Shown: in pieces, positions 1-64,000 of the stretch
Position numbering within the stretch: position 1 is the first letter of the stretch
Layout of the letters: each line of letters starts with the position of its first letter
Assembly: GCF_003711225.1 (NCBI RefSeq)
Contig: NZ_CP031030.1
Location: 2,666,001 to 2,730,000, forward strand
Reading direction: 5' to 3'
Length of the DNA: 64,000 nt
Source: Runella sp. SP2
Lineage (GTDB): Bacteria > Bacteroidota > Bacteroidia > Cytophagales > Spirosomataceae
The notes under the pieces: generated by a model
Databases searched by the model: none
What the model saw: the letters and a program-made list of their open reading frames with translations, nothing else
What the model was told of the DNA's origin: nothing
Translations under genes and position numbers: made by a program

Positions 1-64
1 CAGGGTTGTAAATCGAACGCTAAAAACGCAAAAATTTCGTTTAAGTAACTAAAAATAATTACGC

Positions 65-72
65 TATTTTTG
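65..72 (+). promoter_or_regulatory. -7 promoter element for the first DUF4369 gene
   Basis: TATTTTTG matches the Bacteroidota sigma-70 -7 consensus TAnnTTTG and lies 24 bases before the ATG at 97, giving a short leader. No clear -33 TTG is seen at the expected distance. Positions 1-64 are AT-rich with no visible gene. Confidence 0.5.
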
Positions 73-96
73 GGATTACAATAAAATAAAATCAAC

Positions 97-1524
97 ATGA
101 AATTTACGAGTACGCTTTTCTTTCTGCTTCTCTGCGTCTTCTACGGCGTGAATGGACAAAGTAATTATCGAATTGAAGGACAAGTGAAGAATTTTAAAAG
201 TGGTGATTGTATCTTGGCAAACTACTATGGAACGCAGATTTATGCCAAAGACACTGCCAAAATTGACCCCAACGGAAAGTTTGTTTTTGAAGGTGAAAAA
301 CCGCTATTGGGTGGTGTTTACGAAATCGTTTTTCCTGACCGCAAAAACTTATTTCGTGTATTAATCACTGATGACCAACAATTTAGCTTCCAATGCGATA
401 CCACTGATCTGATTTCAAGTACTAAGTTTTCTGGTAGCCGCGACAACGAGCTTTTTTATCAGTTTCAAAAGTTTATGCGGGAAAAAGACAACCAGTATAA
501 GCAATTGAAAGACAGCAAACTCCCCGAAACCGATAAGCGGTACAAAGATTTACAAGAGCAACGCAAAGCTTTTTATGATAAATTTATGAGTGACAACGAG
601 GGCACTTTTACGGTAAAATTGTTCAAAACGTCGGCTGACCCCGAAATTCCGCCCGCTCCCAAAAAAGCCAACGGGAAGGTGGACTCTTTGTGGATGTTTA
701 ACTATTACAAAGCCCACTTTTGGGATAGTTTTGACTTTGCCGATGAACGAATGATTCAGACACCCTTCCTTGAACAAAAACTCAAACGTTATTTCCAGGA
801 TTTGACGATTCAGTCGGAAGATTCTATTACCAAAGAAGCTGATTTTGTCGTTGGCAAGGCGATTGCGGGTAAGAAAAAGGACATTATTTCCTATTGTATT
901 TGGTATATCACTAACCAGTATGAAAACGCCAAAATTGTGGGAACCGAAGGCGTATTTGTCCACATGGGCGAAAAATACTACCTCACGGGTATCATGCCTG
1001 TCTCTGATACAAGTACCCTCAAAAACGTTCGTGATCGCATCAAGGTTTTAAAACCGCTTTTGGTCAACAAAGTGATTCCTGACATTGGGGTAATGAGCTA
1101 CCGCGCCGCCGACCGTCTTGAGTACATTCATGGTGTGAAAGCCGATTATCAAGTATTGTTTTTTTATTCACCGACCTGCGGGCACTGCCGCGAATCTGCC
1201 CCAAAACTAAAGGCATTGCAAGAAAAGCTTTATTCGCAAGGGGTAGAATTAATGACCATTTCGGTAGATGGCAGCGAAGATGAATGGCGGAAATTTATCA
1301 AAGAATTTAAGCTCGAAAACCTCATCAATGGTTACGGGTTGGTTGCTTCAAGGCAAGTAGTGTATCGCAACGACTACGATGTTTTTTCTACACCTACGAT
1401 TTATATTCTTGATAAATCGAAGAAAATCATTGCCCGCCGCCTTGGTGTTGAGGATATTGAGCCGTTTTTGAATGTTTACAAAAATCAAATTGCTCAGGAA
1501 CAGAAAAAAAGTAGCTCTAAATAG
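97..1524 (+). CDS. DUF4369/thioredoxin-like thiol-disulfide protein (paralog 1)
   Basis: A 475-aa secreted protein with an N-terminal signal peptide (about residues 1-20), a DUF4369-type beta-rich domain (about 22-120), a DUF5106-like helical middle and a C-terminal thioredoxin fold. The redox motif CGHC is at residues 361-364, and a cis-proline region (STPTIYILD) follows. Related Bacteroidota proteins are periplasmic TlpA/ResA-like thiol-disulfide oxidoreductases; the actual substrate cannot be told from sequence. The next gene is a close paralog with the same domain order, so this is a tandem duplication. The start is supported by the signal peptide and by a TAnnTTTG box just upstream. Confidence 0.85.
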   Translation: MKFTSTLFFLLLCVFYGVNGQSNYRIEGQVKNFKSGDCILANYYGTQIYAKDTAKIDPNGKFVFEGEKPLLGGVYEIVFPDRKNLFRVLITDDQQFSFQCDTTDLISSTKFSGSRDNELFYQFQKFMREKDNQYKQLKDSKLPETDKRYKDLQEQRKAFYDKFMSDNEGTFTVKLFKTSADPEIPPAPKKANGKVDSLWMFNYYKAHFWDSFDFADERMIQTPFLEQKLKRYFQDLTIQSEDSITKEADFVVGKAIAGKKKDIISYCIWYITNQYENAKIVGTEGVFVHMGEKYYLTGIMPVSDTSTLKNVRDRIKVLKPLLVNKVIPDIGVMSYRAADRLEYIHGVKADYQVLFFYSPTCGHCRESAPKLKALQEKLYSQGVELMTISVDGSEDEWRKFIKEFKLENLINGYGLVASRQVVYRNDYDVFSTPTIYILDKSKKIIARRLGVEDIEPFLNVYKNQIAQEQKKSSSK

Positions 1525-1531
1525 CTCGTTT

Positions 1532-1583
1532 CAACCTCCCGAAAGTTTTCAACCTCCCGAAAGTTTTGAACTTTCGGGAGGTT
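1532..1583. repeat. CCCGAAAGTTT palindrome, copy 1, with duplicated left arm
   Basis: An 18-base unit starting CAACCTCCCGAAAG is present twice in tandem (1532-1549 and 1550-1567). The second copy pairs perfectly over 15 bases (1551-1565) with 1569-1583, leaving a 3-base loop. A run of C follows, not T, so it is not a classical terminator. The core CCCGAAAGTT/AACTTTCGGG recurs at 24909-24943 and around the insertion sequence at 25632-27006. Confidence 0.85.
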
Positions 1584-1606
1584 CCCCCCCCCGTAACCTA
1601 CCTACA

Positions 1607-3016
1607 ATGAAAAAAATAACTTTACTTTTCATCAGCTATTTATTTTGCAGCTACGGCTGGGCACAAAGTGGCTACAAAATCGAAGGCACCATCAAAGGGC
1701 TCAAGCCAGGCGCTTATACCTTGGCTCACTATTTTGGGTATGACCAAACCATCACCAAAGATACCGCCCTTGTTGACGACAAAGGTGTTTTGAGCTTTAT
1801 GGGTTCAAAATCGCTACCAGAGGGACTTTACATGGTATTAAAACCCAATAAAAGCCGCTTACTTGATTTTATCATTGGTCCAGAACAGCACTTCTCATTT
1901 GTCAGCGATACATTAAGTGTTGTTGGAAATATGAAAATAGAAGGTTCTCCCGACAACGAGCGTTTTTTCAATTACCAACAAAAAATGCTTGGTTACTCCC
2001 AAGAACTAACCTTGGTGCAAGCCCAGGCAAAGGTGAGACAAGACATGATAAGTCAAGCAAAAATTGGTAATATTCGTCGCCAGATGTCCGAATATTATCA
2101 CCAGTTTGTCAAAGAAAACGCCGCTACCTTTACTGGAAAAATTTTGAGTGCTAGTAATGAAATTGCGCTTCCTACGCCTCCCAAACGTCCCGATGGCCGT
2201 CCTGATTCGGCTTGGTTGTTTAACTATTACCGTGCGCATTTTTGGGACAATTTTGATTTTAGTGACGAACGCCTCGTTCGTACGCCTTTTCTCCAACGCA
2301 AACTCGAACGCTACCTTCAAAACCTAACGTTTCCAGCGCCAGATTCACTCATTCAGGCGAGCGACTATGTGATCGGAAAAGCGCTGAAAGGTGGAAGCAA
2401 AGAAATGCAGGCCTATTGTATTTGGTATTTGACCAACCAAGCCGAAACCCCAAATACTGTTGGAGGCGATGCTGTGTTTGTACACTTGGCCGAAAAATAT
2501 TATTTAGGCGGTATTATGCCCATCACCGACTCCAGTACTGTGCAGAATATCCGCAGCAGGGTAGCAATTATGAAACCATTGCTCGTTGGCAAGCCCATGC
2601 CTGCACTTGCCCTCAGCGATACCGCAAGAATCAGTTTTAAACTAGCAGACATTCAATCGAAATACACCGTTGTGTTTTTCTATGACCCCGATTGTGGGCA
2701 TTGCCGACAGTCAACTCCCGAATTAAAACGTTTTTCGGAAAAATATTCATCCAGCGTTAAAGTTTTGGCAGTATCAGTAACGGGTTCGCCCGACAATTGG
2801 AAAAAATACATCCATGATTTTGGCGTAGGTGCATGGCGTCACGGGTATGATTTCAGTTTTAGGACTGATTTCCGCAAAGAATTTGACGTCGTAAACACGC
2901 CCATGGTGTATGTGTTAGACAAAGACAAGAAAATTATCGCTCGCAAGATGGCGGTAGAGCAACTAGATAGTTTCCTTGATTTCTACGAAGAACAATCGAA
3001 GCTTTCAAAGAAATAA
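1607..3016 (+). CDS. DUF4369/thioredoxin-like thiol-disulfide protein (paralog 2)
   Basis: A 469-aa secreted protein parallel to the preceding gene throughout: signal peptide ending near WAQSGYKIEG, DUF4369 domain, helical middle containing a RTPFLQRKLERYLQNLT segment, and a C-terminal thioredoxin fold with CGHC at residues 363-366 and cis-proline segment NTPMVYVLD. The frame stays open upstream to 1472, but that stretch crosses the palindromic repeat and overlaps the previous gene. The ATG at 1607 followed directly by a signal peptide is therefore the right start. It is probably a periplasmic reductase or isomerase; partner unknown. It may be cotranscribed with paralog 1 (82-base gap). Confidence 0.85.
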   Translation: MKKITLLFISYLFCSYGWAQSGYKIEGTIKGLKPGAYTLAHYFGYDQTITKDTALVDDKGVLSFMGSKSLPEGLYMVLKPNKSRLLDFIIGPEQHFSFVSDTLSVVGNMKIEGSPDNERFFNYQQKMLGYSQELTLVQAQAKVRQDMISQAKIGNIRRQMSEYYHQFVKENAATFTGKILSASNEIALPTPPKRPDGRPDSAWLFNYYRAHFWDNFDFSDERLVRTPFLQRKLERYLQNLTFPAPDSLIQASDYVIGKALKGGSKEMQAYCIWYLTNQAETPNTVGGDAVFVHLAEKYYLGGIMPITDSSTVQNIRSRVAIMKPLLVGKPMPALALSDTARISFKLADIQSKYTVVFFYDPDCGHCRQSTPELKRFSEKYSSSVKVLAVSVTGSPDNWKKYIHDFGVGAWRHGYDFSFRTDFRKEFDVVNTPMVYVLDKDKKIIARKMAVEQLDSFLDFYEEQSKLSKK

Positions 3017-3020
3017 GTTC

Positions 3021-3062
3021 AACAAAAACCCCCGCGAAATTAAAATCACGGGGGTTTTTGTT
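3021..3062. terminator. Bidirectional terminator between paralog 2 and hisS
   Basis: AACAAAAACCCCCGCGA is mirrored by TCACGGGGGTTTTTGTT, with an A run on one side and a T run on the other. The hairpin can therefore end transcription of both convergent genes. Confidence 0.85.
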
Positions 3063-3082
3063 AAGAATACAGCTAGTAACAG

Positions 3083-4444
3083 TTAGACAAACAACGCAAG
3101 AATCGCGGCCAAGTCTAATTTCTGTTGCTCTCCTGAGTGCATATTTTTGAGCGAGTACGTTCCCGTTTGAATTTCTTCTGAGCCAATGATAAGCACGTAA
3201 GGAATACGTTTACGGTCGGCATAATCGAATTGTTTTTTGAGTTTTGAGGCATCAGGATACAATTCTGCATTGATACCTGCCTCCCGCAATTGACGCAGAA
3301 CACCCAAGCCGTGCGCCTCAGCAGCAGCATCAAAATTGGTAATCATTACTTGGGTAGAAACCGACTGATTTTCGGGAAACAATTGAAGTTCTTCCATCAC
3401 ATCATAAATACGATCGACCCCAAACGAAATCCCCACCCCCGAAAGTCCAGGCATACCAAATGTCCCCGTTAGGTTGTCATAACGACCACCGCCCGAAATA
3501 CTTCCCATTTGTACACCGTTGGCTTTTACCTCAAAAATAGCCCCTGTATAGTAACTCAAACCGCGCGCGAGCGTCACGTCGAGCTCCATTTGCGGTGCAT
3601 TGAGGCCAAAGTGATTTACTTTATTCCAAACTTCTTCCAACTCAGTTACTCCTTTCGTACCAATTTCAGAATCAGCCAACCACGCTTTCAAGCGCTCAAA
3701 AATCGCTGATTGGTCGTTGGTTAGTTCATAAATGGGCTGAAGTTTGGCAATGGTTTCCGCCGAGAATCCCCGCGAGGCCAGCTCTTCTTCTACTTTTTCT
3801 TTTCCTATTTTATCCAATTTGTCGATGGCCACGCACATCGGCCCTTCCTGTCCTGGAGCGCCAATTACCTCAGCAATTCCGCTTAAAATCTTACGGTTAT
3901 TGATTTTTACCGTAAAATTTTCAACCCCCAAACCGCGCAATACTTCGTGAATCATCAACACAATTTCGGCTTCACACACCAACGAATCGGTACCTACCAC
4001 GTCGGCGTCACACTGATAGAACTCGCGGTAACGCCCACGTTGGGGGCGGTCAGCACGCCACACAGGTTGAATTTGATAACGTTTAAAAGGCATTACCAAA
4101 TCACTACGGTTCATCACCACAAATCGCGCGAAAGGCACGGTGAGATCGTATCGTAGTCCTTTTTCCGACACCTTGAGGGTCGTTTTTTTATACCCCTCTT
4201 GTAAGTCAGTTTCAGTAACTTTTTCAAGAAAATTACCTGAATTCAAGATTTTAAACAGCAATTGATCTCCTTCATCACCATATTTACCCATCAAAACGGA
4301 AAGGTTTTCGATAGAAGGTGTTTCGAGTGGTTGAAATCCATATCGCTGAAAAACACGGCGAATTGTATCAAAAATGTAATTACGCTTATTCATTTGCGCG
4401 GGGCCAAAGTCGCGCGTTCCACGGGCCAAAGAGGGTTTACTCAT
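3083..4444 (-). CDS. hisS: Histidyl-tRNA synthetase
   Basis: A class II aminoacyl-tRNA synthetase that charges tRNA-His with histidine in the cytoplasm. Visible signatures are the N-terminal ARGTRDFGP motif, the motif 2 arginine loop WRADRPQRGRYREFYQ, the histidine-binding LARGLSYYTGAIFE and motif 3 GVGISFGVDRIYDVM. A C-terminal anticodon-binding domain ends the protein. The length of 453 aa is normal. The frame extends nine codons further (MDYQLPTIT), but that part is made from the heptad repeat of the leader; MSKPSLARG at 4444 matches the usual start. Confidence 0.97.
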   Translation of the reverse strand: MSKPSLARGTRDFGPAQMNKRNYIFDTIRRVFQRYGFQPLETPSIENLSVLMGKYGDEGDQLLFKILNSGNFLEKVTETDLQEGYKKTTLKVSEKGLRYDLTVPFARFVVMNRSDLVMPFKRYQIQPVWRADRPQRGRYREFYQCDADVVGTDSLVCEAEIVLMIHEVLRGLGVENFTVKINNRKILSGIAEVIGAPGQEGPMCVAIDKLDKIGKEKVEEELASRGFSAETIAKLQPIYELTNDQSAIFERLKAWLADSEIGTKGVTELEEVWNKVNHFGLNAPQMELDVTLARGLSYYTGAIFEVKANGVQMGSISGGGRYDNLTGTFGMPGLSGVGISFGVDRIYDVMEELQLFPENQSVSTQVMITNFDAAAEAHGLGVLRQLREAGINAELYPDASKLKKQFDYADRKRIPYVLIIGSEEIQTGTYSLKNMHSGEQQKLDLAAILALFV

Positions 4445-4450
4445 TGTTAT

Positions 4451-4485
4451 AGTCGGTAGTTGATAGTCCACAGTCCATAGTGTAC
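4451..4485. repeat. Degenerate heptanucleotide repeat in the hisS leader
   Basis: Five consecutive 7-base units all begin with AGT on the + strand: AGTCGGT, AGTTGAT, AGTCCAC, AGTCCAT, AGTGTAC. They fill almost all of the space between the predicted hisS transcription start and its ATG. Confidence 0.6.
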
Positions 4486-4491
4486 TAACCG

Positions 4492-4499
4492 CAAAAGTA
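4492..4499 (-). promoter_or_regulatory. -7 promoter element for hisS
   Basis: Read on the minus strand this is TACTTTTG, a TAnnTTTG match 47 bases upstream of the chosen hisS start. The heptad repeat lies between the two. Confidence 0.5.
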
Positions 4500-4554
4500 G
4501 CGTCTCTGGCGAAAAAAAAGAGCGAAAGAGCTTACTTTTTTAAAAATGAATCCG

Positions 4555-4562
4555 TATTTTTG
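4555..4562 (+). promoter_or_regulatory. -7 promoter element for the 49-aa protein
   Basis: TATTTTTG matches TAnnTTTG and lies 46 bases before the ATG at 4609. The frame is open upstream through this box, which argues that the longer 70-aa reading is not the real protein. Confidence 0.55.
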
Positions 4563-4608
4563 CGGCTCATTTTACAAGAAACATACAATACATTTAGATA
4601 ATACGACA

Positions 4609-4758
4609 ATGGCAGTTACTAAACTTTTGCGTAAAAGTAAGCGCAACGTAATGATTCCACAGAACAAGCAAGTGTTAATGAAACAACGCAGCTGGAAACC
4701 AGAAATTAAGCGAGTGGACGTTGAAGCTATCAAGGCTGAGTTCGCCGCTAAAGCTTAA
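4609..4758 (+). CDS. Small basic conserved-looking protein, 49 aa
   Basis: A 49-aa lysine/arginine-rich protein starting MAVTKLLRKSKRN and ending VEAIKAEFAAKA. It has a basic N-terminal half and an acidic/helical C-terminal half. I do not recognise a named family; the composition suggests binding to RNA or the ribosome, which is inference only. The start is the ATG at 4609, downstream of a good -7 box. The stop codon overlaps by four bases the stop of the convergent membrane protein gene. It is shorter than most automatic gene-calling cutoffs and could easily be missed. Confidence 0.65.
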   Translation: MAVTKLLRKSKRNVMIPQNKQVLMKQRSWKPEIKRVDVEAIKAEFAAKA

Positions 4759-5111
4759 ACAATCTTGCCGCCTTGAGCGGCATTTTTCTTTTTCAGCGCA
4801 AGCTCTACCTCCTTTTGCATCTTTTTCAACTTTCGCCGCGTTTCTTGTCTGAATTGATATTGAATCCTAAATACAATTGCCTGACCAAAAAAGCAAAGCC
4901 CTGCATTGATGACCACCAAGCTGTAGGTTCCCATCATAAACCACTGACGAAAGGGGGCATTTGTATGCTTGAGGTGGCCTGCTTCACTAAAAACGCACAA
5001 GCCATAGCCAATCATTAATAGGCTGACAGGTGCCAAAATGTATGATTTTGTACGCGAACTCATGCGCTTGATGAGCTTTTTACCGGGCGGTTTCGATGTT
5101 TTTGGAATCAT
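4755..5111 (-). CDS. Small two-helix membrane protein, function unknown
   Basis: A 118-aa protein with a basic N-terminus (about residues 1-24), two hydrophobic helices (about 25-43, near SYILAPVSLLMIGYGL, and about 58-82, near MMGTYSLVVINAGLCF), and a basic coiled C-terminal tail rich in K and E. It is probably an inner membrane protein with its tail in the cytoplasm. No family is recognised. An alternative start at the methionine of MSSRTKSY would shorten it by about 16 residues. It is tail-to-tail with the 49-aa gene, with overlapping stop codons. Confidence 0.65.
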   Translation of the reverse strand: MIPKTSKPPGKKLIKRMSSRTKSYILAPVSLLMIGYGLCVFSEAGHLKHTNAPFRQWFMMGTYSLVVINAGLCFFGQAIVFRIQYQFRQETRRKLKKMQKEVELALKKKNAAQGGKIV

Positions 5112-5204
5112 CTTTGCTAGTGGTGTCGTAATTGGTTTTGGAATTATGGCGAAAAGTAAAAACTTTGCAGCACTTGTTGAATAAAAATTTGATAAAATTC
5201 ACGA

Positions 5205-5972
5205 ATGAAAGACGTTATTAGTTGGGTTTTGCGGCATATACCGCGTAAGTACTTGCAGTTGGTCAGTCACATTGGCGTACGCGTTTTGGCTATTTTTTAC
5301 AGTGGGAAGGGAGTTGAATGCAGTGTGTGCGGCAGCGAATTCCGAAAATTTTTACCTTATGGCCGCTCGGGGCGCGACAATGCCCTTTGTCCAAACTGCT
5401 TGTCGCTCGAACGCCACCGTTTGATGTATTTGTACCTCCAACGGAAAACCAACTTTTTCAAAGACAACCTCAAACTTCTTCACGTAGCTCCCGAATATTG
5501 TTTTATCGACCGTTTTGAACGTTTAAAAAACATAGACTACATCACTGCCGACATCGAATCGCCTTTGGCAAAGGTCAAAATGGACATCCACCAAATTCCA
5601 TTTGAGGACAACACCTTCGATGTGACTTTCTGTAACCACGTCATGGAGCACGTTGAGAATGACATCAAGGCCATGTCCGAGCTTTATCGGGTGCTCAAAC
5701 CTGGCGGCTGGGCCATTATTCAGTCGCCGCAAGACTGGTCGAGGGCTACCACGTTTGAAGACCCCAGCATTACCGACCCCAAAGAGCGTGAAAGGCTTTT
5801 TTGGCAAGATGACCACGTGCGCCTTTTTGGGCGTGATTACGGCCAACGTCTCGAAAAAGGTGGGTTTAAAGTAACCGAAGATCGTTTTGTGATGGATGAA
5901 CTTAGCAAAGAAGAAGCAAAACGTTTTGCCTTACCTGGTAGCGAGATTATCTATTTTTGCCAAAAAGTATAA
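5205..5972 (+). CDS. SAM-dependent class I methyltransferase with N-terminal zinc ribbon
   Basis: A 255-aa protein. Residues C39, C42, C62 and C65 form a CxxC...CxxC zinc-ribbon-like pair. A Rossmann-type methyltransferase follows: LLHVAPE in place of the usual glycine-rich motif I, DIHQIPFEDNTFDVTFCNHVMEH as the motif II/III region, and LYRVLKPGGWAII as the post-motif segment typical of Methyltransf_11. The substrate is unknown; the zinc ribbon is unusual for metabolite methylases and may help bind the target. It stands alone, followed by a strong terminator. Confidence 0.85.
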   Translation: MKDVISWVLRHIPRKYLQLVSHIGVRVLAIFYSGKGVECSVCGSEFRKFLPYGRSGRDNALCPNCLSLERHRLMYLYLQRKTNFFKDNLKLLHVAPEYCFIDRFERLKNIDYITADIESPLAKVKMDIHQIPFEDNTFDVTFCNHVMEHVENDIKAMSELYRVLKPGGWAIIQSPQDWSRATTFEDPSITDPKERERLFWQDDHVRLFGRDYGQRLEKGGFKVTEDRFVMDELSKEEAKRFALPGSEIIYFCQKV

Positions 5973-5990
5973 CCTAAACCGACAAGACAC

Positions 5991-6026
5991 AAAAGAGCCA
6001 CGGGAGAAGTCTCTCGTGGCTCTTTA
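5991..6026 (+). terminator. Rho-independent terminator after the methyltransferase
   Basis: AAAAGAGCCACGGGAGA pairs with TCTCTCGTGGCTCTTT around a short loop, and a T-rich tail follows. Confidence 0.85.
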
Positions 6027-6091
6027 ACTAGTAGAAATATTTCCTCTTCTAAACTCACAATAGAAAAGAAACAGTGTGGATTCTTAAAAAC

Positions 6092-6283
6092 TTATCTTAC
6101 CAATATATCCGTCTGCACCTCGTTCTTCTTCACATTTATTACACTTTTATCTTCCGGCAGCAGTAGTTGGTCAATGATACCACCATACTGTTGAATTTTG
6201 GATGGATTATAACGATTTATGACTTTTGGAATACGTCCTTTATTAGGGACGTCACAAATGTACTACGCCCGTATTAGAGACAT
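6092..6283 (-). pseudogene. Possible degraded gene fragment in a 350-base gap
   Basis: The gap 5973-6324 holds the terminator and otherwise no intact gene. On the minus strand an ATG at 6283 opens MSLIRA and is stopped by TAG. The same frame then stays open for about 56 codons to a TAA at 6092, through segments such as NKGRIPKVINRYNPSK and VQTDILVR. The composition looks coding and lacks low-complexity bias, so this may be a small protein broken by one nonsense change. No family is recognised; chance openness is possible. Confidence 0.3.
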
Positions 6284-6324
6284 ATTAAGGTTGGATTAGA
6301 ATTGCCTTAGAATTACCAAAAACT

Positions 6325-8685
6325 TTAAGGATGAATCATAACTTTCTGAGTAAGTTCACGGCCTTCAAACATTGCTTTGAGCCAGTACAAACCTGCTACT
6401 GCCTGCACAGTTATTCTGCCATTAGACTGATTTACAGGAACATCACGTCCTAACACATCATGAAGTTTTATTTGAGCTCGCTCCCACCCTGTCGGTAGTT
6501 TTAATTCAAACTCTCCCAAATTGGGGTTAGGGGAAATATGCAGTTCGGTTTCGGTCGTTCCGTCCACGCCCAACGGTAGCATTACCTCCACCGTTAACGG
6601 GGGCGATGTACGGCTGCATCCATCGCGGCTTACCTTCACCGAAAACGCGCCACTTTCGGCCGTTTCGTAGCTCGACGCCACCGCTCCCACGATTTCCTGT
6701 CCATTTTTTAGCCACTGATAGGTCAACCCTGCTCCTTCATTGGCTTGCAATTTGGCTTTATTGGGGGCATATACAGGTGGATTTGTCGCTAAAGTTGCGG
6801 AGGCATTGGGGGTTGATTTTATTTCAATGGTAGAAGAAAGTGAGCTTGTTCCACAAACTGAGTCAGCGACCATTACGCGATATACACCTTCGGTAGTGGT
6901 TTCAAAAGTAGATTGGCGATTGGTAATGATTGCCTGCCCGTCGCGCTGCCATTGGTAGGTCAAAAAGCCCAACGAATCGGAATTCGCTTCTAGTTTGACC
7001 GTTTGTCCTCCGCACAAAGATGGCGATGTAGTGGCTAACGTAGCCGTCAATTGGGTATAGCAAGGGCGCGTTATCTTGATAACCGAAGTACTGTAGCTAA
7101 CATTACTTTGATTTCCCATACTGGCATTTTTGCTCATCGTAATCACCTGAGAGGTCAGCAAGTACGCATCTTTTGTTTCTTTAGAGGGGTACGCCCCCGC
7201 CATAAACCGAACTTGATATGCAGGCTCTTCAACCGTTGCATTGATGGGTGTTTTCCAAAGTAATTTTCCTTCCTTCGTGTATTTGCTAAGGGTAAATGTA
7301 TTGACTACATCAAGATTCCACGCACCAAGAAAAGGACTGGCCGTTGAATTTTTTGTTGAAAATGTTTCAGTCAGCAGGACACCCCCGTCAACATCTTCGC
7401 TCACAACTGCCCGTGCACTTGCTCGGTTTATCGTCCACCCAATTTCACCTTGTGGATTAATGGCGTACAATTTATCCAACGTTGTCCCATAGAGCCAGCC
7501 ATTGCTTCCTTCCATCAAATGAAAAAGCGACAGCTTTGTTTTCTCAGCCCCCGTTGGCGAAAGAATTGTTAAATTATACTGATTTAAGTATTGGGTATAG
7601 GCAATGAAGTTCCCCGTCGATGTAATTTTTAACTGATCAATGTATAGAGGCATCTGATAACTCCACTCACGCGTCCCTGTTTTACTATATTTAGCAAAAA
7701 AAGTATTCAAAACATTACGACAATAAAGCACAAAACCATCATCGGCTGTTTTTTGAATTTCTACCCCCATATTATTATTCAAATTAGGAATCGAAATCAC
7801 CACTTCGTTTACTTTCGCACCCTCTCCTGAAAACGTCAATACCCGCCCCAAAGAATCGCGCTGCGTCAAAACATACCACTGTCCTTGCGTATCCGTTCCC
7901 ACTACTTTGGTGTACGTCAGTGGCGATTCGATGATGGCAGTCCACTTTTCGGTTCCGTTTCCAGTAATCACTTTCAAATCAGTCTGCTGGGAAATAATTG
8001 TGTTAAAATTATTGATATCCCGTACGGATTTTGAGCTGATAAACGCAGCTTCTTCACCGTGAAACATAGGAGTGACGGTAGCACTTGCGCGCCAAGTGGT
8101 TTCATTTTGAGTTCGGTTATAGTTGGCCGTAGCAACTGCCCAGATACGCTTTCCTTGCCCATCGTACCGAACAAGACTATCACTATAATCCCCTATTAGC
8201 GACGTGGTACTCATAATAAGTGCGCCATTTGACAGTGGGTTGACCGAACTAATATACGCTGGTTGCGATTGGGTAACCTTTCCTATCTCATCGAAATTAG
8301 GGGAATAATAGGTGCTGGTTGTATAAAACTTGTTGGTAGCCTCGTCCCAACCACCGCTTAATTTGGTTGAATATCCTTTTACAAAAGCCAAAGCGCCGCC
8401 TTGTGAAGGCACATAACTGCCTTCAGTTTTATAAAGACTATCGCGAACAATGCTCCTATAAACAATGGAGGTACTGCACCTAGAGGCACAAAGACGATAC
8501 GGAAAACTAAAAAGTATATTTCCGTTTGGCGTTGCCTTACTCACAGGCCACCCCAAGGCAACCTCGCCCAACAAAGAAGCTCCGTAGCCTTTTTCCCATT
8601 GTCGAGAAACTTCTAGGGATGACTGTGCCCAAACTGAGTAAATACTCAAAGCAACAAAGAGGGGGGTAAACAATAATCGTTTCAT
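6325..8685 (-). CDS. Secreted protein with Ig-like domains and T9SS type A sorting domain
   Basis: A 786-aa protein with a clear signal peptide (residues 1 to about 21, ending SVWAQS). A long N-terminal region is rich in W, Y and G with beta-propeller-like repeats. Two tandem Ig/PKD-like modules follow at about 540-620 and 625-705, each with a TYQW core. The C-terminus has LHISPNPNLGEFELKLP, LHDVLGRDV and AGLYWLKA, the classic por-secretion (type IX) sorting signal. The family is exported through the outer membrane by T9SS and anchored at the surface or released. The binding target is unknown. It is a single gene with no operon partner. Confidence 0.85.
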   Translation of the reverse strand: MKRLLFTPLFVALSIYSVWAQSSLEVSRQWEKGYGASLLGEVALGWPVSKATPNGNILFSFPYRLCASRCSTSIVYRSIVRDSLYKTEGSYVPSQGGALAFVKGYSTKLSGGWDEATNKFYTTSTYYSPNFDEIGKVTQSQPAYISSVNPLSNGALIMSTTSLIGDYSDSLVRYDGQGKRIWAVATANYNRTQNETTWRASATVTPMFHGEEAAFISSKSVRDINNFNTIISQQTDLKVITGNGTEKWTAIIESPLTYTKVVGTDTQGQWYVLTQRDSLGRVLTFSGEGAKVNEVVISIPNLNNNMGVEIQKTADDGFVLYCRNVLNTFFAKYSKTGTREWSYQMPLYIDQLKITSTGNFIAYTQYLNQYNLTILSPTGAEKTKLSLFHLMEGSNGWLYGTTLDKLYAINPQGEIGWTINRASARAVVSEDVDGGVLLTETFSTKNSTASPFLGAWNLDVVNTFTLSKYTKEGKLLWKTPINATVEEPAYQVRFMAGAYPSKETKDAYLLTSQVITMSKNASMGNQSNVSYSTSVIKITRPCYTQLTATLATTSPSLCGGQTVKLEANSDSLGFLTYQWQRDGQAIITNRQSTFETTTEGVYRVMVADSVCGTSSLSSTIEIKSTPNASATLATNPPVYAPNKAKLQANEGAGLTYQWLKNGQEIVGAVASSYETAESGAFSVKVSRDGCSRTSPPLTVEVMLPLGVDGTTETELHISPNPNLGEFELKLPTGWERAQIKLHDVLGRDVPVNQSNGRITVQAVAGLYWLKAMFEGRELTQKVMIHP

Positions 8686-8770
8686 AGTATAAATATTAAA
8701 AAACGGTGTAGGGAAATGTTACTATTTAATTAAATTAGACGCATTTCACAATAAAATGGTTGGAAAGTAC

Positions 8771-8804
8771 AAAAAAAAGAGCCGATTCCAAGGAATCGGC
8801 TCTT
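8771..8804 (-). terminator. Terminator of the RRM protein gene
   Basis: On the minus strand AGAGCCGATTCC pairs with GGAATCGGCTCT around a two-base loop, followed by a run of T. It lies 22 bases after the RRM stop codon. Confidence 0.9.
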
Positions 8805-8825
8805 GCTCTCAATATTGTTGTTAGC

Positions 8826-9212
8826 TTACCAGCGCTTCTTATAATCGTTATCACGACCACCGCCGCCGCCGTAACCACCGCCACCGCCGCGGTTACCACC
8901 GCCTCCGTAGCCACCACCGCCACCGCGGTTGCCACCACCGAAGCCACCTCCACCCGTGCGTGGACGATCTTCGCGTGGACGAGCCTCGTTTACAACGAGT
9001 ACTTTACCTAAAAACTCATAACCATTAAGTTGTGAAATCGCTTGATTTCCTTCTTCATCGTTAGGCATCTCGACAAACGCAAAACCACGGCTTTTGCCTG
9101 TGAACTTGTCCATAATAATGCGGGCAGACGATACCTCCCCAAATTCCGCAAATAATTCGTTTAATTCGTCATCGTTCGCTTTGAACGGGACATTTGCTAC
9201 ATAAATGTTCAT
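8826..9212 (-). CDS. RRM-type RNA-binding protein with glycine-rich tail
   Basis: A 128-aa protein. Residues 1-79 form one RNA recognition motif with RNP2 IYVANV and RNP1 KSRGFAFVEM. Residues about 85-120 are a glycine-rich tail of GGGGYGGGG and GGNRGGGG repeats, and the protein ends DYKKRW. Similar proteins in cyanobacteria and Bacteroidota bind RNA and are often induced by cold; that role is inferred here. The tail DNA is very GC-rich, which produces spurious alanine/threonine-rich ORFs on the other strand. The leader of more than 100 bases and the strong terminator suggest an independently regulated single-gene unit. Confidence 0.92.
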   Translation of the reverse strand: MNIYVANVPFKANDDELNELFAEFGEVSSARIIMDKFTGKSRGFAFVEMPNDEEGNQAISQLNGYEFLGKVLVVNEARPREDRPRTGGGGFGGGNRGGGGGYGGGGNRGGGGGYGGGGGRDNDYKKRW

Positions 9213-9245
9213 TGTGCATTAATTTGATATAATGTGACTTGGTGC

Positions 9246-9281
9246 GCTATGGACGGCCTTCGATCTAATACTCCGTCTAGC
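9246..9281 (-). promoter_or_regulatory. Hairpin in the RRM gene leader
   Basis: GCTA/GACGG on one arm pairs with CCGTC/TAGC on the other (one 2-base bulge), inside the predicted 5' untranslated region of the RRM gene. A role such as temperature-dependent folding is speculation. Confidence 0.3.
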
Positions 9282-9335
9282 AAATGACAAGTACACAGCA
9301 AGTCGAGAGAAACAGAGAAACTACCTATAGCGAGA

Positions 9336-9343
9336 CAAATATA
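9336..9343 (-). promoter_or_regulatory. -7 promoter element for the RRM gene
   Basis: On the minus strand this reads TATATTTG, a TAnnTTTG match. It predicts a leader of roughly 115 bases before the ATG at 9212. Confidence 0.45.
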
Positions 9344-9429
9344 AAAGTAATTTCCGCTTTATTCATAAAACCAAGAATGTTTTTTGAACTTTTTTAAACA
9401 AAGAAGCAACCCTCGTTCACTTTTTTGCG

Positions 9430-9554
9430 TACATATAGTTGCAAGCCAAAGGTATTGGTCAAATACTTTTAGTTTGTAGGCATACCATGCCTTATTATTT
9501 GAGGAACGCACACGCGAAAGTCGTGGACGGCAGTTGCTGTCCACGACTTTTTTT
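9430..9554 (+). ncRNA. Candidate small RNA ending in a strong terminator
   Basis: The gap 9213-9665 holds the RRM leader, this element and the murA promoter. At 9517-9554 AAAGTCGTGGAC pairs perfectly with GTCCACGACTTT and a run of seven or more T follows, a textbook intrinsic terminator on the + strand. No + strand gene precedes it for over 500 bases, so it should end a short untranslated transcript. The 5' end is a guess: TATAGTTG near 9437 is a near match to TAnnTTTG. The RNA class is not recognised; 6S RNA was considered but I cannot confirm its bubble structure. Confidence 0.4.
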
Positions 9555-9576
9555 ATGCCCTCGGTGCTTCTTCCAA

Positions 9577-9608
9577 TTGTAATCTTTTTTTAAAAAATGA
9601 TAGCTTTG
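9577..9608 (+). promoter_or_regulatory. murA promoter
   Basis: TTG at 9577-9579 and TAGCTTTG at 9601-9608 are separated by 21 bases, a full -33/-7 match to the Bacteroidota consensus. The murA start follows 57 bases later. Confidence 0.6.
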
Positions 9609-9665
9609 CAAAAAAGATAAGAACCGAACGTTTATTTCAATCCCCCTAACGCTTATTTCCAACAC

Positions 9666-10973
9666 ATGGCTTCATTCAAAATAGCAGGTGGGCATTCATT
9701 GAAAGGTGAGATTACTCCCCAAGGTGCCAAAAACGAAGCATTGCAAATCTTATGTGCTGTCTTACTGACCAAAGAACCTGTTACTATTCATAATATTCCC
9801 AATATCAGAGATGTAAACCAACTCATTGATTTATTGGGAGATTTGGGGGTAAAACGCACTCGTCTGAGCGACTCTTCCATTCGCTTTGAGGCTTCTGACG
9901 TCAACCTCGAATTCATGGAAACCGAAATGTATCGCCAAAAAGCTGCCGCGCTTCGCGGGTCGGTGATGCTTTTAGGCCCCATGTTAGCGCGCTTCAAAAA
10001 AGGACGCATTCCCCGCCCAGGTGGCGATAAAATTGGGCGCCGCCGCTTGGATACTCACTTTTTGGGATTTGAACGTTTGGGCGCAAAATTTGAGTACGAT
10101 GCCAACGACGGCGGATTTTATCAAGTGGACGCCAGCGGGCTGAAGGGCGTTTATATGTTGCTCGATGAAGCATCTGTAACTGGTACTGCAAACATCGTAA
10201 TGGCCGCTGTGATGGCCGAAGGAATTACGACCATTTATAATGCTGCCTGTGAGCCTTATTTGCAACAACTTTGTAAAATGTTGAACCGCATGGGAGCAAA
10301 AATCTCAGGCGTAGGTTCTAACTTACTTAGCATCGAAGGGGTGTCTGAACTTTTTGGAACTGAACACACCATGCTTCCCGATATGATTGAGATTGGTTCT
10401 TTCATTGGGTTGGCGGCCATGACCAAAAGCGAAATCACCATCAAAAACTGCTCCGTTCCTGATTTGGGGGTTATTCCTGGGGTTTTCCAAAAACTGGGTA
10501 TTCAAATGGAATTCCGAGGCGACGATATTTTTATCCCTTCTCAAGAACACTATGAAGTAGAATCGTTTATCGACGGCTCGATGCTGGTTGTGGCCGATGC
10601 ACCTTGGCCAGGCTTTACGCCTGACTTGTTGAGCATTGTCCTCGTGACAGCGATTCAGGCCAAAGGGACGGTGCTTATTCACCAAAAAATGTTTGAAAGC
10701 CGTTTGTTCTTCGTGGACAAATTGATTGAAATGGGCGCGCAAATCATCCTCTGTGACCCTCACCGTGCTACAGTCGTTGGGCTTAATCGCGCTACGCAGC
10801 TTCGTGGTATCCGCATGACTTCCCCTGACATTCGTGCGGGAGTATCGTTGTTGATTGCTGCTTTGTCGGCCAAAGGTGTAAGTATTATTGATAACATCGA
10901 GCAAATCGACCGTGGGTATCAAAATATTGACACCCGTCTCAATGCCATCGGCGCTGACATTGTTCGACTTTAG
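9666..10973 (+). CDS. murA: UDP-N-acetylglucosamine 1-carboxyvinyltransferase
   Basis: MurA transfers enolpyruvate from PEP to UDP-GlcNAc, the first committed step of peptidoglycan synthesis, in the cytoplasm. The protein is 435 aa with the two-domain EPT fold. K22/N23 (GAKNEALQ), R126 (in IGRRRLDTH), the catalytic Asp of FTPDLLS and the arginine of DIRAGVSLL correspond to known active-site residues. The mobile-loop cysteine (Cys115 in E. coli) is aspartate here, D121 in PGGDKIGRR, coded at 10026-10028. This Cys-to-Asp form is active in other bacteria but is not alkylated by fosfomycin. The gene has its own promoter. Confidence 0.97.
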   Translation: MASFKIAGGHSLKGEITPQGAKNEALQILCAVLLTKEPVTIHNIPNIRDVNQLIDLLGDLGVKRTRLSDSSIRFEASDVNLEFMETEMYRQKAAALRGSVMLLGPMLARFKKGRIPRPGGDKIGRRRLDTHFLGFERLGAKFEYDANDGGFYQVDASGLKGVYMLLDEASVTGTANIVMAAVMAEGITTIYNAACEPYLQQLCKMLNRMGAKISGVGSNLLSIEGVSELFGTEHTMLPDMIEIGSFIGLAAMTKSEITIKNCSVPDLGVIPGVFQKLGIQMEFRGDDIFIPSQEHYEVESFIDGSMLVVADAPWPGFTPDLLSIVLVTAIQAKGTVLIHQKMFESRLFFVDKLIEMGAQIILCDPHRATVVGLNRATQLRGIRMTSPDIRAGVSLLIAALSAKGVSIIDNIEQIDRGYQNIDTRLNAIGADIVRL

Positions 10974-11039
10974 TACGATTTGACTTTAACACGTAATCCA
11001 ATACCATCGCTGCCGAAAGGCACATTTTAACAAATCAAC

Positions 11040-12830
11040 ATGATACGCAAATTAGTACCGCTTTTTAGTCTTATTTCATTAGTCGTAAAAAGCCAAACCA
11101 TTTCTTTAAACGACCTTAGTTCTTTTAAAAACCCATCGGCCAACTGGTCGATTGTTGGCGATGCGGTAGTTGACCTTGCTCAAAACAATGCCATGAGCAC
11201 TACTGCGGGTAAGGGTGTGTTGGCTTGTATTCACCCAAAGGGCAAATATGGTCGTCAGTACGATTTATTAACTAATTTCGAGCACGGTGATGCCGACGTA
11301 GAGTTTGACTTTATGATGGCCAGAGGCTCCAACTCAGGCTTTTACCTACAAGGTCGGTACGAAATCCAATTATTTGATAGCTGGGGCGTACGTCAACCCC
11401 ACGCCCACGATTTGGGGGCCATTTACGAGCGTTGGGATGAATCTAGACCCACTGGACAAAAGGGTTACGAAGGCTATGCCCCTCGCATGAATGCCAGCAA
11501 AGCACCAGGTTTGTGGCAACACATGAAAATCATTTTCCAAGCACCTCGTTTCGACGGTTCAGGTAAAAAAATTGCCAATGCAAAAGTTTTGAAAATTGAG
11601 GTCAATGGCATCACTGTTCAGGAAAACGTAGAACTTGCTGGCCCTACCCGCGGCAGCCTTGACGGTGAAGTAGCCAAAGGCCCCATTCTTATTCAAGGTG
11701 ACCACGGCTGCGTAGCTTTCCGCAACCTTTCTGTAAAACAATACGGCGAGCAAGTGCCTCAATTGAAAGACCTAAAGTTTGCCCAGTACGATGGTATTTT
11801 TATGGCCGAGCCTGATTACAGCAAAACCAAATTGGTCAAAGAGGGTTCGCTGGAAAAACTTACGTACGATGTCGCCAACAAAGACAACGGCTATCTGTTG
11901 CGTTTTACAGGAAAATTGGTTGTACCTGTCGCTGGAGAGTATCGTTTCCAAACCGTACACAACGGTGGTAATGGTATCCTTAGGGTAAACAACGAAGAAA
12001 TCTTGAAATGGAAATGGTGGGAAGGCCAAGCTAAAGTTAATTTACCAGCGGGCGAAGTGCCTTTTGAATATGTGTATAACAAAAACACCGACTGGGCAAA
12101 ATCATCGCTCGGGTTGTCGATAGAAAGTGACTTTAACCGTGCCATCGAATTGCAAGGATTGGGCTCTGTCAACCTTAGCAATCCTACCAATCCTATCCTT
12201 GTTGCCCCAGGCAGCACACCAGTAGTTCACCGTAGCTTTTTCCGTATTGCCAACGAAAACGTTTCACACGGGGTTTCAGTAGGTGAGCCTACGGGAATTC
12301 ACTACGCCATCAACCTCGAAAAAGGAGCATTGGCCCGCGTGTGGAAAGGCGATTTCTTGGATGTGACGCCTATGTGGAACGACCGCGGAAATGGCATGAG
12401 TATTCCTCAGGGAAGCGTACTAAACCTCAACAACCAGCCAACTTTAGCATTGATTGCCAGTGAACAAACGGCTTGGCCTGCTTCATACGGCGAAACCGAT
12501 GGCTTCCGTCAGCGCGGATACGAAATCGACGCCGCGGGTCGTCCTACGTTCAAATATGACGTAGCTGGCGTAAAAGTTGAAGACCAGATTCGCCCCGATG
12601 CGGATAGCAAATTCTTGAACCGTGAGCTTCGCATTGCAGGAACCATTCCTGCTACCTTGAAATGCCGTTTGGCTTCAGGAAAAGAAATCGTAAAAATCAG
12701 CGACAATACCTTTGTTGTCGATAAAAGTTACTATATTCAAGCTGACGGAGCGGCTATCCGAACCATTGGCGGAAATCAAGAGTTAGTAGTGCCCGCAGCG
12801 TCAAAAATCAATTATTCGCTGATGTGGTAA
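11040..12830 (+). CDS. DUF1080 (3-keto-disaccharide hydrolase-like) protein with PA14-like domain
   Basis: A 596-aa protein with a signal peptide (about residues 1-19). Residues about 25-235 form a DUF1080/LamG-like jelly roll (GSNSGFYLQGRYEIQLFDSW, DHGCVAFRNLSVKQY). Residues about 245-365 are PA14-like (YDGIFMAEPDYSKT, GEYRFQTVHNGGNGILRVN). A C-terminal region of about 200 residues resembles tails found on large sugar-processing proteins. DUF1080 members have been linked to hydrolysis of 3-keto-glycosides; which sugar is involved is unknown. The MFS transporter starts 13 bases later, so the two are probably one operon. Confidence 0.8.
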   Translation: MIRKLVPLFSLISLVVKSQTISLNDLSSFKNPSANWSIVGDAVVDLAQNNAMSTTAGKGVLACIHPKGKYGRQYDLLTNFEHGDADVEFDFMMARGSNSGFYLQGRYEIQLFDSWGVRQPHAHDLGAIYERWDESRPTGQKGYEGYAPRMNASKAPGLWQHMKIIFQAPRFDGSGKKIANAKVLKIEVNGITVQENVELAGPTRGSLDGEVAKGPILIQGDHGCVAFRNLSVKQYGEQVPQLKDLKFAQYDGIFMAEPDYSKTKLVKEGSLEKLTYDVANKDNGYLLRFTGKLVVPVAGEYRFQTVHNGGNGILRVNNEEILKWKWWEGQAKVNLPAGEVPFEYVYNKNTDWAKSSLGLSIESDFNRAIELQGLGSVNLSNPTNPILVAPGSTPVVHRSFFRIANENVSHGVSVGEPTGIHYAINLEKGALARVWKGDFLDVTPMWNDRGNGMSIPQGSVLNLNNQPTLALIASEQTAWPASYGETDGFRQRGYEIDAAGRPTFKYDVAGVKVEDQIRPDADSKFLNRELRIAGTIPATLKCRLASGKEIVKISDNTFVVDKSYYIQADGAAIRTIGGNQELVVPAASKINYSLMW

Positions 12831-12843
12831 CTAACCTTAACCC

Positions 12844-14091
12844 ATGAAATATCGCTACCGAACGCTTGCTTTTTTATTCGCGCTTTCGATTATCACTTTC
12901 CTTGACCGCGTTTGTATGAACGTTGTCAGCAAGTACGTCAAAGCCGATTTAGGTTTAAACAACCAAGAATTAGGCTGGATTTTAGGCGCATTTTCATTGG
13001 CTTATGCACTATTTGAAATCCCGACGGGGGCCATGGGCGATCGCCTTGGCCCCCGTCGCGTTTTGACGCGGGTGGTACTTTGGTGGTCGGGCTTTACTGC
13101 ACTGACGGGTACGGCCTTCAACTTTTTGTATTTACTCGTCGTACGTTTTCTTTTTGGTATGGGCGAGGCTGGCGCCTACCCCAACGCCACCATTGCCATT
13201 TCGCGCTGGTTTCCTGCCATCGAGGTAGGCCGTGCCCAATCGGCCATTTGGGCGGCGGGGCGCATCGGCGGCGCGCTTACTCCCCTGCTGGTCATTCCGT
13301 TGGTTCATGCGGTGGGTTGGCGCTGGGCATTTGTGGTATTAGGAGCCGCAGGAGCGCTTTGGGCGTTGGCTTGGTTTATTTGGTTCCGCGATGAGCCAGG
13401 CTCCATGGAAGGCATTTCTGAAGAAGAAATTCGGGAGATTGAAGTGGGCAGAAATCTTAAACAGACCGACCACGCCATTCCGTGGAAAACCATTATTCTC
13501 AATCCCGACATCTGGGCCTTGATGTTGATGTGTCATTTGTTTTTTTACGGCTCTTATTTCTTCACCAACTGGTCTTCTACCTATTTTCAAGAAGGCCGCC
13601 ACATGACCGAAGAACAGTCAAAAAACTTCATTTCACTGTCATATTTTTTGGGGGCTATTGGCTGCGTAGTAGGCGGTATTCTCAGCGATTTTCTTACCAA
13701 AAAATACGGTTTAAAAGTAGGCCGTCGTGCCGTTGCACTCACAGGTCTGGGCTTATCTAGTTTCTTTTTCTTAGCCGCTGGCCTTACGCCCGACGACCAA
13801 TTAGCGGGTTATTTGTTAGCCATTTGTGTCCTGACCAAAGACTTAGCCCTGCCCGTTGCCTTTGCGGTGTGTGTGGATATTGGCAAACGAAACGCAGGAA
13901 CAGTAGCTGGCTCAATGAATTTTGCGGGACAAATGGGCGGGTTTTTCATCACTATTATCTTTGGAATGGTGGTCGAGAATACCAAAAATTTCAATATTCC
14001 ACTCTTTCTGATTGCGAGTTGTTTGTTTGTAGCCGCGTTGCTTTGGCTCAAAATTGACCCTACCAAAACGGTGAATTTGAAAGAAAGCTAA
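12844..14091 (+). CDS. MFS transporter, ACS (anion:cation symporter) type
   Basis: A 415-aa protein with about 12 hydrophobic helices. Features typical of the ACS family (hexuronate, glucarate and related organic anions) are TFLDRVCMNVVSKYVK in helix 1, motif A GDRLGPRRVL between helices 2 and 3, and FLFGMGEAGAYPNATIAISRWFP in helices 4-5. It likely imports a sugar acid or similar anion by symport across the inner membrane; the substrate is inferred only from family. It is directly downstream of the DUF1080 gene and convergent with TonB cluster A, so it may serve the same nutrient. Confidence 0.88.
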   Translation: MKYRYRTLAFLFALSIITFLDRVCMNVVSKYVKADLGLNNQELGWILGAFSLAYALFEIPTGAMGDRLGPRRVLTRVVLWWSGFTALTGTAFNFLYLLVVRFLFGMGEAGAYPNATIAISRWFPAIEVGRAQSAIWAAGRIGGALTPLLVIPLVHAVGWRWAFVVLGAAGALWALAWFIWFRDEPGSMEGISEEEIREIEVGRNLKQTDHAIPWKTIILNPDIWALMLMCHLFFYGSYFFTNWSSTYFQEGRHMTEEQSKNFISLSYFLGAIGCVVGGILSDFLTKKYGLKVGRRAVALTGLGLSSFFFLAAGLTPDDQLAGYLLAICVLTKDLALPVAFAVCVDIGKRNAGTVAGSMNFAGQMGGFFITIIFGMVVENTKNFNIPLFLIASCLFVAALLWLKIDPTKTVNLKES

Positions 14092-14116
14092 ATCTTCTAA
14101 CGATTAACTTCACTAA

Positions 14117-14159
14117 CAAAAAGCAAGCGCAGCCCCATATTACAGGGCTGCGCTTTTTG
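14117..14159. terminator. Bidirectional terminator between MFS gene and susD of cluster A
   Basis: AAGCGCAGCCC (14125-14135) pairs with GGGCTGCGCTT (14145-14155). The left flank is an A run and the right flank a T run, so it serves the two convergent operons. Confidence 0.9.
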
Positions 14160-14219
14160 TATTTCTAATAATGGTAGATATAGTTTAAATGGCCGAGTAA
14201 TAGGCTGTTATTGCTAACA

Positions 14220-15653
14220 TTAGTACCCTGGATTTTGCTTAATCTTGGATGGATTAATATCTATCTGACTTTGCGGAACGGCAAAAACGAGGTTATTTTC
14301 GGTTAAACTGGCTTTAATGCCAATGGCTTGTGCCTTGGCCGTAAGCACAGGAATGGCGCGACCTGTACGCACCAAATCGAACCAACGATGTCCTTCAAAC
14401 GCCAGCTCCATACGGCGTTCTTGCTCGATAGCTAAGCGCATTTCGGCCTGATTTAACGTGCCTTTTGCGGCTAACCCCGCTCTTTGACGAACGCGGTTGA
14501 GGTAAGGCAATGCCTCCGCAGGTTTGGCCGTTTCATTGAGCGCTTCGGCATACATCAACAACACATCGGCATAACGCAACACAGGGAAATTGTCTTCCGA
14601 ATCACCACTGACGGTTGGAGCATCCGAATATTTGCGGACGTAGTTGTACTCAACGCGCACGCCTTGGGCGTTGGTATAACCTGTTGCCATTGAGGCATTT
14701 TGGCGTAAATCTCCCGCTTCGTAGGCGTTTACAAAATCGGCGGTGGGGCGGTTGTTCCCACCTCCCCCAAACTGCACCACTGAGTTGCCTGAGTTTTCAG
14801 GAGCGTAGGTATTGGGGAGGCCGTTGCCTTCTCCGATTGAACCTTTTTTGTATTGAATATCAAAAATTGATTCTTTATGGTTTTTGTTGGCCGCTTTGAA
14901 TACATCTGCGTAGTTGGGCAACAAATCATATACGCCACCGTCGATGACCTCTTTGAGCTTTGTTGCTGCTTCGGCGTATTGTTTACGGGTCAAATACACT
15001 TTTCCGAGCAACGATTTGGCCGCACCTTTGGTCGCGCGCCCTACATCAGCTCCCGTATATCGGTCAGGAAGGCTTGCTTCGGCTTCAGTCAAATCTTTGA
15101 CGATTTGGGCATATACATCTGATACCGACGCGCGCGCGTATTCATATCCTTCGGCAGGGTCGGTGGTTTCTTTCAGTACCAACGGCACATCGCCAAATAC
15201 CCTTACTAAGTTAAAATACATCAGCGCCCGCAAAAACTTGGTTTCGCCAACAACCCGCTTTTTAAGGTTCTCGTCCATCGACACTGCGGCAATCCGATCA
15301 ATAATAGCATTGGCGCGGTAAATACCACGGTAGCCGTCGTTCCAGCGAGTAGCTAAGAAAGGATTGGTAGTACGGAGATAAAACTTATCAAACTCGTCTT
15401 GGTCAGTAACCGAGCCTGACAATACAGGTGTGGTATCGTCGGATGGTATTTCTGAAACTACGTAGTAACTGCCATATTGTCCCGAGGACTGAAGTGAGCC
15501 GTAGGTCGCATTGAGGGCAATCACCATGTCATTGCCAGTCTTATAAAAAGTAGCAGTGCTGGTAGAGGAAATAGGAGCAAGTGCAAAAAAACTCTCTTTA
15601 CAACCGCTCAGACTTAGTACGACGGCGGTAAGGTATATGTATCTTCTTTTCAT
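14220..15653 (-). CDS. SusD/RagB-family outer membrane lipoprotein (cluster A)
   Basis: A 477-aa lipoprotein with lipobox LSGC (Cys18), the SusD N-terminal segment FYKTGNDMVIALNATYGSLQ and TPR-like helices (AKSLLGKVYLTRKQYAEAA). The C-terminal RagB signatures are VLRYADVLLMYAEALNE and ELAFEGHRWFDLVRTGRA. SusD proteins sit on the cell surface as the ligand-binding lid of a SusC barrel. The gene starts 19 bases after susC, so the pair is cotranscribed. No glycan enzyme lies next to this cluster, so its substrate is unknown. Confidence 0.95.
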   Translation of the reverse strand: MKRRYIYLTAVVLSLSGCKESFFALAPISSTSTATFYKTGNDMVIALNATYGSLQSSGQYGSYYVVSEIPSDDTTPVLSGSVTDQDEFDKFYLRTTNPFLATRWNDGYRGIYRANAIIDRIAAVSMDENLKKRVVGETKFLRALMYFNLVRVFGDVPLVLKETTDPAEGYEYARASVSDVYAQIVKDLTEAEASLPDRYTGADVGRATKGAAKSLLGKVYLTRKQYAEAATKLKEVIDGGVYDLLPNYADVFKAANKNHKESIFDIQYKKGSIGEGNGLPNTYAPENSGNSVVQFGGGGNNRPTADFVNAYEAGDLRQNASMATGYTNAQGVRVEYNYVRKYSDAPTVSGDSEDNFPVLRYADVLLMYAEALNETAKPAEALPYLNRVRQRAGLAAKGTLNQAEMRLAIEQERRMELAFEGHRWFDLVRTGRAIPVLTAKAQAIGIKASLTENNLVFAVPQSQIDINPSKIKQNPGY

Positions 15654-15672
15654 TGTGTTACCGTTTTTGGGA

Positions 15673-18600
15673 TTAGAAACCGATATTCAAACCTATGGTA
15701 TATGTACGCGCTAATGGATAAGAACCATAATCGACGCCACCCGTAAGGGCGTTTTCGTAACCACTCACCTCAGGATTGAAGCCCAGGTATTTGGTGGAAG
15801 TAAAGGCATTTTGGATACCACCATACAATCGAAGGCTTTGGATTTTAACGCGTTCAAGAGTGGCTTTTGGCAAGTTATAACCTAAGGTGATGTTACGAAC
15901 TCGGAAGTAACTTGCACTCTCAACCCAACGGCTCGAAATAGCGTTGTTGTTTCCAGTAGTACGTTGATTGGCACGCGGGACAATCCCGTTGCCTGGGTCT
16001 TGCGGTGAACGCCAGCGATTGAGTACGGTCGATAATTGATTTTGACTTCCCTCTAAGTTTTCGATAAAACGACGGCTCAAGTTTAGAATCTGCCCACCTT
16101 GAATTCCTTGAACGGTAATTCCAAGATCAAAACCTTTGAAAGACAAGGTATTTGTCATACCATAAATAAAATCAGGCTGGTTGTTTCCGATAATTGTACG
16201 GTCGTCAGCATTGATTTTACCATCGTTATTGATATCCGCAAACTTCACATCACCAGGGCGCGCCGTGGCGTCGTGTGGGTAGCTGTCCAAATCGGCTTGG
16301 TCTTTAAATACCCCCAATTGCTGGTAGCCGTAGAAGTTTCCAAGTGGTTTACCAATGACTGTAATGTTGGTTTCCCCCACACCCGTACCACTTCTAATGG
16401 CATCGCCTGTGGGCCCAAGTGCCAATACTTTGTTGCGGTTAAACGAAATATTCAAATCTGTCGTCCATTTCAAATTACCAGTGGTGTTGCGAGTCACAAG
16501 GCCAAATTCCATTCCTTTGTTTTCAACTTTGCCAATGTTACGACTGGCGGTCGAAAAACCTGTGAGAGTAGGAACTTGTACCGAAAGTAGTAAATCGGTA
16601 GTGATTCTTGAATAATAATCGGCGGTGAAGAAGATTCGATTTTTCCATAAACCTAGCTCCAAACCAATATCCGTTTGACGGCTTTTTTCCCAAGTTAGGT
16701 TATCGTTCCCGATGGTTGAAGTAGCCAAACCATTGACAAGGGCATTTCCGAAAACGTAGTTATCAGCCCCCAAAATACCGATTGAGCCATAGTTTGAGAA
16801 AGCATTATTTCCCGCCAAACCATAACTTACCTTGAGTTTCATTTCGGATATGGTCGGAATGTTTTTCATGAATGGCTCTTCCGTAACGCGCCAGCCAATA
16901 GAAGCTGATGGGAAGATTCCATAACGCTGATTCATTCCAAAACGAGATGAACCATCGCGGCGAATAGAAGCATTGACCAAATAACGGTCTTTGTAAGTAT
17001 AACCTACCCTTGCAAAATACGACGCCAACGACCACTGATCGCGCAAAGAACTACCACCGATTATTACGCCCGCGTTGACTGTACGTACAATATCGTTGGG
17101 GAATCGGTTAGCGTTGACACTATTCGACTCAAAATCATTTTTTTGTGCCTCAAAACCCACCAAAGCATCGAGGTAGTGATCGGCCATAAAGCTGACATTA
17201 TAACCTAACGTATGGCTTGTAACCCAGTTGATGGATTGGCGCGTAGCCGAAGACCCCGAATTGGCGTTGGGAGGCAATAATTGATTCAATGGAATGGCCG
17301 ATGTCTGGAACTGATTTTGGCGGAAATAATTTAAGTCAGCACCAAAAGTAGCGCGGTATTTAAGGGTTTTCCAGATCGTCAAATCTGCGTATGTATTGCC
17401 CAACAAGCGCAATGTAGTTGCCGTATTATCTAACTCTGTGATGTTAGCCACAGGGTTGGTAACCCCAGCCCAGTCATACGCTCCTGCAATCGACGCTTGG
17501 GAGTTGTAGGTCACGCCATCTGCTTGGTAAATTGGAATGATAGGTGCTTGCGATAAAGCGGCGTTGATGACACCATTGCTTGCCCAGTGTCCATCCGAAT
17601 TGACGCGGCGCTCAGTCGTAAACGAAGGGCTAACACTCATTCCAATTTTTAATTTTGGCGACAATTGGGCGTCGATATTGGAACGGAACGTGTAGCGTTT
17701 TAGTCCCGAAGTATTGATAATACCGTCTTGTTTTAGGTAATTTCCCGAAACCATGTACTGGACTTTATCAGTTCCGCCCGAACCCGACATCTGGTAACTA
17801 CTGATGGGTGCTTGTCTAAAAATCAGGCTTTGGTAGTCGTAAGACGTTAATGAAGCAGGGTTGTCAAAGTCGATTCCTGGAAATTCGCCACGTGGATAAC
17901 GGTAGCGGTTTCCTGCCGCGCGTACGCTGTTAGGGTCAGAAGCCTGCGCACCCGCTACGCGTTCTACATAGGCGTTGTTGGAAGCTTCCTTGCTAAATTC
18001 CGCAAATTGTTGGGCATTGAGCATGTCCATTTTTTTGCTAATTTCTTGCACGCCCGTATAATAATCAAAATTGATACGGCTACGTCCCGCTTTACCCCGC
18101 TTGGTTGTAATCATCATTACACCGTTGGCTCCTCTTGAACCAAAAATAGCGGTAGCGGAGGCATCTTTCAATACATCGACGCTTTCGATATCATTGGGAT
18201 TCATTAGATTAAGGCCGCTACCGTTGGTTAGGTCGCCTGAGTTAAGAGGCTGTCCATCCACCACAATCAACGGCCCATTTCCTGCGCTGATTGAGCCGAA
18301 CCCTCGGATTTTCACCGAAGGGCTATTGCCAGGCGCACCTGTGGTTTGCTGAATTAACACCCCAGGAAGTTTTCCAGCCATCCCTTCTGCCACGTTGGTC
18401 ACGGGCATATCCTTGATGTCTTGCGCGCTAATAGAGGCGATAGAACCCGTTACGTCTTTCCGATTTTGGGTACCATAACCCACCACTACGACTTCGCTCA
18501 GGGCTTTGACGTCCACTTTTAAGGTAACATCTACGGTAGTACGGCTCCCAACGACAACTTCTTGGGCTTCATAACCAACGAAGCTATACACCAACGTGAC

Positions 18601-19158
18601 GTTCCCTTCTGGAATACTGAGGTTGTACTTACCATCGCTGTCTGTAATAGCCCCTTTGGCTGTGCCTTTGACCACCACACTTACCCCTGGTAATCCTCCC
18701 CCACTTTCATCGATTACTTTTCCGATTATTTGTCGGTCGATGGGGGCGAATTCGTTTGGGTGGACAGAAGTTTGATTGGGCGTGGCTGTTTTTTCAGCTT
18801 TTACTCGTTTGAGTAAGATACGATTACCTGCTACTTCGTATGCCACTTCCATGGGCGTGAGTAAGCTTTCAAGTACAACCGCCAAGCGTTCGTTGTTAAC
18901 GGCTAGAGATACACGCTGTGTACTTTTTAGCACGTTGGAGCTGTACATAAATTGCACATTCGTCGTTTTTTCGATGCGCTGAAGCACTTTTTTGATTTCA
19001 GCGCTTTCAAAACTTAGCGTGAGTCGTTGATTCAGGAGTTCCTGAGCGTGCATTTTGTGGGCATGAGATATGCTCAAAAATAGCACAGCAACCATCAGTT
19101 GCGTCAAAGTAAACCTCATAATTCGAAGCCAAAATTGACCAGTAAAAAGGTTTTGCAT
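15673..19158 (-). CDS. SusC/RagA TonB-dependent transporter with STN signalling domain (cluster A)
   Basis: About 1161 aa. A signal sequence near MRFTLTQLMVAVLFLSI is followed by an STN/secretin-TonB domain (LTLSFESAEIKKVLQRI...YEVAGNRILLKR). Then come a carboxypeptidase-regulatory-like domain (IGKVIDESGGGLPGVSVVVK), the SusC-specific VVVGYGTQNRKDVTGSI, a plug (IESVDVLKDASATAIFGSRG) and a 22-strand-type barrel ending in TIGLNIGF. The family imports oligomers through the outer membrane using TonB. The STN domain is what talks to a FecR anti-sigma factor, and one is encoded directly upstream. The methionine at 19158 was chosen; a frame extension to 19236 lacks signal-peptide character. Confidence 0.95.
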   Translation of the reverse strand: MQNLFTGQFWLRIMRFTLTQLMVAVLFLSISHAHKMHAQELLNQRLTLSFESAEIKKVLQRIEKTTNVQFMYSSNVLKSTQRVSLAVNNERLAVVLESLLTPMEVAYEVAGNRILLKRVKAEKTATPNQTSVHPNEFAPIDRQIIGKVIDESGGGLPGVSVVVKGTAKGAITDSDGKYNLSIPEGNVTLVYSFVGYEAQEVVVGSRTTVDVTLKVDVKALSEVVVVGYGTQNRKDVTGSIASISAQDIKDMPVTNVAEGMAGKLPGVLIQQTTGAPGNSPSVKIRGFGSISAGNGPLIVVDGQPLNSGDLTNGSGLNLMNPNDIESVDVLKDASATAIFGSRGANGVMMITTKRGKAGRSRINFDYYTGVQEISKKMDMLNAQQFAEFSKEASNNAYVERVAGAQASDPNSVRAAGNRYRYPRGEFPGIDFDNPASLTSYDYQSLIFRQAPISSYQMSGSGGTDKVQYMVSGNYLKQDGIINTSGLKRYTFRSNIDAQLSPKLKIGMSVSPSFTTERRVNSDGHWASNGVINAALSQAPIIPIYQADGVTYNSQASIAGAYDWAGVTNPVANITELDNTATTLRLLGNTYADLTIWKTLKYRATFGADLNYFRQNQFQTSAIPLNQLLPPNANSGSSATRQSINWVTSHTLGYNVSFMADHYLDALVGFEAQKNDFESNSVNANRFPNDIVRTVNAGVIIGGSSLRDQWSLASYFARVGYTYKDRYLVNASIRRDGSSRFGMNQRYGIFPSASIGWRVTEEPFMKNIPTISEMKLKVSYGLAGNNAFSNYGSIGILGADNYVFGNALVNGLATSTIGNDNLTWEKSRQTDIGLELGLWKNRIFFTADYYSRITTDLLLSVQVPTLTGFSTASRNIGKVENKGMEFGLVTRNTTGNLKWTTDLNISFNRNKVLALGPTGDAIRSGTGVGETNITVIGKPLGNFYGYQQLGVFKDQADLDSYPHDATARPGDVKFADINNDGKINADDRTIIGNNQPDFIYGMTNTLSFKGFDLGITVQGIQGGQILNLSRRFIENLEGSQNQLSTVLNRWRSPQDPGNGIVPRANQRTTGNNNAISSRWVESASYFRVRNITLGYNLPKATLERVKIQSLRLYGGIQNAFTSTKYLGFNPEVSGYENALTGGVDYGSYPLARTYTIGLNIGF

Positions 19159-19256
19159 AAATTTGTCTGGGTTTATAACATTGGTTTTGAGACATTCATC
19201 TTCACTACCATCTTTTTTTAGATAGCTTAGACACACATTTGAAAAAAGTTAAATCC

Positions 19257-19287
19257 AAATCGGCCGTGCTGGAACCACTGCCGATTT
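19257..19287 (-). terminator. Hairpin between fecR and susC of cluster A
   Basis: AAATCGGC pairs with GCCGATTT across a 15-base loop, directly after the fecR stop. On the minus strand a T-rich stretch follows about ten bases later. It may be a partial terminator setting the ratio of regulator to transporter mRNA, or only a stabilising hairpin. Confidence 0.4.
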
Positions 19288-19291
19288 TTTT

Positions 19292-20380
19292 TTAGATACA
19301 TCCTTGGGCGTCAAAGATGATTTGGCCGTCCACAATCTCGTAGGTTGCCCCCGTGATTTTACAGAGTAAATTAAGTTTATCATATAAGGATTCGTTTGAA
19401 AGCGTTGCGGTGATTTTACAGTTTTTAAGACTTTCATTGTCAAACTGAAAATGAATCCCATAAGCTTGTTCTAATTGATTTAAAACTTGCGGAAGTGGAC
19501 TTTCGTCATAAGTATAATGGTTTATAATGGCTTCGGGGCGCAACACAATTGGCTCTAACACCAATGTTTTACTGAGTTGTTTTTCTTTTTCTTCAAAGAC
19601 GGCCGCTTGGTTAGCGGTCAATATCACGCCTTTGGTGGTGGTCATCACATTAGGGGTTTTCTCATCAACAGAATACACCGAAACTTTTCCCGACCGCACT
19701 TGTACCGTTACGCGATTATCTGATTTATAAGCCCTTACCGTAAAAACAGTTCCCAAAACTTTGGTGGTTAGCTTACCTGTTTGTACCAAAAAAGGCTCTT
19801 TTTTCTTCACTACTTCAAACAGGGCCTCGCCCGTCAGAAACACTTCGCGGTTTTCACCCGTGAATTTTGGGGCGTACTTTAATCGACTATGAGGGCTAAG
19901 TTTGACGGTGGAGCCATCCTCTAGGGTCAACAGTAAGAAACCCTCCGTTTCGTTCACCGTTTCGGCCAGCGAATTGTCAAGCGCAGGAATTGAACTCATC
20001 AGTGGCGATTTTTCGTCCACATTAATAGCCCACCAAGCGCCAAAGGAAAGAATTGCGCAGGCCATAACCGCCGCAAATTGATAGAGGGGACGTTGCCACC
20101 AAAACCGTACGGGCGTTGATACGTCTTGGTCAGAAGGTTTGGTAATTTTTTCTAAAAATTGAGTCACCTCCTGACGAACTTCTTTTTCAGAGAGTGATTC
20201 GGGCGCTACATTCATGGCCCGAATAAGCAACTCCGCTTGACGAATGTCTGCCTTTTTTTCGGGATGTTGTTGTAAAAAACGCATCCAAAAACCCTCATCA
20301 CCTCCTTTTCCACGCACCCAATCTCGGAATGAGTCGTCTTTAACAAAATCTAAGGCGTTATATTCTTCGTATTTTTTCAT
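19292..20380 (-). CDS. FecR-family anti-sigma factor (cluster A)
   Basis: About 362 aa. The N-terminal cytoplasmic part starts MKKYEEYNALDFVKDDSFRDWV, the usual opening of Bacteroidota FecR proteins. A membrane helix at about residues 100-120 (LYQFAAVMACAILSFGAWW) is followed by the periplasmic FecR domain (LEDGSTVKLSPHSRLKYAPKF, REVFLTGEALFEVVKKKEPF). A C-terminal STN-like DUF4974 domain has PLPQVLNQLEQAYGIHFQF. It holds the ECF sigma factor until the SusC STN domain signals. The methionine at 20422 would add 14 residues; 20380 fits the family better. The gap to the sigma gene is 46 bases. Confidence 0.93.
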   Translation of the reverse strand: MKKYEEYNALDFVKDDSFRDWVRGKGGDEGFWMRFLQQHPEKKADIRQAELLIRAMNVAPESLSEKEVRQEVTQFLEKITKPSDQDVSTPVRFWWQRPLYQFAAVMACAILSFGAWWAINVDEKSPLMSSIPALDNSLAETVNETEGFLLLTLEDGSTVKLSPHSRLKYAPKFTGENREVFLTGEALFEVVKKKEPFLVQTGKLTTKVLGTVFTVRAYKSDNRVTVQVRSGKVSVYSVDEKTPNVMTTTKGVILTANQAAVFEEKEKQLSKTLVLEPIVLRPEAIINHYTYDESPLPQVLNQLEQAYGIHFQFDNESLKNCKITATLSNESLYDKLNLLCKITGATYEIVDGQIIFDAQGCI

Positions 20381-20426
20381 TTGATTGATGTAATGCTTTT
20401 CAGTTAATTTCCCAAAGGCCAATTGA

Positions 20427-21020
20427 TTATCTCACCCACATGGCTACTAATAATAAATTGAGCCCCACTTGCCAGTGTTTTCTTAAACTTGTCAGTGCTT
20501 TTTGGAGTAAATTATACAGCGATTGTCGGCCGATTTGCATTGTTTCGGCAATTTGGTCGTAGCTTAGGTCTTGATAAAATCGAAGATAAATGAGCTCTTT
20601 TTGGCGTTCGGGTAATTGTCCCAATACGTGTTCCAATCGTTTGAGTTGATATACTTCATACTCGTCTTCAATCATGCGCAGGTCGGCAGAAAACAACACA
20701 TCAAAATCGTAGTCGTCGTTTAATTCGTAAAAATGGTTGTGTTGTTTTGACAACTCCCTTAGCAACTTCGTTTTAAGCGACTTCAGCAAATAAGCCCGCA
20801 CATTTTCGACCTCTCCGATGGTCGCATGTATTTGCCAAAGACTCAAAAAAAGCTCTTGGATACAGTCTTTCACCATCTCCCGTTCGGGACAAAAGCGTAC
20901 TCCCCAATGAAATAAATCGGAGTAATTCAACTGCATCAACTGCGCCAGCGAAGCGGGGTCACCTGCGCGGTAATCTTGCCAGAGTTGTTGGGTATGTTCG
21001 TCTTTGGGTCTGGGTTTCAT
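20427..21020 (-). CDS. ECF RNA polymerase sigma factor (cluster A)
   Basis: About 197 aa. Region 2 includes CIQELFLSLWQIHATIGEVENVRAYLLKSL. Region 4 includes LPERQKELIYLRFYQDLSYDQIAE followed by a helix-turn-helix (QIGRQSLYNLLQKALTSL). It is the first gene of the cluster, directing RNA polymerase to promoters of the linked transporter when released by FecR. MKPRPKDE at 21020 is the better start; the upstream 14 codons are not family-like. Confidence 0.93.
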   Translation of the reverse strand: MKPRPKDEHTQQLWQDYRAGDPASLAQLMQLNYSDLFHWGVRFCPEREMVKDCIQELFLSLWQIHATIGEVENVRAYLLKSLKTKLLRELSKQHNHFYELNDDYDFDVLFSADLRMIEDEYEVYQLKRLEHVLGQLPERQKELIYLRFYQDLSYDQIAETMQIGRQSLYNLLQKALTSLRKHWQVGLNLLLVAMWVR

Positions 21021-21138
21021 GGGTTCAAATAGGACCTTTACTGACACGAGACCTAAAATCAAAAAACCTAACCCTTGAATTATGAATTTTTTGATAAAAA
21101 TTTTAACTAAAACATTTTATCTATTCAAACACACTGAC

Positions 21139-21234
21139 TTACAAGTACTTCTTCATATACGCAACAAAATGCGCCCAATCGGTGGGTAAAACCGAGTGGC
21201 CAAAGGGCGAGGAATCATACACCGCCCTGAGTTG
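21139..21234 (-). pseudogene. C-terminal remnant of an alpha/beta-hydrolase-like gene
   Basis: On the minus strand a stretch of 31 codons runs from just after a TGA to a TAA at 21139. It includes YDSSPFGHSVLPTDW and ends HFVAYMKKYL. The conserved-looking GHS..PTDWAHFV segment followed by an amphipathic C-terminus resembles the last part of an esterase or dienelactone-hydrolase-like enzyme (tentative). No upstream part of such a gene is left, so it is probably a deletion scar. The rest of the gap 21063-21344 has no other gene. Confidence 0.4.
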
Positions 21235-21318
21235 TCAATCATGTGGTTATAAGCCGCTCAGTTTCAATAGTTACTATTTATCAATTCTGTAGTGTTTCAG
21301 ACTTCAACAATCCTTCCT

Positions 21319-21326
21319 TATTTTTG
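21319..21326 (+). promoter_or_regulatory. -7 promoter element for the SNF2 helicase
   Basis: TATTTTTG lies 19 bases before the chosen ATG at 21345, which supports that start over the upstream one at 21243. Confidence 0.5.
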
Positions 21327-21344
21327 CCAAAAATCGAAAAACGA

Positions 21345-24300
21345 ATGGCATTTCAGCGTAAAAGTACGTTTGGACAAACGTGGTGGGGACAACAATGGAT
21401 CACGATACTGGAAGGACTCGATGAAAGCGGGCGATTGGCCAGAGGACGTACGTATGCTAACAACGGCTCAGTCCAAAGCATTGCGTTTGAGGGTAATAAA
21501 ATTGCGGCGCGGGTAAAAGGTACCAGCCCTCGGCCTTATAAAATATCATTCAATATCGACCCACTTTCTCCCTCCGACAAAGCCCGATTGCTGAATTTAA
21601 TCACTGAAAATCCACTGTATTTGACGCAATTACTGAATCGTCAATTGCCTACAGAATTATTCAACGACTGTCAACGTCAAGGAATTTCGTTATTTCCAAA
21701 CTCATGGGAAGCCTTTCACTCCGATTGTTCGTGTCCCGACTGGAGCGACCCTTGCAAACACCGCGCGGCGGTGCTGTTTTTGGTTGCCAACGAAATCGAT
21801 AAAAACCCTTTCCTGATTTTTGAGCTCCGTGATTTTGATTTGTTCAAAAGTTTAGAAACGTTGGGGTTTGCGTCATCTGATCAAAAAGATGTAGAAACGC
21901 TCGATGTAGCCGATATTCGCCAACCGTTTGAAGGCTCGGAAGAAATTGTTTTTCAGCCCAACGAAGCCCTGTATGCCCCGCTGGATTTTTCGACGCTTCC
22001 CGATATTTCGGATAATTTATTGTCACTTTTGGGTGATAAACCTTTGTTTTACCGAACGGGCAATTTTAAACAGGTTTTACAGAAATTTTACATTCATACT
22101 GCCAAAAAAGCGCGCGAACTGGCCGTTTCTGAAGAACCAAGCGAGCAAGAATACGACAAAGATTTGGACGCAGTAGAAAGCGGCGAAATCATCATGGACG
22201 AAGCGCTGGGCTTTTTGCAGGCCAATTTTCGAGATACCCGCGAGCGCATTGTCTTTCAATTTGATGAACTCCCCAAGTTTGTTGATTGGATTCATCATTT
22301 GCCTTCGTCGCAGTTGCCACAGCTTTCTCCTACCCTCAAAGGGCTTTATTTTTTGAACCGTTTGTCGCTCAAACTCCTTGAACGAGGTGCGATTATTCCC
22401 CAATTGCTACGCGCTAAACTCAAACGAGAATACCATTTAATACGCTGGATACCAGCTACAATCAACGAACAAGTTGCCGCCCTGTCGGCTCACGTTCGGG
22501 CAGTATTGCCTCCCGAAATCCTGTATTATAAAATTGGGAAACGGGACATTTTCATTCCTACCGAAACAGATTTTATGAATGCCTTGTCTTCCCTCATTTT
22601 GACCGAGCGGGTAAGGCAATTCAACGACCATTACGACTACAAAGCCACCGACACCGACGACCTTTTTTTTAGAAACTCAATGGTTTTCTTTGGTGGTTTT
22701 GAGTCCCGCGAAATCCCGAGTAACATTCAGTTGTGGCTCAATAAATTTTTCATTGCCCAACGCGATTATGTGCCAATGGTACAAGTGGAAGAACTGGAAG
22801 AAGGCTTTAAAGTCAATCTTTTTGTGGAACATAAAAAGTCTGAGCTCAACATTCCGATTCCCCTCCAAACCTTCATGTCCGACCGAAACTATGCCCCCGT
22901 ACGCATGGGCGTGATGCGCGACTTGTCGATGATGGCGGAGCATTTTCCGCAACTTAATCAACTGATTGCCAGCCATGGAGCGAAAACATTACAATTCGAT
23001 TCGGAGGTGTTTGCCAATATTCTTCTAAAAATTTTGCCAACGATTCGACTGTTTGGTATCAAAATTCAGTTGCCAAAGTCCTTGCAAAAATTACTCCGTC
23101 CGCAGCTTACCATGACGCTCGACAGCGAAGAAGACGGTAAAGTTGCAGCTTCGTCGATTATCAGTTTGGAAAATATGCTCAAGTTCCGCTGGGAAGTAGC
23201 CGTGGGCGACGAACACATTGATACTCAAAGCTTTGTGCGGATGATTGAGAACTACCGAGGGTTGGTAAAAATCAAAGACCAGTACGCGTATTTTGACGAA
23301 AAAGAAATTAAAACCCTGCTCGAAAAGCTCAAAAACCCGCCTTCGCTCGATAGCAATGAATTGTTACAAACGGCTCTTACTGAAGAATACAACGGTACGG
23401 GCGTAACCCTCACCAAATCGGCGCAAAAATGGATGAAATCGTTGTTGAAAAACGAAGCCGTTGCACTTCCCGAGCGCCTTGCCGCCAACTTACGCCCCTA
23501 CCAACAACGCGGCTACGAGTGGCTGTATAAAAATGCTCGTTTGGGAATGGGTAGCCTCATTGCCGACGACATGGGTTTGGGAAAAACCTTGCAAGTCATC
23601 ACTACCCTCCTGAAAATGAAGCAAGAAGGGGCTTTCAAAAAATTGAAAGGACTGGTTGTAGTACCAACGACTTTGCTCACCAACTGGTCGAAGGAAATCA
23701 GCAAATTTGCCCCCGAGCTTCGTCTGCACCTGTATCACGGTTCGGGACGCAGCTTGGTTCCGCTCAAAGATGCCGATATTTTGCTCACTACCTACGGCGT
23801 GGTTCGAAGCGAGGAAGAGGGTTTGAGCAAGCTAAAATGGGCAGTGATGGTGATTGACGAGGCGCAAAACATCAAAAACCCCAATACTGCCCAAACCAAG
23901 GCCGTCAAAAAGATGAAATCGGGCATCAAAATCGCCATGAGTGGTACGCCCGTCGAAAACCGCATGGCCGAATACTGGTCAATTTTTGATTTTGCCAACA
24001 AAGGCTACCTCGGCAATCTGAAAAAATTTGTGAGCGATTACGCCATTCCGATTGAGATTGACCGCGACCAACACGCCTTGGATAAGTTTAAGCGCGTGAC
24101 CGAGCCGTTTATTTTACGACGGGTAAAAACGGACAAAAAAATCATCCAAGATTTGCCCGACAAAATTGAAATCGACCAAGCTTGTACGCTCACGGGCGAG
24201 CAAGCGGCCCTGTATCAAAGCGTGGTAGATCAAGCCTTGCGTGGAATTGAAGGACAAAAAGATGGGTTTAAACGTAGTGGGTTGATTTTTAAAATGATGA

Positions 24301-24890
24301 CTGCCCTCAAACAAATTTGTAACCACCCCACGCACTACCTCAAAAAAGGCGGCGCTCAACCCGAAGCATCGGGCAAGACCCAATTGCTGTTGGATTTGAT
24401 TCGTCAAATCCTCGAAAATGGCGAGAAAACGCTCATTTTTACGCAATACGAAGAAATGGGGACATTGTTACAAACGATGTTTCAGGAGCAAATGCAGTTG
24501 GAAGTCCCTTTCCTTCACGGAGGTATCAGTCGTAAAAACCGCGATGAAATGGTGGATGATTTTCAACACAATCGCTCGACCCGTATTTTGATTTTGTCGC
24601 TTAAAGCGGGAGGAACGGGGCTAAACTTAACGGCGGCCAACAACGTGATTCATTACGATTTGTGGTGGAACCCCGCCGTGGAGGCCCAGGCTACCGACCG
24701 CGCTTTTCGGATTGGCCAAACCAAAAACGTATTGGTACACCGTTTTATCACGCAAGGTAGTTTTGAAGAAAAAATCAATAAACTCATCCAAAACAAACGC
24801 GAACTCGCCAACCTTACCGTCACCGACGGCGAAACGTGGCTGGGCGATTTGTCTAACAGCGATTTGCGAGATTTGGTGAGACTAGGGTAA
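21345..24890 (+). CDS. SWIM zinc-finger SNF2-family DEAD/DEAH-box helicase
   Basis: A 1181-aa protein. A SWIM zinc finger CxCx(n)CxH lies at about residues 126-140 (SDCSCPDWSDPCKH). A long middle region of about 550 residues is followed by the SNF2 ATPase core: Walker A ADDMGLGKTLQ near residue 745, box II IDEAQNIKN near 837, SGTPVENR, and helicase-C motifs FLHGGISRKNRD, LKAGGTGLNLT and DRAFRIGQTKNV. The family uses ATP to move along DNA and remodel protein-DNA complexes; the bacterial role is poorly defined (transcription or repair). MAFQRKSTFGQTWWG at 21345 is the natural start. It is a single gene with a palindromic repeat 18 bases after the stop. Confidence 0.93.
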   Translation: MAFQRKSTFGQTWWGQQWITILEGLDESGRLARGRTYANNGSVQSIAFEGNKIAARVKGTSPRPYKISFNIDPLSPSDKARLLNLITENPLYLTQLLNRQLPTELFNDCQRQGISLFPNSWEAFHSDCSCPDWSDPCKHRAAVLFLVANEIDKNPFLIFELRDFDLFKSLETLGFASSDQKDVETLDVADIRQPFEGSEEIVFQPNEALYAPLDFSTLPDISDNLLSLLGDKPLFYRTGNFKQVLQKFYIHTAKKARELAVSEEPSEQEYDKDLDAVESGEIIMDEALGFLQANFRDTRERIVFQFDELPKFVDWIHHLPSSQLPQLSPTLKGLYFLNRLSLKLLERGAIIPQLLRAKLKREYHLIRWIPATINEQVAALSAHVRAVLPPEILYYKIGKRDIFIPTETDFMNALSSLILTERVRQFNDHYDYKATDTDDLFFRNSMVFFGGFESREIPSNIQLWLNKFFIAQRDYVPMVQVEELEEGFKVNLFVEHKKSELNIPIPLQTFMSDRNYAPVRMGVMRDLSMMAEHFPQLNQLIASHGAKTLQFDSEVFANILLKILPTIRLFGIKIQLPKSLQKLLRPQLTMTLDSEEDGKVAASSIISLENMLKFRWEVAVGDEHIDTQSFVRMIENYRGLVKIKDQYAYFDEKEIKTLLEKLKNPPSLDSNELLQTALTEEYNGTGVTLTKSAQKWMKSLLKNEAVALPERLAANLRPYQQRGYEWLYKNARLGMGSLIADDMGLGKTLQVITTLLKMKQEGAFKKLKGLVVVPTTLLTNWSKEISKFAPELRLHLYHGSGRSLVPLKDADILLTTYGVVRSEEEGLSKLKWAVMVIDEAQNIKNPNTAQTKAVKKMKSGIKIAMSGTPVENRMAEYWSIFDFANKGYLGNLKKFVSDYAIPIEIDRDQHALDKFKRVTEPFILRRVKTDKKIIQDLPDKIEIDQACTLTGEQAALYQSVVDQALRGIEGQKDGFKRSGLIFKMMTALKQICNHPTHYLKKGGAQPEASGKTQLLLDLIRQILENGEKTLIFTQYEEMGTLLQTMFQEQMQLEVPFLHGGISRKNRDEMVDDFQHNRSTRILILSLKAGGTGLNLTAANNVIHYDLWWNPAVEAQATDRAFRIGQTKNVLVHRFITQGSFEEKINKLIQNKRELANLTVTDGETWLGDLSNSDLRDLVRLG

Positions 24891-24908
24891 AACATAAACC
24901 CTTCCACA

Positions 24909-24943
24909 AACCTTCCCGAAAGTTTGAAACTTTCGGGAAGGTT
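24909..24943. repeat. CCCGAAAGTTT palindrome, copy 2
   Basis: AACCTTCCCGAAAGTT (24909-24924) pairs perfectly with AACTTTCGGGAAGGTT (24928-24943) around a TGA loop. It is directly downstream of the helicase stop. Same core as copies 1 and 3. Confidence 0.85.
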
Positions 24944-25031
24944 CATTTCGCGAGTGCCAATTTCCAATTGGAATGAAATAAATTGCATCTTTGTTAAGAA
25001 ATCGAATTCAGGCATTTTAATAACTACCACT

Positions 25032-25226
25032 ATGACAGCTGTATTGGACAAAAGTATCGTTAAGCAAGCGCTTCGTGAGTTGATTCAAGAAGAACCCGAA
25101 TTATTTAAAAATATGCTATTGGAAACAGCGATAGAAGAGGCAAAAACTTCACAAGATGCTGATTTTGAAGCATTAATTCGTAAGAATTTTAACCGTTACG
25201 AAGAGACGTTTAAGGCACTTGCTTAA
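25032..25226 (+). CDS. Probable antitoxin of a Doc-type toxin-antitoxin pair
   Basis: A 64-aa mostly helical, acidic protein (KQALRELIQEEPELFKNMLL). The ATG at 25032 is the natural start; the frame is open further upstream but that part runs into the repeat region. Its stop overlaps the toxin start as TAATG, so translation is probably coupled. I do not recognise a Phd DNA-binding domain, so the antitoxin assignment rests on size, position and coupling. CATCTTTG at 24986-24993 is a one-mismatch -7 box. Confidence 0.65.
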   Translation: MTAVLDKSIVKQALRELIQEEPELFKNMLLETAIEEAKTSQDADFEALIRKNFNRYEETFKALA

Positions 25227-25627
25227 TGATTTACCTCACAAAACAACAGATTATTCGGTTAAATATAGCAACCATTGAAGCGCACGGAGGAAACTTTATG
25301 CCTCCCAGTAATTTTTTACACGAAGAAAATTTAGATTATTTGCTGGAGGCTGTTCAAGCAGAAATGTTTGGAGAACCACTGTACCCAACTATTTCTGACA
25401 AAGCTGCCTTGTATTGTTACAACATTATTTGCAACCATATTTTTAGCGATGGCAATAAACGAACAGGATTAGCAGCTGCTTTAATTTTCTTGAATCTCAA
25501 TTATCACGAGCTACGACTTGAGATCAGCAATTCCATTCTGACGGATTTTATCCTAAAAGTGGCCTCTGGTCAGTCAAGTTTGGAAGAATGTAAAAGGTGG
25601 TTCCACGAAAACTCAGTGAAAGTGTAA
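25226..25627 (+). CDS. Doc-like (death-on-curing) Fic-domain toxin
   Basis: A 133-aa protein with the Fic/Doc catalytic motif HIFSDGNKRTG: H71, D75, N77, K78, R79. The Doc subgroup transfers a phosphate (Doc) or AMP (Fic) to target proteins; Doc itself inactivates elongation factor Tu. The lysine after the asparagine is the Doc-type residue, which favours kinase-like over AMP-transfer activity; this is inferred from family. The length is normal and the motif complete, so it looks functional. Together with the preceding gene it forms a TA module placed directly next to an insertion sequence. Confidence 0.85.
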   Translation: MIYLTKQQIIRLNIATIEAHGGNFMPPSNFLHEENLDYLLEAVQAEMFGEPLYPTISDKAALYCYNIICNHIFSDGNKRTGLAAALIFLNLNYHELRLEISNSILTDFILKVASGQSSLEECKRWFHENSVKV

Positions 25628-25645
25628 AGACAACATCCCGAAAGT

Positions 25646-26984
25646 TGTTGTACGCTTTAAAGTTAGGTACGCTCAAACAGACATTTAGTTTGATTGGTTT
25701 TTTTGTTTTGAAAATACGGTCATATTTTTGATTCTATCATCAGTAAGACAGTTATCGGCAATATTTTTGATAATTTGAGTGGAGTTCGAGATTTGCCACT
25801 TCAAGGTATCTGGCTTGAATTTAAGTTGGACAAATTGGTGAGCAAATTCTTTTCCTACCCTAATCGTTTGTCCGAAATGCGTAATTTGTCCTACTGATGA
25901 TACTTTTCGAGTGTAGATTTTTTTTGCAATAAATTCATGAACTCTCTTTGAATCAAAGTCTTTACTTGAAAATACGCGTTGTTTAGTAATTAACTCAGGG
26001 AAAGCCATCGCCCTGGTTTTTCCCTCCAGCCGAGTTACTGGATACAGCTGTCGTTGAATATGAATTTGGGCATCTAGCTTGGCTTGTAATTCTTGTAAAC
26101 AACGGCAAGCTTGCACTTCTGCCCAGCGTTGAGTGGTATCTTGCATTTTCTCAACGCGATTATTCATCTGTGGACAATAAGGTTTATTCCAAGTCAAATC
26201 AATATCGTGAGCGATAAGCCACAGCGCTAAAGGCGGAGTAGGTGCCCCAGCAGGACTTCCGAATGGCTCGCCATTATCTACTCTAAAACAACCTGCTTTT
26301 CCCCATTTGTTGAAAACCTCAATAAGTTTTTGCCGTATTTGGTCAATGGGCACTTGATTGATTCGGGCATAGGGGGAAAACGGGTGCTTCCAGACAAGCT
26401 CCACTTTTTTCATCCACAATGGTCAAATAACAAGCTGATTGACCATTTTCTAAGCTTAATCGTTCTTTGGCATCTACCTGCCAGATGTTATGAACCTGTG
26501 TTGATTGCCCAATTTTGGGTTCTAATTTTTGGGAACGTGGTTTGCTCATATGAGCTGACAAAAACCAACGTTGAATCGTGCGTACATGAACCACCTGAGA
26601 GCAACCATAGCGATTGACCAGGTGCATATGAATCAAGGGGCTTCCCCAATTTGGATGTAAACGTTTTAGCCAAAGAGCTCCTCGATAAATCACATCGGAT
26701 CTACTGGGCGGCTTTTTGCCACAGTTCTCATATGCTGTTCGTAAATTTGATTGGGGAGTTTTTTGGTGTTTATGCCATAAGTTTCGCAGGGTAGCATAGG
26801 GAACACCTAAGTGTTCACTAATATATTTTAGTGTTTTACCTGAGGCTTTTAACTCCAGTAATGACTGCCGTATCGCTGTATTGGTCGCTTGTCCCATCGG
26901 TTGTTGCTTGTATGAGCGTATATCAAAAAACAAAAGTACTTAACTTCTTGCCGCTATAAATACTTAACTTTAAGACGTACAGCA
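25646..26984 (-). mobile_element. Insertion sequence, IS481-like, 1339 bp
   Basis: The ends are imperfect inverted repeats of about 24 bases (left TGTTGTACGCTTTAAAGTTA, right complement TGCTGTACGTCTTAAAGTTA), beginning TG and ending CA. They are flanked by a 4-base direct repeat AAGT at 25642-25645 and 26985-26988. It holds one transposase in two overlapping frames. Family assignment is from the helix-turn-helix plus rve/DDE layout. It interrupts palindrome copy 3, between the Doc gene and leuS. Confidence 0.85.
25685..26897 (-). pseudogene. IS transposase (DDE/rve integrase fold), frameshifted
   Basis: Two overlapping frames make one protein of about 403 aa. The first (from MGQATNTAIRQ at 26897) has an N-terminal helix-turn-helix and the first catalytic Asp in IWQVDAKERL. 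The second has the second Asp in FRVDNGEPFG, the likely catalytic Glu in NNRVEKMQD, and a C-terminal beta domain. Joining needs a +1 shift in a C5 run (complement of 26372-26376): ...EAPVFP / YARINQVPID... One base less would restore a single frame. Either the element is dead, or it uses rare +1 frameshifting; a sequencing error is also possible. Confidence 0.8.
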
Positions 26985-27015
26985 AAGTTTAAAACTTTCG
27001 GGATGTTTTATATGA

Positions 27016-29844
27016 TTACAAAACGACGTTTACAATCCGTTTTGGAACGACTACCACTTTTTTAGGCGCTTTGCCTTCCAACCATTTTTGAACCGTATCG
27101 TTGGCCAATACACTTTGTTCGATGTCTTCTTTTGACATATCGACAGGGAAAGCGAGGTTAGCGCGAACTTTACCATTGATTTGGATAGGATACTCAAACG
27201 AACTTTCTACCAAATACTTAGGCTCAAACACAGGGAATGGAGCGGTGGTCAATGTTCCTGCTTCGTTGCCTAATGCCGTCCAAAGTTCTTCGGTGATGTG
27301 AGGCGCATACGGCGACAACAAAATGACCATTTCTTTCAAGATGGCTTTTTTGTGGCACTTCAAATCGCTCAATTCGTTGACCCCAATCATGAACGTAGAA
27401 ACAACTGTGTTGAACGAATAACGCTCAATGTCTTCCTCCACGCGCTTGATGGTGCGGTGCAATACCTTCAATTCGTCGGCCGTAGGTTCGGCATCCACCA
27501 ATTTTGATTTACCTGTTTGGTCTTCAAAGAACAAGCGCCAAAATTTACGCAAGAAGTTCGACGTTCCGCTAATGCCGTTGGTATTCCACGGTTTGGCGTC
27601 GGTCAATGGCCCCAAAAACATTTCGTACATCCGCAATGTATCAGCACCGTATTTGTCAACAATCGTGTCAGGGTTTACGACGTTGTACTTCGATTTTGAC
27701 ATTTTTTCTACTTCCCAGCCGCAAACGTATTTGCCATCCTCCAAAATAAACTCCGCATTGGCAAAATCTTCTCGCCAATTTTTGAAGGCTTCCGTATCCA
27801 AAACATCGTTTTCTACCATATTTACATCAACGTGCAATTTGGTTGTCTCATACTGGTCTTTCAAGCCAAAGCTTACAAAAACGGGTTTTGCGTTATCACT
27901 TGACTTCAATCGATACACAAAATTACTTCGTCCCTGAATCATTCCTTGGTTCACCAACTTCGCCGCAAATTCTTCGTGAGGAACCAAGCCCAAGTCTTTC
28001 AAGAACTTGTTCCAAAAACGGCTGTACAACAAGTGCCCCGTAGCGTGTTCGGAGCCACCCAAGTAGAAGTCGATGCGCTGCCAGTAGTCGATGGCCTCTT
28101 TAGAAGCAAATGCCTCGTTGTTTTGAGGATCCATGTAGCGGTACCAATACCACGACGAGCCCGCCCAACCTGGCATGGTGCTGAGTTCCAGCCCCCAACC
28201 CCCAATGGGGGCTTCTGAGTTGACTCCCCCATTGGGGGCAGGGGGGCTATATTTCCATCCTTCCGCGCGGCCTAGTGGCGGTTCTCCCGTTTCGGTGGGA
28301 AGGTATTTGTCAATTTTGGGCAATTCTAATGGCAAATCTGCCTCATCAATCAAGTAAGGAACACCGTCTTTGAAATAAGCAGGTACAGGTTCGCCCCAAT
28401 AACGCTGGCGACTAAACACGGCATTGCGCAAGCGGTATTGTACCTTACCCTTACCCAATTTACGTTCTTCCAACCACTTGATAAGTGTGTCAGTCGCTTC
28501 TTGGTAAGTCATGCCGTTGATGATACCCGAGTTGATGTAGTGTCCTTCTTTGGTATTATCGGCCTGTTGGTCAGTGTCTTTTTGGGTATCCAAAATCGGG
28601 ATAATGGGCAAACCGAAATTCGTTGCAAAGTTCCAGTCGCGCTGATCGCCCGAGGGAACCCCCATGACGGCACCCGTCCCGTATCCAGCCAAAACATAAT
28701 CGGCCAAATAAATAGGTACTTTTTCACCGCTGAACGGATTGATACAGTAACTTCCCGTGAACACGCCTGACACTTTCTTTTCGGCCATACGATCCACTTC
28801 GCTGCGGCTGGCTGCCCACTTGATGTAAGCTTCTACGTCGGCTTTTTGGGCAACGGTTGTTAGTTCTGTCGCCCATTCGTGCTCAGGGGCTAACACCATG
28901 AAACTAACGCCGTAAATAGTATCGACGCGAGTCGTAAATACTTCAATCAATTTATCCTGACCCTCAACGGCAAACTTTACCGATGCCCCTTGTGAGCGGC
29001 CAATCCAGTTGCGTTGTTGTTCTTTTAATGGTTCAGGCCAGTCGATTGTATCTAGCCCATTTAACAAACGGTCGGCATAGGCAGTGATGCGCATCGCCCA
29101 CTGTTTCATCAATTTACGCTCCACAGGAAAACCACCACGTTCCGATACCCCGTCTTTCACTTCGTCGTTTGAAAGCACCGTTCCTAAGCCTGGGCACCAG
29201 TTCACAAACGATTCTTCGGGAAACGTAAAGCGGTATTTCAACAACACCAATTGCTGTTCTTTTTCGCTCATGGCGTTCCACTCTTCCGCACTAAATTCCG
29301 TTACGTCCTCGTCGCAAACGGCATTCACCGCTGCCGAACCACCTTGCGCAAATTGCTCCACCAAATGGCTAATTGGCAATGCCTTGTCGGCCGTACGGTC
29401 GTAGTAGTGGTTAAACAACTGCATAAAAATCCACTGCGTCCACTTGTAATAATTAGGGTCGGAAGTACGAATCTTACGGCTCCAATCGTAGCTAAACCCA
29501 ATATTTTTTAGCTGAGAAATGAACGTATTGATATTTTGCTCGGTCGTGATGGCTGGGTGTTGCCCCGTTTGAATCGCGTACTGCTCGGCGGGCAATCCAA
29601 AGCTATCAAAACCCATTGGGTGCAACACATTGAACCCTTTGAGTCTTTTATATCGCGAAATAATGTCAGAAGCAATGTAGCCCAGTGGGTGCCCTACGTG
29701 CAGACCCGCTCCCGAAGGATACGGAAACATGTCGAGGACATAATACTTAGGCTTACTTGGGTCGATTTCAGTCCTGTAAGTTTGGTTTTCCTCCCAAAAC
29801 TTCTGCCATTTTTTTTCGATTTCGCGGTGATTGTATTCGGTCAT
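27016..29844 (-). CDS. leuS: Leucyl-tRNA synthetase with an in-frame palindromic insertion
   Basis: A 942-aa class I synthetase charging tRNA-Leu. Motifs are HVGHPLGY (HIGH), the editing domain with [32 protein letters not shown], and [14 protein letters not shown] (KMSKS). Near residue 550, between AEGWKYS and LELSTMPGW, lie about 20 residues ([18 protein letters not shown]) that match no normal LeuS segment known to me. They are coded by a C/G palindrome at 28190-28248. All catalytic motifs are intact on both sides, so the enzyme should work. Its start faces kdsB across 62 bases. Confidence 0.97.
28190..28248. repeat. C/G-rich palindromic element inside leuS
   Basis: The arms start AGCCCCCAACCCCCAATGGG and, on the other strand, AGCCCCCCTGCCCCCAATGG. 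Each arm contains CCCCCAATGGGGG. The element is read through in frame in leuS. Its close relative lies at 30158-30223 inside kdsB. Confidence 0.85.
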
Positions 29845-29869
29845 AATCGTTTGTACTGTGAATTTTCCG

Positions 29870-29877
29870 CAAAATTA
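29870..29877 (-). promoter_or_regulatory. -7 promoter element for leuS
   Basis: On the minus strand this is TAATTTTG, a TAnnTTTG match 26 bases upstream of the leuS ATG. Confidence 0.5.
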
Positions 29878-29906
29878 GTGTATTTAGCGACGAAAAACTA
29901 TTGATT

Positions 29907-30686
29907 ATGATTATTGGAATTATACCCGCGCGTTATGGCTCAACGCGCTACCCAGGAAAACCCCTCATCGACATCAAAGGAAAAACGATGATTCAACGGG
30001 TGTATGAGCAAGCTTCAAAAGCAAAATGCCTCACCGACGTAATCGTCGCAACCGACGATGCTCGCATCTTGGAACACGTAGAATCCTTTGGTGGTAAGGC
30101 TGTTATGACTCATCCCGACCACCCAAGTGGCACAGATCGGTGCTGGGAAGCCATTCAAGCCCCCTGGCCCCCAATGGGGGAACAATTAACTCCTCCCCCA
30201 TCGGGGGAGGCTGGGAGGGGGCTATACATCATCAATATTCAAGGTGATGAACCTTTTGTGGCTCCAGAGCAAATCGACGAACTTGGGACAATGCTGGATG
30301 GTTCCGTGGAATTAGCTTCTCAAATGATTCCTGTGACCGATGCAGAGTTATTATTTGATATTGGGGAAGCGAAAGTGATTATCAACGAGCAATTCGAAGC
30401 CATCTATTTTAGCCGTCAAGTCATCCCTTATTTAAAAGGAATTGACCCGCAAGAGTGGCACAAAAATCATACCTACTACCGACAAGTGGGAATGTATGCC
30501 TACCGCGCTGATATTTTGGAGAAAATCACCCGTTTGCCCGTGTCGCCGCTCGAAAAAGCCGAATCATTGGAGCAACTTCGTTGGTTGCAAAACGGCTTCA
30601 AAATCAAAATGGGGCTTACGACCTACGAAAGTCATTGCATCGATACCCCCGAAGACGTGGAGAAAGTCTTACATTTCATTCAATAA
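29907..30686 (+). CDS. kdsB: 3-deoxy-manno-octulosonate cytidylyltransferase with an in-frame palindromic insertion
   Basis: KdsB activates Kdo with CTP to CMP-Kdo for lipopolysaccharide core synthesis in the cytoplasm. The 259-aa protein shows IIPARYGSTRYPGKPL, VATDDARI, HPSGTDRC, INIQGDEP and YFSRQVIPY. Between DRCWEAIQ and YIINIQGDEP there are about 22 extra residues (APWPPMGEQLTPPPSGEAG...) coded by a palindrome at 30158-30223, making this region longer than in E. coli KdsB. The conserved motifs on both sides are intact. ATG at 29907 gives the canonical MIIGIIPAR start; a TTG two codons earlier is less likely. corA follows after 5 bases. Confidence 0.96.
   Translation: MIIGIIPARYGSTRYPGKPLIDIKGKTMIQRVYEQASKAKCLTDVIVATDDARILEHVESFGGKAVMTHPDHPSGTDRCWEAIQAPWPPMGEQLTPPPSGEAGRGLYIINIQGDEPFVAPEQIDELGTMLDGSVELASQMIPVTDAELLFDIGEAKVIINEQFEAIYFSRQVIPYLKGIDPQEWHKNHTYYRQVGMYAYRADILEKITRLPVSPLEKAESLEQLRWLQNGFKIKMGLTTYESHCIDTPEDVEKVLHFIQ
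30158..30223. repeat. C/G-rich palindromic element inside kdsB
   Basis: It spans 66 bases, begins AGCCCCCTGGCCCCCAATGG and ends TGGGAGGGGGCT. Its inner core CCCCCAATGGGGG and mirrored CCCCCATCGGGGG match the leuS element. The coding frame through it differs from that used in leuS. Length is a multiple of three. Confidence 0.85.
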
Positions 30687-30691
30687 AAATT

Positions 30692-31744
30692 ATGTCTTCT
30701 TCTAAGGTTGGTCTTTCGCCTGGCACGTTGGTATATGTCGGCCCTACGGTCGTCAAAGATACGACCATTACGATGGTTGAATACAATGAAAAATACCATA
30801 AGGAACGTACCATTGACAAGGTAGCTGATTGCCAAATTGCCGCCGATGCTTCCTACATCAGTTGGCTCGACGTGGACGGAATTCACGAACCCGAGGTAAT
30901 TGAAGCCGTCGGGCAGATTCATCACATCCATCCGCTGCTGTTGGAAGACATCATGAATACACGCCAGAAGCCCAAAATTGAGTTCTACAACGACTCTTAC
31001 GTGTTTATTTCCCTAAAAATGCTGTACTGGGACGACAAAGAACTGAGCATCGATGCCGAACACGTCAGCTTTCTGCTGGGGGCCAATTACTTAATTTCGT
31101 TTCAGGAAAAACGTACCAATGATATTTTCGCCCCCGTTTTGGAACGCATCAAAGCTTCGGTGGGAAAAACGCGACGAAACGGTGCCGATTATTTGCTGTT
31201 TTCACTCGTTGATCTTATTGTCGATAATTACCTTGAAATTCTGGAGAAAATGAGCGAGCAACTCGAAGAATTGGAAGGGCTGATTTTGGCAAGTAAACAC
31301 AAAGACCCAATTGAACAACTGTACAATCTAAAACGCCAACTTACGCTGATACGAAAGTACGTGTGGCCGCTGCGCGATATGCTGAGCCAAGGTTTGCGCG
31401 AAAACTCAAAACTTATTCAAAAAGGTACGATTCCTTATTTTCGGGATGTGCACGACCACATCACCAACGTCATCGATTCCATCGACTCAAACCGTGAATT
31501 ACTTACGGGGTTAATTGACATTCATTATTCGACCCTCAGTTCGCGGATGAACAGCGTGATGAAGACCCTGACTATTTACTCGGCGGTTTTTATGCCACTT
31601 ACGTTCATTGCGGGGATTTACGGCATGAATTTCGACCACATGCCCGAGCTTCGCCAACCCAACGGCTATTTTTATACCCTTGGTGGCATGGCCGTGTTGG
31701 CCGTTGGACTTTTGGTTTATTTTCGACGAAGGGGGTGGTTGTAA
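30692..31744 (+). CDS. corA: CorA-family magnesium/cobalt transporter
   Basis: A 350-aa protein with a long cytoplasmic alpha/beta and helical N-terminal part, then two C-terminal membrane helices. The signature YGMNF follows the first helix (AVFMPLTFIAGIYGMNFDHMPE), and the second helix is GMAVLAVGLLVYF before RRRGWL. CorA forms a pentamer that lets Mg2+ (also Co2+, Ni2+) into the cell. The frame is open upstream inside kdsB, but ATG at 30692, five bases after the kdsB stop, is the natural start; the two genes are likely cotranscribed. Confidence 0.95.
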   Translation: MSSSKVGLSPGTLVYVGPTVVKDTTITMVEYNEKYHKERTIDKVADCQIAADASYISWLDVDGIHEPEVIEAVGQIHHIHPLLLEDIMNTRQKPKIEFYNDSYVFISLKMLYWDDKELSIDAEHVSFLLGANYLISFQEKRTNDIFAPVLERIKASVGKTRRNGADYLLFSLVDLIVDNYLEILEKMSEQLEELEGLILASKHKDPIEQLYNLKRQLTLIRKYVWPLRDMLSQGLRENSKLIQKGTIPYFRDVHDHITNVIDSIDSNRELLTGLIDIHYSTLSSRMNSVMKTLTIYSAVFMPLTFIAGIYGMNFDHMPELRQPNGYFYTLGGMAVLAVGLLVYFRRRGWL

Positions 31745-31966
31745 TATCCTTAAAACTACCTTTCCCTTAGGTTAACCTGTGTCGTTTTCCGCCAAAATTT
31801 TGCCTTTGCGCTATCTTCTGGCAACGTTCCCGACAACGATTGCATAAAAAAAGCCAACTATTTATTTGTTATGTTCAATTAAATACCCAAACTTCGGATA
31901 GACAGAAACCCTCGTCAATGGTTTCAACCCTTTAAAATTTCCACCCTTTTTTACCAATAAAGTCAG

Positions 31967-32545
31967 GTGAATTATAAATCACTAACCGACGAAATGCTCC
32001 TAGTTTATCTCCGAACAGGAGATGAAAAAGCCTTTCGTGAAATTTATCTGCGTTATTGGAAAAAACTATTTGGTCTTGCCACGCAAAAGCTTAAAGATAC
32101 CGCCGTCACCGAAGAACTTGTGCAAGACATCTTCCTTAAACTTTGGGAACGCCGAAGTACCCTACAAATCGAGCGCCTCGATGCTTATCTTTTTACGGCG
32201 GCTCGGTACGCAGTTATTAATCACATTAAATCAAATTTAGTACAAGAAAAATTCGCTGAATACGCGCAATTTCACTATTCGGAAACTAGCTCTATTACAG
32301 AAGAACAACTTGAGTTGGACGAATTGATACACGTCGTGGAACAGCAACTCAACGACTTGCCCGAAAAAACACGTCGAATTTTCCAAATGAACCGCTTGGA
32401 ATACCATACTATCAAAGAGATTTCAAGTAAGTTAAAAGTTCCTGAGCGTACTGTAGAATATCACCTTAGTCAAGCGCTCAAATCGCTACGTTATTATCTG
32501 CGCGATTATCTTCCTACACTCCTTTTTTTCAATTTCTTCCTATAG
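31967..32545 (+). CDS. ECF RNA polymerase sigma factor (cluster B, pectin locus)
   Basis: A 192-aa protein with a GTG start (MNYKSLTDEMLLVYLRTGDE) preceded by a purine-rich AGTCAG. An internal ATG would remove part of region 2, so GTG is preferred. Region 2 has EELVQDIFLKLWERR and region 4 has LPEKTRRIFQMNRLEYHTIKEISSKLKVPERTVEYHLSQALKSLR. It heads the cluster FecR-SusC-SusD-GH28-CE8-GH43. The 222-base gap upstream (31745-31966) contains no gene and no clear TAnnTTTG box. Confidence 0.93.
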   Translation: MNYKSLTDEMLLVYLRTGDEKAFREIYLRYWKKLFGLATQKLKDTAVTEELVQDIFLKLWERRSTLQIERLDAYLFTAARYAVINHIKSNLVQEKFAEYAQFHYSETSSITEEQLELDELIHVVEQQLNDLPEKTRRIFQMNRLEYHTIKEISSKLKVPERTVEYHLSQALKSLRYYLRDYLPTLLFFNFFL

Positions 32546-32670
32546 TAATTTATCAAGATTCTTTTCCTCTTTTTTGATTAATTATTGTATTTATCGTAGA
32601 ATTAATAAAAACATTTGCGGTCTCGTAGTGTTTTCATTGACTTATAAGTTGAAACCACAGCACTACATTT

Positions 32671-33693
32671 ATGAGCCGAAAGAGTTTTAGGCAACTCTTG
32701 CAGAAATACCTCCGAGGAGAGTGTACCGCCGAAGAAAAGTCGTTTGTTGAGCACTGGTACGGATTACTAGAGGCCGAAACAGGTGAGTTGGAAAAAAACA
32801 TGGATACCGATGAACTGGAAGCGCGCCTGTGGGAGCAAATTCAGTCTAAAATGGAGGTAGAAGAGTCGATTGACAACGTCCAGCCCCTCCACAAGCGCAT
32901 CTCATTCGGCTGGCTTGGCATTGCAGCGTCACTGTTGCTGGTAGCTACTTGGTGGGTTGTTATGCCATGGAACAAAAAAGCACCAACCGATAGCGTCGTT
33001 TACAGCGATTGGTTATACCGTACCAATACCTCTACTTCGCCCCTGCTTATACGTTTGGAAGATGGTAGCAAAGTGCAACTTTCCCCCAAAAGCACCCTAC
33101 GTTTTCCCAAGCATTTTGAGGAACACACTCGAACCGTTTATCTGAACGGCGATGCTTTTTTTGACATTCAAAAATCGCCATCGCGGCCATTTTATGTACA
33201 TACCGACCGCGTCATTGCCAAAGTATTGGGCACAAGCTTTTTTGTTCGTACCGACACCCATACCAAACACATACGCGTAGAAGTAGTCACAGGAAGGGTC
33301 GCAGTGTATGGGCAATCAACCGAAAAACGCAGCCCCGTCGCCAATGGCGTTGTGCTTAGTCCAAATCAGGCTGCGACTTACTATGATGAACAAAAGCATT
33401 TTGTGACGGGACTGGTCGAAAAACCAACCTTACTTGAGACGCCCAAGTCAGAAAAACAAGCATTGACCTTTCAGTTTGACGACACGCCCCTATCGGAGGT
33501 TATTAGGCGATTAGAACTGGCCTACGGCATAGACATTGTGGTAGAAAACGAGCAACAAAACAACTGTTTACTCACCGCAGATTTGTCCAATCAACCCCTC
33601 TTTAACCAACTCGACTTGATTTGTGCTGCGTTAAAAGCCCAGTACGAAGTCCAAGGAACCATTATTCTTTTGAGCGGAAAAGGCTGTCAATAA
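32671..33693 (+). CDS. FecR-family anti-sigma factor (cluster B)
   Basis: A 340-aa protein. The N-terminal cytoplasmic anti-sigma part begins MSRKSFRQLLQKYLRGECTA. A membrane helix at about residues 75-93 (WLGIAASLLLVATWWVV) is followed by the FecR domain (LEDGSKVQLSPKSTLRFPKHF, TVYLNGDAFFDIQKSPSRPFYV, KVLGTSFFV). The C-terminal DUF4974/STN-like end has PLSEVIRRLELAYGIDIVVE. It should restrain the upstream ECF sigma factor until the SusC of this locus reports ligand. The 125-base gap from the sigma gene has no clear hairpin. Confidence 0.93.
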   Translation: MSRKSFRQLLQKYLRGECTAEEKSFVEHWYGLLEAETGELEKNMDTDELEARLWEQIQSKMEVEESIDNVQPLHKRISFGWLGIAASLLLVATWWVVMPWNKKAPTDSVVYSDWLYRTNTSTSPLLIRLEDGSKVQLSPKSTLRFPKHFEEHTRTVYLNGDAFFDIQKSPSRPFYVHTDRVIAKVLGTSFFVRTDTHTKHIRVEVVTGRVAVYGQSTEKRSPVANGVVLSPNQAATYYDEQKHFVTGLVEKPTLLETPKSEKQALTFQFDDTPLSEVIRRLELAYGIDIVVENEQQNNCLLTADLSNQPLFNQLDLICAALKAQYEVQGTIILLSGKGCQ

Positions 33694-33788
33694 TCCTTTT
33701 CCACTCACCACCTAACAACATTTTCAAACCTCTTAATCTTTTTTATCACTATGCGCTTATTTCCACAAATCGAGTAACCCGCTTCAAT

Positions 33789-33828
33789 AAAAAACACCAG
33801 CCGTGCTTCCAACACAAACTGGTGCTTT
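33789..33828 (+). terminator. Hairpin between fecR and susC of cluster B
   Basis: AACACCAG pairs with CTGGTGCTT across an 18-base loop and a TTTT follows. It is a weak terminator-like structure at the same place in the operon as the hairpin in cluster A. Confidence 0.4.
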
Positions 33829-33919
33829 TGCACTCATTTCCTTCGGAGTCAGACCGCGAATCCTATCCCGACAGGAAGTGTTTTTGCTGATTTTTCCACC
33901 AACAAAACACCTTAAAGGT

Positions 33920-36900
33920 ATGAAAAAAAACAATTTTATTCTAATAAGCTTCAAGCAATGCTGGCGCTCCAAAACGTTTCTGCGGCTTATGAAACTATCC
34001 CTTATTCCCTTCATTTTACTTCTTTCTTGCGTGGGTATGAGCTTTACATATGACGGCTATACGCAAGAAATGATGCATCGTTCGGTGACGTTAAAAGTCG
34101 AAGAACAAAAACTTAAACATGTCCTAACTCAAATTGAGAAACAAACCAATGCTCGTTTTGTCTATAGCTCAAAAGTAATTGGTTCAGAACGCAACGTCAC
34201 CATTTCTATCACGCACAAAACCCTTGAAGAATCACTTCATGAGCTTCTCAAGCCGTTGCACCTCAGTTACCGCTACCTCAATGGCCAAGTTGTGATTGAA
34301 CCCGAAGAACTCAGCACAACTCCCACACTTTCAACCCCTCAACTCGACCGTACGGTATCTGGGCTTGTGAAAGACGAAAAAAATGTCCCCCTGCCAGGGG
34401 TTAACGTAGTCATCAAAGGAACCACCCGTGGGACATCAACTGATGCAAAAGGAGCATTCCAACTGGCGCTGCCAGAAAGCGACAACGTGGTCCTGACCCT
34501 TTCTTTTGTTGGCTATCAAAGCCAGGATGTAGCCGTTGGCAATAAAACCACCCTCAGTATTTCACTCGTGCCAGACTTAAACGCCCTCGAAGAAGTCGTT
34601 GTTATCGGCTACGGAGCGGTCAAAAAACGCGACCTAACTGGCTCAGTTGTACAGCTCAAGAGTGAACAACTTAAAGAAGTACCCACCGCCAACGTGTTGG
34701 AAGCCGCCCAGGGTAAAATTGCAGGCGCTGATATTACCCGTAACAGCGGACAAGCAGGCGCGGGCGTTAGCATTCGTATTCGTGGAAACCGTTCGATTGG
34801 CGGAAACAATGCTCCACTAATCATCGTGGATGGCGTCCAATACGGCAACCTTGAAGACATCAATGCCAACGACATCGAAACAATGGACGTGCTGAAAGAT
34901 GCTTCCTCGATTGCCATTTACGGCTCGCGTGGCGCTAATGGGGTTATTTTGATTACAACAAAAAAAGGTAAATCAGGCAAACCTGATATTTCGTTCAATA
35001 CCTATTCAGGAATTTCGCAAGTAACGATGTACCCTAAAGCGATGGACATCAACGGCTTTCGCGACCTAAAAAGAGAAGCATGGCGTGCCGCAGGGGTATG
35101 GAATAGCCCCACCGACGACCCCGCCATCTTTACCAACGTGGCCGAATACGACGCCCTCCAAAAAGGCATTTGGACCGACTACCAAGATGCATTGATTCAT
35201 AAAGGTCTGCAACAAAACTACCAATTGGGGGTACGTGCAGGCAACGACCGCCTGAAATCATACATCTCCGTGGACTTCTTCAACGAAAAAGGCATCTTAA
35301 AGCTCGACGAAATCAAACGTTATACGGGTCGCCTCAACGTGGACTATACCATCAACGATTGGATGAAAATTGGCCTTCAGAGTCAATTGACCTATTATGA
35401 CCAGAGCGTCCGCCGCGACCCCCTCAACCAAGCCAACAAAATCAGTCCGTTGGGCTCATTGTATGATAACAATGGCAACTTTAACTTTCTCATGCTTGAC
35501 GGGCAAACGGCCAATCCATTGGCAGATGAACAACCCAACGTTTTCACAAATTCAGTACTCACGACGCGCTCCTTAACCAACGGATTTTTGGAATTTACAC
35601 CTATCAAAGGTTTGACAATCCGAAGCACGTTAGGAGTCAATTTAAGCTTCAGCCGCAATGGTTCTTACGCATCGCCTCAGTCCATCGACCGCTCGCTCAC
35701 GGGCAAATCGCTCGCAAGCTACACCGCCAGCAATGGAAAAACCGTTAACTGGGAAAACGTTGTTACTTATCAACGAACAACTGGCCAACATGCACTTACC
35801 GTCACAGGGGTAGCGAGTTATTTAGGAAACTCATCGGACAATGTTTCGGCCTCAGGGGTCAACCAATTATTATCAACTCAATTGTTTTATTCGTTAGGAA
35901 GTGCTTCCGAAGAAATCAAAATCAATTCTGAGTATTCTAAAAACAACCTGCTTTCGTACGCAGGTCGCCTCAATTATGGCTTCCGCGACCGCTATTTGTT
36001 GACCCTTACAGCCCGTAAAGATGGTTCGTCTAAGTTGGCACCAGGCAACAAATGGACGTTTTTCCCTTCGGCAGCATTTGCGTGGCGAATCATTGAAGAA
36101 TCGTTTATGCAGCGTATCAAGGGTTTAAGCGACCTAAAACTTCGGGTAAGTTATGGAATAGCAGGGAATGACCCTTCTGGCCCGTATGCTACCCAGACAA
36201 CGCTTGCTCGTGTGGCATTTGGTTTCAACGACATTGCCGTTCCCGCCTATACTTTCTCTCGAATTGTCGGAAATACTGAATTAGCCTGGGAGCTGTCTGA
36301 TACCAAAAACGTGGGTCTTGACGTTGGTTTGTTCAACGGGCGCGTTCAAGCTTTTCTTGATTTTTATGACACCCGTACCACCGATTTATTGCTCAACAGA
36401 GGTTTACCTCCTACGACAGGGGTAACGACCGTCAAGCAAAACATTGGTAAAACCCGCAACCGTGGCGTAGAACTAGCCATTGGAACAACCAACATCCGTA
36501 CCGACAATTTTACGTGGAATAGCAACATCACCTTCTCAAAAAACAGAGAAGAAATTGTAGAATTGGTTACTGGGGGCAATGACATTGGCAACGGCTGGTT
36601 TATTGGTTATCCCATCAACGTTTATTATGACTACGAAAAAACGGGTATTTGGCAATCATCAGAGGCCGACCAAGCGGCAAAAATGTTGCCAACTCAGCTG
36701 CCAGGCGAAATCAAAGTGAAAGACCAAAACGGTGACGGCAAAATTGATGCTGTCAACGACCGTGTGATTTTGGGGAATCCTCGTCCACGCTGGAGCGGCG
36801 GTCTTGATAATACGCTCAAATTCAAAAATTTTGACTTGAACTTCTTCATTTTTGCGCGTATTGGTCAGATGATCAACGCCGACCGTTACGCTCGTTTTGA

Positions 36901-37237
36901 CGCCCAAGGCGTTGGCAATAGTACGGCTGGATTAGACTACTGGACACCCGAAAATCCCACCAATGCCTACCCAAGACCCAACAAAAATGGAGGCTTAAAG
37001 TACCTTTCAACTTTGGGTTACCAAAACGGGTCATTTGCCCGCATTCGTAATGTATCGTTGGGGTATAACCTTCCTGCCAACGTATTCAAAGGAAAAATTA
37101 TCAAAGGAATGCGAGTGTATGCCACGGGCAAAAACCTCTATACTTTTACCAAGTTAGACTATGACCCCGAGCGCGGTGGTTCTGAAAACTTTCCTATGAC
37201 TAAGCTGTTCATCATCGGACTTAACGCCAATTTCTAA
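33920..37237 (+). CDS. SusC/RagA TonB-dependent transporter with STN domain (cluster B)
   Basis: About 1105 aa starting MKKNNFILISFKQCW. Order: signal sequence near LIPFILLLSCVGMSF; STN domain (VTLKVEEQKLKHVLTQIEK ... LSYRYLNGQVVIE); carboxypeptidase-regulatory-like domain (VSGLVKDEKNVPLPGVNVV); SusC signature EEVVVIGYGAVKKRDLTGSV; plug with IETMDVLKDASSIAIYGSRG; barrel ending LFIIGLNANF. It imports oligosaccharides across the outer membrane with SusD. The downstream pectin enzymes suggest galacturonan or substituted pectin fragments. A frame extension to 33803 is upstream of any signal peptide and not used. Confidence 0.95.
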   Translation: MKKNNFILISFKQCWRSKTFLRLMKLSLIPFILLLSCVGMSFTYDGYTQEMMHRSVTLKVEEQKLKHVLTQIEKQTNARFVYSSKVIGSERNVTISITHKTLEESLHELLKPLHLSYRYLNGQVVIEPEELSTTPTLSTPQLDRTVSGLVKDEKNVPLPGVNVVIKGTTRGTSTDAKGAFQLALPESDNVVLTLSFVGYQSQDVAVGNKTTLSISLVPDLNALEEVVVIGYGAVKKRDLTGSVVQLKSEQLKEVPTANVLEAAQGKIAGADITRNSGQAGAGVSIRIRGNRSIGGNNAPLIIVDGVQYGNLEDINANDIETMDVLKDASSIAIYGSRGANGVILITTKKGKSGKPDISFNTYSGISQVTMYPKAMDINGFRDLKREAWRAAGVWNSPTDDPAIFTNVAEYDALQKGIWTDYQDALIHKGLQQNYQLGVRAGNDRLKSYISVDFFNEKGILKLDEIKRYTGRLNVDYTINDWMKIGLQSQLTYYDQSVRRDPLNQANKISPLGSLYDNNGNFNFLMLDGQTANPLADEQPNVFTNSVLTTRSLTNGFLEFTPIKGLTIRSTLGVNLSFSRNGSYASPQSIDRSLTGKSLASYTASNGKTVNWENVVTYQRTTGQHALTVTGVASYLGNSSDNVSASGVNQLLSTQLFYSLGSASEEIKINSEYSKNNLLSYAGRLNYGFRDRYLLTLTARKDGSSKLAPGNKWTFFPSAAFAWRIIEESFMQRIKGLSDLKLRVSYGIAGNDPSGPYATQTTLARVAFGFNDIAVPAYTFSRIVGNTELAWELSDTKNVGLDVGLFNGRVQAFLDFYDTRTTDLLLNRGLPPTTGVTTVKQNIGKTRNRGVELAIGTTNIRTDNFTWNSNITFSKNREEIVELVTGGNDIGNGWFIGYPINVYYDYEKTGIWQSSEADQAAKMLPTQLPGEIKVKDQNGDGKIDAVNDRVILGNPRPRWSGGLDNTLKFKNFDLNFFIFARIGQMINADRYARFDAQGVGNSTAGLDYWTPENPTNAYPRPNKNGGLKYLSTLGYQNGSFARIRNVSLGYNLPANVFKGKIIKGMRVYATGKNLYTFTKLDYDPERGGSENFPMTKLFIIGLNANF

Positions 37238-37258
37238 CCCCACTGACATTTAATCATT

Positions 37259-38902
37259 ATGAAATCATACATCAAAAGAACAGGTATTCTTGGGGTATTT
37301 TTGCTGACGTTTGCTTCTTGCGAAACCATTCTCGAAGAATACAACCCCAGCGGCCAAACCGCCGAAACCGTTTTTACCACACCCGAAGGCTTTGAAACGT
37401 TGGTCAATGCCGCTTATTCCTACCAACGCTGGTGGTATGGTAAAGAAGAAGGATACAATATCGCCGAAACAGGTACTGATATTTGGACGTCTGGCGCGGG
37501 GGAAGTGTATCGTGATTTGACCCAATACCTCAACCTTCAAAGTAATAATGCCGCCCTCACTAACCTTTGGAGAGAGCTTTATGCCGCCGTCAACCTTTGC
37601 AATGGTGGTATAAATCGAATCAACAAAGCAGGTTTATCCACCACCCTCCGTCCTGTTAGGGAAGGTGAACTTCGTTTTTTAAGGGCATTTTACTACTGGC
37701 ATATTGTCGAGACGTGGGGCGATGTTCATTTCACAACCGAAGAAACTAATGGCATTGTCGCCACTGCCAATCGTACGCCCGTGGATAAGTTTTATGCCTT
37801 GATTTTTGAAGATTTGAAATTTGCCGTGGCCAACTTACCCGTCACCCAAGCCCAATACGGCCGCGCTACCAAAGGCGCAGCGCAAGCATTTTTGGCTCGG
37901 ATGTACTTGACCCGTGGGATGAACAAAGAAGCCCTCGAAATGGCCCAAGCAGTGATTAGCTCTAACACCTATAAATTGGAAGCTAACTACGCTGATTTAT
38001 GGAAAATGACGAACCTCAAAAACAAAGAAGTAATCCACGCCATTGATTACTCTACCAATTTGGCCATCAACGATTTAGCTAACTCCACATCCAACCCTTA
38101 CGGGCATGGTCGTGGAAGTAACAATGGGCACTTACTTTTCTTGATGAAATACGATGACCGCCCAGGCATGATACGAGATGTGACCAACGGACGACCGTTC
38201 AACCGATACATGCCTACGCAGTTTTTGTTGGATTTGTACAGTGACAACGACGCCCGCTACGAAGGGTCATTTATGGAAGTTTGGTACGCCAATGCCACCT
38301 CTCGCCCTGCTGGAATGGCCATTGGCGACACTGCCGTGGTTTGTACGCGAAAAGAAGTTGCGGATGCCTTTGAAAAAACCCGTAAATACCAAACCTACGA
38401 CCGCAGCAAAATTTATAACACCAATGGCTTGGTAAAAGACAACCTGCGTTATCCAACACTTGCTAAATTCATGGATGCCACCCGCCCTAGCCTTAACGAA
38501 GCCCAAAGTGCCCGTGATGTGTTTGTGATTCGGTTGGCCGAAGTATATCTGATTGCTGCCGAAGCCCAAATGAAACTAGGCGATACCAAAGCTGCCGCCG
38601 ATTTAATCAACATCGTTCGGACGCGAGCGGCCAAAACGGGTAAAACGGCGGCGATGCAAATTACTCCTGCGCAGGTAACGCTTGATTTCATCCTCGATGA
38701 AAGAGCTCGTGAACTGGCGGGCGAGCAAATCAGATGGTTCGATTTGAAAAGAACAGGTAAGTTGATAGAACGTATCAAAGCCTACGCACCTGACAACGCC
38801 ATCAACTTGCAAGAGCACCATACTGTACGTCCAATTCCTCAAACGCAATTGGACGCCGTGACCAACAAAACTGAGTTTGCCCAAAACAAAGGTTATCAAT
38901 AA
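37259..38902 (+). CDS. SusD/RagB-family outer membrane lipoprotein (cluster B)
   Basis: A 547-aa lipoprotein with lipobox TFASC (Cys21) and the N-terminal SusD segment VFTTPEGFETLVNAAYSYQRW. The C-terminal signatures are VIRLAEVYLIAAEAQMKLG and ILDERARELAGEQIRWFDLKRTGKL. It is the surface glycan-binding partner of the preceding SusC (21-base gap). A strong terminator follows, so the enzyme genes downstream either depend on read-through or on their own promoter. Confidence 0.95.
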   Translation: MKSYIKRTGILGVFLLTFASCETILEEYNPSGQTAETVFTTPEGFETLVNAAYSYQRWWYGKEEGYNIAETGTDIWTSGAGEVYRDLTQYLNLQSNNAALTNLWRELYAAVNLCNGGINRINKAGLSTTLRPVREGELRFLRAFYYWHIVETWGDVHFTTEETNGIVATANRTPVDKFYALIFEDLKFAVANLPVTQAQYGRATKGAAQAFLARMYLTRGMNKEALEMAQAVISSNTYKLEANYADLWKMTNLKNKEVIHAIDYSTNLAINDLANSTSNPYGHGRGSNNGHLLFLMKYDDRPGMIRDVTNGRPFNRYMPTQFLLDLYSDNDARYEGSFMEVWYANATSRPAGMAIGDTAVVCTRKEVADAFEKTRKYQTYDRSKIYNTNGLVKDNLRYPTLAKFMDATRPSLNEAQSARDVFVIRLAEVYLIAAEAQMKLGDTKAAADLINIVRTRAAKTGKTAAMQITPAQVTLDFILDERARELAGEQIRWFDLKRTGKLIERIKAYAPDNAINLQEHHTVRPIPQTQLDAVTNKTEFAQNKGYQ

Positions 38903-38908
38903 CAAGCC

Positions 38909-38944
38909 AAAACAGGTATCGACACCCTCGGTACCTGTTTTTTT
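38909..38944 (+). terminator. Terminator after susD of cluster B
   Basis: AAACAGGTA (38910-38918) pairs with TACCTGTTT (38932-38940), followed by more T. It lies inside the pectin locus, between the transport genes and the enzyme genes. Confidence 0.75.
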
Positions 38945-38951
38945 ACATCGA

Positions 38952-40604
38952 ATGAAACCACTACATTTTTTTTCTGTCGCTACCCTGTTAGCATTTGCTT
39001 CTTCTGCGCTTTTGGCGCAATCCACCACACCCTATAGTTGGAAAAATCTACCAAAAGTTGCCCAACCTGTCTTTCGTAAGGATACCATTAACATCACCCG
39101 TTTTGGCGCAAAGCCCGACGGCATGACGCTTAATACGCAAGCCATCAACACCGCAATTGAGGAGTGTAGCAAAAAAGGTGGCGGCGTCGTATTGGTACCT
39201 CCAGGGCTTTGGCTCACGGGCCCTGTTGTTCTCAAAAGCAACGTAAATCTGCACCTAAAAAAAACAGCTACGTTACTTTTCACCACCGACAAAACGCAGT
39301 ACGCCATCGTTGAAGGCGTGTATGAAGGCAAAAGTGCCGCGCGAAATCAATCCCCGATTTCGGGCAAAAACCTCGAAAACGTGGCCATTACGGGGCAAGG
39401 AATTGTGGATGGCAACGGCGATGTTTGGCGCGCTGTCAACAAAAGTCAACTCACTGAAAGCCAATGGAAAGAGAAAGTGGCTTCGGGAGGCGTGTTGAAA
39501 GACGACGGCAAAACGTGGTATCCAAGCGAGCAATTTAAGCAAGCCAGCGTGGGCAACAAAAGTATGTTGTTAGTACCTGGCAAATCGCTCAACGATTTTA
39601 TGGACATGAAGGACTTTTTGCGTCCGAATTTAGTGGTTTTGACCAATTGCAAAAAAGTCTTGCTGGAAGGAGTTACCTTCCAAAACTCGCCTGCGTGGTG
39701 CTTGCATCCGTTGATGTGCCAAGATTTAACCTTGCGGAATCTGTTCGTTAAAAACCCCGAATATGCACACAATGGCGACGGCATGGACATCGAATCTTGT
39801 AAAAACTTCCTCATCGAAGGCTGCACCCTCGACGTAGGCGACGACGCCATTTGTATCAAATCGGGCAAAGACGAAGAAGGACGTAAGCGCGGAATACCCA
39901 CCGAAAATGGTATTATTCGCTACAATACGGTCTATAACGGACACGGTGGGTTTGTGGTAGGTAGCGAAATGAGCGGCGGCGCTCGCTACTTATTTGTACA
40001 TGATTGTACGTTTATGGGTACGGATAAAGGGCTGCGATTCAAATCGGTACGGGGTCGTGGCGGGGTCGTAGAGCATATTTATGCCAAAAACATTTTCATG
40101 AAAAATATCGCCCAAGAAGCTATTTTTTTTGATATGTACTATTTTGTCAAATTTGCGACCGATAGTCCCCGCGACGAACGCCCTGAAGTCAACGAAGGTA
40201 CGCCGATTTTCCGCCACATGAAATTCGAGAATATTGTGTGTAACGGTGCAGAGAAAGGCATTTTTGTCCGTGGTCTTCCCGAAATGCCCATTGAAGATAT
40301 TCAAATGGAAAACCTAACGCTCCAAACCCAAGTCGGGGCTGAATTGGTAGATGCCAAAGGGATTTCTATCAAAAACGCGCAACTCGAATCGGTTAAAACC
40401 AAACCTGTTATCTCCGTCTTAAACAGTAGCTTATTAACGTTCGACGGTATTCAATATGCTCAAAATTCGGACGTATTGTTTTCCATCAACGGCAAACGCA
40501 CCCAAAACATCAGCGTTAAGAATACTGAGTTTAAAAACACCAAAACCAAGGCGGAGTTTTTAGAGGGTGCATCTGAAAAAGAACTGATTTTTACCAATAA
40601 ATAA
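38952..40604 (+). CDS. Glycoside hydrolase family 28 (polygalacturonase-type)
   Basis: A 550-aa secreted protein with a signal peptide (residues 1 to about 23, ending LLAQS). It has the right-handed beta-helix of GH28 with all catalytic signatures: D276 in NGDGMDIES, D297/D298 in GDDAICIKSG, H331 in GHGGFVVGSE, and R362/K364 in LRFKSVRG. The family hydrolyses alpha-1,4-galacturonan or related pectic linkages by inversion. The start at 38952 is chosen from the signal peptide; the frame opens earlier inside susD. It overlaps nothing and is followed 5 bases later by the CE8 gene. Confidence 0.93.
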   Translation: MKPLHFFSVATLLAFASSALLAQSTTPYSWKNLPKVAQPVFRKDTINITRFGAKPDGMTLNTQAINTAIEECSKKGGGVVLVPPGLWLTGPVVLKSNVNLHLKKTATLLFTTDKTQYAIVEGVYEGKSAARNQSPISGKNLENVAITGQGIVDGNGDVWRAVNKSQLTESQWKEKVASGGVLKDDGKTWYPSEQFKQASVGNKSMLLVPGKSLNDFMDMKDFLRPNLVVLTNCKKVLLEGVTFQNSPAWCLHPLMCQDLTLRNLFVKNPEYAHNGDGMDIESCKNFLIEGCTLDVGDDAICIKSGKDEEGRKRGIPTENGIIRYNTVYNGHGGFVVGSEMSGGARYLFVHDCTFMGTDKGLRFKSVRGRGGVVEHIYAKNIFMKNIAQEAIFFDMYYFVKFATDSPRDERPEVNEGTPIFRHMKFENIVCNGAEKGIFVRGLPEMPIEDIQMENLTLQTQVGAELVDAKGISIKNAQLESVKTKPVISVLNSSLLTFDGIQYAQNSDVLFSINGKRTQNISVKNTEFKNTKTKAEFLEGASEKELIFTNK

Positions 40605-40609
40605 CGTCC

Positions 40610-41617
40610 ATGTTTCGATACTTACTTTTTTGCCTCTGCCTTTGCACGCATTTTATTTTTGCCCAATCTACTACCCCACCGCCGCCCACCTATCCCACCA
40701 AATTTGTGGTAGCCCAAGACGGTAGCGGTGATTACAAAACCATCCAAGAAGCCGTCAATAACTTTCGTGACCACTCCCAGGTACGCGTTACGTTGTACAT
40801 CAAAAATGGGGTGTACAACGAAAAGCTCGTCATTCCAGCTTGGAAACCCAATATTCACCTCATTGGTGAGAGCAAAGAAGGCGTTGTGATTACAGGCAAT
40901 GATTATTCGGGTAAATCATATCCCAATGGAAGCAAAGACGCCACAGGAAAAGACAAGTTTAGTACCTATACTTCCTTTGTTGTCTTGGTAGATGCTCCTG
41001 ATGTCATTATTGAAAACCTAACCATTCAAAACACGGCAGGGCGCGTGGGGCAAGCAGTTGCTTTACACGTAGAAGGCGACCGTTTTGTGTGCAAAAACTG
41101 TGTTTTAAGAGGGAACCAAGATACCCTTTTTTCCGCCCGCGAAGGTAGCCGTCAGTACTACCAGAACTGCTACATTGAAGGAACGACCGATTTTATTTTC
41201 GGAAAATCAATTGCCATTTTCGATAAATGTACCATTCATAGCCTTACCAATTCGTTTATTACGGCTGCGGCAACACCCCCTTACCAACCTTTTGGGTTTG
41301 TCTTTTTCGACTGTAAACTCACCGCAGCGCCCGAAGCCAAAAAAGTATATTTGGGCAGACCTTGGCGACCTTATTCCCAAACCCTATTTATCCGCACCGA
41401 AATGGGGAATCATATCACCCCCGAAGGTTGGGACAATTGGCGAAATCCAGAAAATGAAAAAACGACTTTATACGCCGAATACGCGTCAACTGGCGAGGGC
41501 GGAAAAACCGAAAACCGAGTCAAATGGAGCAAACAGCTTTCTACCAAAGACCTGAAAAAATATACCTTAGATAAAATTCTATCGGGCAACGACTCAACTG
41601 GAAAATGGTGGAAGTAA
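40610..41617 (+). CDS. Pectin methylesterase, carbohydrate esterase family 8
   Basis: A 335-aa secreted protein with a signal peptide (residues 1 to about 18, ending FIFAQS). CE8 signatures: VVAQDGSGDYKTIQEAV at the N-terminus, Q148 in VGQAVALHVEGD, D171 in LRGNQDTLFS, D194 in GTTDFIFGKS, and R250 in YLGRPWRPYSQ. These are the catalytic Gln, two Asp and the substrate-binding Arg. It removes methyl groups from galacturonate residues so that the GH28 enzyme encoded just upstream can cut the chain. Confidence 0.94.
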   Translation: MFRYLLFCLCLCTHFIFAQSTTPPPPTYPTKFVVAQDGSGDYKTIQEAVNNFRDHSQVRVTLYIKNGVYNEKLVIPAWKPNIHLIGESKEGVVITGNDYSGKSYPNGSKDATGKDKFSTYTSFVVLVDAPDVIIENLTIQNTAGRVGQAVALHVEGDRFVCKNCVLRGNQDTLFSAREGSRQYYQNCYIEGTTDFIFGKSIAIFDKCTIHSLTNSFITAAATPPYQPFGFVFFDCKLTAAPEAKKVYLGRPWRPYSQTLFIRTEMGNHITPEGWDNWRNPENEKTTLYAEYASTGEGGKTENRVKWSKQLSTKDLKKYTLDKILSGNDSTGKWWK

Positions 41618-41625
41618 CCGTGCGG

Positions 41626-41862
41626 GAGGTTTCTCAAAACCTGCCACAGTGCTGGAGGTTTCTCAAAACCTCCACTCAAGCTTGCTCTGGAGGCGGAATT
41701 CTGAGAAACCCTGCCACAGTGCTGGAGGTTTCTCAAAACCTCTACTCAAGCTTGCTCTGGAGGCGGAATTCTGAGAAACCCTGCCACAGTGCTGGAGGTT
41801 TCTCAAAACCTCCACTCAAGCTTGCTCTGGAGCGGGGTTTTGAGAAACCCCTGCCACAGTGC
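41626..41862 (+). repeat. Tandem 70-bp repeat with internal palindrome
   Basis: Three consecutive units of about 70 bases start CTGCCACAGTGCTGGAGGTT at 41641, 41711 and 41781, with partial units on both sides. Units 1 and 2 are almost identical; unit 3 differs at its 3' end. Each unit contains GGTTTCTCAAAACC and a mirrored TGAGAAACC, so each can fold. It fills the 278-base gap between CE8 and GH43 genes (41618-41895). Confidence 0.9.
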
Positions 41863-41895
41863 AACCTAGTCTTCACTCAAATTAAATCCGACAAT

Positions 41896-43524
41896 ATGAA
41901 TTTAAAAAATACCTTGAGCGCATTGCTCAGTTCCGTCATCTTTGTTGCCCAAGCCCAGCAACCAAATATATCCAACGTATGGGTATCTGACCTTGGCAAT
42001 GGAACTTACAAAAATCCCGTTCTCCACGCAGATTATTCTGACCCTGATGCCTGTCGAGTGGGCAATGATTTTTACATGATTGCCTCTAGTTTTGATGCCG
42101 TACCAGGCTTACCCATTCTTCATTCCAACGATTTAGTCAATTGGAAACTCATTAGTCATGCCCTCAAGCGACAGCCTCCATTCGACCATTTTTCAAAGAC
42201 GCAACACGGAAATGGCGTTTGGGCACCTGCCATTCGGCACCACAAAGGCGAATTTTACATTTACTATCCCGACCCAGATTTTGGGATTTATTTGACCAAA
42301 GCCAAAAATCCAACGGGGCCTTGGTCAGCACCCGTATTGGTCGAAGGAGGCAAAGGCTTAATTGATCCTTGCCCGTTTTGGGACGAAGACGGACAAGCTT
42401 ATTTAGCACACGGTTGGGCAGGTAGTCGCGCGGGCATCAAAAGCATTCTGACCATCAAAAAAATGAACCCTGAAGGAACGGCGGTGCTCGATGAAGGTGT
42501 GATTGTCTATGATGGTCACGAAAAAGACCCCACCGTTGAAGGCCCTAAAATGTACAAACGCAACGGCTATTATTACCTTTTTGCTCCCGCAGGCGGTGTA
42601 GCAACGGGTTGGCAACTGGTGCTTCGTTCTAAAAACATCTATGGGCCTTACGAACGAAAAGTGGTAATGTCGCAAGGAAATACCCCCATCAACGGCCCAC
42701 ACCAAGGCGCTTGGGTGGATACACCATCGGGCGAACATTGGTTTTTGCATTTTCAGGACAAAGGAGTGTATGGTCGCGTAGTTCACCTCCAACCCATGAA
42801 ATGGACCAACGATTGGCCCGTAATTGGGACTGATAAAGACGGCGACGGCAACGGTGAACCCGTAGTTTCGTATAAAAAACCCAATGTTGGTAAAACTCAC
42901 CCTGTCATCACTCCCCCCGAATCCGACGAATTTAACACGATTCAGCTTGGGCTTCAATGGCAGTGGCAGGCCAACCCTAAAAGCACTTGGCACACGACAA
43001 GTAATCTTGGTTTTCTGAGACTTTATTCCGACAAAATCCCCGACGACGCCAAAAACTTCTGGGACGTCCCTAATCTTCTTATGCAGAAATTTCCCGCCGA
43101 AAACTTTACCGCAACCACCAAACTCACTTTTAGCCCCAATTCAAAACTAGAAAATGAAAAAACGGGGCTTATTATTATGGGTAAAAGCTACGCGAGTGTC
43201 GGGCTAAAGTCCTCGAAAAATGGGGAGGTTTCACTAATATATACCGTTTGTAAAAAAGCCTCTGATAAAGCTCTCGAAGAAGAAACGGTCATAGGTACGG
43301 TGGAGAAAGGGAAACCTGTTTACTTGCGCGTTAAAGTCAGCCAAGGGGGAAAGTGCCAATTTAGTTACAGTACAGATGGCGAGCGTTTCACCGATTGCAG
43401 CGGAGTTTTTACGGCCGAAGTCGGTCTGTGGATTGGAACCAAAATGGGCATTTTCTGCACCCGTACCACCCAAATCAACGATTCAGGATATGCTGATTTT
43501 GATTGGTTTCGGGTAACGCCTTAG
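41896..43524 (+). CDS. Glycoside hydrolase family 43 (beta-xylosidase/arabinofuranosidase type)
   Basis: A 542-aa secreted protein with a signal peptide (residues 1 to about 20, ending FVAQAQ). The five-bladed GH43 propeller carries D49 (YSDPDA), D157 (GLIDPCPFWDEDG) and E215 (TVEGPKMY) as likely base, pKa modulator and acid. A C-terminal beta-sandwich (about 345-542) is of the DUF1349/laminin-like type often fused to GH43 subfamily 12. It probably removes arabinose or xylose side groups from pectin; subfamily not certain. The frame is open through the upstream repeat and into the CE8 gene, but ATG at 41896 with signal peptide is the start. Confidence 0.92.
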   Translation: MNLKNTLSALLSSVIFVAQAQQPNISNVWVSDLGNGTYKNPVLHADYSDPDACRVGNDFYMIASSFDAVPGLPILHSNDLVNWKLISHALKRQPPFDHFSKTQHGNGVWAPAIRHHKGEFYIYYPDPDFGIYLTKAKNPTGPWSAPVLVEGGKGLIDPCPFWDEDGQAYLAHGWAGSRAGIKSILTIKKMNPEGTAVLDEGVIVYDGHEKDPTVEGPKMYKRNGYYYLFAPAGGVATGWQLVLRSKNIYGPYERKVVMSQGNTPINGPHQGAWVDTPSGEHWFLHFQDKGVYGRVVHLQPMKWTNDWPVIGTDKDGDGNGEPVVSYKKPNVGKTHPVITPPESDEFNTIQLGLQWQWQANPKSTWHTTSNLGFLRLYSDKIPDDAKNFWDVPNLLMQKFPAENFTATTKLTFSPNSKLENEKTGLIIMGKSYASVGLKSSKNGEVSLIYTVCKKASDKALEEETVIGTVEKGKPVYLRVKVSQGGKCQFSYSTDGERFTDCSGVFTAEVGLWIGTKMGIFCTRTTQINDSGYADFDWFRVTP

Positions 43525-43534
43525 CATGTAAATT

Positions 43535-43603
43535 TGAACCATATAAGACATATAAGGGATTATAAGAAAAACTTATATGTTCTTATGTGTCTTATATGGT
43601 TCA
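43535..43603. repeat. GAACCATATAAGAC hairpin, copy 1
   Basis: TGAACCATATAAGAC (43535-43549) mirrors GTCTTATATGGTTCA (43589-43603), and the inner TATAAG stretch also pairs. GTTTTTTAT follows, so it can act as a terminator for the GH43 gene. A second copy lies at 45498-45566. Confidence 0.85.
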
Positions 43604-43670
43604 GTTTTTTATCATTGTTTTAGAAGAATTTGTGCAATTTTGAGCCTCATTTCACCATTATTCGCATTCA

Positions 43671-44456
43671 ATGACCGATATTAGGCTCATCGCAACGGAC
43701 ATGGACGGTACGTTGCTCAATTCAAAAGGCGAACTCGACGCTTCATTTTTCCCCCTCTTTTCACGGCTACGAGCACAAGGAATTCTGTTTGCCACTGCCA
43801 GCGGGCGACAGTATTACAACCTTGCTAAGTACTTCGACGCCATCAAGGATGACATGTTTTTTGTGGCAGAAAACGGCAGTTACGTCATGCACCGCGACCA
43901 AGAACTGTATGTTCAATCGCTAGAACTTTCGATGGCGCGTCAAATGATTGAAATAGCCCGTAACATTCCCAATACGTACACTATTTTATGTGGCAAGAAA
44001 AAAGCGTACGTTGAAAGTAATGTCCCCAAATTTTGGGACCAAGTAATCAGGCATTTTGAACAGTACGAACTTGTTGAAGATTTAACCACCATTGAGGATG
44101 ACGAATGCCTCAAAATTAGCCTATGCGATTTTGACGGTTCTGCCAACAATAGTTATTCCTACTTCAAACCATTTGAAAACGACTTACAAGTTAAGGTATC
44201 GAGCGGCAAATGGCTTGACATTTCGCACAAATTGGCCAACAAAGGTCAGGCTATCAAAGTATTACAAGAACGCTACGGCATCACACCCGAGCAAACCATG
44301 GTCTTTGGTGACTACCTCAACGACCTCGAAATGATGAAACAAGCCCACCATTCGTACGCCATGGAAAACGCCCACCCTGCCATCAGGGAAGCGGCTCGTT
44401 TTCAGGCAAAATCCAACGATGAAAAAGGCGTTTTTGAGGTTTTAGAGAAAATTTGA
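43671..44456 (+). CDS. HAD-superfamily Cof-type sugar phosphatase-like hydrolase
   Basis: A 261-aa protein. Motif I DMDGTLLNS (nucleophile and acid Asp), motif II TASGR, motif III lysine region around HKLANKGQAIKVL, and motif IV FGDYLNDLEMM are all present, with a C2-type cap between. Cof-type phosphatases remove phosphate from sugar phosphates or flavin nucleotides; the substrate is not predictable. It stands alone after a hairpin repeat, with CAATTTTG upstream as a possible -7 box. Confidence 0.92.
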   Translation: MTDIRLIATDMDGTLLNSKGELDASFFPLFSRLRAQGILFATASGRQYYNLAKYFDAIKDDMFFVAENGSYVMHRDQELYVQSLELSMARQMIEIARNIPNTYTILCGKKKAYVESNVPKFWDQVIRHFEQYELVEDLTTIEDDECLKISLCDFDGSANNSYSYFKPFENDLQVKVSSGKWLDISHKLANKGQAIKVLQERYGITPEQTMVFGDYLNDLEMMKQAHHSYAMENAHPAIREAARFQAKSNDEKGVFEVLEKI

Positions 44457-44511
44457 GGAACTTTGACACCCAATTCTTGCTTTTGATAGTATTAACTTTT
44501 TGCATAAATAA

Positions 44512-45483
44512 ATGACTGGAAAAGAAGGAATCTACGCCATATTCGACACCGCAAAGGGCGAAATTACCGTAGAGTTATTGTACGAAAAATGCCCCATGAC
44601 GGTGGCCAATTTTGTAGGTCTGGCCGAGGGAACAATGGAAAACAGCGCTAAACCGTTGGGACAACCGTTTTACGACGGACTTAAATTCCACCGTGTAATC
44701 AGTAAAGTCAACGGCGATAGCTCTGATTTTATGGTTCAAGGTGGCGACCCACAAGGCACTGGTTCTGGCGGACCAGGTTACCGTTTCCCCGACGAAATTG
44801 ATGCTACATTACGCCACGACCGCCCAGGGGTATTGTCGATGGCAAACGCTGGCCCAGGCACCAACGGTAGTCAGTTTTTTATTACACACGTGCCAACTCC
44901 TTGGCTCGACGGCAAACATACCGTTTTTGGTTTCGTCATTGAGGGCCAAGAAGTGGTCAATCAAATGAAAACCAACGATGCCATCAATGCCGTAAAAATT
45001 GTTCGTCAAGGCGAAAAAGCCCAAGCTTTTAAAGCCGACAAAGCAGCGCTTGAGGCCCACATTGGCCAGCTTGCCGAAAAACAAAAAGAAGCCGAAAAAG
45101 CCGAAGTAGAAACGTTTAAGCAATGGGTATTGGCCAACTACCCAACGGCACAATTTACCGCTTCGGGACTTGGATACGTCGTAAACAGTGAAGGAACGGG
45201 AAAAGAAGCAGTAGCTGGTAAAAACGTTTCGGTACACTACACAGGCTCTTTCCAAAACGGCCAAGTGTTTGATTCATCACATTCACGCCGTCAGCCCATT
45301 GACTTTCGTTTGGGCGAGGGTCGCGTTATCAAAGGCTGGGACGAAGGTATTGCTTTGATGAAGGAAGGCGCAAAATATACACTTTTGATTCCTTACCAGC
45401 TTGGCTACGGTAAAAATGGCTACGGGCCAATTCCTGCCAAAGCCACGCTCATTTTTGAGACAGAGTTGGTGAAGGTTGGGTAA
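44512..45483 (+). CDS. Cyclophilin-FKBP fusion peptidyl-prolyl isomerase
   Basis: A 323-aa protein without signal peptide. Residues about 5-165 form a cyclophilin ([48 protein letters not shown]). A short, charged, probably coiled linker spans about 175-205 ([18 protein letters not shown]). Residues about 220-323 form an FKBP domain ([47 protein letters not shown]). Both isomerase families catalyse cis-trans isomerisation of proline bonds; having both in one chain is uncommon. Absence of a signal peptide suggests the cytoplasm. It is followed 15 bases later by a hairpin repeat. Confidence 0.93.
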
Positions 45484-45497
45484 TAGTGCAACTACTT

Positions 45498-45566
45498 TGA
45501 ACCATATAAGACAATAAGAGATTATAAGAAAAAACTTATATGCCCTTATATGTCTTATATGGTTCA
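45498..45566. repeat. GAACCATATAAGAC hairpin, copy 2
   Basis: TGAACCATATAAGAC (45498-45512) mirrors GTCTTATATGGTTCA (45552-45566). It lies between the convergent PPIase and histidine kinase genes. Its right end supplies the TGA stop codon of the histidine kinase (complement of 45564-45566). Confidence 0.85.
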
Positions 45567-46922
45567 GAAAGGCAGTGTCATTATAAAAGTTGTCCCCGCT
45601 TCAAGGGTCGAATATACCTGCAAATGACCGTGGTGAAGCAAAACAATGCGCTCCGTCAGCGGCAAACCAATACCGTGTCCATTGATATTGCGCGAGTTAA
45701 TTCCTCGCCGAAAAGGCTTAAAAATAGTAGGCAATTCGGTTTGGGTAATGGGCGGGCCAATGTTATGAAAATGCAACTCAATGGTATTTCTTAGCACCTG
45801 AAAGCGAACGGTAACGCTATGATTTGGGGAAAATTTACACCCATTCTCTACCAAATTGACCAACGCAATTTTGAGCAGTGCTTCGTTTCCTTCGACCACA
45901 AAATGAGAGTTTGTTTCTGAAAACTCACTCAAGTCCACTTTCACCGTATAATGCGGATAAACCTTCAACAACTCACTACGAACCTGCCAAAATATTTCAT
46001 CAATAGGTACTTTTTCAAATTTCACTACTGATTCATCCATGCTCACTTTGGCCAAAGCCAACAACCCATTGGAAAGTTGGTTGAGCTGGCGCACATCTTC
46101 CAGTACCGACATCAACGTTTCTTGCCATTCTTTGGGGTCTTCGTCCATCAATGCCACTTCTATCTGTCCCGTAATTGCCGTCAGGGGCGTTCTCAACTCG
46201 TGCGAGGCATTCGACACAAAAGCACGTTGCAGTTTAAAACCCTCCTCCAACCGATCCAACATACGATTAAAACGCACAGCCAATTGTCCAATCTCATCTT
46301 GTTTATTAGCTACATCTACCCGTAAATCAAGCCGATTGGTTGAAATTTGATCTACCCTTCCGATGAGTTTTTTAAGCGGTAACAAGGCGCGATAGGCATA
46401 TACCCAACCCACAAAAAACACCACAAAACTTGCCAACAGCCAGCCAACTGCAAGCACCAAGAGCAAATTACGGTTTTTGCGAAACCCATAAATATCAACG
46501 CCCGAAGCAAGCACGACAAGGTGGTTATGTTCATCTACAAACAAAACCCCAACCACTTCACGCCCCTTTTGCACCCAACGAACCTCCTTTTCTTCCCGAA
46601 CTTGTTGTAAAAGCGCTTTTGTCACCTGCAAATAATCGGTACCACTTTCGTAAACCAATGAATCTTGGTCGTTATAAATGATAATTTCCTCCTCCGTCAA
46701 AACGGTTAAATGATTTTTATCCAATAGCTTAAAAAGCTCTAAACTAACCGTTTCTGTCCCGAAGAGCAACTGAGCCGACGTGGTAGCTTCGGCCTTGAGT
46801 CGTTCGTAAAACTCATTGCTACGGTGCCGCTCCGATAACAAATAAATAACTACACAAAACACCAACAACAGCGCGGAAACTACCGCAGTAAAAAGAAGCG
46901 TGAGTCGCCCACGAATGGTCAT
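45564..46922 (-). CDS. Sensor histidine kinase of a two-component system
   Basis: A 452-aa inner membrane protein. Membrane helix 1 at about residues 7-29 and helix 2 at about 152-178 enclose a periplasmic sensor region. A HAMP domain (IGRVDQISTNRLDLRVDV) is followed by the HisKA box NASHELRTPLTAI with the phosphorylated His near 240, N box NLVENGCKFSPNHS, and G box GHGIGLPLTERI. It phosphorylates the response regulator encoded just upstream, with which it overlaps by four bases (ATGA type). The sensor ligand is unknown. The stop codon is contributed by the hairpin repeat. Confidence 0.95.
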   Translation of the reverse strand: MTIRGRLTLLFTAVVSALLLVFCVVIYLLSERHRSNEFYERLKAEATTSAQLLFGTETVSLELFKLLDKNHLTVLTEEEIIIYNDQDSLVYESGTDYLQVTKALLQQVREEKEVRWVQKGREVVGVLFVDEHNHLVVLASGVDIYGFRKNRNLLLVLAVGWLLASFVVFFVGWVYAYRALLPLKKLIGRVDQISTNRLDLRVDVANKQDEIGQLAVRFNRMLDRLEEGFKLQRAFVSNASHELRTPLTAITGQIEVALMDEDPKEWQETLMSVLEDVRQLNQLSNGLLALAKVSMDESVVKFEKVPIDEIFWQVRSELLKVYPHYTVKVDLSEFSETNSHFVVEGNEALLKIALVNLVENGCKFSPNHSVTVRFQVLRNTIELHFHNIGPPITQTELPTIFKPFRRGINSRNINGHGIGLPLTERIVLLHHGHLQVYSTLEAGTTFIMTLPF

Positions 46923-47611
46923 TTTTCTTTCAAAGTATAACCCATCCCTACGACGGTATGAATGAGTTTAGTGGGAGATTCTTTGTCAATTTTTTTACGT
47001 AAATAATTGATATACACTTCGATAAAGTTTGTTCCTGTATCAAAATCTATGTCCCAAACCTGCTCGGCGATGTCCATTTTTGAAACAACCCGACCACGGT
47101 TTCGCATCAAATACTCCAGCAGAGCAAATTCTTTGGCAGTAAGTTCTATCGTGTTTCCGCCACGAAGTGCCAGTTTTTGATCTAAATCCAACTCTAAATC
47201 AGCAACCTTTAATCGATTGGTAGGTTGCTCATTTGATTTTTGAGAACGTTTGAGCAAAGCCCGCAACCGCGCGACGAGTTCCATAAAATCGAAAGGTTTT
47301 ACGAGATAATCGTCAACCCCCGCGTCAAACCCTGCCAGTTTATCGGCAGTGGTATCAAGCGCCGTCAGCATGAGAATAGGCACATCTGGATTCTTAGTGC
47401 GTACGTAAGTCGCCAATTCAACCCCATCCATGTGGGGTAAATTTACGTCCAGAATGAGCAAATCATAGCTACTTTGATCAAAAAAATGCTGCCCCTCACG
47501 ACCGTCTTCTGCTATTTCGACGGCAAAACTGTGTTTTTCTAGTCCTTTCTTAATAAAAGCAGCAACTTTTGCTTCGTCTTCTACCAAGAGAAGGTGTGGT
47601 GTATTCTCCAT
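46919..47611 (-). CDS. OmpR/PhoB-type response regulator
   Basis: A 230-aa protein. The receiver domain (residues about 5-120) has LLVEDEAKVAAF, the phosphoacceptor Asp in LLILDVNLPHMDG and the conserved Lys in VDDYLVKPFDF. A winged-helix DNA-binding domain (about 130-228) has LTAKEFALLEYLMRNRGRVV and NFIEVYINYLRKKID. It is the first gene of a two-gene operon with the histidine kinase. The general arrangement resembles metal- or envelope-stress systems, but the signal is unknown. Confidence 0.95.
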   Translation of the reverse strand: MENTPHLLLVEDEAKVAAFIKKGLEKHSFAVEIAEDGREGQHFFDQSSYDLLILDVNLPHMDGVELATYVRTKNPDVPILMLTALDTTADKLAGFDAGVDDYLVKPFDFMELVARLRALLKRSQKSNEQPTNRLKVADLELDLDQKLALRGGNTIELTAKEFALLEYLMRNRGRVVSKMDIAEQVWDIDFDTGTNFIEVYINYLRKKIDKESPTKLIHTVVGMGYTLKEK

Positions 47612-47640
47612 ATTTATAACAACCTACTTTAAGCGATAAA

Positions 47641-47648
47641 CAAATGTA
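47641..47648 (-). promoter_or_regulatory. -7 promoter element for the two-component operon
   Basis: On the minus strand TACATTTG matches TAnnTTTG, 30 bases upstream of the response regulator ATG. Confidence 0.5.
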
Positions 47649-47709
47649 TGTGCAAGATGTTAAATTTTCACTACCAGGCAATTAGAAGTATATTAGAAAT
47701 GGTTTTTTA

Positions 47710-48141
47710 TCAAAATTTCTCCAAATCATCCTTAAACTTTTCCATAAAATTGATTTCTCTTGGTGATATTCTATTATCGGCTTCCATAATTTGTTCCATC
47801 ACAGTAAGCAGTTTAGATTTCACTTCGGGAGTCAGTTTTCCTCGATGTTTTCGGAAACAATCCATTGCAAAATGATACGCTTCTTCTGTCGTAGAATTAT
47901 GATGTTCTCGCAATAAAAAAGTATTTATTGCTTGAATCCCGTGAGGCTTTTGTTCTAGTAAAATATAACGAGCACTCAACGAGTCCAACGAGCGTTCTTG
48001 GCCATCAGCCTTAATAAGCGCATAAGCTGCGCTACCGAGTCCAGAAAATATGTAAGGTGACATACGCATATTAGTTTTGTTGTAAAAAGAGAGGGCAAGT
48101 AAAGACTCGCCCCATCTAACCTCAATACAGCCATTAAACAT
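47710..48141 (-). CDS. TerB-like domain protein
   Basis: A 143-aa all-helical protein. The segments AAYALIKADGQ and TVMEQIMEADNRISPREINFMEKF carry the acidic, metal-binding-like pattern of TerB/DjlA N-terminal domains. TerB-type proteins are linked to envelope stress and tellurite response; the role here is unknown. The ATG at 48141 overlaps the stop of the SPFH lipoprotein gene (TAATG), so the two are probably made together. Another in-frame methionine 24 residues in is a less likely start. Confidence 0.7.
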   Translation of the reverse strand: MFNGCIEVRWGESLLALSFYNKTNMRMSPYIFSGLGSAAYALIKADGQERSLDSLSARYILLEQKPHGIQAINTFLLREHHNSTTEEAYHFAMDCFRKHRGKLTPEVKSKLLTVMEQIMEADNRISPREINFMEKFKDDLEKF

Positions 48142-48929
48142 TATTGAATTTTATCGGGTCCAATCAGCATTGGGGTTGTACCGTTGGTAATTATTACCTT
48201 TGAATTTGGCGAAGTTGACAGTTTATTAAATGCTTCAATGGATTTAAACTGAATCAGCATAGGCGTCAACCCTTCATTAATTATTTTTTGCGCATCTCGT
48301 ATTCCTTCGGCCTCAATAATTCTACGCTGGGCTTCTTGTCGTTCTTTGTCGAGGACAAATTGCATTCGCTGCGCGTCTTGTTCTGCTTCTAGCTTATCTT
48401 CAATTGCTTTGGCAAGTCCTGTAGGCAATACGATACTTTTTAAGAGGACTGCTTCAACGACAAAGCCACGATTTTGCAACTGCAACATCATTTGCTCTTT
48501 AATGGCACTTTCTATGGCCGCCCTCTGACCAGTGTGCATATCTTTGGCATAAAAACGAGACGATACATCGGCTACAGCCGACCTAAACACGGGAAGCATT
48601 ACTACTTGTTCGTAGTTTTGTCCAAGTTTTTCAATAATTTGAGGCGCATCTTTTCCTACTACTCGATATAGAATTGATACATCTGACTGAACAGTTAAAC
48701 CTTCTTTTGAAGGTAGTGGCGAACGCACTTCAATGTTCATTGTACGGGTAGGTACTTTTATAATACGGGTAACAAAAGGATTGAAGCCTTTGAGCCCTTC
48801 ATTCACTGGCGTAGGCTGAATTTTCCCGAGTTTTCGCTGAACGCCAACTTCTCCTTGTCGAATAACGACACAACTGCTTGTTAAACAAGCCAGTATAAAA
48901 AAAACGGCAGCATGATTTAATGTTTTCAT
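48141..48929 (-). CDS. SPFH/Band 7 (prohibitin-like) lipoprotein
   Basis: About 262 aa. A lipoprotein signal starts MKTLNHAAVFFILACLTSSC with the acylated Cys at residue 20. A Band 7 domain (about 22-190) contains IRQGEVGVQRKLGKI, VRSPLPSKEGLTVQSDVSILYRV and the prohibitin-type VVEAVLLKSIVLPTGLAKAIEDKL. A coiled coil follows (AEQDAQRMQFVLDKERQEAQRRII). SPFH proteins form large rings or scaffolds at membranes. A lipid anchor in place of a transmembrane helix is notable. The start at 48929 is chosen from the signal; the extension MKTNFRSLDSLAT is not signal-like. Confidence 0.88.
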   Translation of the reverse strand: MKTLNHAAVFFILACLTSSCVVIRQGEVGVQRKLGKIQPTPVNEGLKGFNPFVTRIIKVPTRTMNIEVRSPLPSKEGLTVQSDVSILYRVVGKDAPQIIEKLGQNYEQVVMLPVFRSAVADVSSRFYAKDMHTGQRAAIESAIKEQMMLQLQNRGFVVEAVLLKSIVLPTGLAKAIEDKLEAEQDAQRMQFVLDKERQEAQRRIIEAEGIRDAQKIINEGLTPMLIQFKSIEAFNKLSTSPNSKVIITNGTTPMLIGPDKIQ

Positions 48930-48981
48930 AGTTGCTAATGAATCAAGTGAACGAAAATTTGTTTTCATGTTTAGAATGTAA

Positions 48982-48989
48982 CAAAAGTA
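48982..48989 (-). promoter_or_regulatory. -7 promoter element for the SPFH-TerB operon
   Basis: On the minus strand TACTTTTG matches TAnnTTTG, 53 bases upstream of the SPFH start at 48929. Confidence 0.45.
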
Positions 48990-49089
48990 TTAACCGTAAC
49001 TTAAAACCAGCTTATAACTACATTAGAGGACTATTAGAAAACAATGCCAATCACGCTTTGGAGGCGTATCATATTTTCATCAGATTTTG

Positions 49090-49097
49090 TAGTTTTG
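49090..49097 (+). promoter_or_regulatory. -7 promoter element for the PIG-L deacetylase
   Basis: TAGTTTTG matches TAnnTTTG, 27 bases upstream of the ATG at 49125. Confidence 0.5.
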
Positions 49098-49124
49098 TCA
49101 AAATACTCGCAAACCGTCTAAACC

Positions 49125-51620
49125 ATGAGAAAACCCCTATTTCTTTTTCATTGCTTGTTGCTTACCACAATTTGTCACTTCATCCACGCCCAAGTAAAAC
49201 CCCTCACCTCGAGTGAAATTTTACTGAACCTAAAAAAATTGAATGTAGTGGGTAGTGCCATGCACATTGCCGCTCACCCCGACGACGAAAATACCCTCCT
49301 ACTCACCTATTTATCCAAAGAAAGGCTCGTAAAGACGCAGTACCTCGCCCTTACCCGTGGCGATGGTGGCCAAAACCTCATCGGCCCCGAACAAGGCGAA
49401 TACATTGGGATTATTCGTACGCAAGAATTATTGGCCGCTCGTCGGATTGACGGCGCAGAGCAGCTTTTCTCGCGGGCATACGATTTTGGATTCTCAAAAA
49501 CCCGCGAAGAAACCTTGAAGTTTTGGGGGGAAAATAACGTGCTGTCGGATGTCGTATATCACATTCGTAAAAACCAGCCCGATGTTCTTATTACACGTTT
49601 TCCGCCAGATGCCCGCGCAGGGCACGGTCACCACAACTCTTCGGCCTTTTTGGCTGAAATTGCCTTTAAAATGGCAGGTGACCCAACAAAATTTCCTGAA
49701 CAACTCAAAGAAGTACAAACTTGGCAGCCCAAGCGCATCGTCTGGAACTCGTTTTCGCCAGGTTTTAATAACCAAAAGCCTACTGACAAAGGCACATTCA
49801 TAACGGTGGACATTGGCGGCTATAACCCACTTATCGGAAAATCGCACGCCGAAATCGCCGCCGAAAGCCGAAGTTCGCACAAAAGTCAAGGGTTTGGCTC
49901 GGGAGCCAACCGCAATGCCCGCGTCGATTTTATGCTTCACAAAGACGGGGTTCCTGCCGAAAAAGATTTGTTTGACGGTGTCGATCTTACTTGGAGCCGC
50001 GTCAAAGGCAGCGAGCAAGTAGCCCAGCTCATCGACCAAGCCATCCGCAATTACAACGTGAGTTACCCAGCTTCGTCAGTACCTGTTTTGGTGAAAATTT
50101 ATGAAGAATTGGGCAAACTCGACGCAAAAAACTTGTATGTACAACAAAAAAAGGCCGAAGTGGAAGTTTTGCTTCAAAATTGCCTTGGCCTTTGGTTTGA
50201 AACAAATCCGACGGATTATGCTGTGGCCGTGGGCGACCGCGCACCGCTGAAAGTTAGCGTTGTTAAGCGCAGCGATTTCCCCATCAAACTCACTCGTTTA
50301 CAGTTTATTGGGGCATCAAAAGACACTACTCTGACGTTGGAAATGAAAAACAACGAGCTTTCAGTGTTTTCGTTTGCGCCTACCGTTCCTGCCAACACGC
50401 CCATCAGCCAGCCTTATTGGTTGGTCAAACCTATCAAAGACGGGGCATTTCAGATTGATGACCAATCAAAACTTTCAACACCTGAAAATATCCCAACCCT
50501 CCAAACGGCGTTTACGTTTGAAATTAGTGGACAAAAATTCACCTTCACGAAACCGTGGGTTTTTAAATCAACCGACCCCGTGGACGGCGAAGTTTATCGT
50601 CCGTTTGAAATTCGGCCAGAGGCTACCGCAAACGTTTCGGAAAAAGTATATGTTTTTGCTGACAATCAACCCAAAACGGTGGATATCGTAGTGAAAGCCC
50701 ACCGCGCCAATGTAAAAGGTACGTTGACGTTTGACGTACCTGCGGGCTGGCGCGTAGAACCTATGCAATTGCCGTTTGAAATGCGAGAAAAATACCAAGA
50801 GCAAACGGTTTCGGTCAAAGTATTCCCATCGGCCCAGCAAAGTGACGTCAAGCTCAAAGTGATTACCAAGACTGACAACGGCGAAAATTCGTACAGCCTT
50901 CGTTCGGTAGAATACAAGCACATTCCTACCCAAACCATTTATCCAAGTGCAACCACCGCTTTGGTAAAATTGGACATCAAAAACAAGGCAAAAAACATTG
51001 GATACATTGCGGGTGCGGGCGACGAAGTTCCAGCAGCACTTCGCCAAATGGGCTGCCAAGTGACGTTGCTCGATGAAGGGGCACTCAACAAAAACTTGTC
51101 AGTTTATGATGCCATCGTGGTAGGTGTGCGCGCTTACAACACCGAAGAACGCATCAAATATTTTCAACCAAAACTGATGGAATACGTCAAAAATGGCGGT
51201 ACAATGGTGGTTCAATACGTGACAGCGGGTGGTTTTGGAAATACACTCAAGGTACAAGAAATGGGGCCGTATCCGTTCAAAGTTGGCCGCGACCGCGTGA
51301 CCGAAGAAGATGCCGAAATGCGGATTTTACAACCTGCTCACCCGATTTTGAATACGCCTAATAAAATAACAACCAAAGATTTTGAAGGTTGGATACAAGA
51401 ACGGGGAATCTATTTTGCCGTAGAGTGGGACAAAAATTACGTGCCCCTTTTCTCGGCCAACGACACAGGCGATGCAGCCAAAGAAGGAAGTTTGATTTAT
51501 ACCCAATACGGAAAAGGCCACTTCATTTACACAGGCATCGTATTTTTCCGCGAATTACCTGCTGGCGTGCCTGGGGCTTATCGTTTGTTTGCCAATATGA
51601 TTTCGTTGGGAAAGAAATAA
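49125..51620 (+). CDS. PIG-L family deacetylase with large C-terminal region
   Basis: An 831-aa secreted protein with a signal peptide (residues 1 to about 22, ending FIHAQ). The PIG-L/LmbE zinc-deacetylase domain (about 40-300) has H51, D53 and D54 in AAHPDDENTL and H167/H169/H170 in RAGHGHHNS. Several beta-sandwich segments follow (about 330-620). The C-terminal region (about 640-831, near YDAIVVGVRAYNT and YVKNGGTMVVQYV) resembles ThuA/glutamine-amidotransferase-like folds. PIG-L enzymes remove N-acetyl groups from GlcNAc-containing molecules; the natural substrate here is unknown. It precedes TonB cluster C and may process material taken up by it. Confidence 0.88.
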   Translation: MRKPLFLFHCLLLTTICHFIHAQVKPLTSSEILLNLKKLNVVGSAMHIAAHPDDENTLLLTYLSKERLVKTQYLALTRGDGGQNLIGPEQGEYIGIIRTQELLAARRIDGAEQLFSRAYDFGFSKTREETLKFWGENNVLSDVVYHIRKNQPDVLITRFPPDARAGHGHHNSSAFLAEIAFKMAGDPTKFPEQLKEVQTWQPKRIVWNSFSPGFNNQKPTDKGTFITVDIGGYNPLIGKSHAEIAAESRSSHKSQGFGSGANRNARVDFMLHKDGVPAEKDLFDGVDLTWSRVKGSEQVAQLIDQAIRNYNVSYPASSVPVLVKIYEELGKLDAKNLYVQQKKAEVEVLLQNCLGLWFETNPTDYAVAVGDRAPLKVSVVKRSDFPIKLTRLQFIGASKDTTLTLEMKNNELSVFSFAPTVPANTPISQPYWLVKPIKDGAFQIDDQSKLSTPENIPTLQTAFTFEISGQKFTFTKPWVFKSTDPVDGEVYRPFEIRPEATANVSEKVYVFADNQPKTVDIVVKAHRANVKGTLTFDVPAGWRVEPMQLPFEMREKYQEQTVSVKVFPSAQQSDVKLKVITKTDNGENSYSLRSVEYKHIPTQTIYPSATTALVKLDIKNKAKNIGYIAGAGDEVPAALRQMGCQVTLLDEGALNKNLSVYDAIVVGVRAYNTEERIKYFQPKLMEYVKNGGTMVVQYVTAGGFGNTLKVQEMGPYPFKVGRDRVTEEDAEMRILQPAHPILNTPNKITTKDFEGWIQERGIYFAVEWDKNYVPLFSANDTGDAAKEGSLIYTQYGKGHFIYTGIVFFRELPAGVPGAYRLFANMISLGKK

Positions 51621-51635
51621 CCCAATGACAAGATT

Positions 51636-51683
51636 GACTAGCCTCTGAGACTACGATTAAAACCCGTACTTCGGAGGCTAGTC
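51636..51683 (+). terminator. Hairpin between PIG-L gene and cluster C
   Basis: GACTAGCCTC (51636-51645) pairs with GAGGCTAGTC (51674-51683), and an inner TACG/CGTA also pairs. The following CGTTTAT has only a short T run, so terminator strength is uncertain. Confidence 0.45.
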
Positions 51684-51707
51684 CGTTTATATACCCAAAG
51701 AATTAAC

Positions 51708-52304
51708 ATGGACACCCCCATCGACGAGCAACAACTTTGGCAGGATTTTCAGCAGGGTGACGACGACGCATATACCCAGCTCTATCGCCTCCACGTCAGG
51801 GCCATGTACCGTTACGGGCTTAGTTTAGTACCTGTTTCTGAAGCATTTGTCTTAGATTGTATTCACGATGTATTTGCCGAAATTTGGGCAAAAAAAACAC
51901 GCCTTACGGTTCCAGAAAACGTTCGGTATTACTTGCTCAAATCCCTCAAAACCCGCATTTTACACCTTCTCAAACGCCATGAGCGTCCGCATCTATTTGT
52001 TTCTCAACCCGATTTTGATGACCTCTGGGCCGAGCCTTCGAGCGATGAACTCCTGATGCAAGAAGAGGAGTCTTTTGATCGAGAACAGTTAATCAAACGC
52101 CTTGTTAGCCAACTCCCCCCGCGTCAGCAGGAAGCCATACGACTACGTTTTGTGGAAAATATGGAATACACCCAAATCGCCGAGCTCCTCTCCATGAATC
52201 GGCAATCTGCTCAAAATCTGGTCTTTAGGGCAGTCGAAAAATTAAGAAGCTGGCTGCTGCCTTCTCTTTTTTACATTTTTCAAGTTTTTTTTAACAGTAA
52301 GTGA
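51708..52304 (+). CDS. ECF RNA polymerase sigma factor (cluster C)
   Basis: A 198-aa protein with region 2 (CIHDVFAEIWAKKTRLTV) and region 4 (LPPRQQEAIRLRFVENMEYTQIAELLSMNRQSAQNLVFRAVEKL). Like the cluster A sigma factor it starts with an acidic QQLWQDFQQGDDDAY segment, and the two are closer to each other than to the cluster B sigma factor. It should drive transcription of its own cluster when released by FecR, whose gene begins 48 bases later. Confidence 0.93.
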   Translation: MDTPIDEQQLWQDFQQGDDDAYTQLYRLHVRAMYRYGLSLVPVSEAFVLDCIHDVFAEIWAKKTRLTVPENVRYYLLKSLKTRILHLLKRHERPHLFVSQPDFDDLWAEPSSDELLMQEEESFDREQLIKRLVSQLPPRQQEAIRLRFVENMEYTQIAELLSMNRQSAQNLVFRAVEKLRSWLLPSLFYIFQVFFNSK

Positions 52305-52352
52305 GTATAGAAGCGAGGGATTGGTCATCTACGGACAAAAATCCTAAACACT

Positions 52353-53474
52353 GTGCCAAACCAATACGCTTTTTACTCGGCAGCAGATTTTGTCATCGAC
52401 GATGCTTTTTTAAAGCACCAACTTACGCCCACCCCTGCTTCAACCGACTGGTGGAATAGCTGGCTTGCTGAAAACCCGTCCCAACAAGAAGAATGGAACA
52501 AAGCAGTGCAGTTGCTCGAAGCCGTGCGTTTGGGATTGAACGATTATACCCGTACCTACCTCACCCCCGAAACCGAAGCGATGTTATTGTCGCGCATTCA
52601 GGCCACCAACCGCCTGCATGACGAAGAGGAAGCGCCCACTCGCTCGCTGTGGAGTCAGCCGTGGATTCGGTACGTGGCAGCGGCCAGTGTGGTAGGTTTG
52701 ATAGGTATCGGCTGGTGGGGGCAGCAGTCATTTCAGCGCCGTACCCAACCCTACCAAGCATACGTAGCAACCCTCGATGAGTCAAAAATTGAGAAGGTAA
52801 ACCAAGGCGATAAGCCTCTTTATTTTCAGCTCCCTGACGGCTCGAAAGTCACCCTTTTTGCCAAAAGTCGTTTGAGTTTTGACCATTTTTTTGGAAAAAA
52901 AAATCGCAGTGTTTATTTGTCGGGAAAAGCCTTTTTTGAGGTCAAAAAACAGCCAAATTCGCCATTTTTCGTGTATGCCAACGAACTTGTTACCAAGGTA
53001 TTAGGCACCAGTTTTGTGGTACAAGCATACCCCAACGACAAACAAGTGGAAGTCCAAGTAAAGACGGGCAAAGTATCGGTATTTACCCAAAACGACCCCT
53101 CAAAAGCCCAAAAGTTGAGCAACCGCGAATTGGAAGGAATTGTGTTGACTCCTAACCAACAAATTACGCTCAACCGGCAAGAACTCCGACTGGCGAGGGC
53201 TTTGGTACCCGAGCCCCAGCTTTTGGCTCAGCCTATTCCCCTGCCCGCATTTGAGTTTGAAGAAGCACCCGTTCCGCAGGTGTTAGACCTCATTGAAAAA
53301 GCTTATGGCATCCATATTGTCTATGATGCCGAGCTTCTCTCCTCTTGCACCCTCACGGCTTCACTTTCGGAGGAATCGCTCGCCCAAAAAATCAAACTGA
53401 TTTGCCAAGCAATAGACGCCACCTCCGAAACCATTGATGCTCAAATTATTATTTACTCCAAAGGTTGCCATTAG
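52353..53474 (+). CDS. FecR-family anti-sigma factor (cluster C)
   Basis: A 373-aa protein with a GTG start (MPNQYAFYSAADFVIDDAFL). The family-typical AFYSAADFVIDDAF opening supports this start; no in-frame ATG precedes the domain. A membrane helix at about residues 107-124 (YVAAASVVGLIGIGWWG) is followed by the FecR domain (LPDGSKVTLFAKSRLSFDHFF, SVYLSGKAFFEVKKQPNSPFFV, KVLGTSFVVQAY). The C-terminal end has PVPQVLDLIEKAYGIHIVYD. It restrains the cluster C sigma factor. Confidence 0.93.
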   Translation: MPNQYAFYSAADFVIDDAFLKHQLTPTPASTDWWNSWLAENPSQQEEWNKAVQLLEAVRLGLNDYTRTYLTPETEAMLLSRIQATNRLHDEEEAPTRSLWSQPWIRYVAAASVVGLIGIGWWGQQSFQRRTQPYQAYVATLDESKIEKVNQGDKPLYFQLPDGSKVTLFAKSRLSFDHFFGKKNRSVYLSGKAFFEVKKQPNSPFFVYANELVTKVLGTSFVVQAYPNDKQVEVQVKTGKVSVFTQNDPSKAQKLSNRELEGIVLTPNQQITLNRQELRLARALVPEPQLLAQPIPLPAFEFEEAPVPQVLDLIEKAYGIHIVYDAELLSSCTLTASLSEESLAQKIKLICQAIDATSETIDAQIIIYSKGCH

Positions 53475-53520
53475 TTCCACTCTTTATATCCATTTTTTAA
53501 TACCTAATCATCCCTCTTCT

Positions 53521-56500
53521 ATGAGAAATCCTTTACGACTACGCAGTTTGGCGATGCGGACGGTTTGTGTAACCTGTACGATGCTATTACTGTCAGTATT
53601 ACTGATTGGTGTGTCTTACGCCCGCGAAACATTCGCCCAAGAGTTGCTTCAGCAACGCATTACCCTTAAAGCCGACGAACAATCGGTAAAGGCAGTTTTA
53701 ACGAAAATCGAAAAGCTTACATCGGTAAAGTTTTTGTACAGCCCTAGCCTCATTAAGTCAGAGCGCAAGGTCAATCTAAACGCCGTCAACGAGCCCCTCA
53801 GCAAAGTGCTTGAAACACTGCTTAGTCCGTTGCAAGTTTCGTACGAAGTGGCAGGGAAACAAGTCATTTTAAAGCAAGAACCCCTTCCCCAACCTGTCGA
53901 GAAAAAAGCGTCCGTTAACCCTGAACCCTTCGCGATTGAGCAACCCATAACGGGTACCATCACCGATGCGAAAGGAGAGGTTTTGGCGGGAGTAAGTGTA
54001 CTGGTCAAAGGAACCAATCGTGGGACTTCTACCAACGGCGAAGGAAAATATAGCCTTGTTGTCCAACCTTCCGAAACGCTGGTTTTTTCGTTTGTGGGTT
54101 ACATCAAAAAAGAAATTGTGGTTGGCAATCAAACTGAAATCAACCTTGTCTTAAACGAGGACACCCAAACCCTCGGCGAGGTGGTTGTCACAGCTTTGGG
54201 TATCAAACGCGACAAACGCGCCTTGGGTTATTCGATTCAGGAAATCAACGGCGAAAGCCTTGCTCAAGCCAAAGAAGCCAACGTAGCAACGTCATTGGCA
54301 GGGAAGATTGCGGGCGTACAAGTAACTCGCGCAGGCAACGGGGCAGGTGGGTCGTCGCGGGTTGTGATTCGGGGGGCCAATTCATTGGTGGGAAATAGCC
54401 AGCCACTGTACGTCATCGACGGGATTCCGATGGATAATAGCAATGTAAACTCTCCAAGCCGCTGGGGAGGAATCGACTACGGCGACGGAATCTCCAACAT
54501 CAACCCCGAAGACATCGAAAGCATGTCGGTTTTGAAAGGGCCTAACGCCGCCGCCCTCTACGGTCAGCGCGGAAGCAACGGGGTCATCTTGATTACGACC
54601 AAATCGGGCAAATCACGCAAGGGCGTAGGCATCAAATACGGCATTGATTATTCGGTCGGTGACGCGCTAGTTTTACCTGATTTTCAAGACGAATACGGTC
54701 AAGGACTTGACGGAACGTTTACGCATTTCCGTGGCAACGATGGCAAAATTTATACGTGGGCAGCCGCAAAAGCCGCTAATATTCAGGGCATTCCCAAGAT
54801 GAGTGGCGGACGCGACCGCTTTACCCGTGCCAGCTGGGGTGCCAAAATGGAAGGACAACAGTACGAAGACCAATGGGGAAATGTATTGAGCCTTACCCCT
54901 CAACCCAACACTTTCCAAACGTTTTTCAACAAAGAAAGACAGATGGCCAATAACATTAGCCTTGAAGGTGGAAACGACAATGTCAACTATCGTTTATCGT
55001 TTGGAAATACCAAAATCGACGGTTATACCCCAGGAAACACCCTCAACCGTAATAACATCAGCCTCCGTACGATGGCGAAACTTACGCCCAAGCTTGACCT
55101 TGACGTAAAAGCCAATTACATCGGTCAACGGGGTAACAATCGCCCAACTGTTTCGGATGCTGCCGACAACCCTGCCTATCTTTGGATTAGCCAACCACGC
55201 TCCATTCCTATGAGCATTTTGGAAAACTCAACTTGGACGGCAGAAGATGTAAGCAAACAACTGGGCTACGGCACCACCCCGTTTGTAGGTTTGGAAAAAA
55301 CCTACGCCACCAACTCTTCAACGGCCAACCCTTATTGGACGCGCGACCATACCCGCAACTCCGACGACCGTCAGCGTTTGATTGGTTTGATAAAATTGAG
55401 TTATCAGTTTAATGATTGGATTCGTTTGACTGCCAAAACAGGTACTGACTTTTATACTGACCAGCGTCTTCGCTACCGCGAAAAAGGCACTTACCAAAGC
55501 CAAAACCGCAATGGAGATATTATTGAAGAAGTAACGCGCGTCCGCGAAGACAACAGCGACGTATTGCTGTCGTTGACCCCTGAGTTGTCAAAAGATTTTT
55601 CATTGTCGCTCAACCTCGGTGCCAACCACCAGAAATTTTATGCCCGTACCACAGGAAATACGGGTACGGAATTTATTGCACCTAATTTGTATTCCATCAA
55701 CAACACCCTCATCAATTCCTACGTTTTCAACCTCTCGGAGTCATCCATCAATTCTGTTTATGCCGCAGGTTCAGTAGGTTTTCGGGATTATTTGTTTGTT
55801 GATTTCTCTGCCCGCAACGACTGGTCTTCTACCCTTTCTCCCGCCAACAACTCCTTTTTCTACCCTGCTGTGAGCGGTAGCTTGGTCGTAACCGATGCCT
55901 TGAACCTCCAAAATTCTACGTTGAGTTTCTTAAAAGTTCGTGCCTCGTGGGCACAAGCGGGAAGTTCAGGAAGCCCGTACCAGTTGACGGGCAACTATGC
56001 GCTCGACCAAACACCACACGGGGGGCAACCTTTGGGTTCGTTTACCTCAGTTATTCCCGACCCTAACCTTAAAAACGAATTAACAACGTCGCTTGAATTA
56101 GGTCTTGAAGCCCGTTTTTTCAAAAATCGTTTGGGATTGACGTTTGCCTACTACGATGCAAGTACAAAAAATCAAATTCTCAATATTCCCTTGCCTCCGT
56201 CGAGTACTTTCACGTCTCGCCGCATCAACGCGGGCGAAATTCGTAACCACGGCATTGAATTGGCCATCACAGGAACGCCCGTACGTACCGAAACAGGCTT
56301 CTCGTGGGATGCCACTTTCAACTTCTCGCGCAACCGCAACCAAGTCGTTGAATTGGCCGAAGGAGTTTCTACCTTCTTGTTGGGCGACGACCGCAACGTA
56401 CAAGTTATAGCTACCCCAGGTAAGCCATTCGGAACCATCATCGGTAATGGTTTTCAATGGTTGCGCGACGACAAAGGCAATCGTTTGATTGACCCAACGA

Positions 56501-57120
56501 CAGGTTTGCCACTCAAAACCAATGCAAAGTTGTTGTACGAAATTGGCAGTGCACTTCCCAACTGGATTGGTGGATTTAACAATACCTTCCGCTACAAAGG
56601 CTTTAGCCTTTCTGGCTTAATGGATGTAAGTCAAGGTGGAAAAATATTTTCACAAAGCTTGCGCGAAGAATTGGTTTTCGGAACCATCAAGAAGACCCTT
56701 CCTGGTCGCGATGGCTCGTATGTGGCTGATGGAGTTGTAGCTCAGAAAAACGCTGACGGAACATGGACAAGCACAGGACAAACCAATACCAAACAAGTAA
56801 GAGCCCAAGACTACTGGAACGTAATTGCTCCTGACAAAGACAACGTTGTGTCGGAAGAAATGCTCAACGACGCAAGTTATATCATGTTTAGAGAGCTAAC
56901 TTTCAACTATCAATTACCGTCAAAAATCATCAGCAAAACGCCTTTCCGCAACATTCGTGCAGGCGTTTATGGACGCAACTTGTTCTACTTACAACGCAAA
57001 ACCGACGGCTACGCCCCCGAGGCTTCGTCGTTCAACGTCAACAATTCCTCGCTGGGTCTTGAGTCCACCTCTTTGCCATTGTTACGTTATTTTGGCTTTA
57101 GCTTGAATTTAGAACTCTAA
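53521..57120 (+). CDS. SusC/RagA TonB-dependent transporter with STN domain (cluster C)
   Basis: About 1199 aa from MRNPLRLRSLAMRTVC. Order: signal sequence near MLLLSVLLIGVSYA; STN domain (ITLKADEQSVKAVLTKIEK ... YEVAGKQVILKQ); carboxypeptidase-regulatory-like domain (ITGTITDAKGEVLAGVSVLV); SusC signature EVVVTALGIKRDKRALGYSI; plug (IESMSVLKGPNAAALYGQRG); barrel ending FGFSLNLEL. The TALGIKRDKRALGY variant and partner SusD type place it in the subgroup whose ligands are often peptides or unknown polymers, not classical glycans. The start at 53521 is chosen from the signal sequence. Confidence 0.95.
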   Translation: MRNPLRLRSLAMRTVCVTCTMLLLSVLLIGVSYARETFAQELLQQRITLKADEQSVKAVLTKIEKLTSVKFLYSPSLIKSERKVNLNAVNEPLSKVLETLLSPLQVSYEVAGKQVILKQEPLPQPVEKKASVNPEPFAIEQPITGTITDAKGEVLAGVSVLVKGTNRGTSTNGEGKYSLVVQPSETLVFSFVGYIKKEIVVGNQTEINLVLNEDTQTLGEVVVTALGIKRDKRALGYSIQEINGESLAQAKEANVATSLAGKIAGVQVTRAGNGAGGSSRVVIRGANSLVGNSQPLYVIDGIPMDNSNVNSPSRWGGIDYGDGISNINPEDIESMSVLKGPNAAALYGQRGSNGVILITTKSGKSRKGVGIKYGIDYSVGDALVLPDFQDEYGQGLDGTFTHFRGNDGKIYTWAAAKAANIQGIPKMSGGRDRFTRASWGAKMEGQQYEDQWGNVLSLTPQPNTFQTFFNKERQMANNISLEGGNDNVNYRLSFGNTKIDGYTPGNTLNRNNISLRTMAKLTPKLDLDVKANYIGQRGNNRPTVSDAADNPAYLWISQPRSIPMSILENSTWTAEDVSKQLGYGTTPFVGLEKTYATNSSTANPYWTRDHTRNSDDRQRLIGLIKLSYQFNDWIRLTAKTGTDFYTDQRLRYREKGTYQSQNRNGDIIEEVTRVREDNSDVLLSLTPELSKDFSLSLNLGANHQKFYARTTGNTGTEFIAPNLYSINNTLINSYVFNLSESSINSVYAAGSVGFRDYLFVDFSARNDWSSTLSPANNSFFYPAVSGSLVVTDALNLQNSTLSFLKVRASWAQAGSSGSPYQLTGNYALDQTPHGGQPLGSFTSVIPDPNLKNELTTSLELGLEARFFKNRLGLTFAYYDASTKNQILNIPLPPSSTFTSRRINAGEIRNHGIELAITGTPVRTETGFSWDATFNFSRNRNQVVELAEGVSTFLLGDDRNVQVIATPGKPFGTIIGNGFQWLRDDKGNRLIDPTTGLPLKTNAKLLYEIGSALPNWIGGFNNTFRYKGFSLSGLMDVSQGGKIFSQSLREELVFGTIKKTLPGRDGSYVADGVVAQKNADGTWTSTGQTNTKQVRAQDYWNVIAPDKDNVVSEEMLNDASYIMFRELTFNYQLPSKIISKTPFRNIRAGVYGRNLFYLQRKTDGYAPEASSFNVNNSSLGLESTSLPLLRYFGFSLNLEL

Positions 57121-57150
57121 CCACCTCTTTCCTCTAACGACTTTCAACTC

Positions 57151-58653
57151 ATGAAATCTATAAAAATCAAATCGCTTGTGATGATAGGGGCGCTTTTTGT
57201 AGCGCAAGGCTGTACCGAAGATTTTGAAAAAATCAATACACCTCCTACCACCCTTTCCACCATCGACCCAGGGCTTATTTTATCAAAAGCCCAAAAAGAC
57301 GCCGCGTTTTCGGAAGGTTACGAATACCCCAACAACCAGTTTGGCTCATGGATACAACACTGGGCGGGTGGCGTGCTTATTTCGAGTTCTAGGTACATCC
57401 AGCAAACCGACGATAACCTTTGGAATGACCATTACACCCTGATTCGGAATATCTCACAAATCAGAACTCAATTGCTCAAAGGACGTGAAAATGATCCCAA
57501 AGCACGTACCAAACTGGCCATTGCAAGGATTGTTGAGATTTCGATTTGGCAACGTTTGACGGATTTGTTTGGTGACGTTCCTTTCTCCGAAACTGCCTTG
57601 GGCGTAGATGCCGTCAATAATCAACCCAAGTTTGATACGCAAGATGCTATTTATAAAAAGTTGATACAGGACTTGGACGCGGCGCTCTCTCAAATTACGC
57701 CAACCGACGATAGCTATGGAGCAGCTGACTATTATTTCAAAGGCAATATTACGCAGTGGAAAAAATACGGCAACTCACTCAAGTTGCGCCTTGGGATGCG
57801 TATCCGTTACGCTGACGCGGCTTTGGCCCAGAAAACCGTTACCGAAGCCATGGGCCAACCCTTGCTTGAAAGCAATACCGACAATGCGGCCGTACCAACG
57901 TTTAACGACGCAACCAACGCCAACGTACACCCTGTTTTGAACCATTGGCTGGCGGGTAGCCCCGATCTCAAATACTTGGCAGCACCCTTGGTAGCTCAGT
58001 TGGTGAACTCTAAAGATCCTCGCCTTGCTCGCCTTGTGCAGCCAACAGTTAACTCTGTGAAGGCTGGCGCCCCCGCTTACAAAGGAATTGGGGTTGCACT
58101 TACTGATGAACTTTTGAAAACAATCATCAAAGACGACTATTCAACTGCCTCACAAACAACGTTTTTCAACAAAGCTTATAGCCCTGCCATTGCGTGCTTG
58201 GCCATGTCGTACTCAGATGTTTGTTTTTACAAAGCCGAAGCAGCCCTCGAAAGCTGGGGTGCGACACCCGACCAAGCGGAGAAATTTTATCAGGATGGGG
58301 TTAGGGCAGCTTTGGCGCAGAACCCGTACAATATCACCACAGTACCTGCTGATTTTCAAAAGGAGCTCTCATTTACTGGTTTGAGTAAGGACGAAAAGTT
58401 GGAAAAAATCGGTACTCAAAAATGGATTCAGCTGTTTGGCCGTTCCTACGAAGCTTTTATCGAATGGCGCAGAATGGGTTATCCTGCTTTAAAAGCAGGG
58501 CCAAATTTGGGCTCGACCAACGGCCAAATTCCACGCCGAGCTATTTATTCGTCTCGTGAGACTTTGCTAAACAAAACCAATTATGACGAAGCCGTTAAGC
58601 GTCTTACCAACGGCAACTCATATACCTCTAAGGTGTGGTGGGATAAGAAATAA
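57151..58653 (+). CDS. SusD-like (SusD/RagB type 2) outer membrane lipoprotein (cluster C)
   Basis: A 500-aa lipoprotein with lipobox VAQGC (Cys21) and NTPPTTLSTIDPGLILSKAQKD at the N-terminus (shown only in part). The internal segment ALAQNPYN and the C-terminal WIQLFGRSYEAFIEWRRMGYP are typical of the SusD_2 (SusD/RagB nutrient-binding) group. It is the surface lid for the preceding SusC (30-base gap). No carbohydrate enzyme is adjacent, so the ligand could be glycan or peptide. A terminator follows. Confidence 0.93.
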   Translation: MKSIKIKSLVMIGALFVAQGCTEDFEKINTPPTTLSTIDPGLILSKAQKDAAFSEGYEYPNNQFGSWIQHWAGGVLISSSRYIQQTDDNLWNDHYTLIRNISQIRTQLLKGRENDPKARTKLAIARIVEISIWQRLTDLFGDVPFSETALGVDAVNNQPKFDTQDAIYKKLIQDLDAALSQITPTDDSYGAADYYFKGNITQWKKYGNSLKLRLGMRIRYADAALAQKTVTEAMGQPLLESNTDNAAVPTFNDATNANVHPVLNHWLAGSPDLKYLAAPLVAQLVNSKDPRLARLVQPTVNSVKAGAPAYKGIGVALTDELLKTIIKDDYSTASQTTFFNKAYSPAIACLAMSYSDVCFYKAEAALESWGATPDQAEKFYQDGVRAALAQNPYNITTVPADFQKELSFTGLSKDEKLEKIGTQKWIQLFGRSYEAFIEWRRMGYPALKAGPNLGSTNGQIPRRAIYSSRETLLNKTNYDEAVKRLTNGNSYTSKVWWDKK

Positions 58654-58674
58654 CCACTGTTTCTATTTTACGTT

Positions 58675-58711
58675 AAGGCAAACCAAGCTAGTTTTGGTTT
58701 GCCTTTTTTTT
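58675..58711 (+). terminator. Terminator after cluster C
   Basis: AAGGCAAACCA (58675-58685) pairs with TGGTTTGCCTT (58695-58705), followed by a run of T. Confidence 0.9.
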
Positions 58712-58717
58712 ACTTAA

Positions 58718-59191
58718 CTAAACATAAACAACTTCCGTTTCCCAAGTAAATTGAGGAAGTTTGATGGTACTCAAAAGCTGTTCCTCCAGCATATTCGCCC
58801 ACTCCAAAATATACAACACCACGTCGTCGCGATAATTATGACGTAGATGGCGCTTATTTTCGGGCAAACGATTCAAAATTCGTCGGTCTGAGAGTCTTTC
58901 TAAATGTTTCAAATCGTCCGAATCCAAACCTGCGTCTATCATCTCATTGATGAGCAAGTCCATCGGTAGCCCGCTCGTAGGACAATATTCGTTCAATTGC
59001 TCATTCCAATCTCCCCTGCCGTTGGCCAGGGCATGGGCATGAATTTCGGCTTTGGTAAGCTTAGTAATTTCTTGCGCTAAATTTCCACAATTACAGCTCC
59101 CCATGTGTCCCCATTGGTACGGAGAGCCTTGTTCAATCTTACGAGCCGTTCGACGAAGAGCGGCAATGAGGTCGAGATTAGGACGTGCCAT
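58718..59191 (-). CDS. Conserved-looking hypothetical protein with Cys-rich N-terminal motif
   Basis: A 157-aa soluble protein that I do not recognise by name. The N-terminal half has GSCNCGNLAQEIT (C33, C35), HAHALANGRGDWNEQ and EYCPTSG (C70), a spacing that could bind metal. The C-terminal half is helical and ends in WETEVVYV. There is no signal peptide. It is tail-to-tail with susD of cluster C and divergent from the S41 peptidase gene. Confidence 0.7.
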   Translation of the reverse strand: MARPNLDLIAALRRTARKIEQGSPYQWGHMGSCNCGNLAQEITKLTKAEIHAHALANGRGDWNEQLNEYCPTSGLPMDLLINEMIDAGLDSDDLKHLERLSDRRILNRLPENKRHLRHNYRDDVVLYILEWANMLEEQLLSTIKLPQFTWETEVVYV

Positions 59192-59307
59192 AGCCTTATA
59201 CGTTTTTATTTATGTTTATTGAAAATCAAACCGAGTGTCTAGGTTTTTTGTTTTGAAGCAATTTATGTATTTTTTTGTAAAGCAGTCAATGAATATTACA
59301 ATCAATC

Positions 59308-60813
59308 ATGACCCTAAAAAAACAATTCGTCCTCGCCCTGTTTGGACTTTTTCTTCTACTCAGTTCATGTAGCCGCAAATACATTCCTGATGCTACCTAC
59401 AGTGTCGAACAAATCAAGCAAGATTTTAAGCTCATGCGTCATGCGTTGGAAGAATCTCACCCAGGAATTTATCGTTACACTTCCCCTGATTCTATTCGTT
59501 TGGTTTTTGACCAAACTGAAAAGTTGCTCGACCATCCCATGACGGAGCTAGAGTTTCGGCGCACGGTCAACCCCATCTTTTCGTACATCCGTTGTGGTCA
59601 TACCGATATTTATCCGTCGAAAGGGTATTCAAAATACATCAAAAAAAACAAACCAAAAGAATTTCCTTTGGGGCTGTATTACGTTGAAAACAAGCTTCGT
59701 ATTCTTCAAAATCGAACAGACGACACTAGCCTGGTCGTTGGCACCGAAGTAGTATCCATTGATGGGCAACCTGCGGCTGATATTATTGCAAAAATGCGCC
59801 AACTCGTTCCTTCCGACGGCTACAATCAAACGTTTAAAACGACGGTTATCAACGGCAACTTTGGTGGTTTTTATCGCTATCTCTACGGAAATAAAGAAAC
59901 ATTTGAAGTAACTGTACAAGATTCGTTAGGTAAAAAAAGAGATCTTAAACTTAGTTTTAATAAACCGCCTAAGCCCACCAAAAAGGCCAGCACTCCTGTC
60001 AAACCTGCCAGCAATCAACCACCAAAAACGCCCGAAGCAACGCCCAAATTGATGGTCAAAACCAATCCAAAACTGCGCACTTTGAAGCAATCTGAAAAAG
60101 ACAGCACGGTGGCTATTTTAGACATCAACACTTTTAGTGACAACCATTATCGTCGATTTTATCGCCGTTCATTCAAAGCATTAAAAACCCAGAATATCAA
60201 ACATTTGATCATTGATTTACGTGCCAATGGCGGTGGAAAATCAGACGCGAGCATTAATTTGATGTCGTATTTATTGGAATCTAATTACGTAGTGTATGAT
60301 TCGGCCAATGCACTTACACTCCGTCCTTCCTACCATCGTTACTACAGCCACAAGTTTTCGAGATGGTACACGCGCTATTTTTGGTCAAAAAAATTGCCCA
60401 ACGGGCAACGAAGCAGTCGTTCTGCCCGACGTGTTCAAAAACCAACCTCTAAAAATGGCTTTAAAGGAAAAGTATATCTGTTGACCAACGGCGGGTCATT
60501 TTCGGCAGCATCCATTTTTCCGTCCATGATTCAACAATACAACCCGAGGGCGGTGGTTATTGGTCGCGAAACAGGCGGAGGCCGTCACGGTTGCAATGCA
60601 TTTATTTCACCTTACTTGACCCTTCCGCACACACAGGCAAAGGTGCGTATTCCCGTGTTTAAGTTGCTTCTTCACATTCCTGGCGCTGATATTGGCCATG
60701 GGGTTCAGCCCAATTACCCCGTCGAGTACCGTTTTGAAGATGTCAAAAAAGCCCGCGATTTGGACATCGAACGTGCGTACGAGTTAATAAATGCTTCCAA
60801 AAATGAAAAATAA
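59308..60813 (+). CDS. S41-family C-terminal-processing-type peptidase lipoprotein
   Basis: A 501-aa lipoprotein with lipobox LLSSC (Cys21). An N-terminal helical domain (about 30-110) has EESHPGIYRYTSPDSIRLVF, and a PDZ-like middle (about 135-215) contains LVVGTEVVSIDGQPAADI. A low-complexity Pro/Lys/Thr linker spans about 220-250. The S41 protease domain (about 268-495) has HLIIDLRANGGG, LLTNGGSFSAAS with catalytic Ser S397, and VIGRETGGGRHG. The family degrades or trims proteins in the periplasm or at the surface. The lysine partner was not assigned with certainty. Confidence 0.87.
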   Translation: MTLKKQFVLALFGLFLLLSSCSRKYIPDATYSVEQIKQDFKLMRHALEESHPGIYRYTSPDSIRLVFDQTEKLLDHPMTELEFRRTVNPIFSYIRCGHTDIYPSKGYSKYIKKNKPKEFPLGLYYVENKLRILQNRTDDTSLVVGTEVVSIDGQPAADIIAKMRQLVPSDGYNQTFKTTVINGNFGGFYRYLYGNKETFEVTVQDSLGKKRDLKLSFNKPPKPTKKASTPVKPASNQPPKTPEATPKLMVKTNPKLRTLKQSEKDSTVAILDINTFSDNHYRRFYRRSFKALKTQNIKHLIIDLRANGGGKSDASINLMSYLLESNYVVYDSANALTLRPSYHRYYSHKFSRWYTRYFWSKKLPNGQRSSRSARRVQKPTSKNGFKGKVYLLTNGGSFSAASIFPSMIQQYNPRAVVIGRETGGGRHGCNAFISPYLTLPHTQAKVRIPVFKLLLHIPGADIGHGVQPNYPVEYRFEDVKKARDLDIERAYELINASKNEK

Positions 60814-60833
60814 TTCACAACACTTCTTTTTAT

Positions 60834-60847
60834 TGAATTTATATTCA
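60834..60847. promoter_or_regulatory. Palindromic operator candidate upstream of tetR
   Basis: TGAATTTATATTCA has arms TGAAT and ATTCA with four bases between. It ends three bases before the -7 box of tetR. The same arms occur at 61541-61554 before the SDR gene. Confidence 0.5.
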
Positions 60848-60849
60848 TG

Positions 60850-60857
60850 TATTTTTG
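60850..60857 (+). promoter_or_regulatory. -7 promoter element for tetR
   Basis: TATTTTTG matches TAnnTTTG, 44 bases upstream of the tetR ATG, and is adjacent to the palindrome at 60834-60847. Confidence 0.55.
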
Positions 60858-60900
60858 TTGCATTACTCATTAAACGTAGCAAACAGATTACCGAAACCTA

Positions 60901-61479
60901 ATGAGATCAAAAGACGAAAGTAAAGTACAATTGATCCTGAAGACCGCCCTAAAGATGATTGCCCGTGTGGGCTTGGCTGGCCTCAAAATGTCGGACTTAG
61001 CCAAGGAAGCAGGAGTAGCGACGGGTACTGTTTATATTTATTTTGAAGACAAAAATCAGTTGATTCGGGAGTTGTATTTGTACCTAATGCACGAAAATAC
61101 CAACGACCTTACCCAAGAACTCACGGGTGATGAACCTTTGAAAATAAAGATTAAAAAAATGGCCCGTAATTTTCTGGAAAACAATATTCAAAACCCAGAA
61201 TACGGCGCTTTTTTAGAACAATATTTTCGCTCGCCATATTTTCAAGAAGACGATACAACCCGCAAAGAAGAAGACCACGCGTTACAACCAATTTACCAAC
61301 TTGTACTCGAAGGACAACGCCAAAGTTTAATCAAAGATGCGAATCCAGAGCTACTCGTAACGCTTGTTTGCGGAATGCTTAATGAACTAGCCAAACAAGT
61401 TATTTATACAAAAACACCTATCTCTAGCAGTGATTGGGAAATGACCTTCAGCGTCATCTGGGACGGTATTCGTGCCTAG
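60901..61479 (+). CDS. TetR-family transcriptional repressor
   Basis: A 192-aa protein. The N-terminal helix-turn-helix (residues about 5-55) has LKTALKMIARVGLAGLKMSDLAKEAGV (shown in part) and ATGTVYIYFEDKNQLIRELY, the TetR signature. The C-terminal ligand domain is divergent. TetR proteins usually bind palindromes in their own and nearby promoters and let go when a small molecule binds. Matching palindromes exist upstream of this gene and of the SDR gene that follows, so it probably represses both. The inducer is unknown; a lipid-like molecule would fit the neighbours. Confidence 0.92.
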   Translation: MRSKDESKVQLILKTALKMIARVGLAGLKMSDLAKEAGVATGTVYIYFEDKNQLIRELYLYLMHENTNDLTQELTGDEPLKIKIKKMARNFLENNIQNPEYGAFLEQYFRSPYFQEDDTTRKEEDHALQPIYQLVLEGQRQSLIKDANPELLVTLVCGMLNELAKQVIYTKTPISSSDWEMTFSVIWDGIRA

Positions 61480-61539
61480 TATTTTTTATTCAAAATGAAA
61501 GTACGGTTTAGTCCAAATCGTATTTTTTTGAGACTTTTA

Positions 61540-61555
61540 ATGAATATTAATTCAT
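61540..61555. promoter_or_regulatory. Palindromic operator candidate upstream of the SDR gene
   Basis: ATGAATATTAATTCAT has 6-base arms ATGAAT/ATTCAT with four bases between. It sits 17 bases before the SDR ATG and just after a TATTTTTTTG promoter-like stretch at 61521-61530. A bound repressor would block transcription start. Confidence 0.5.
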
Positions 61556-61571
61556 AAAAATAAACAAACCA

Positions 61572-62396
61572 ATGAAAAAGACCATATTAATCACAGGAGC
61601 TTCTTCAGGAATTGGAAAAGCCACTGTACAGTATTTTGCCCAACAAGGCTGGAACGTAGCTGCCACTATGCGTAGCCCTCAAAAGGAAACCGAACTCACT
61701 AAGTTACCCAATGTCCGATTGTATGCTCTTGATGTTACCAATACCGCGAGTATTCAACAAGCCCTCAAAGGAGCTATCGCCGATTTTGGTGGAATTGATG
61801 TTATCGTAAACAATGCAGGGTACGGAGCGGTAGGAATTTTTGAAAAATCGACGCCCGAACAGGTGCAAAAACAGTTTGATACCAATGTGTTCGGGGTTAT
61901 GAATGTCGTTCGGGAGATTTTACCCTATTTCCGAAAAAAACGGGCTGGAACTATCATCAACGTCACCTCTATGGGTGGGCGAATTACGTTCCCGATTTAC
62001 AGCGTTTATCACGGCACCAAATGGGCCATTGAAGGGTGGGCCGAAGCCTTGCAATATGAGCTTCGCCCGTTTAATATCCGAGTAAAAAATGTTGAACCTG
62101 GCGCTATCAAAACTGAGTTTTTAGAAACGTCTATGGTCTTGTTTGACCAAAAAGGATTTGACGAATATGATACCTACGAAAAAGTTACGTTTAAGAATGG
62201 TGCCGACGCCTATGTCAACGCTCCAGGCCCAGAGACAGTTGCTAAGACGATTTTTAAAGCCGCCAACGACTCATCATACAAACTTCGCTATCCTTCTAGT
62301 AATCAATCCTCTATGCTACTTTTCTTGCGATGGTTGCTTCCCACAAGTGCCTTCAATGGTATTGTAAGAGTGATTGTTGAGAAGGGGTTTAAATAA
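61572..62396 (+). CDS. Short-chain dehydrogenase/reductase (SDR)
   Basis: A 274-aa classical SDR. Cofactor motif TGASSGIGK near the N-terminus, VNNAGYG, catalytic Ser in NVTSMGGRI, and Tyr/Lys in YHGTKWAIEG. The absence of an acidic residue directly after the second strand (ATMRSPQKE) and the presence of an Arg there point to NADP(H). The substrate is an unknown alcohol or ketone, possibly lipid-related given the acyltransferase downstream. It is probably controlled by the upstream TetR through the palindrome at 61540-61555. Confidence 0.93.
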   Translation: MKKTILITGASSGIGKATVQYFAQQGWNVAATMRSPQKETELTKLPNVRLYALDVTNTASIQQALKGAIADFGGIDVIVNNAGYGAVGIFEKSTPEQVQKQFDTNVFGVMNVVREILPYFRKKRAGTIINVTSMGGRITFPIYSVYHGTKWAIEGWAEALQYELRPFNIRVKNVEPGAIKTEFLETSMVLFDQKGFDEYDTYEKVTFKNGADAYVNAPGPETVAKTIFKAANDSSYKLRYPSSNQSSMLLFLRWLLPTSAFNGIVRVIVEKGFK

Positions 62397-62497
62397 AATA
62401 GTCATGTGCAGAGGGCAAAGCTACCTCAAAATAACCCTTCTTTATAAATGTAAACAAAAAGTGTTAATTTGAGCAAAAACCGAAGCCCTTTGCCTCT

Positions 62498-63859
62498 ATG
62501 CTTTTGTACACCTTTTTAAAATGTATCCTTAAAGTCGCTCTTAGAATATTTTTTCGACGGTTTCAGGTGGATGGACTTGATAAGTTGCATCGGGCGAAAG
62601 GGCCACTTATTTTGGCCGTAAACCACCCAAACACCTTCATGGATCCGCTCATTATCGCTACGTTGGTGCGGCAACGGGTCGCCTTTATTGCCAATGGCAG
62701 CATCTTCAATCGGTTTACGACCCCCATTTTTAGGTACTTTCATGTCATACCTGTGTATCGAAAAAAGGACACAGCGACCAGCACACTTTCGCCCGCCGAA
62801 CTCAACAAGCGAACTTTTCAGCGCTGTTATGATTATTTAGAAACCAAAGGAACTATTTTGATTTTTCCCGAGGGAACAAGCGAAATTGAGCGACGTTTGA
62901 GAGAGATAAAAACAGGAACGGCCCGCATTGCCCTTGGTGCTGAGGCTGAACACGGGTTTAATTTAGGGGTTCAAATTTTACCCATCGGTCTCAATTATTC
63001 TGACCCAACGCACTTTCGGTCGGAGGTTTTTGTCAACGTAGGAGAGCCCATTCACGTTCGTGATTTTAAGGAAAGTTACCGTCCCGATTCGTTTGAAGCC
63101 GTTGAAACCCTGACCGATTTGATTCAGCAACGACTTACAGAAACCGTCATTATCACCGAAGATGCCGAAGAGGATAGCTTGGTATTGCAGGTAGAAAAAC
63201 TGTACAAAAACCAGCTTTTTGATGAACTTCAACTCAACCAAAAAGTAAAAAAAGACGAATTTGGGCTCATTAAACAGCTGATTACCGCTGTTCGATTTTT
63301 TGAAACACAGCATCCTGACAGGCTAAAATCACTGCAAGTGAGAATGACAAATTATTTAGAATCACTTCAAAAACTTCACCTTTCTGACCGAATTTTCACC
63401 CAAACCAAACGACTGTATAACCACCTGAGCAGCACACTTTTAACGCTTTTACTTGGCCTTCCTTTGTATTTAATTGGCCTCATTACCAACTATATACCCT
63501 ATATTTTACCTTCAAAGATTGCACGCCTGATTTCGTCAGACATTAGCTATCGCGCCCCAATCATGATGACCGTTGGGATTTTACTTTTCCCGATTTTTTA
63601 TAGTTTTGAAGCATTTATTGTCCACTCCCTATTTCAGCAGCGCTGGGTTACCCTCGTTTTTGTCGTATCGCTACCTCTCCTTGGTTATTTTGTGCTTTGG
63701 TATTGGGATCGTCTTACTCGACTTACTCACCTTTGGCAAGCCCTTCGATTGTTTCGACAAAAGCCCAGTTTAATGGAGTCGCTCACGAGTGAACGTGCTA
63801 AAATCTTTAAGGCATTGGAAGAAGCCAAAACACTCTATTTAACTACCATTAAACGCTAA
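62498..63859 (+). CDS. PlsC-like glycerolipid acyltransferase with C-terminal membrane helices
   Basis: A 453-aa membrane protein. The acyltransferase domain (residues about 20-215) has H43 and D49 in VNHPNTFMDP, an HX5D spacing unlike the usual HX4D but seen in the Gpt2/Sct1-type branch, followed by IPVYRKKD and FPEGTSE. The C-terminal half has at least three hydrophobic helices (about 305-330, 350-370, 375-395). It transfers an acyl chain to a glycerol phosphate or lysophospholipid. It follows the SDR by 101 bases; a shared lipid pathway is possible but not shown. Confidence 0.87.
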   Translation: MLLYTFLKCILKVALRIFFRRFQVDGLDKLHRAKGPLILAVNHPNTFMDPLIIATLVRQRVAFIANGSIFNRFTTPIFRYFHVIPVYRKKDTATSTLSPAELNKRTFQRCYDYLETKGTILIFPEGTSEIERRLREIKTGTARIALGAEAEHGFNLGVQILPIGLNYSDPTHFRSEVFVNVGEPIHVRDFKESYRPDSFEAVETLTDLIQQRLTETVIITEDAEEDSLVLQVEKLYKNQLFDELQLNQKVKKDEFGLIKQLITAVRFFETQHPDRLKSLQVRMTNYLESLQKLHLSDRIFTQTKRLYNHLSSTLLTLLLGLPLYLIGLITNYIPYILPSKIARLISSDISYRAPIMMTVGILLFPIFYSFEAFIVHSLFQQRWVTLVFVVSLPLLGYFVLWYWDRLTRLTHLWQALRLFRQKPSLMESLTSERAKIFKALEEAKTLYLTTIKR

Positions 63860-63864
63860 ACCAA

Positions 63865-64000
63865 ATGAAGAGAAGAAATATCCTAAAAAGCGGAATGGCA
63901 CTCCTAAGCGTGTCAAGATTGAAAGTTCCGAACATCGCTTCCGAGCAAAATCGGGGCAGTTTTGCGCTCGATGGAAACGTAGTGCGCTTTTACCACTCAG
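63865..64000 (+). CDS. Start of a twin-arginine signal protein, cut by window edge
   Basis: Only 45 codons are inside the window: MKRRNILKSGMALLSVSRLK and on to NVVRFYHS. The KRRNILKSG opening with a short hydrophobic stretch is a Tat-type export signal, suggesting a folded periplasmic protein. It begins five bases after the acyltransferase stop, so it is likely in the same operon. The function cannot be told from this fragment. Confidence 0.7.
   Translation, partial: MKRRNILKSGMALLSVSRLKVPNIASEQNRGSFALDGNVVRFYHS

Follow-up and report, generated by a model that had tools for sequence, protein, structure and literature searches.

Coding palindromes in leuS and kdsB of Runella sp. SP2 as possible ends of an in-frame DUF559 nuclease element

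Why should the same C/G-rich palindrome lie in frame inside two essential genes, leuS and kdsB, of Runella sp. SP2, and what could have brought it there? The question was raised by a sequence-only reading of a 64,000-nt stretch of the genome (NZ_CP031030.1, positions 2,666,001 to 2,730,000; hereafter the window), from whose first base all coordinates are counted.

Two related palindromes within leuS and kdsB

27016..29844, minus strand: leuS, of 942 codons, in which the first element lies (ORF and comparison with relatives)
28190..28248, no strand assigned: palindromic leuS element made up of two half units in inverted orientation (pattern search, folding, empty-allele alignment)
28190..28211, plus strand: leuS half unit, AGCCCCC-AA-CCCCCAATGGGGG, one base shorter than the 23-nt consensus
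28226..28248, minus strand: inverted leuS half unit, which opens the element in the leuS reading direction (SPPAPNGG)
29907..30686, plus strand: kdsB, in which the second element lies (start codon assigned by inspection; the listed ORF runs from TTG at 29901)
30158..30223, no strand assigned: palindromic element in kdsB, reading QAPWPPMGEQLTPPPSGEAGRGL
30158..30180, plus strand: kdsB half unit, AGCCCCC-TGG-CCCCCAATGGGGG
30195..30223, minus strand: inverted kdsB half unit, its spacer longer by 6 bases (weak match, E 8.8)

Both palindromes lie where the earlier reading had placed them and are in frame, and they are indeed read in different phases, each of them open, giving SPPAPNGGV in LeuS and APWPPMGE in KdsB, where the peptide spanning the insert is APWPPMGEQLTPPPSGE. 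Chance palindromes were set aside: when up to one mismatch is allowed, the 13-base core has nine matches in the window, as compared with a mean of 0.35 and a maximum of 4 in 100 shuffles, and eight of the nine are the four cores of the leuS and kdsB elements. The predicted folding as RNA was borne out for the leuS copy (-51 kcal/mol, z -5.9) and for the kdsB copy (-41.6 kcal/mol, z -2.5, matched by 1 of 200 shuffles). A known Rfam family was likewise set aside as the identity of the repeat, the models having given two matches within 28100-30300, both below gathering.

The claim that each palindrome adds about 20 residues held only in part. The LeuS insert is 20 residues long, but it replaces KGEYDY of close relatives, for a net gain of 14; at the nucleotide level, the element and base 28189 occupy the place of 18 bp (the KGEYDY codons) in the empty allele. 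In KdsB, the stretch from GTDR to GDEP measures 42 residues versus 30 in the relatives G006 and G009 and 27 in several outgroups, and its alignment with PDB 1gq9 contains gaps of 14, 2 and 1 residues. The inserts do lengthen their proteins, but in doing so they have partly replaced host sequence, so that pure addition is too simple a description.

Copies across the genome and their reading frames

The repeat unit is a 23-nt half, AGCCCCC-NNN-CCCCCAATGGGGG, which occurs singly or paired as a hairpin, and its consensus in a 23-row alignment is AGCCCCCTAACCCCCAATGGGGG. The earlier reading had staked mobility on the occurrence of further copies, and these are abundant: 90 forward and 90 reverse pattern matches were counted in the genome (cores with AAT or ATT score on both strands), as compared with 0 for a reversed-pattern control, and the genome carries the most copies, at least 81, among 99 genomes. 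With E<=10, there are 127 half-unit matches, representing about 88 elements, and 50 of the 88 lie inside 42 ORFs, including those for ValS, PurH, GcvP, MiaB, SelD and KdpA. The matches form 39 convergent pairs less than 150 bp apart (in one of which both strands match the same core), 21 of them within 70 bp, and no divergent pairs. In the copies inspected by eye, there was no sign of a target-site duplication.

Empty and filled alleles point in the same direction as copy number. Alignment of LeuS with its homologues, as the earlier reading had proposed, allowed 11 Runella-group genes to be parsed, of which two are filled (our strain and G007) and nine are empty, and the leuS copy looks recent because close relatives show the empty, ancestral site. 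G004 carries a single half unit at a different site of LeuS, where G001, G006 and G009 lack it. Such comparison with empty homologues covers a minority of the in-gene copies. Transfer of leuS sequence by gene conversion from a G007-like donor was set aside, as no clear tract was found and most of the intervals compared place the gene nearest to G001 or G006.

A half unit with an inverted partner resembles a REPIN, and it is conceivable that the repeats are of the REP/REPIN type and moved by a Y1 (RAYT) transposase, in which case any link with the DUF559 nucleases described below would be secondary. Both kinds share a short, GC-rich palindromic unit found singly or as an inverted pair; REPs inside genes are known (PMC3733652), and Y1_Tnp is frequent in relatives (81 of 99 genomes). 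However, the consensus, as read by eye, has neither the GTAG nor the CGTC tag, more than half of the elements here are inside ORFs, and no RAYT was seen adjoining the copies examined. Moreover, this copy-richest genome has one Y1_Tnp match, low-scoring at 26.7 bits against a cut-off of 23 and located within an array formed by another repeat, whereas many genomes with zero copies possess Y1_Tnp. RAYT was therefore set aside as the mobiliser, and we consider a REP/REPIN origin quite unlikely.

Reading frame provides a further line of evidence. That the sequence is open in more than one frame, as had been claimed, is correct insofar as the common TAA spacer leaves two open frames per half, but use in the sense direction is almost entirely of one frame, which is taken by 26 of 32 halves versus 1 in the other always-open frame. 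Antisense halves fairly often take a second frame, one that the common spacer closes. The 26:1 bias suggests that the inserts are translated; frame-keeping by the 71 in-ORF half units, on the other hand, is no evidence, because that set was picked by open frame.

Conceivably, the inserts are removed after transcription, by RNA splicing or by ribosome bypassing of the kind known from the byps of yeast mitochondria, or after translation in an intein-like manner, so that the mature protein lacks them. Very stable RNA hairpins in genes for essential proteins, and the fact that splicing elements are the usual home of homing-type nucleases, would fit such a scheme, yet removal would not require so strong a bias in peptide frame, and the lone half unit tolerated in LeuS of G004 cannot form a long hairpin. 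We judge removal to be highly improbable.

DUF559 nuclease genes between like palindromes

The genome has two DUF559 genes, and both lie in frame in conserved genes, one for a CoA-transferase and the other mnmE, with palindromes on either side; in the CoA-transferase, the bounds are a half unit of the leuS/kdsB type and its inverse. The domain was identified as PF04480 (E 1.9e-32) and matches PDB 3hrl, an "Endonuclease-Like Protein" (E 1.4e-16), and DUF559 is Vsr-like according to PMC12907096. In relatives, it is found in frame in LeuS, IleS, MetH, MnmE, UvrA and others, and in five genomes it sits exactly at the LeuS site of the window. Twenty-five strong loci in relatives are in frame with at least 60 residues on both sides, the flanks being palindrome-coded peptides, and the host was recognised at 24 of them (16 by family scan, 4 by searches and 4 by likeness). 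For mnmE in 12 Runella-group genomes, there are four full elements, two with the palindrome only, three scars and three empty sites.

From 74 DUF559 loci, two were dropped for short flanks and 11 weak ones (E >1e-20) were analysed apart. Hairpins within a single flank are stronger beside DUF559 (mean 10.4 versus 6.8 in controls), and at a cut-off of 13 they occur on either flank of 15/61 strong loci versus 4/244 controls. Inverted repeats spanning the two flanks, in a test that followed the single-flank one and for which four cut-offs were tried and 14 is quoted, reach a score of at least 14 at 35/61 strong loci versus 0/244 control window pairs, and at least 12 at 40/61 versus 5/244. No repeat of score 14 or more spans the flanks of the other 26 strong loci, or those of 15 out of 24 in a class-wide set. 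The nuclease is under purifying selection in the two computable pairs (dN/dS 0.13 and 0.08); the MnmE pair suffers from saturation at synonymous sites.

Nuclease clade tracks both end type and host site, the latter for MnmE, IleS, UvrA and CoA-transferase, each of which has one DUF559 clade. In the tree, which has few columns for its number of rows, host sites cluster, with 17 changes versus 27.6 when shuffled (0 of 200 shuffles did as well). The MnmE nucleases form one clade with support of 100/99 and MetH is accounted for by two changes, while those of LeuS and RM hosts are not a single clade. AGCCCCC/GGGGGCT ends occur in four of the five members of the MetH/CoA-transferase clade versus 1 of 71 others. 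The cognate clade is absent from the assembly in six of the ten genomes with at least 10 copies, and one genome that has it holds only 2 copies.

These data also bear on whether any dedicated enzyme is needed, since template switching and recombination between copies could conceivably spread the repeat, with DUF559 merely landing at palindromes. Distances between the starts of paired half units vary widely (33-109 bp, excluding the doubly matched core), single halves exist, and some pairs enclose an entire intergenic spacer. Such a process is nevertheless unlikely in our estimation, given the tracking of end type and several host sites by nuclease clade, the scarcity of flank-spanning repeats in control window pairs, and the single half unit at a fresh site in G004.

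A proposed in-frame element and its relation to known systems

Palindromic copies in multiple genes, empty and filled sites, and DUF559 in frame between such palindromes have all been observed. We think it likely that the palindromes derive from an in-frame mobile element encoding the DUF559 nuclease, which would be the candidate mobiliser, and represent either its ends or its miniature or decayed remains. The full form would consist of a palindromic end, a Vsr-like, PD-(D/E)XK-type nuclease and a second palindromic end, and the ribosome would read through it, so that a conserved host protein gains an additional loop or domain. The nuclease may cut either a conserved site, in a homing-like manner, or palindromic DNA itself, and repair could then fill the break with a copy of either the cassette and its flanking palindromes or one half unit, at the cost of a few host bases. 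Copies lacking the nuclease would stay in place, multiply in trans or decay until only a short scar is left. With ends that stay open in a Ser/Pro/Thr/Asn/Gly-rich frame, the element could enter a tolerant loop and the host gene would survive, and splicing would therefore be unnecessary.

To spare their hosts, homing nucleases are believed to depend on introns, inteins or intergenic locations; the nuclease here seems instead to persist by translation within the host protein. To our knowledge, what mobilises coding palindromes has been an open question since the Rickettsia work. On balance, we lean towards an undescribed class of element, in which unspliced, in-frame homing-type DUF559 nucleases in essential proteins have translated palindromic bounds and seed miniature copies of their ends. 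Such a reading would account for unusual insertions in core proteins across a large phylum; if true, the class would be widespread in Bacteroidia, and loops of LeuS, IleS, MetH, MnmE, UvrA and other core proteins would have been repeatedly reshaped. Neither an association of DUF559 with palindromes nor its insertion in frame was found described in the literature searched, which covered few subscription papers.

The likeness to Rickettsia palindromic elements (RPEs) first suggested holds for behaviour (many copies, empty sites, in-frame inserts and frame bias), but not for membership. RPEs are a Rickettsia-specific sequence family of about 105-146 bp, whereas the present repeats, compared by description, have a Bacteroidota host, their own consensus, 23-nt halves and compact pairs, as well as a candidate autonomous partner between identical ends. 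The coding palindromes of Rickettsia and Wolbachia, for which PMC2229807 gives 19 reading frames and a translated, active gmk product, are similarly palindromic, multi-copy and fused in frame to unrelated conserved proteins. As the palindromes match the ends of the DUF559 element, the closest comparison shifts from RPEs towards an autonomous/non-autonomous pair. MITEs such as Correia and RUP, which are non-autonomous, inverted-repeat elements mobilised in trans (same review), share that form and, as proposed here, trans mobilisation, but no target duplication was seen for the present repeats, and a Vsr-like nuclease takes the place of the insertion-sequence transposase as putative partner. The EDxHD/Vsr homing family, named in PMC12350094, shares a Vsr-like nuclease, conserved core-gene sites with empty and filled alleles (mnmE) and, at several sites only, one nuclease clade per site. 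Unlike in that family, no intron or intein was recognised, the domain lies in frame between coding palindromes and is apparently unspliced, and homing itself is putative.

Within UvrA, third-position differences are fewer in the element than in the host gene (Fisher 0.0004, with the host count rounded by hand), and co-conversion was set aside, the host flanks having no gradient; comparison of the CoA-transferase pair does not clearly show the element to be younger than its host. The copies in PurH and GcvP lie in loops that are of similar length in PDB relatives.

The 23-nt repeat and its reading frame

Both palindromes of the sequence-only reading, at 28190-28248 in leuS and 30158-30223 in kdsB, are present as first described, in numbers far above chance, and fold as RNA into hairpins. 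The repeat is indeed palindromic, but its basic unit is a 23-nt half (AGCCCCC-NNN-CCCCCAATGGGGG), single or with an inverted partner, and not the whole palindrome. The window lies on the 7.4-Mb contig of a 7.6-Mb genome, and the closest named relative found for its leuS is that of Runella sp. CRIBMP (87%), the hit after which the group is here called Runella. A sequence model built from 23 halves yielded 127 matches in this genome (E<=10), a count that may be a lower bound since 150 first-pass candidates were scored, and of which roughly ten at most could be chance by the model's own rough E-values. The matches group into 59 clusters, with 39 convergent pairs less than 150 bp apart (in one of which both matches fall on the same core, one per strand), two tandem neighbours and no divergent pairs.

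With ORFs called by a basic picker and a margin of 25 nt, 50 of 88 elements, 20 of them counted as pairs, fall within 42 ORFs. Thirty of these ORFs were scanned, kdsB included, and 25 match an NCBIfam family at E<=1e-8, among them valine-tRNA ligase, glycerol kinase, MiaB, SelD, PurH, KdpA, glycine dehydrogenase, galactarate dehydratase, PcaDC and a PcaB-like enzyme. The remaining elements lie between genes or at gene ends. At four loci (L086, L084, L108 and L107), two halves enclose an entire intergenic spacer, the first placed at the stop codon of the preceding gene and the second at, or shortly before, the start of the following one. One half unit recurs close to the C-terminus of three paralogous ORFs (L110, L111 and L112; C1:3364966, 3386181 and 3494748), each about 1070 codons long.

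The reading frame of the 71 in-ORF half units is biased. In the sense orientation, 26/32 are in the SPLTPNGG phase, five in the phase closed by the common spacer and one in the other frame left open by it (PPNPQWG), so that the two open frames stand at 26 versus 1 (p 4e-7 against equal use). Antisense halves are in the PPLGVRGL phase in 25 of 39 cases, with eight and six in the remaining phases. A few matches were 1-2 bases off register; corrected by eye, the sense count is still 26/32 and the antisense count about 22/39, and near-identical paralogues account for 3 of the 71. Such a bias speaks for selection acting on a flexible peptide and, therefore, for probable translation of the inserts.

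Two further repeats or remnants were noted. An ORF adjoining leuS resembles, by eye, a truncated IS transposase, with a helix-turn-helix and an integrase-like start, and a short unit like GCGCGGCGTACCGT breaks the C-runs of several palindrome families, as a repeat nested within a repeat.

26343-26933 (-): transposase-like ORF, 196 codons
C1:6672752, 2466159, 2507879 and 4708563 (own genome): GCGCGGCGTACCGT-like unit
L020, kdsB: GCGCGGCGTACCGT-like unit
L312 and L326, mnmE: GCGCGGCGTACCGT-like unit

Empty and filled sites in leuS and kdsB

The LeuS of this genome reads WKY, 20 inserted residues, ELSTMPG, and the site is empty in 9/11 Runella-group genes parsed (the related genomes G005 and G012 being outside that set), with WKYKGEYDYELSTMPG in G001, G004, G006, G008 and G009. 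Because similar empty alleles are also present in more distant relatives, the simplest account is that the insert was gained in the window's lineage; the related insert of G007 could have been gained independently or by exchange. A second LeuS site holds a single half unit in G004 and is empty in G001, G006 and G009. Across 110 leuS loci, one of them unparsed, long inserts occupy the window's site in 10/109 genes, and nine of the ten contain, by eye, a G/C-rich inverted repeat whose sequence differs between genera (the Runella group, Arcicella, Fibrisoma, Arsenicibacter, Pedobacter, Mucilaginibacter and others).

Judged by its alleles, the kdsB site is a hotspot for inserts. It holds a palindrome in G007, a decayed one in G008, one read in another frame in G018 (a different genus) and different, repetitive-looking inserts (by eye) in G003, G005, G011 and G012; in most outgroups the linker is shorter. 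In-frame, repetitive-looking inserts at L023, L026, L029 and L030 are GTTTACAGTTT-like and AGTGAGAAGTCAG-like.

An in-frame nuclease between palindromes

A whole-genome search found two genes for DUF559, a Vsr-like nuclease domain (PF04480; nearest PDB relative 3hrl), both in frame inside conserved genes. One lies between two half units in a fused 3-oxoacid CoA-transferase gene; the other, in mnmE, has a complete second-type palindrome (AACCTCACCC...GGGTGAGGTT) on each side. The latter type has 14 pattern matches in this genome, two at mnmE itself and two overlapping each other.

DUF559 is present in 49/99 related genomes, this one included. The 75 matches in the others were covered by 74 fetched regions, the 75th being contained in one of them, and in 32/74 regions the domain sits in frame, flanked on either side by 60 or more residues (25 strong matches). 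The host was recognised for 24 of these 25, L336 being the exception: 16 by family scan, four by other searches and four by likeness to others (L284, L286, L290 and L309). Hosts include MetH, UvrA, LeuS, IleS, MnmE, CoA-transferase, a RecB-like helicase, a protein with a PD-(D/E)XK domain and restriction-modification (RM) enzymes. Class-wide, 139/295 genomes have DUF559; 24 of the 28 new loci listed were parsed, and all 17 frames above 780 codons were recognised (LeuS 7, MetH 6, AcsA 2, IleS 1, HsdR 1). In five genomes (L290, L299, L306, L390 and L401) the nuclease occupies the exact position of the window's LeuS palindrome, and in six other LeuS copies it precedes the VFTTR motif, which we take to be the border of the editing domain. 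A weak match in the LeuS of G040 (L343, residues 646-737, E 8.7e-10), at a position that holds long inserts in several LeuS genes, has no strong flanking repeat and is possibly a domesticated copy. The 1645-codon methionine synthase gene of G019 (L281) has two in-frame DUF559 domains of different clades.

Inverted repeats span the domain at score >=14 in 35/61 strong loci (18/25 inserted, 17/36 others), versus 0/244 pairs of control windows taken at these loci and 0/11 weak loci; at score 12 the figures are 40/61 strong loci and 5/244 controls. Class-wide, 9/24 parsed loci reach 14. In a tree of 68 domains, copies group according to host site (17 changes versus 27.6 shuffled, 0/200). MnmE, IleS, UvrA and CoA-transferase copies each form one side of a branch, the last inside a MetH-type clade, and neither the LeuS nor the RM copies group together. 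The window's type of ends, AGCCCCC/GGGGGCT, flanks 4/5 of the MetH/CoA-transferase clade, the fifth (L300) having the left end, versus 1/71 others (L311, in G066, a genome with 13 half units). At least ten half units, among the best 81 matches listed per genome, occur in 4/5 genomes with this clade versus 6/94 without (p 0.0003); the nuclease is thus associated with high copy number, yet not required for it today.

Allele states at mnmE and likeness to known systems

The mnmE gene was parsed in 12 Runella-group genomes, G002 having no mnmE above the search cut-off.

States of the mnmE site
Empty: G003, G010, G011
Palindrome-nuclease-palindrome: own genome, G005, G007, G009
Palindrome only: G006; G012 (partly decayed)
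Short scar: G001, G004, G008

The four states would make up a life cycle, whose order and direction we infer. Purifying selection acts on the nuclease, with dN/dS of 0.13 in one pair and 0.08 in another. Its synonymous divergence in UvrA, 0.14, is well below the host gene's 0.51, as expected of recent transfer; a CoA-transferase pair (1.02 for the nuclease versus 1.35 for the host) gives no clear sign of it.

The best reading is a putative nuclease element, homing-type or transposition-like, which the host would tolerate because it is translated and whose ends would spread in miniature as in-frame insertions, with cutting, copying and trans-mobilisation as putative steps. Each half of such a system has a known analogue. 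To our knowledge, there is none for a nuclease that stays unspliced within a protein and has palindromic coding ends, and the literature searched gave no description of palindromes combined with in-frame DUF559. Rickettsia palindromic elements (PMC2229807) behave in a like manner, though their host and size are different. EDxHD/Vsr nucleases are named as a homing family, and distant relatives of theirs occur in group II introns of phages (PMC12350094). REPs are described as tagged and often RAYT-associated (PMC3733652); no REP tag was seen by eye in the consensus of the window's palindrome family, and no RAYT could be tied to the palindromic element here. The genome's only Y1_Tnp match (L017, C1:3780849-3781043 and surroundings) lies within an array of a different, GGTTTCTCAAAACC-type palindrome, a RAYT/REP-like arrangement.
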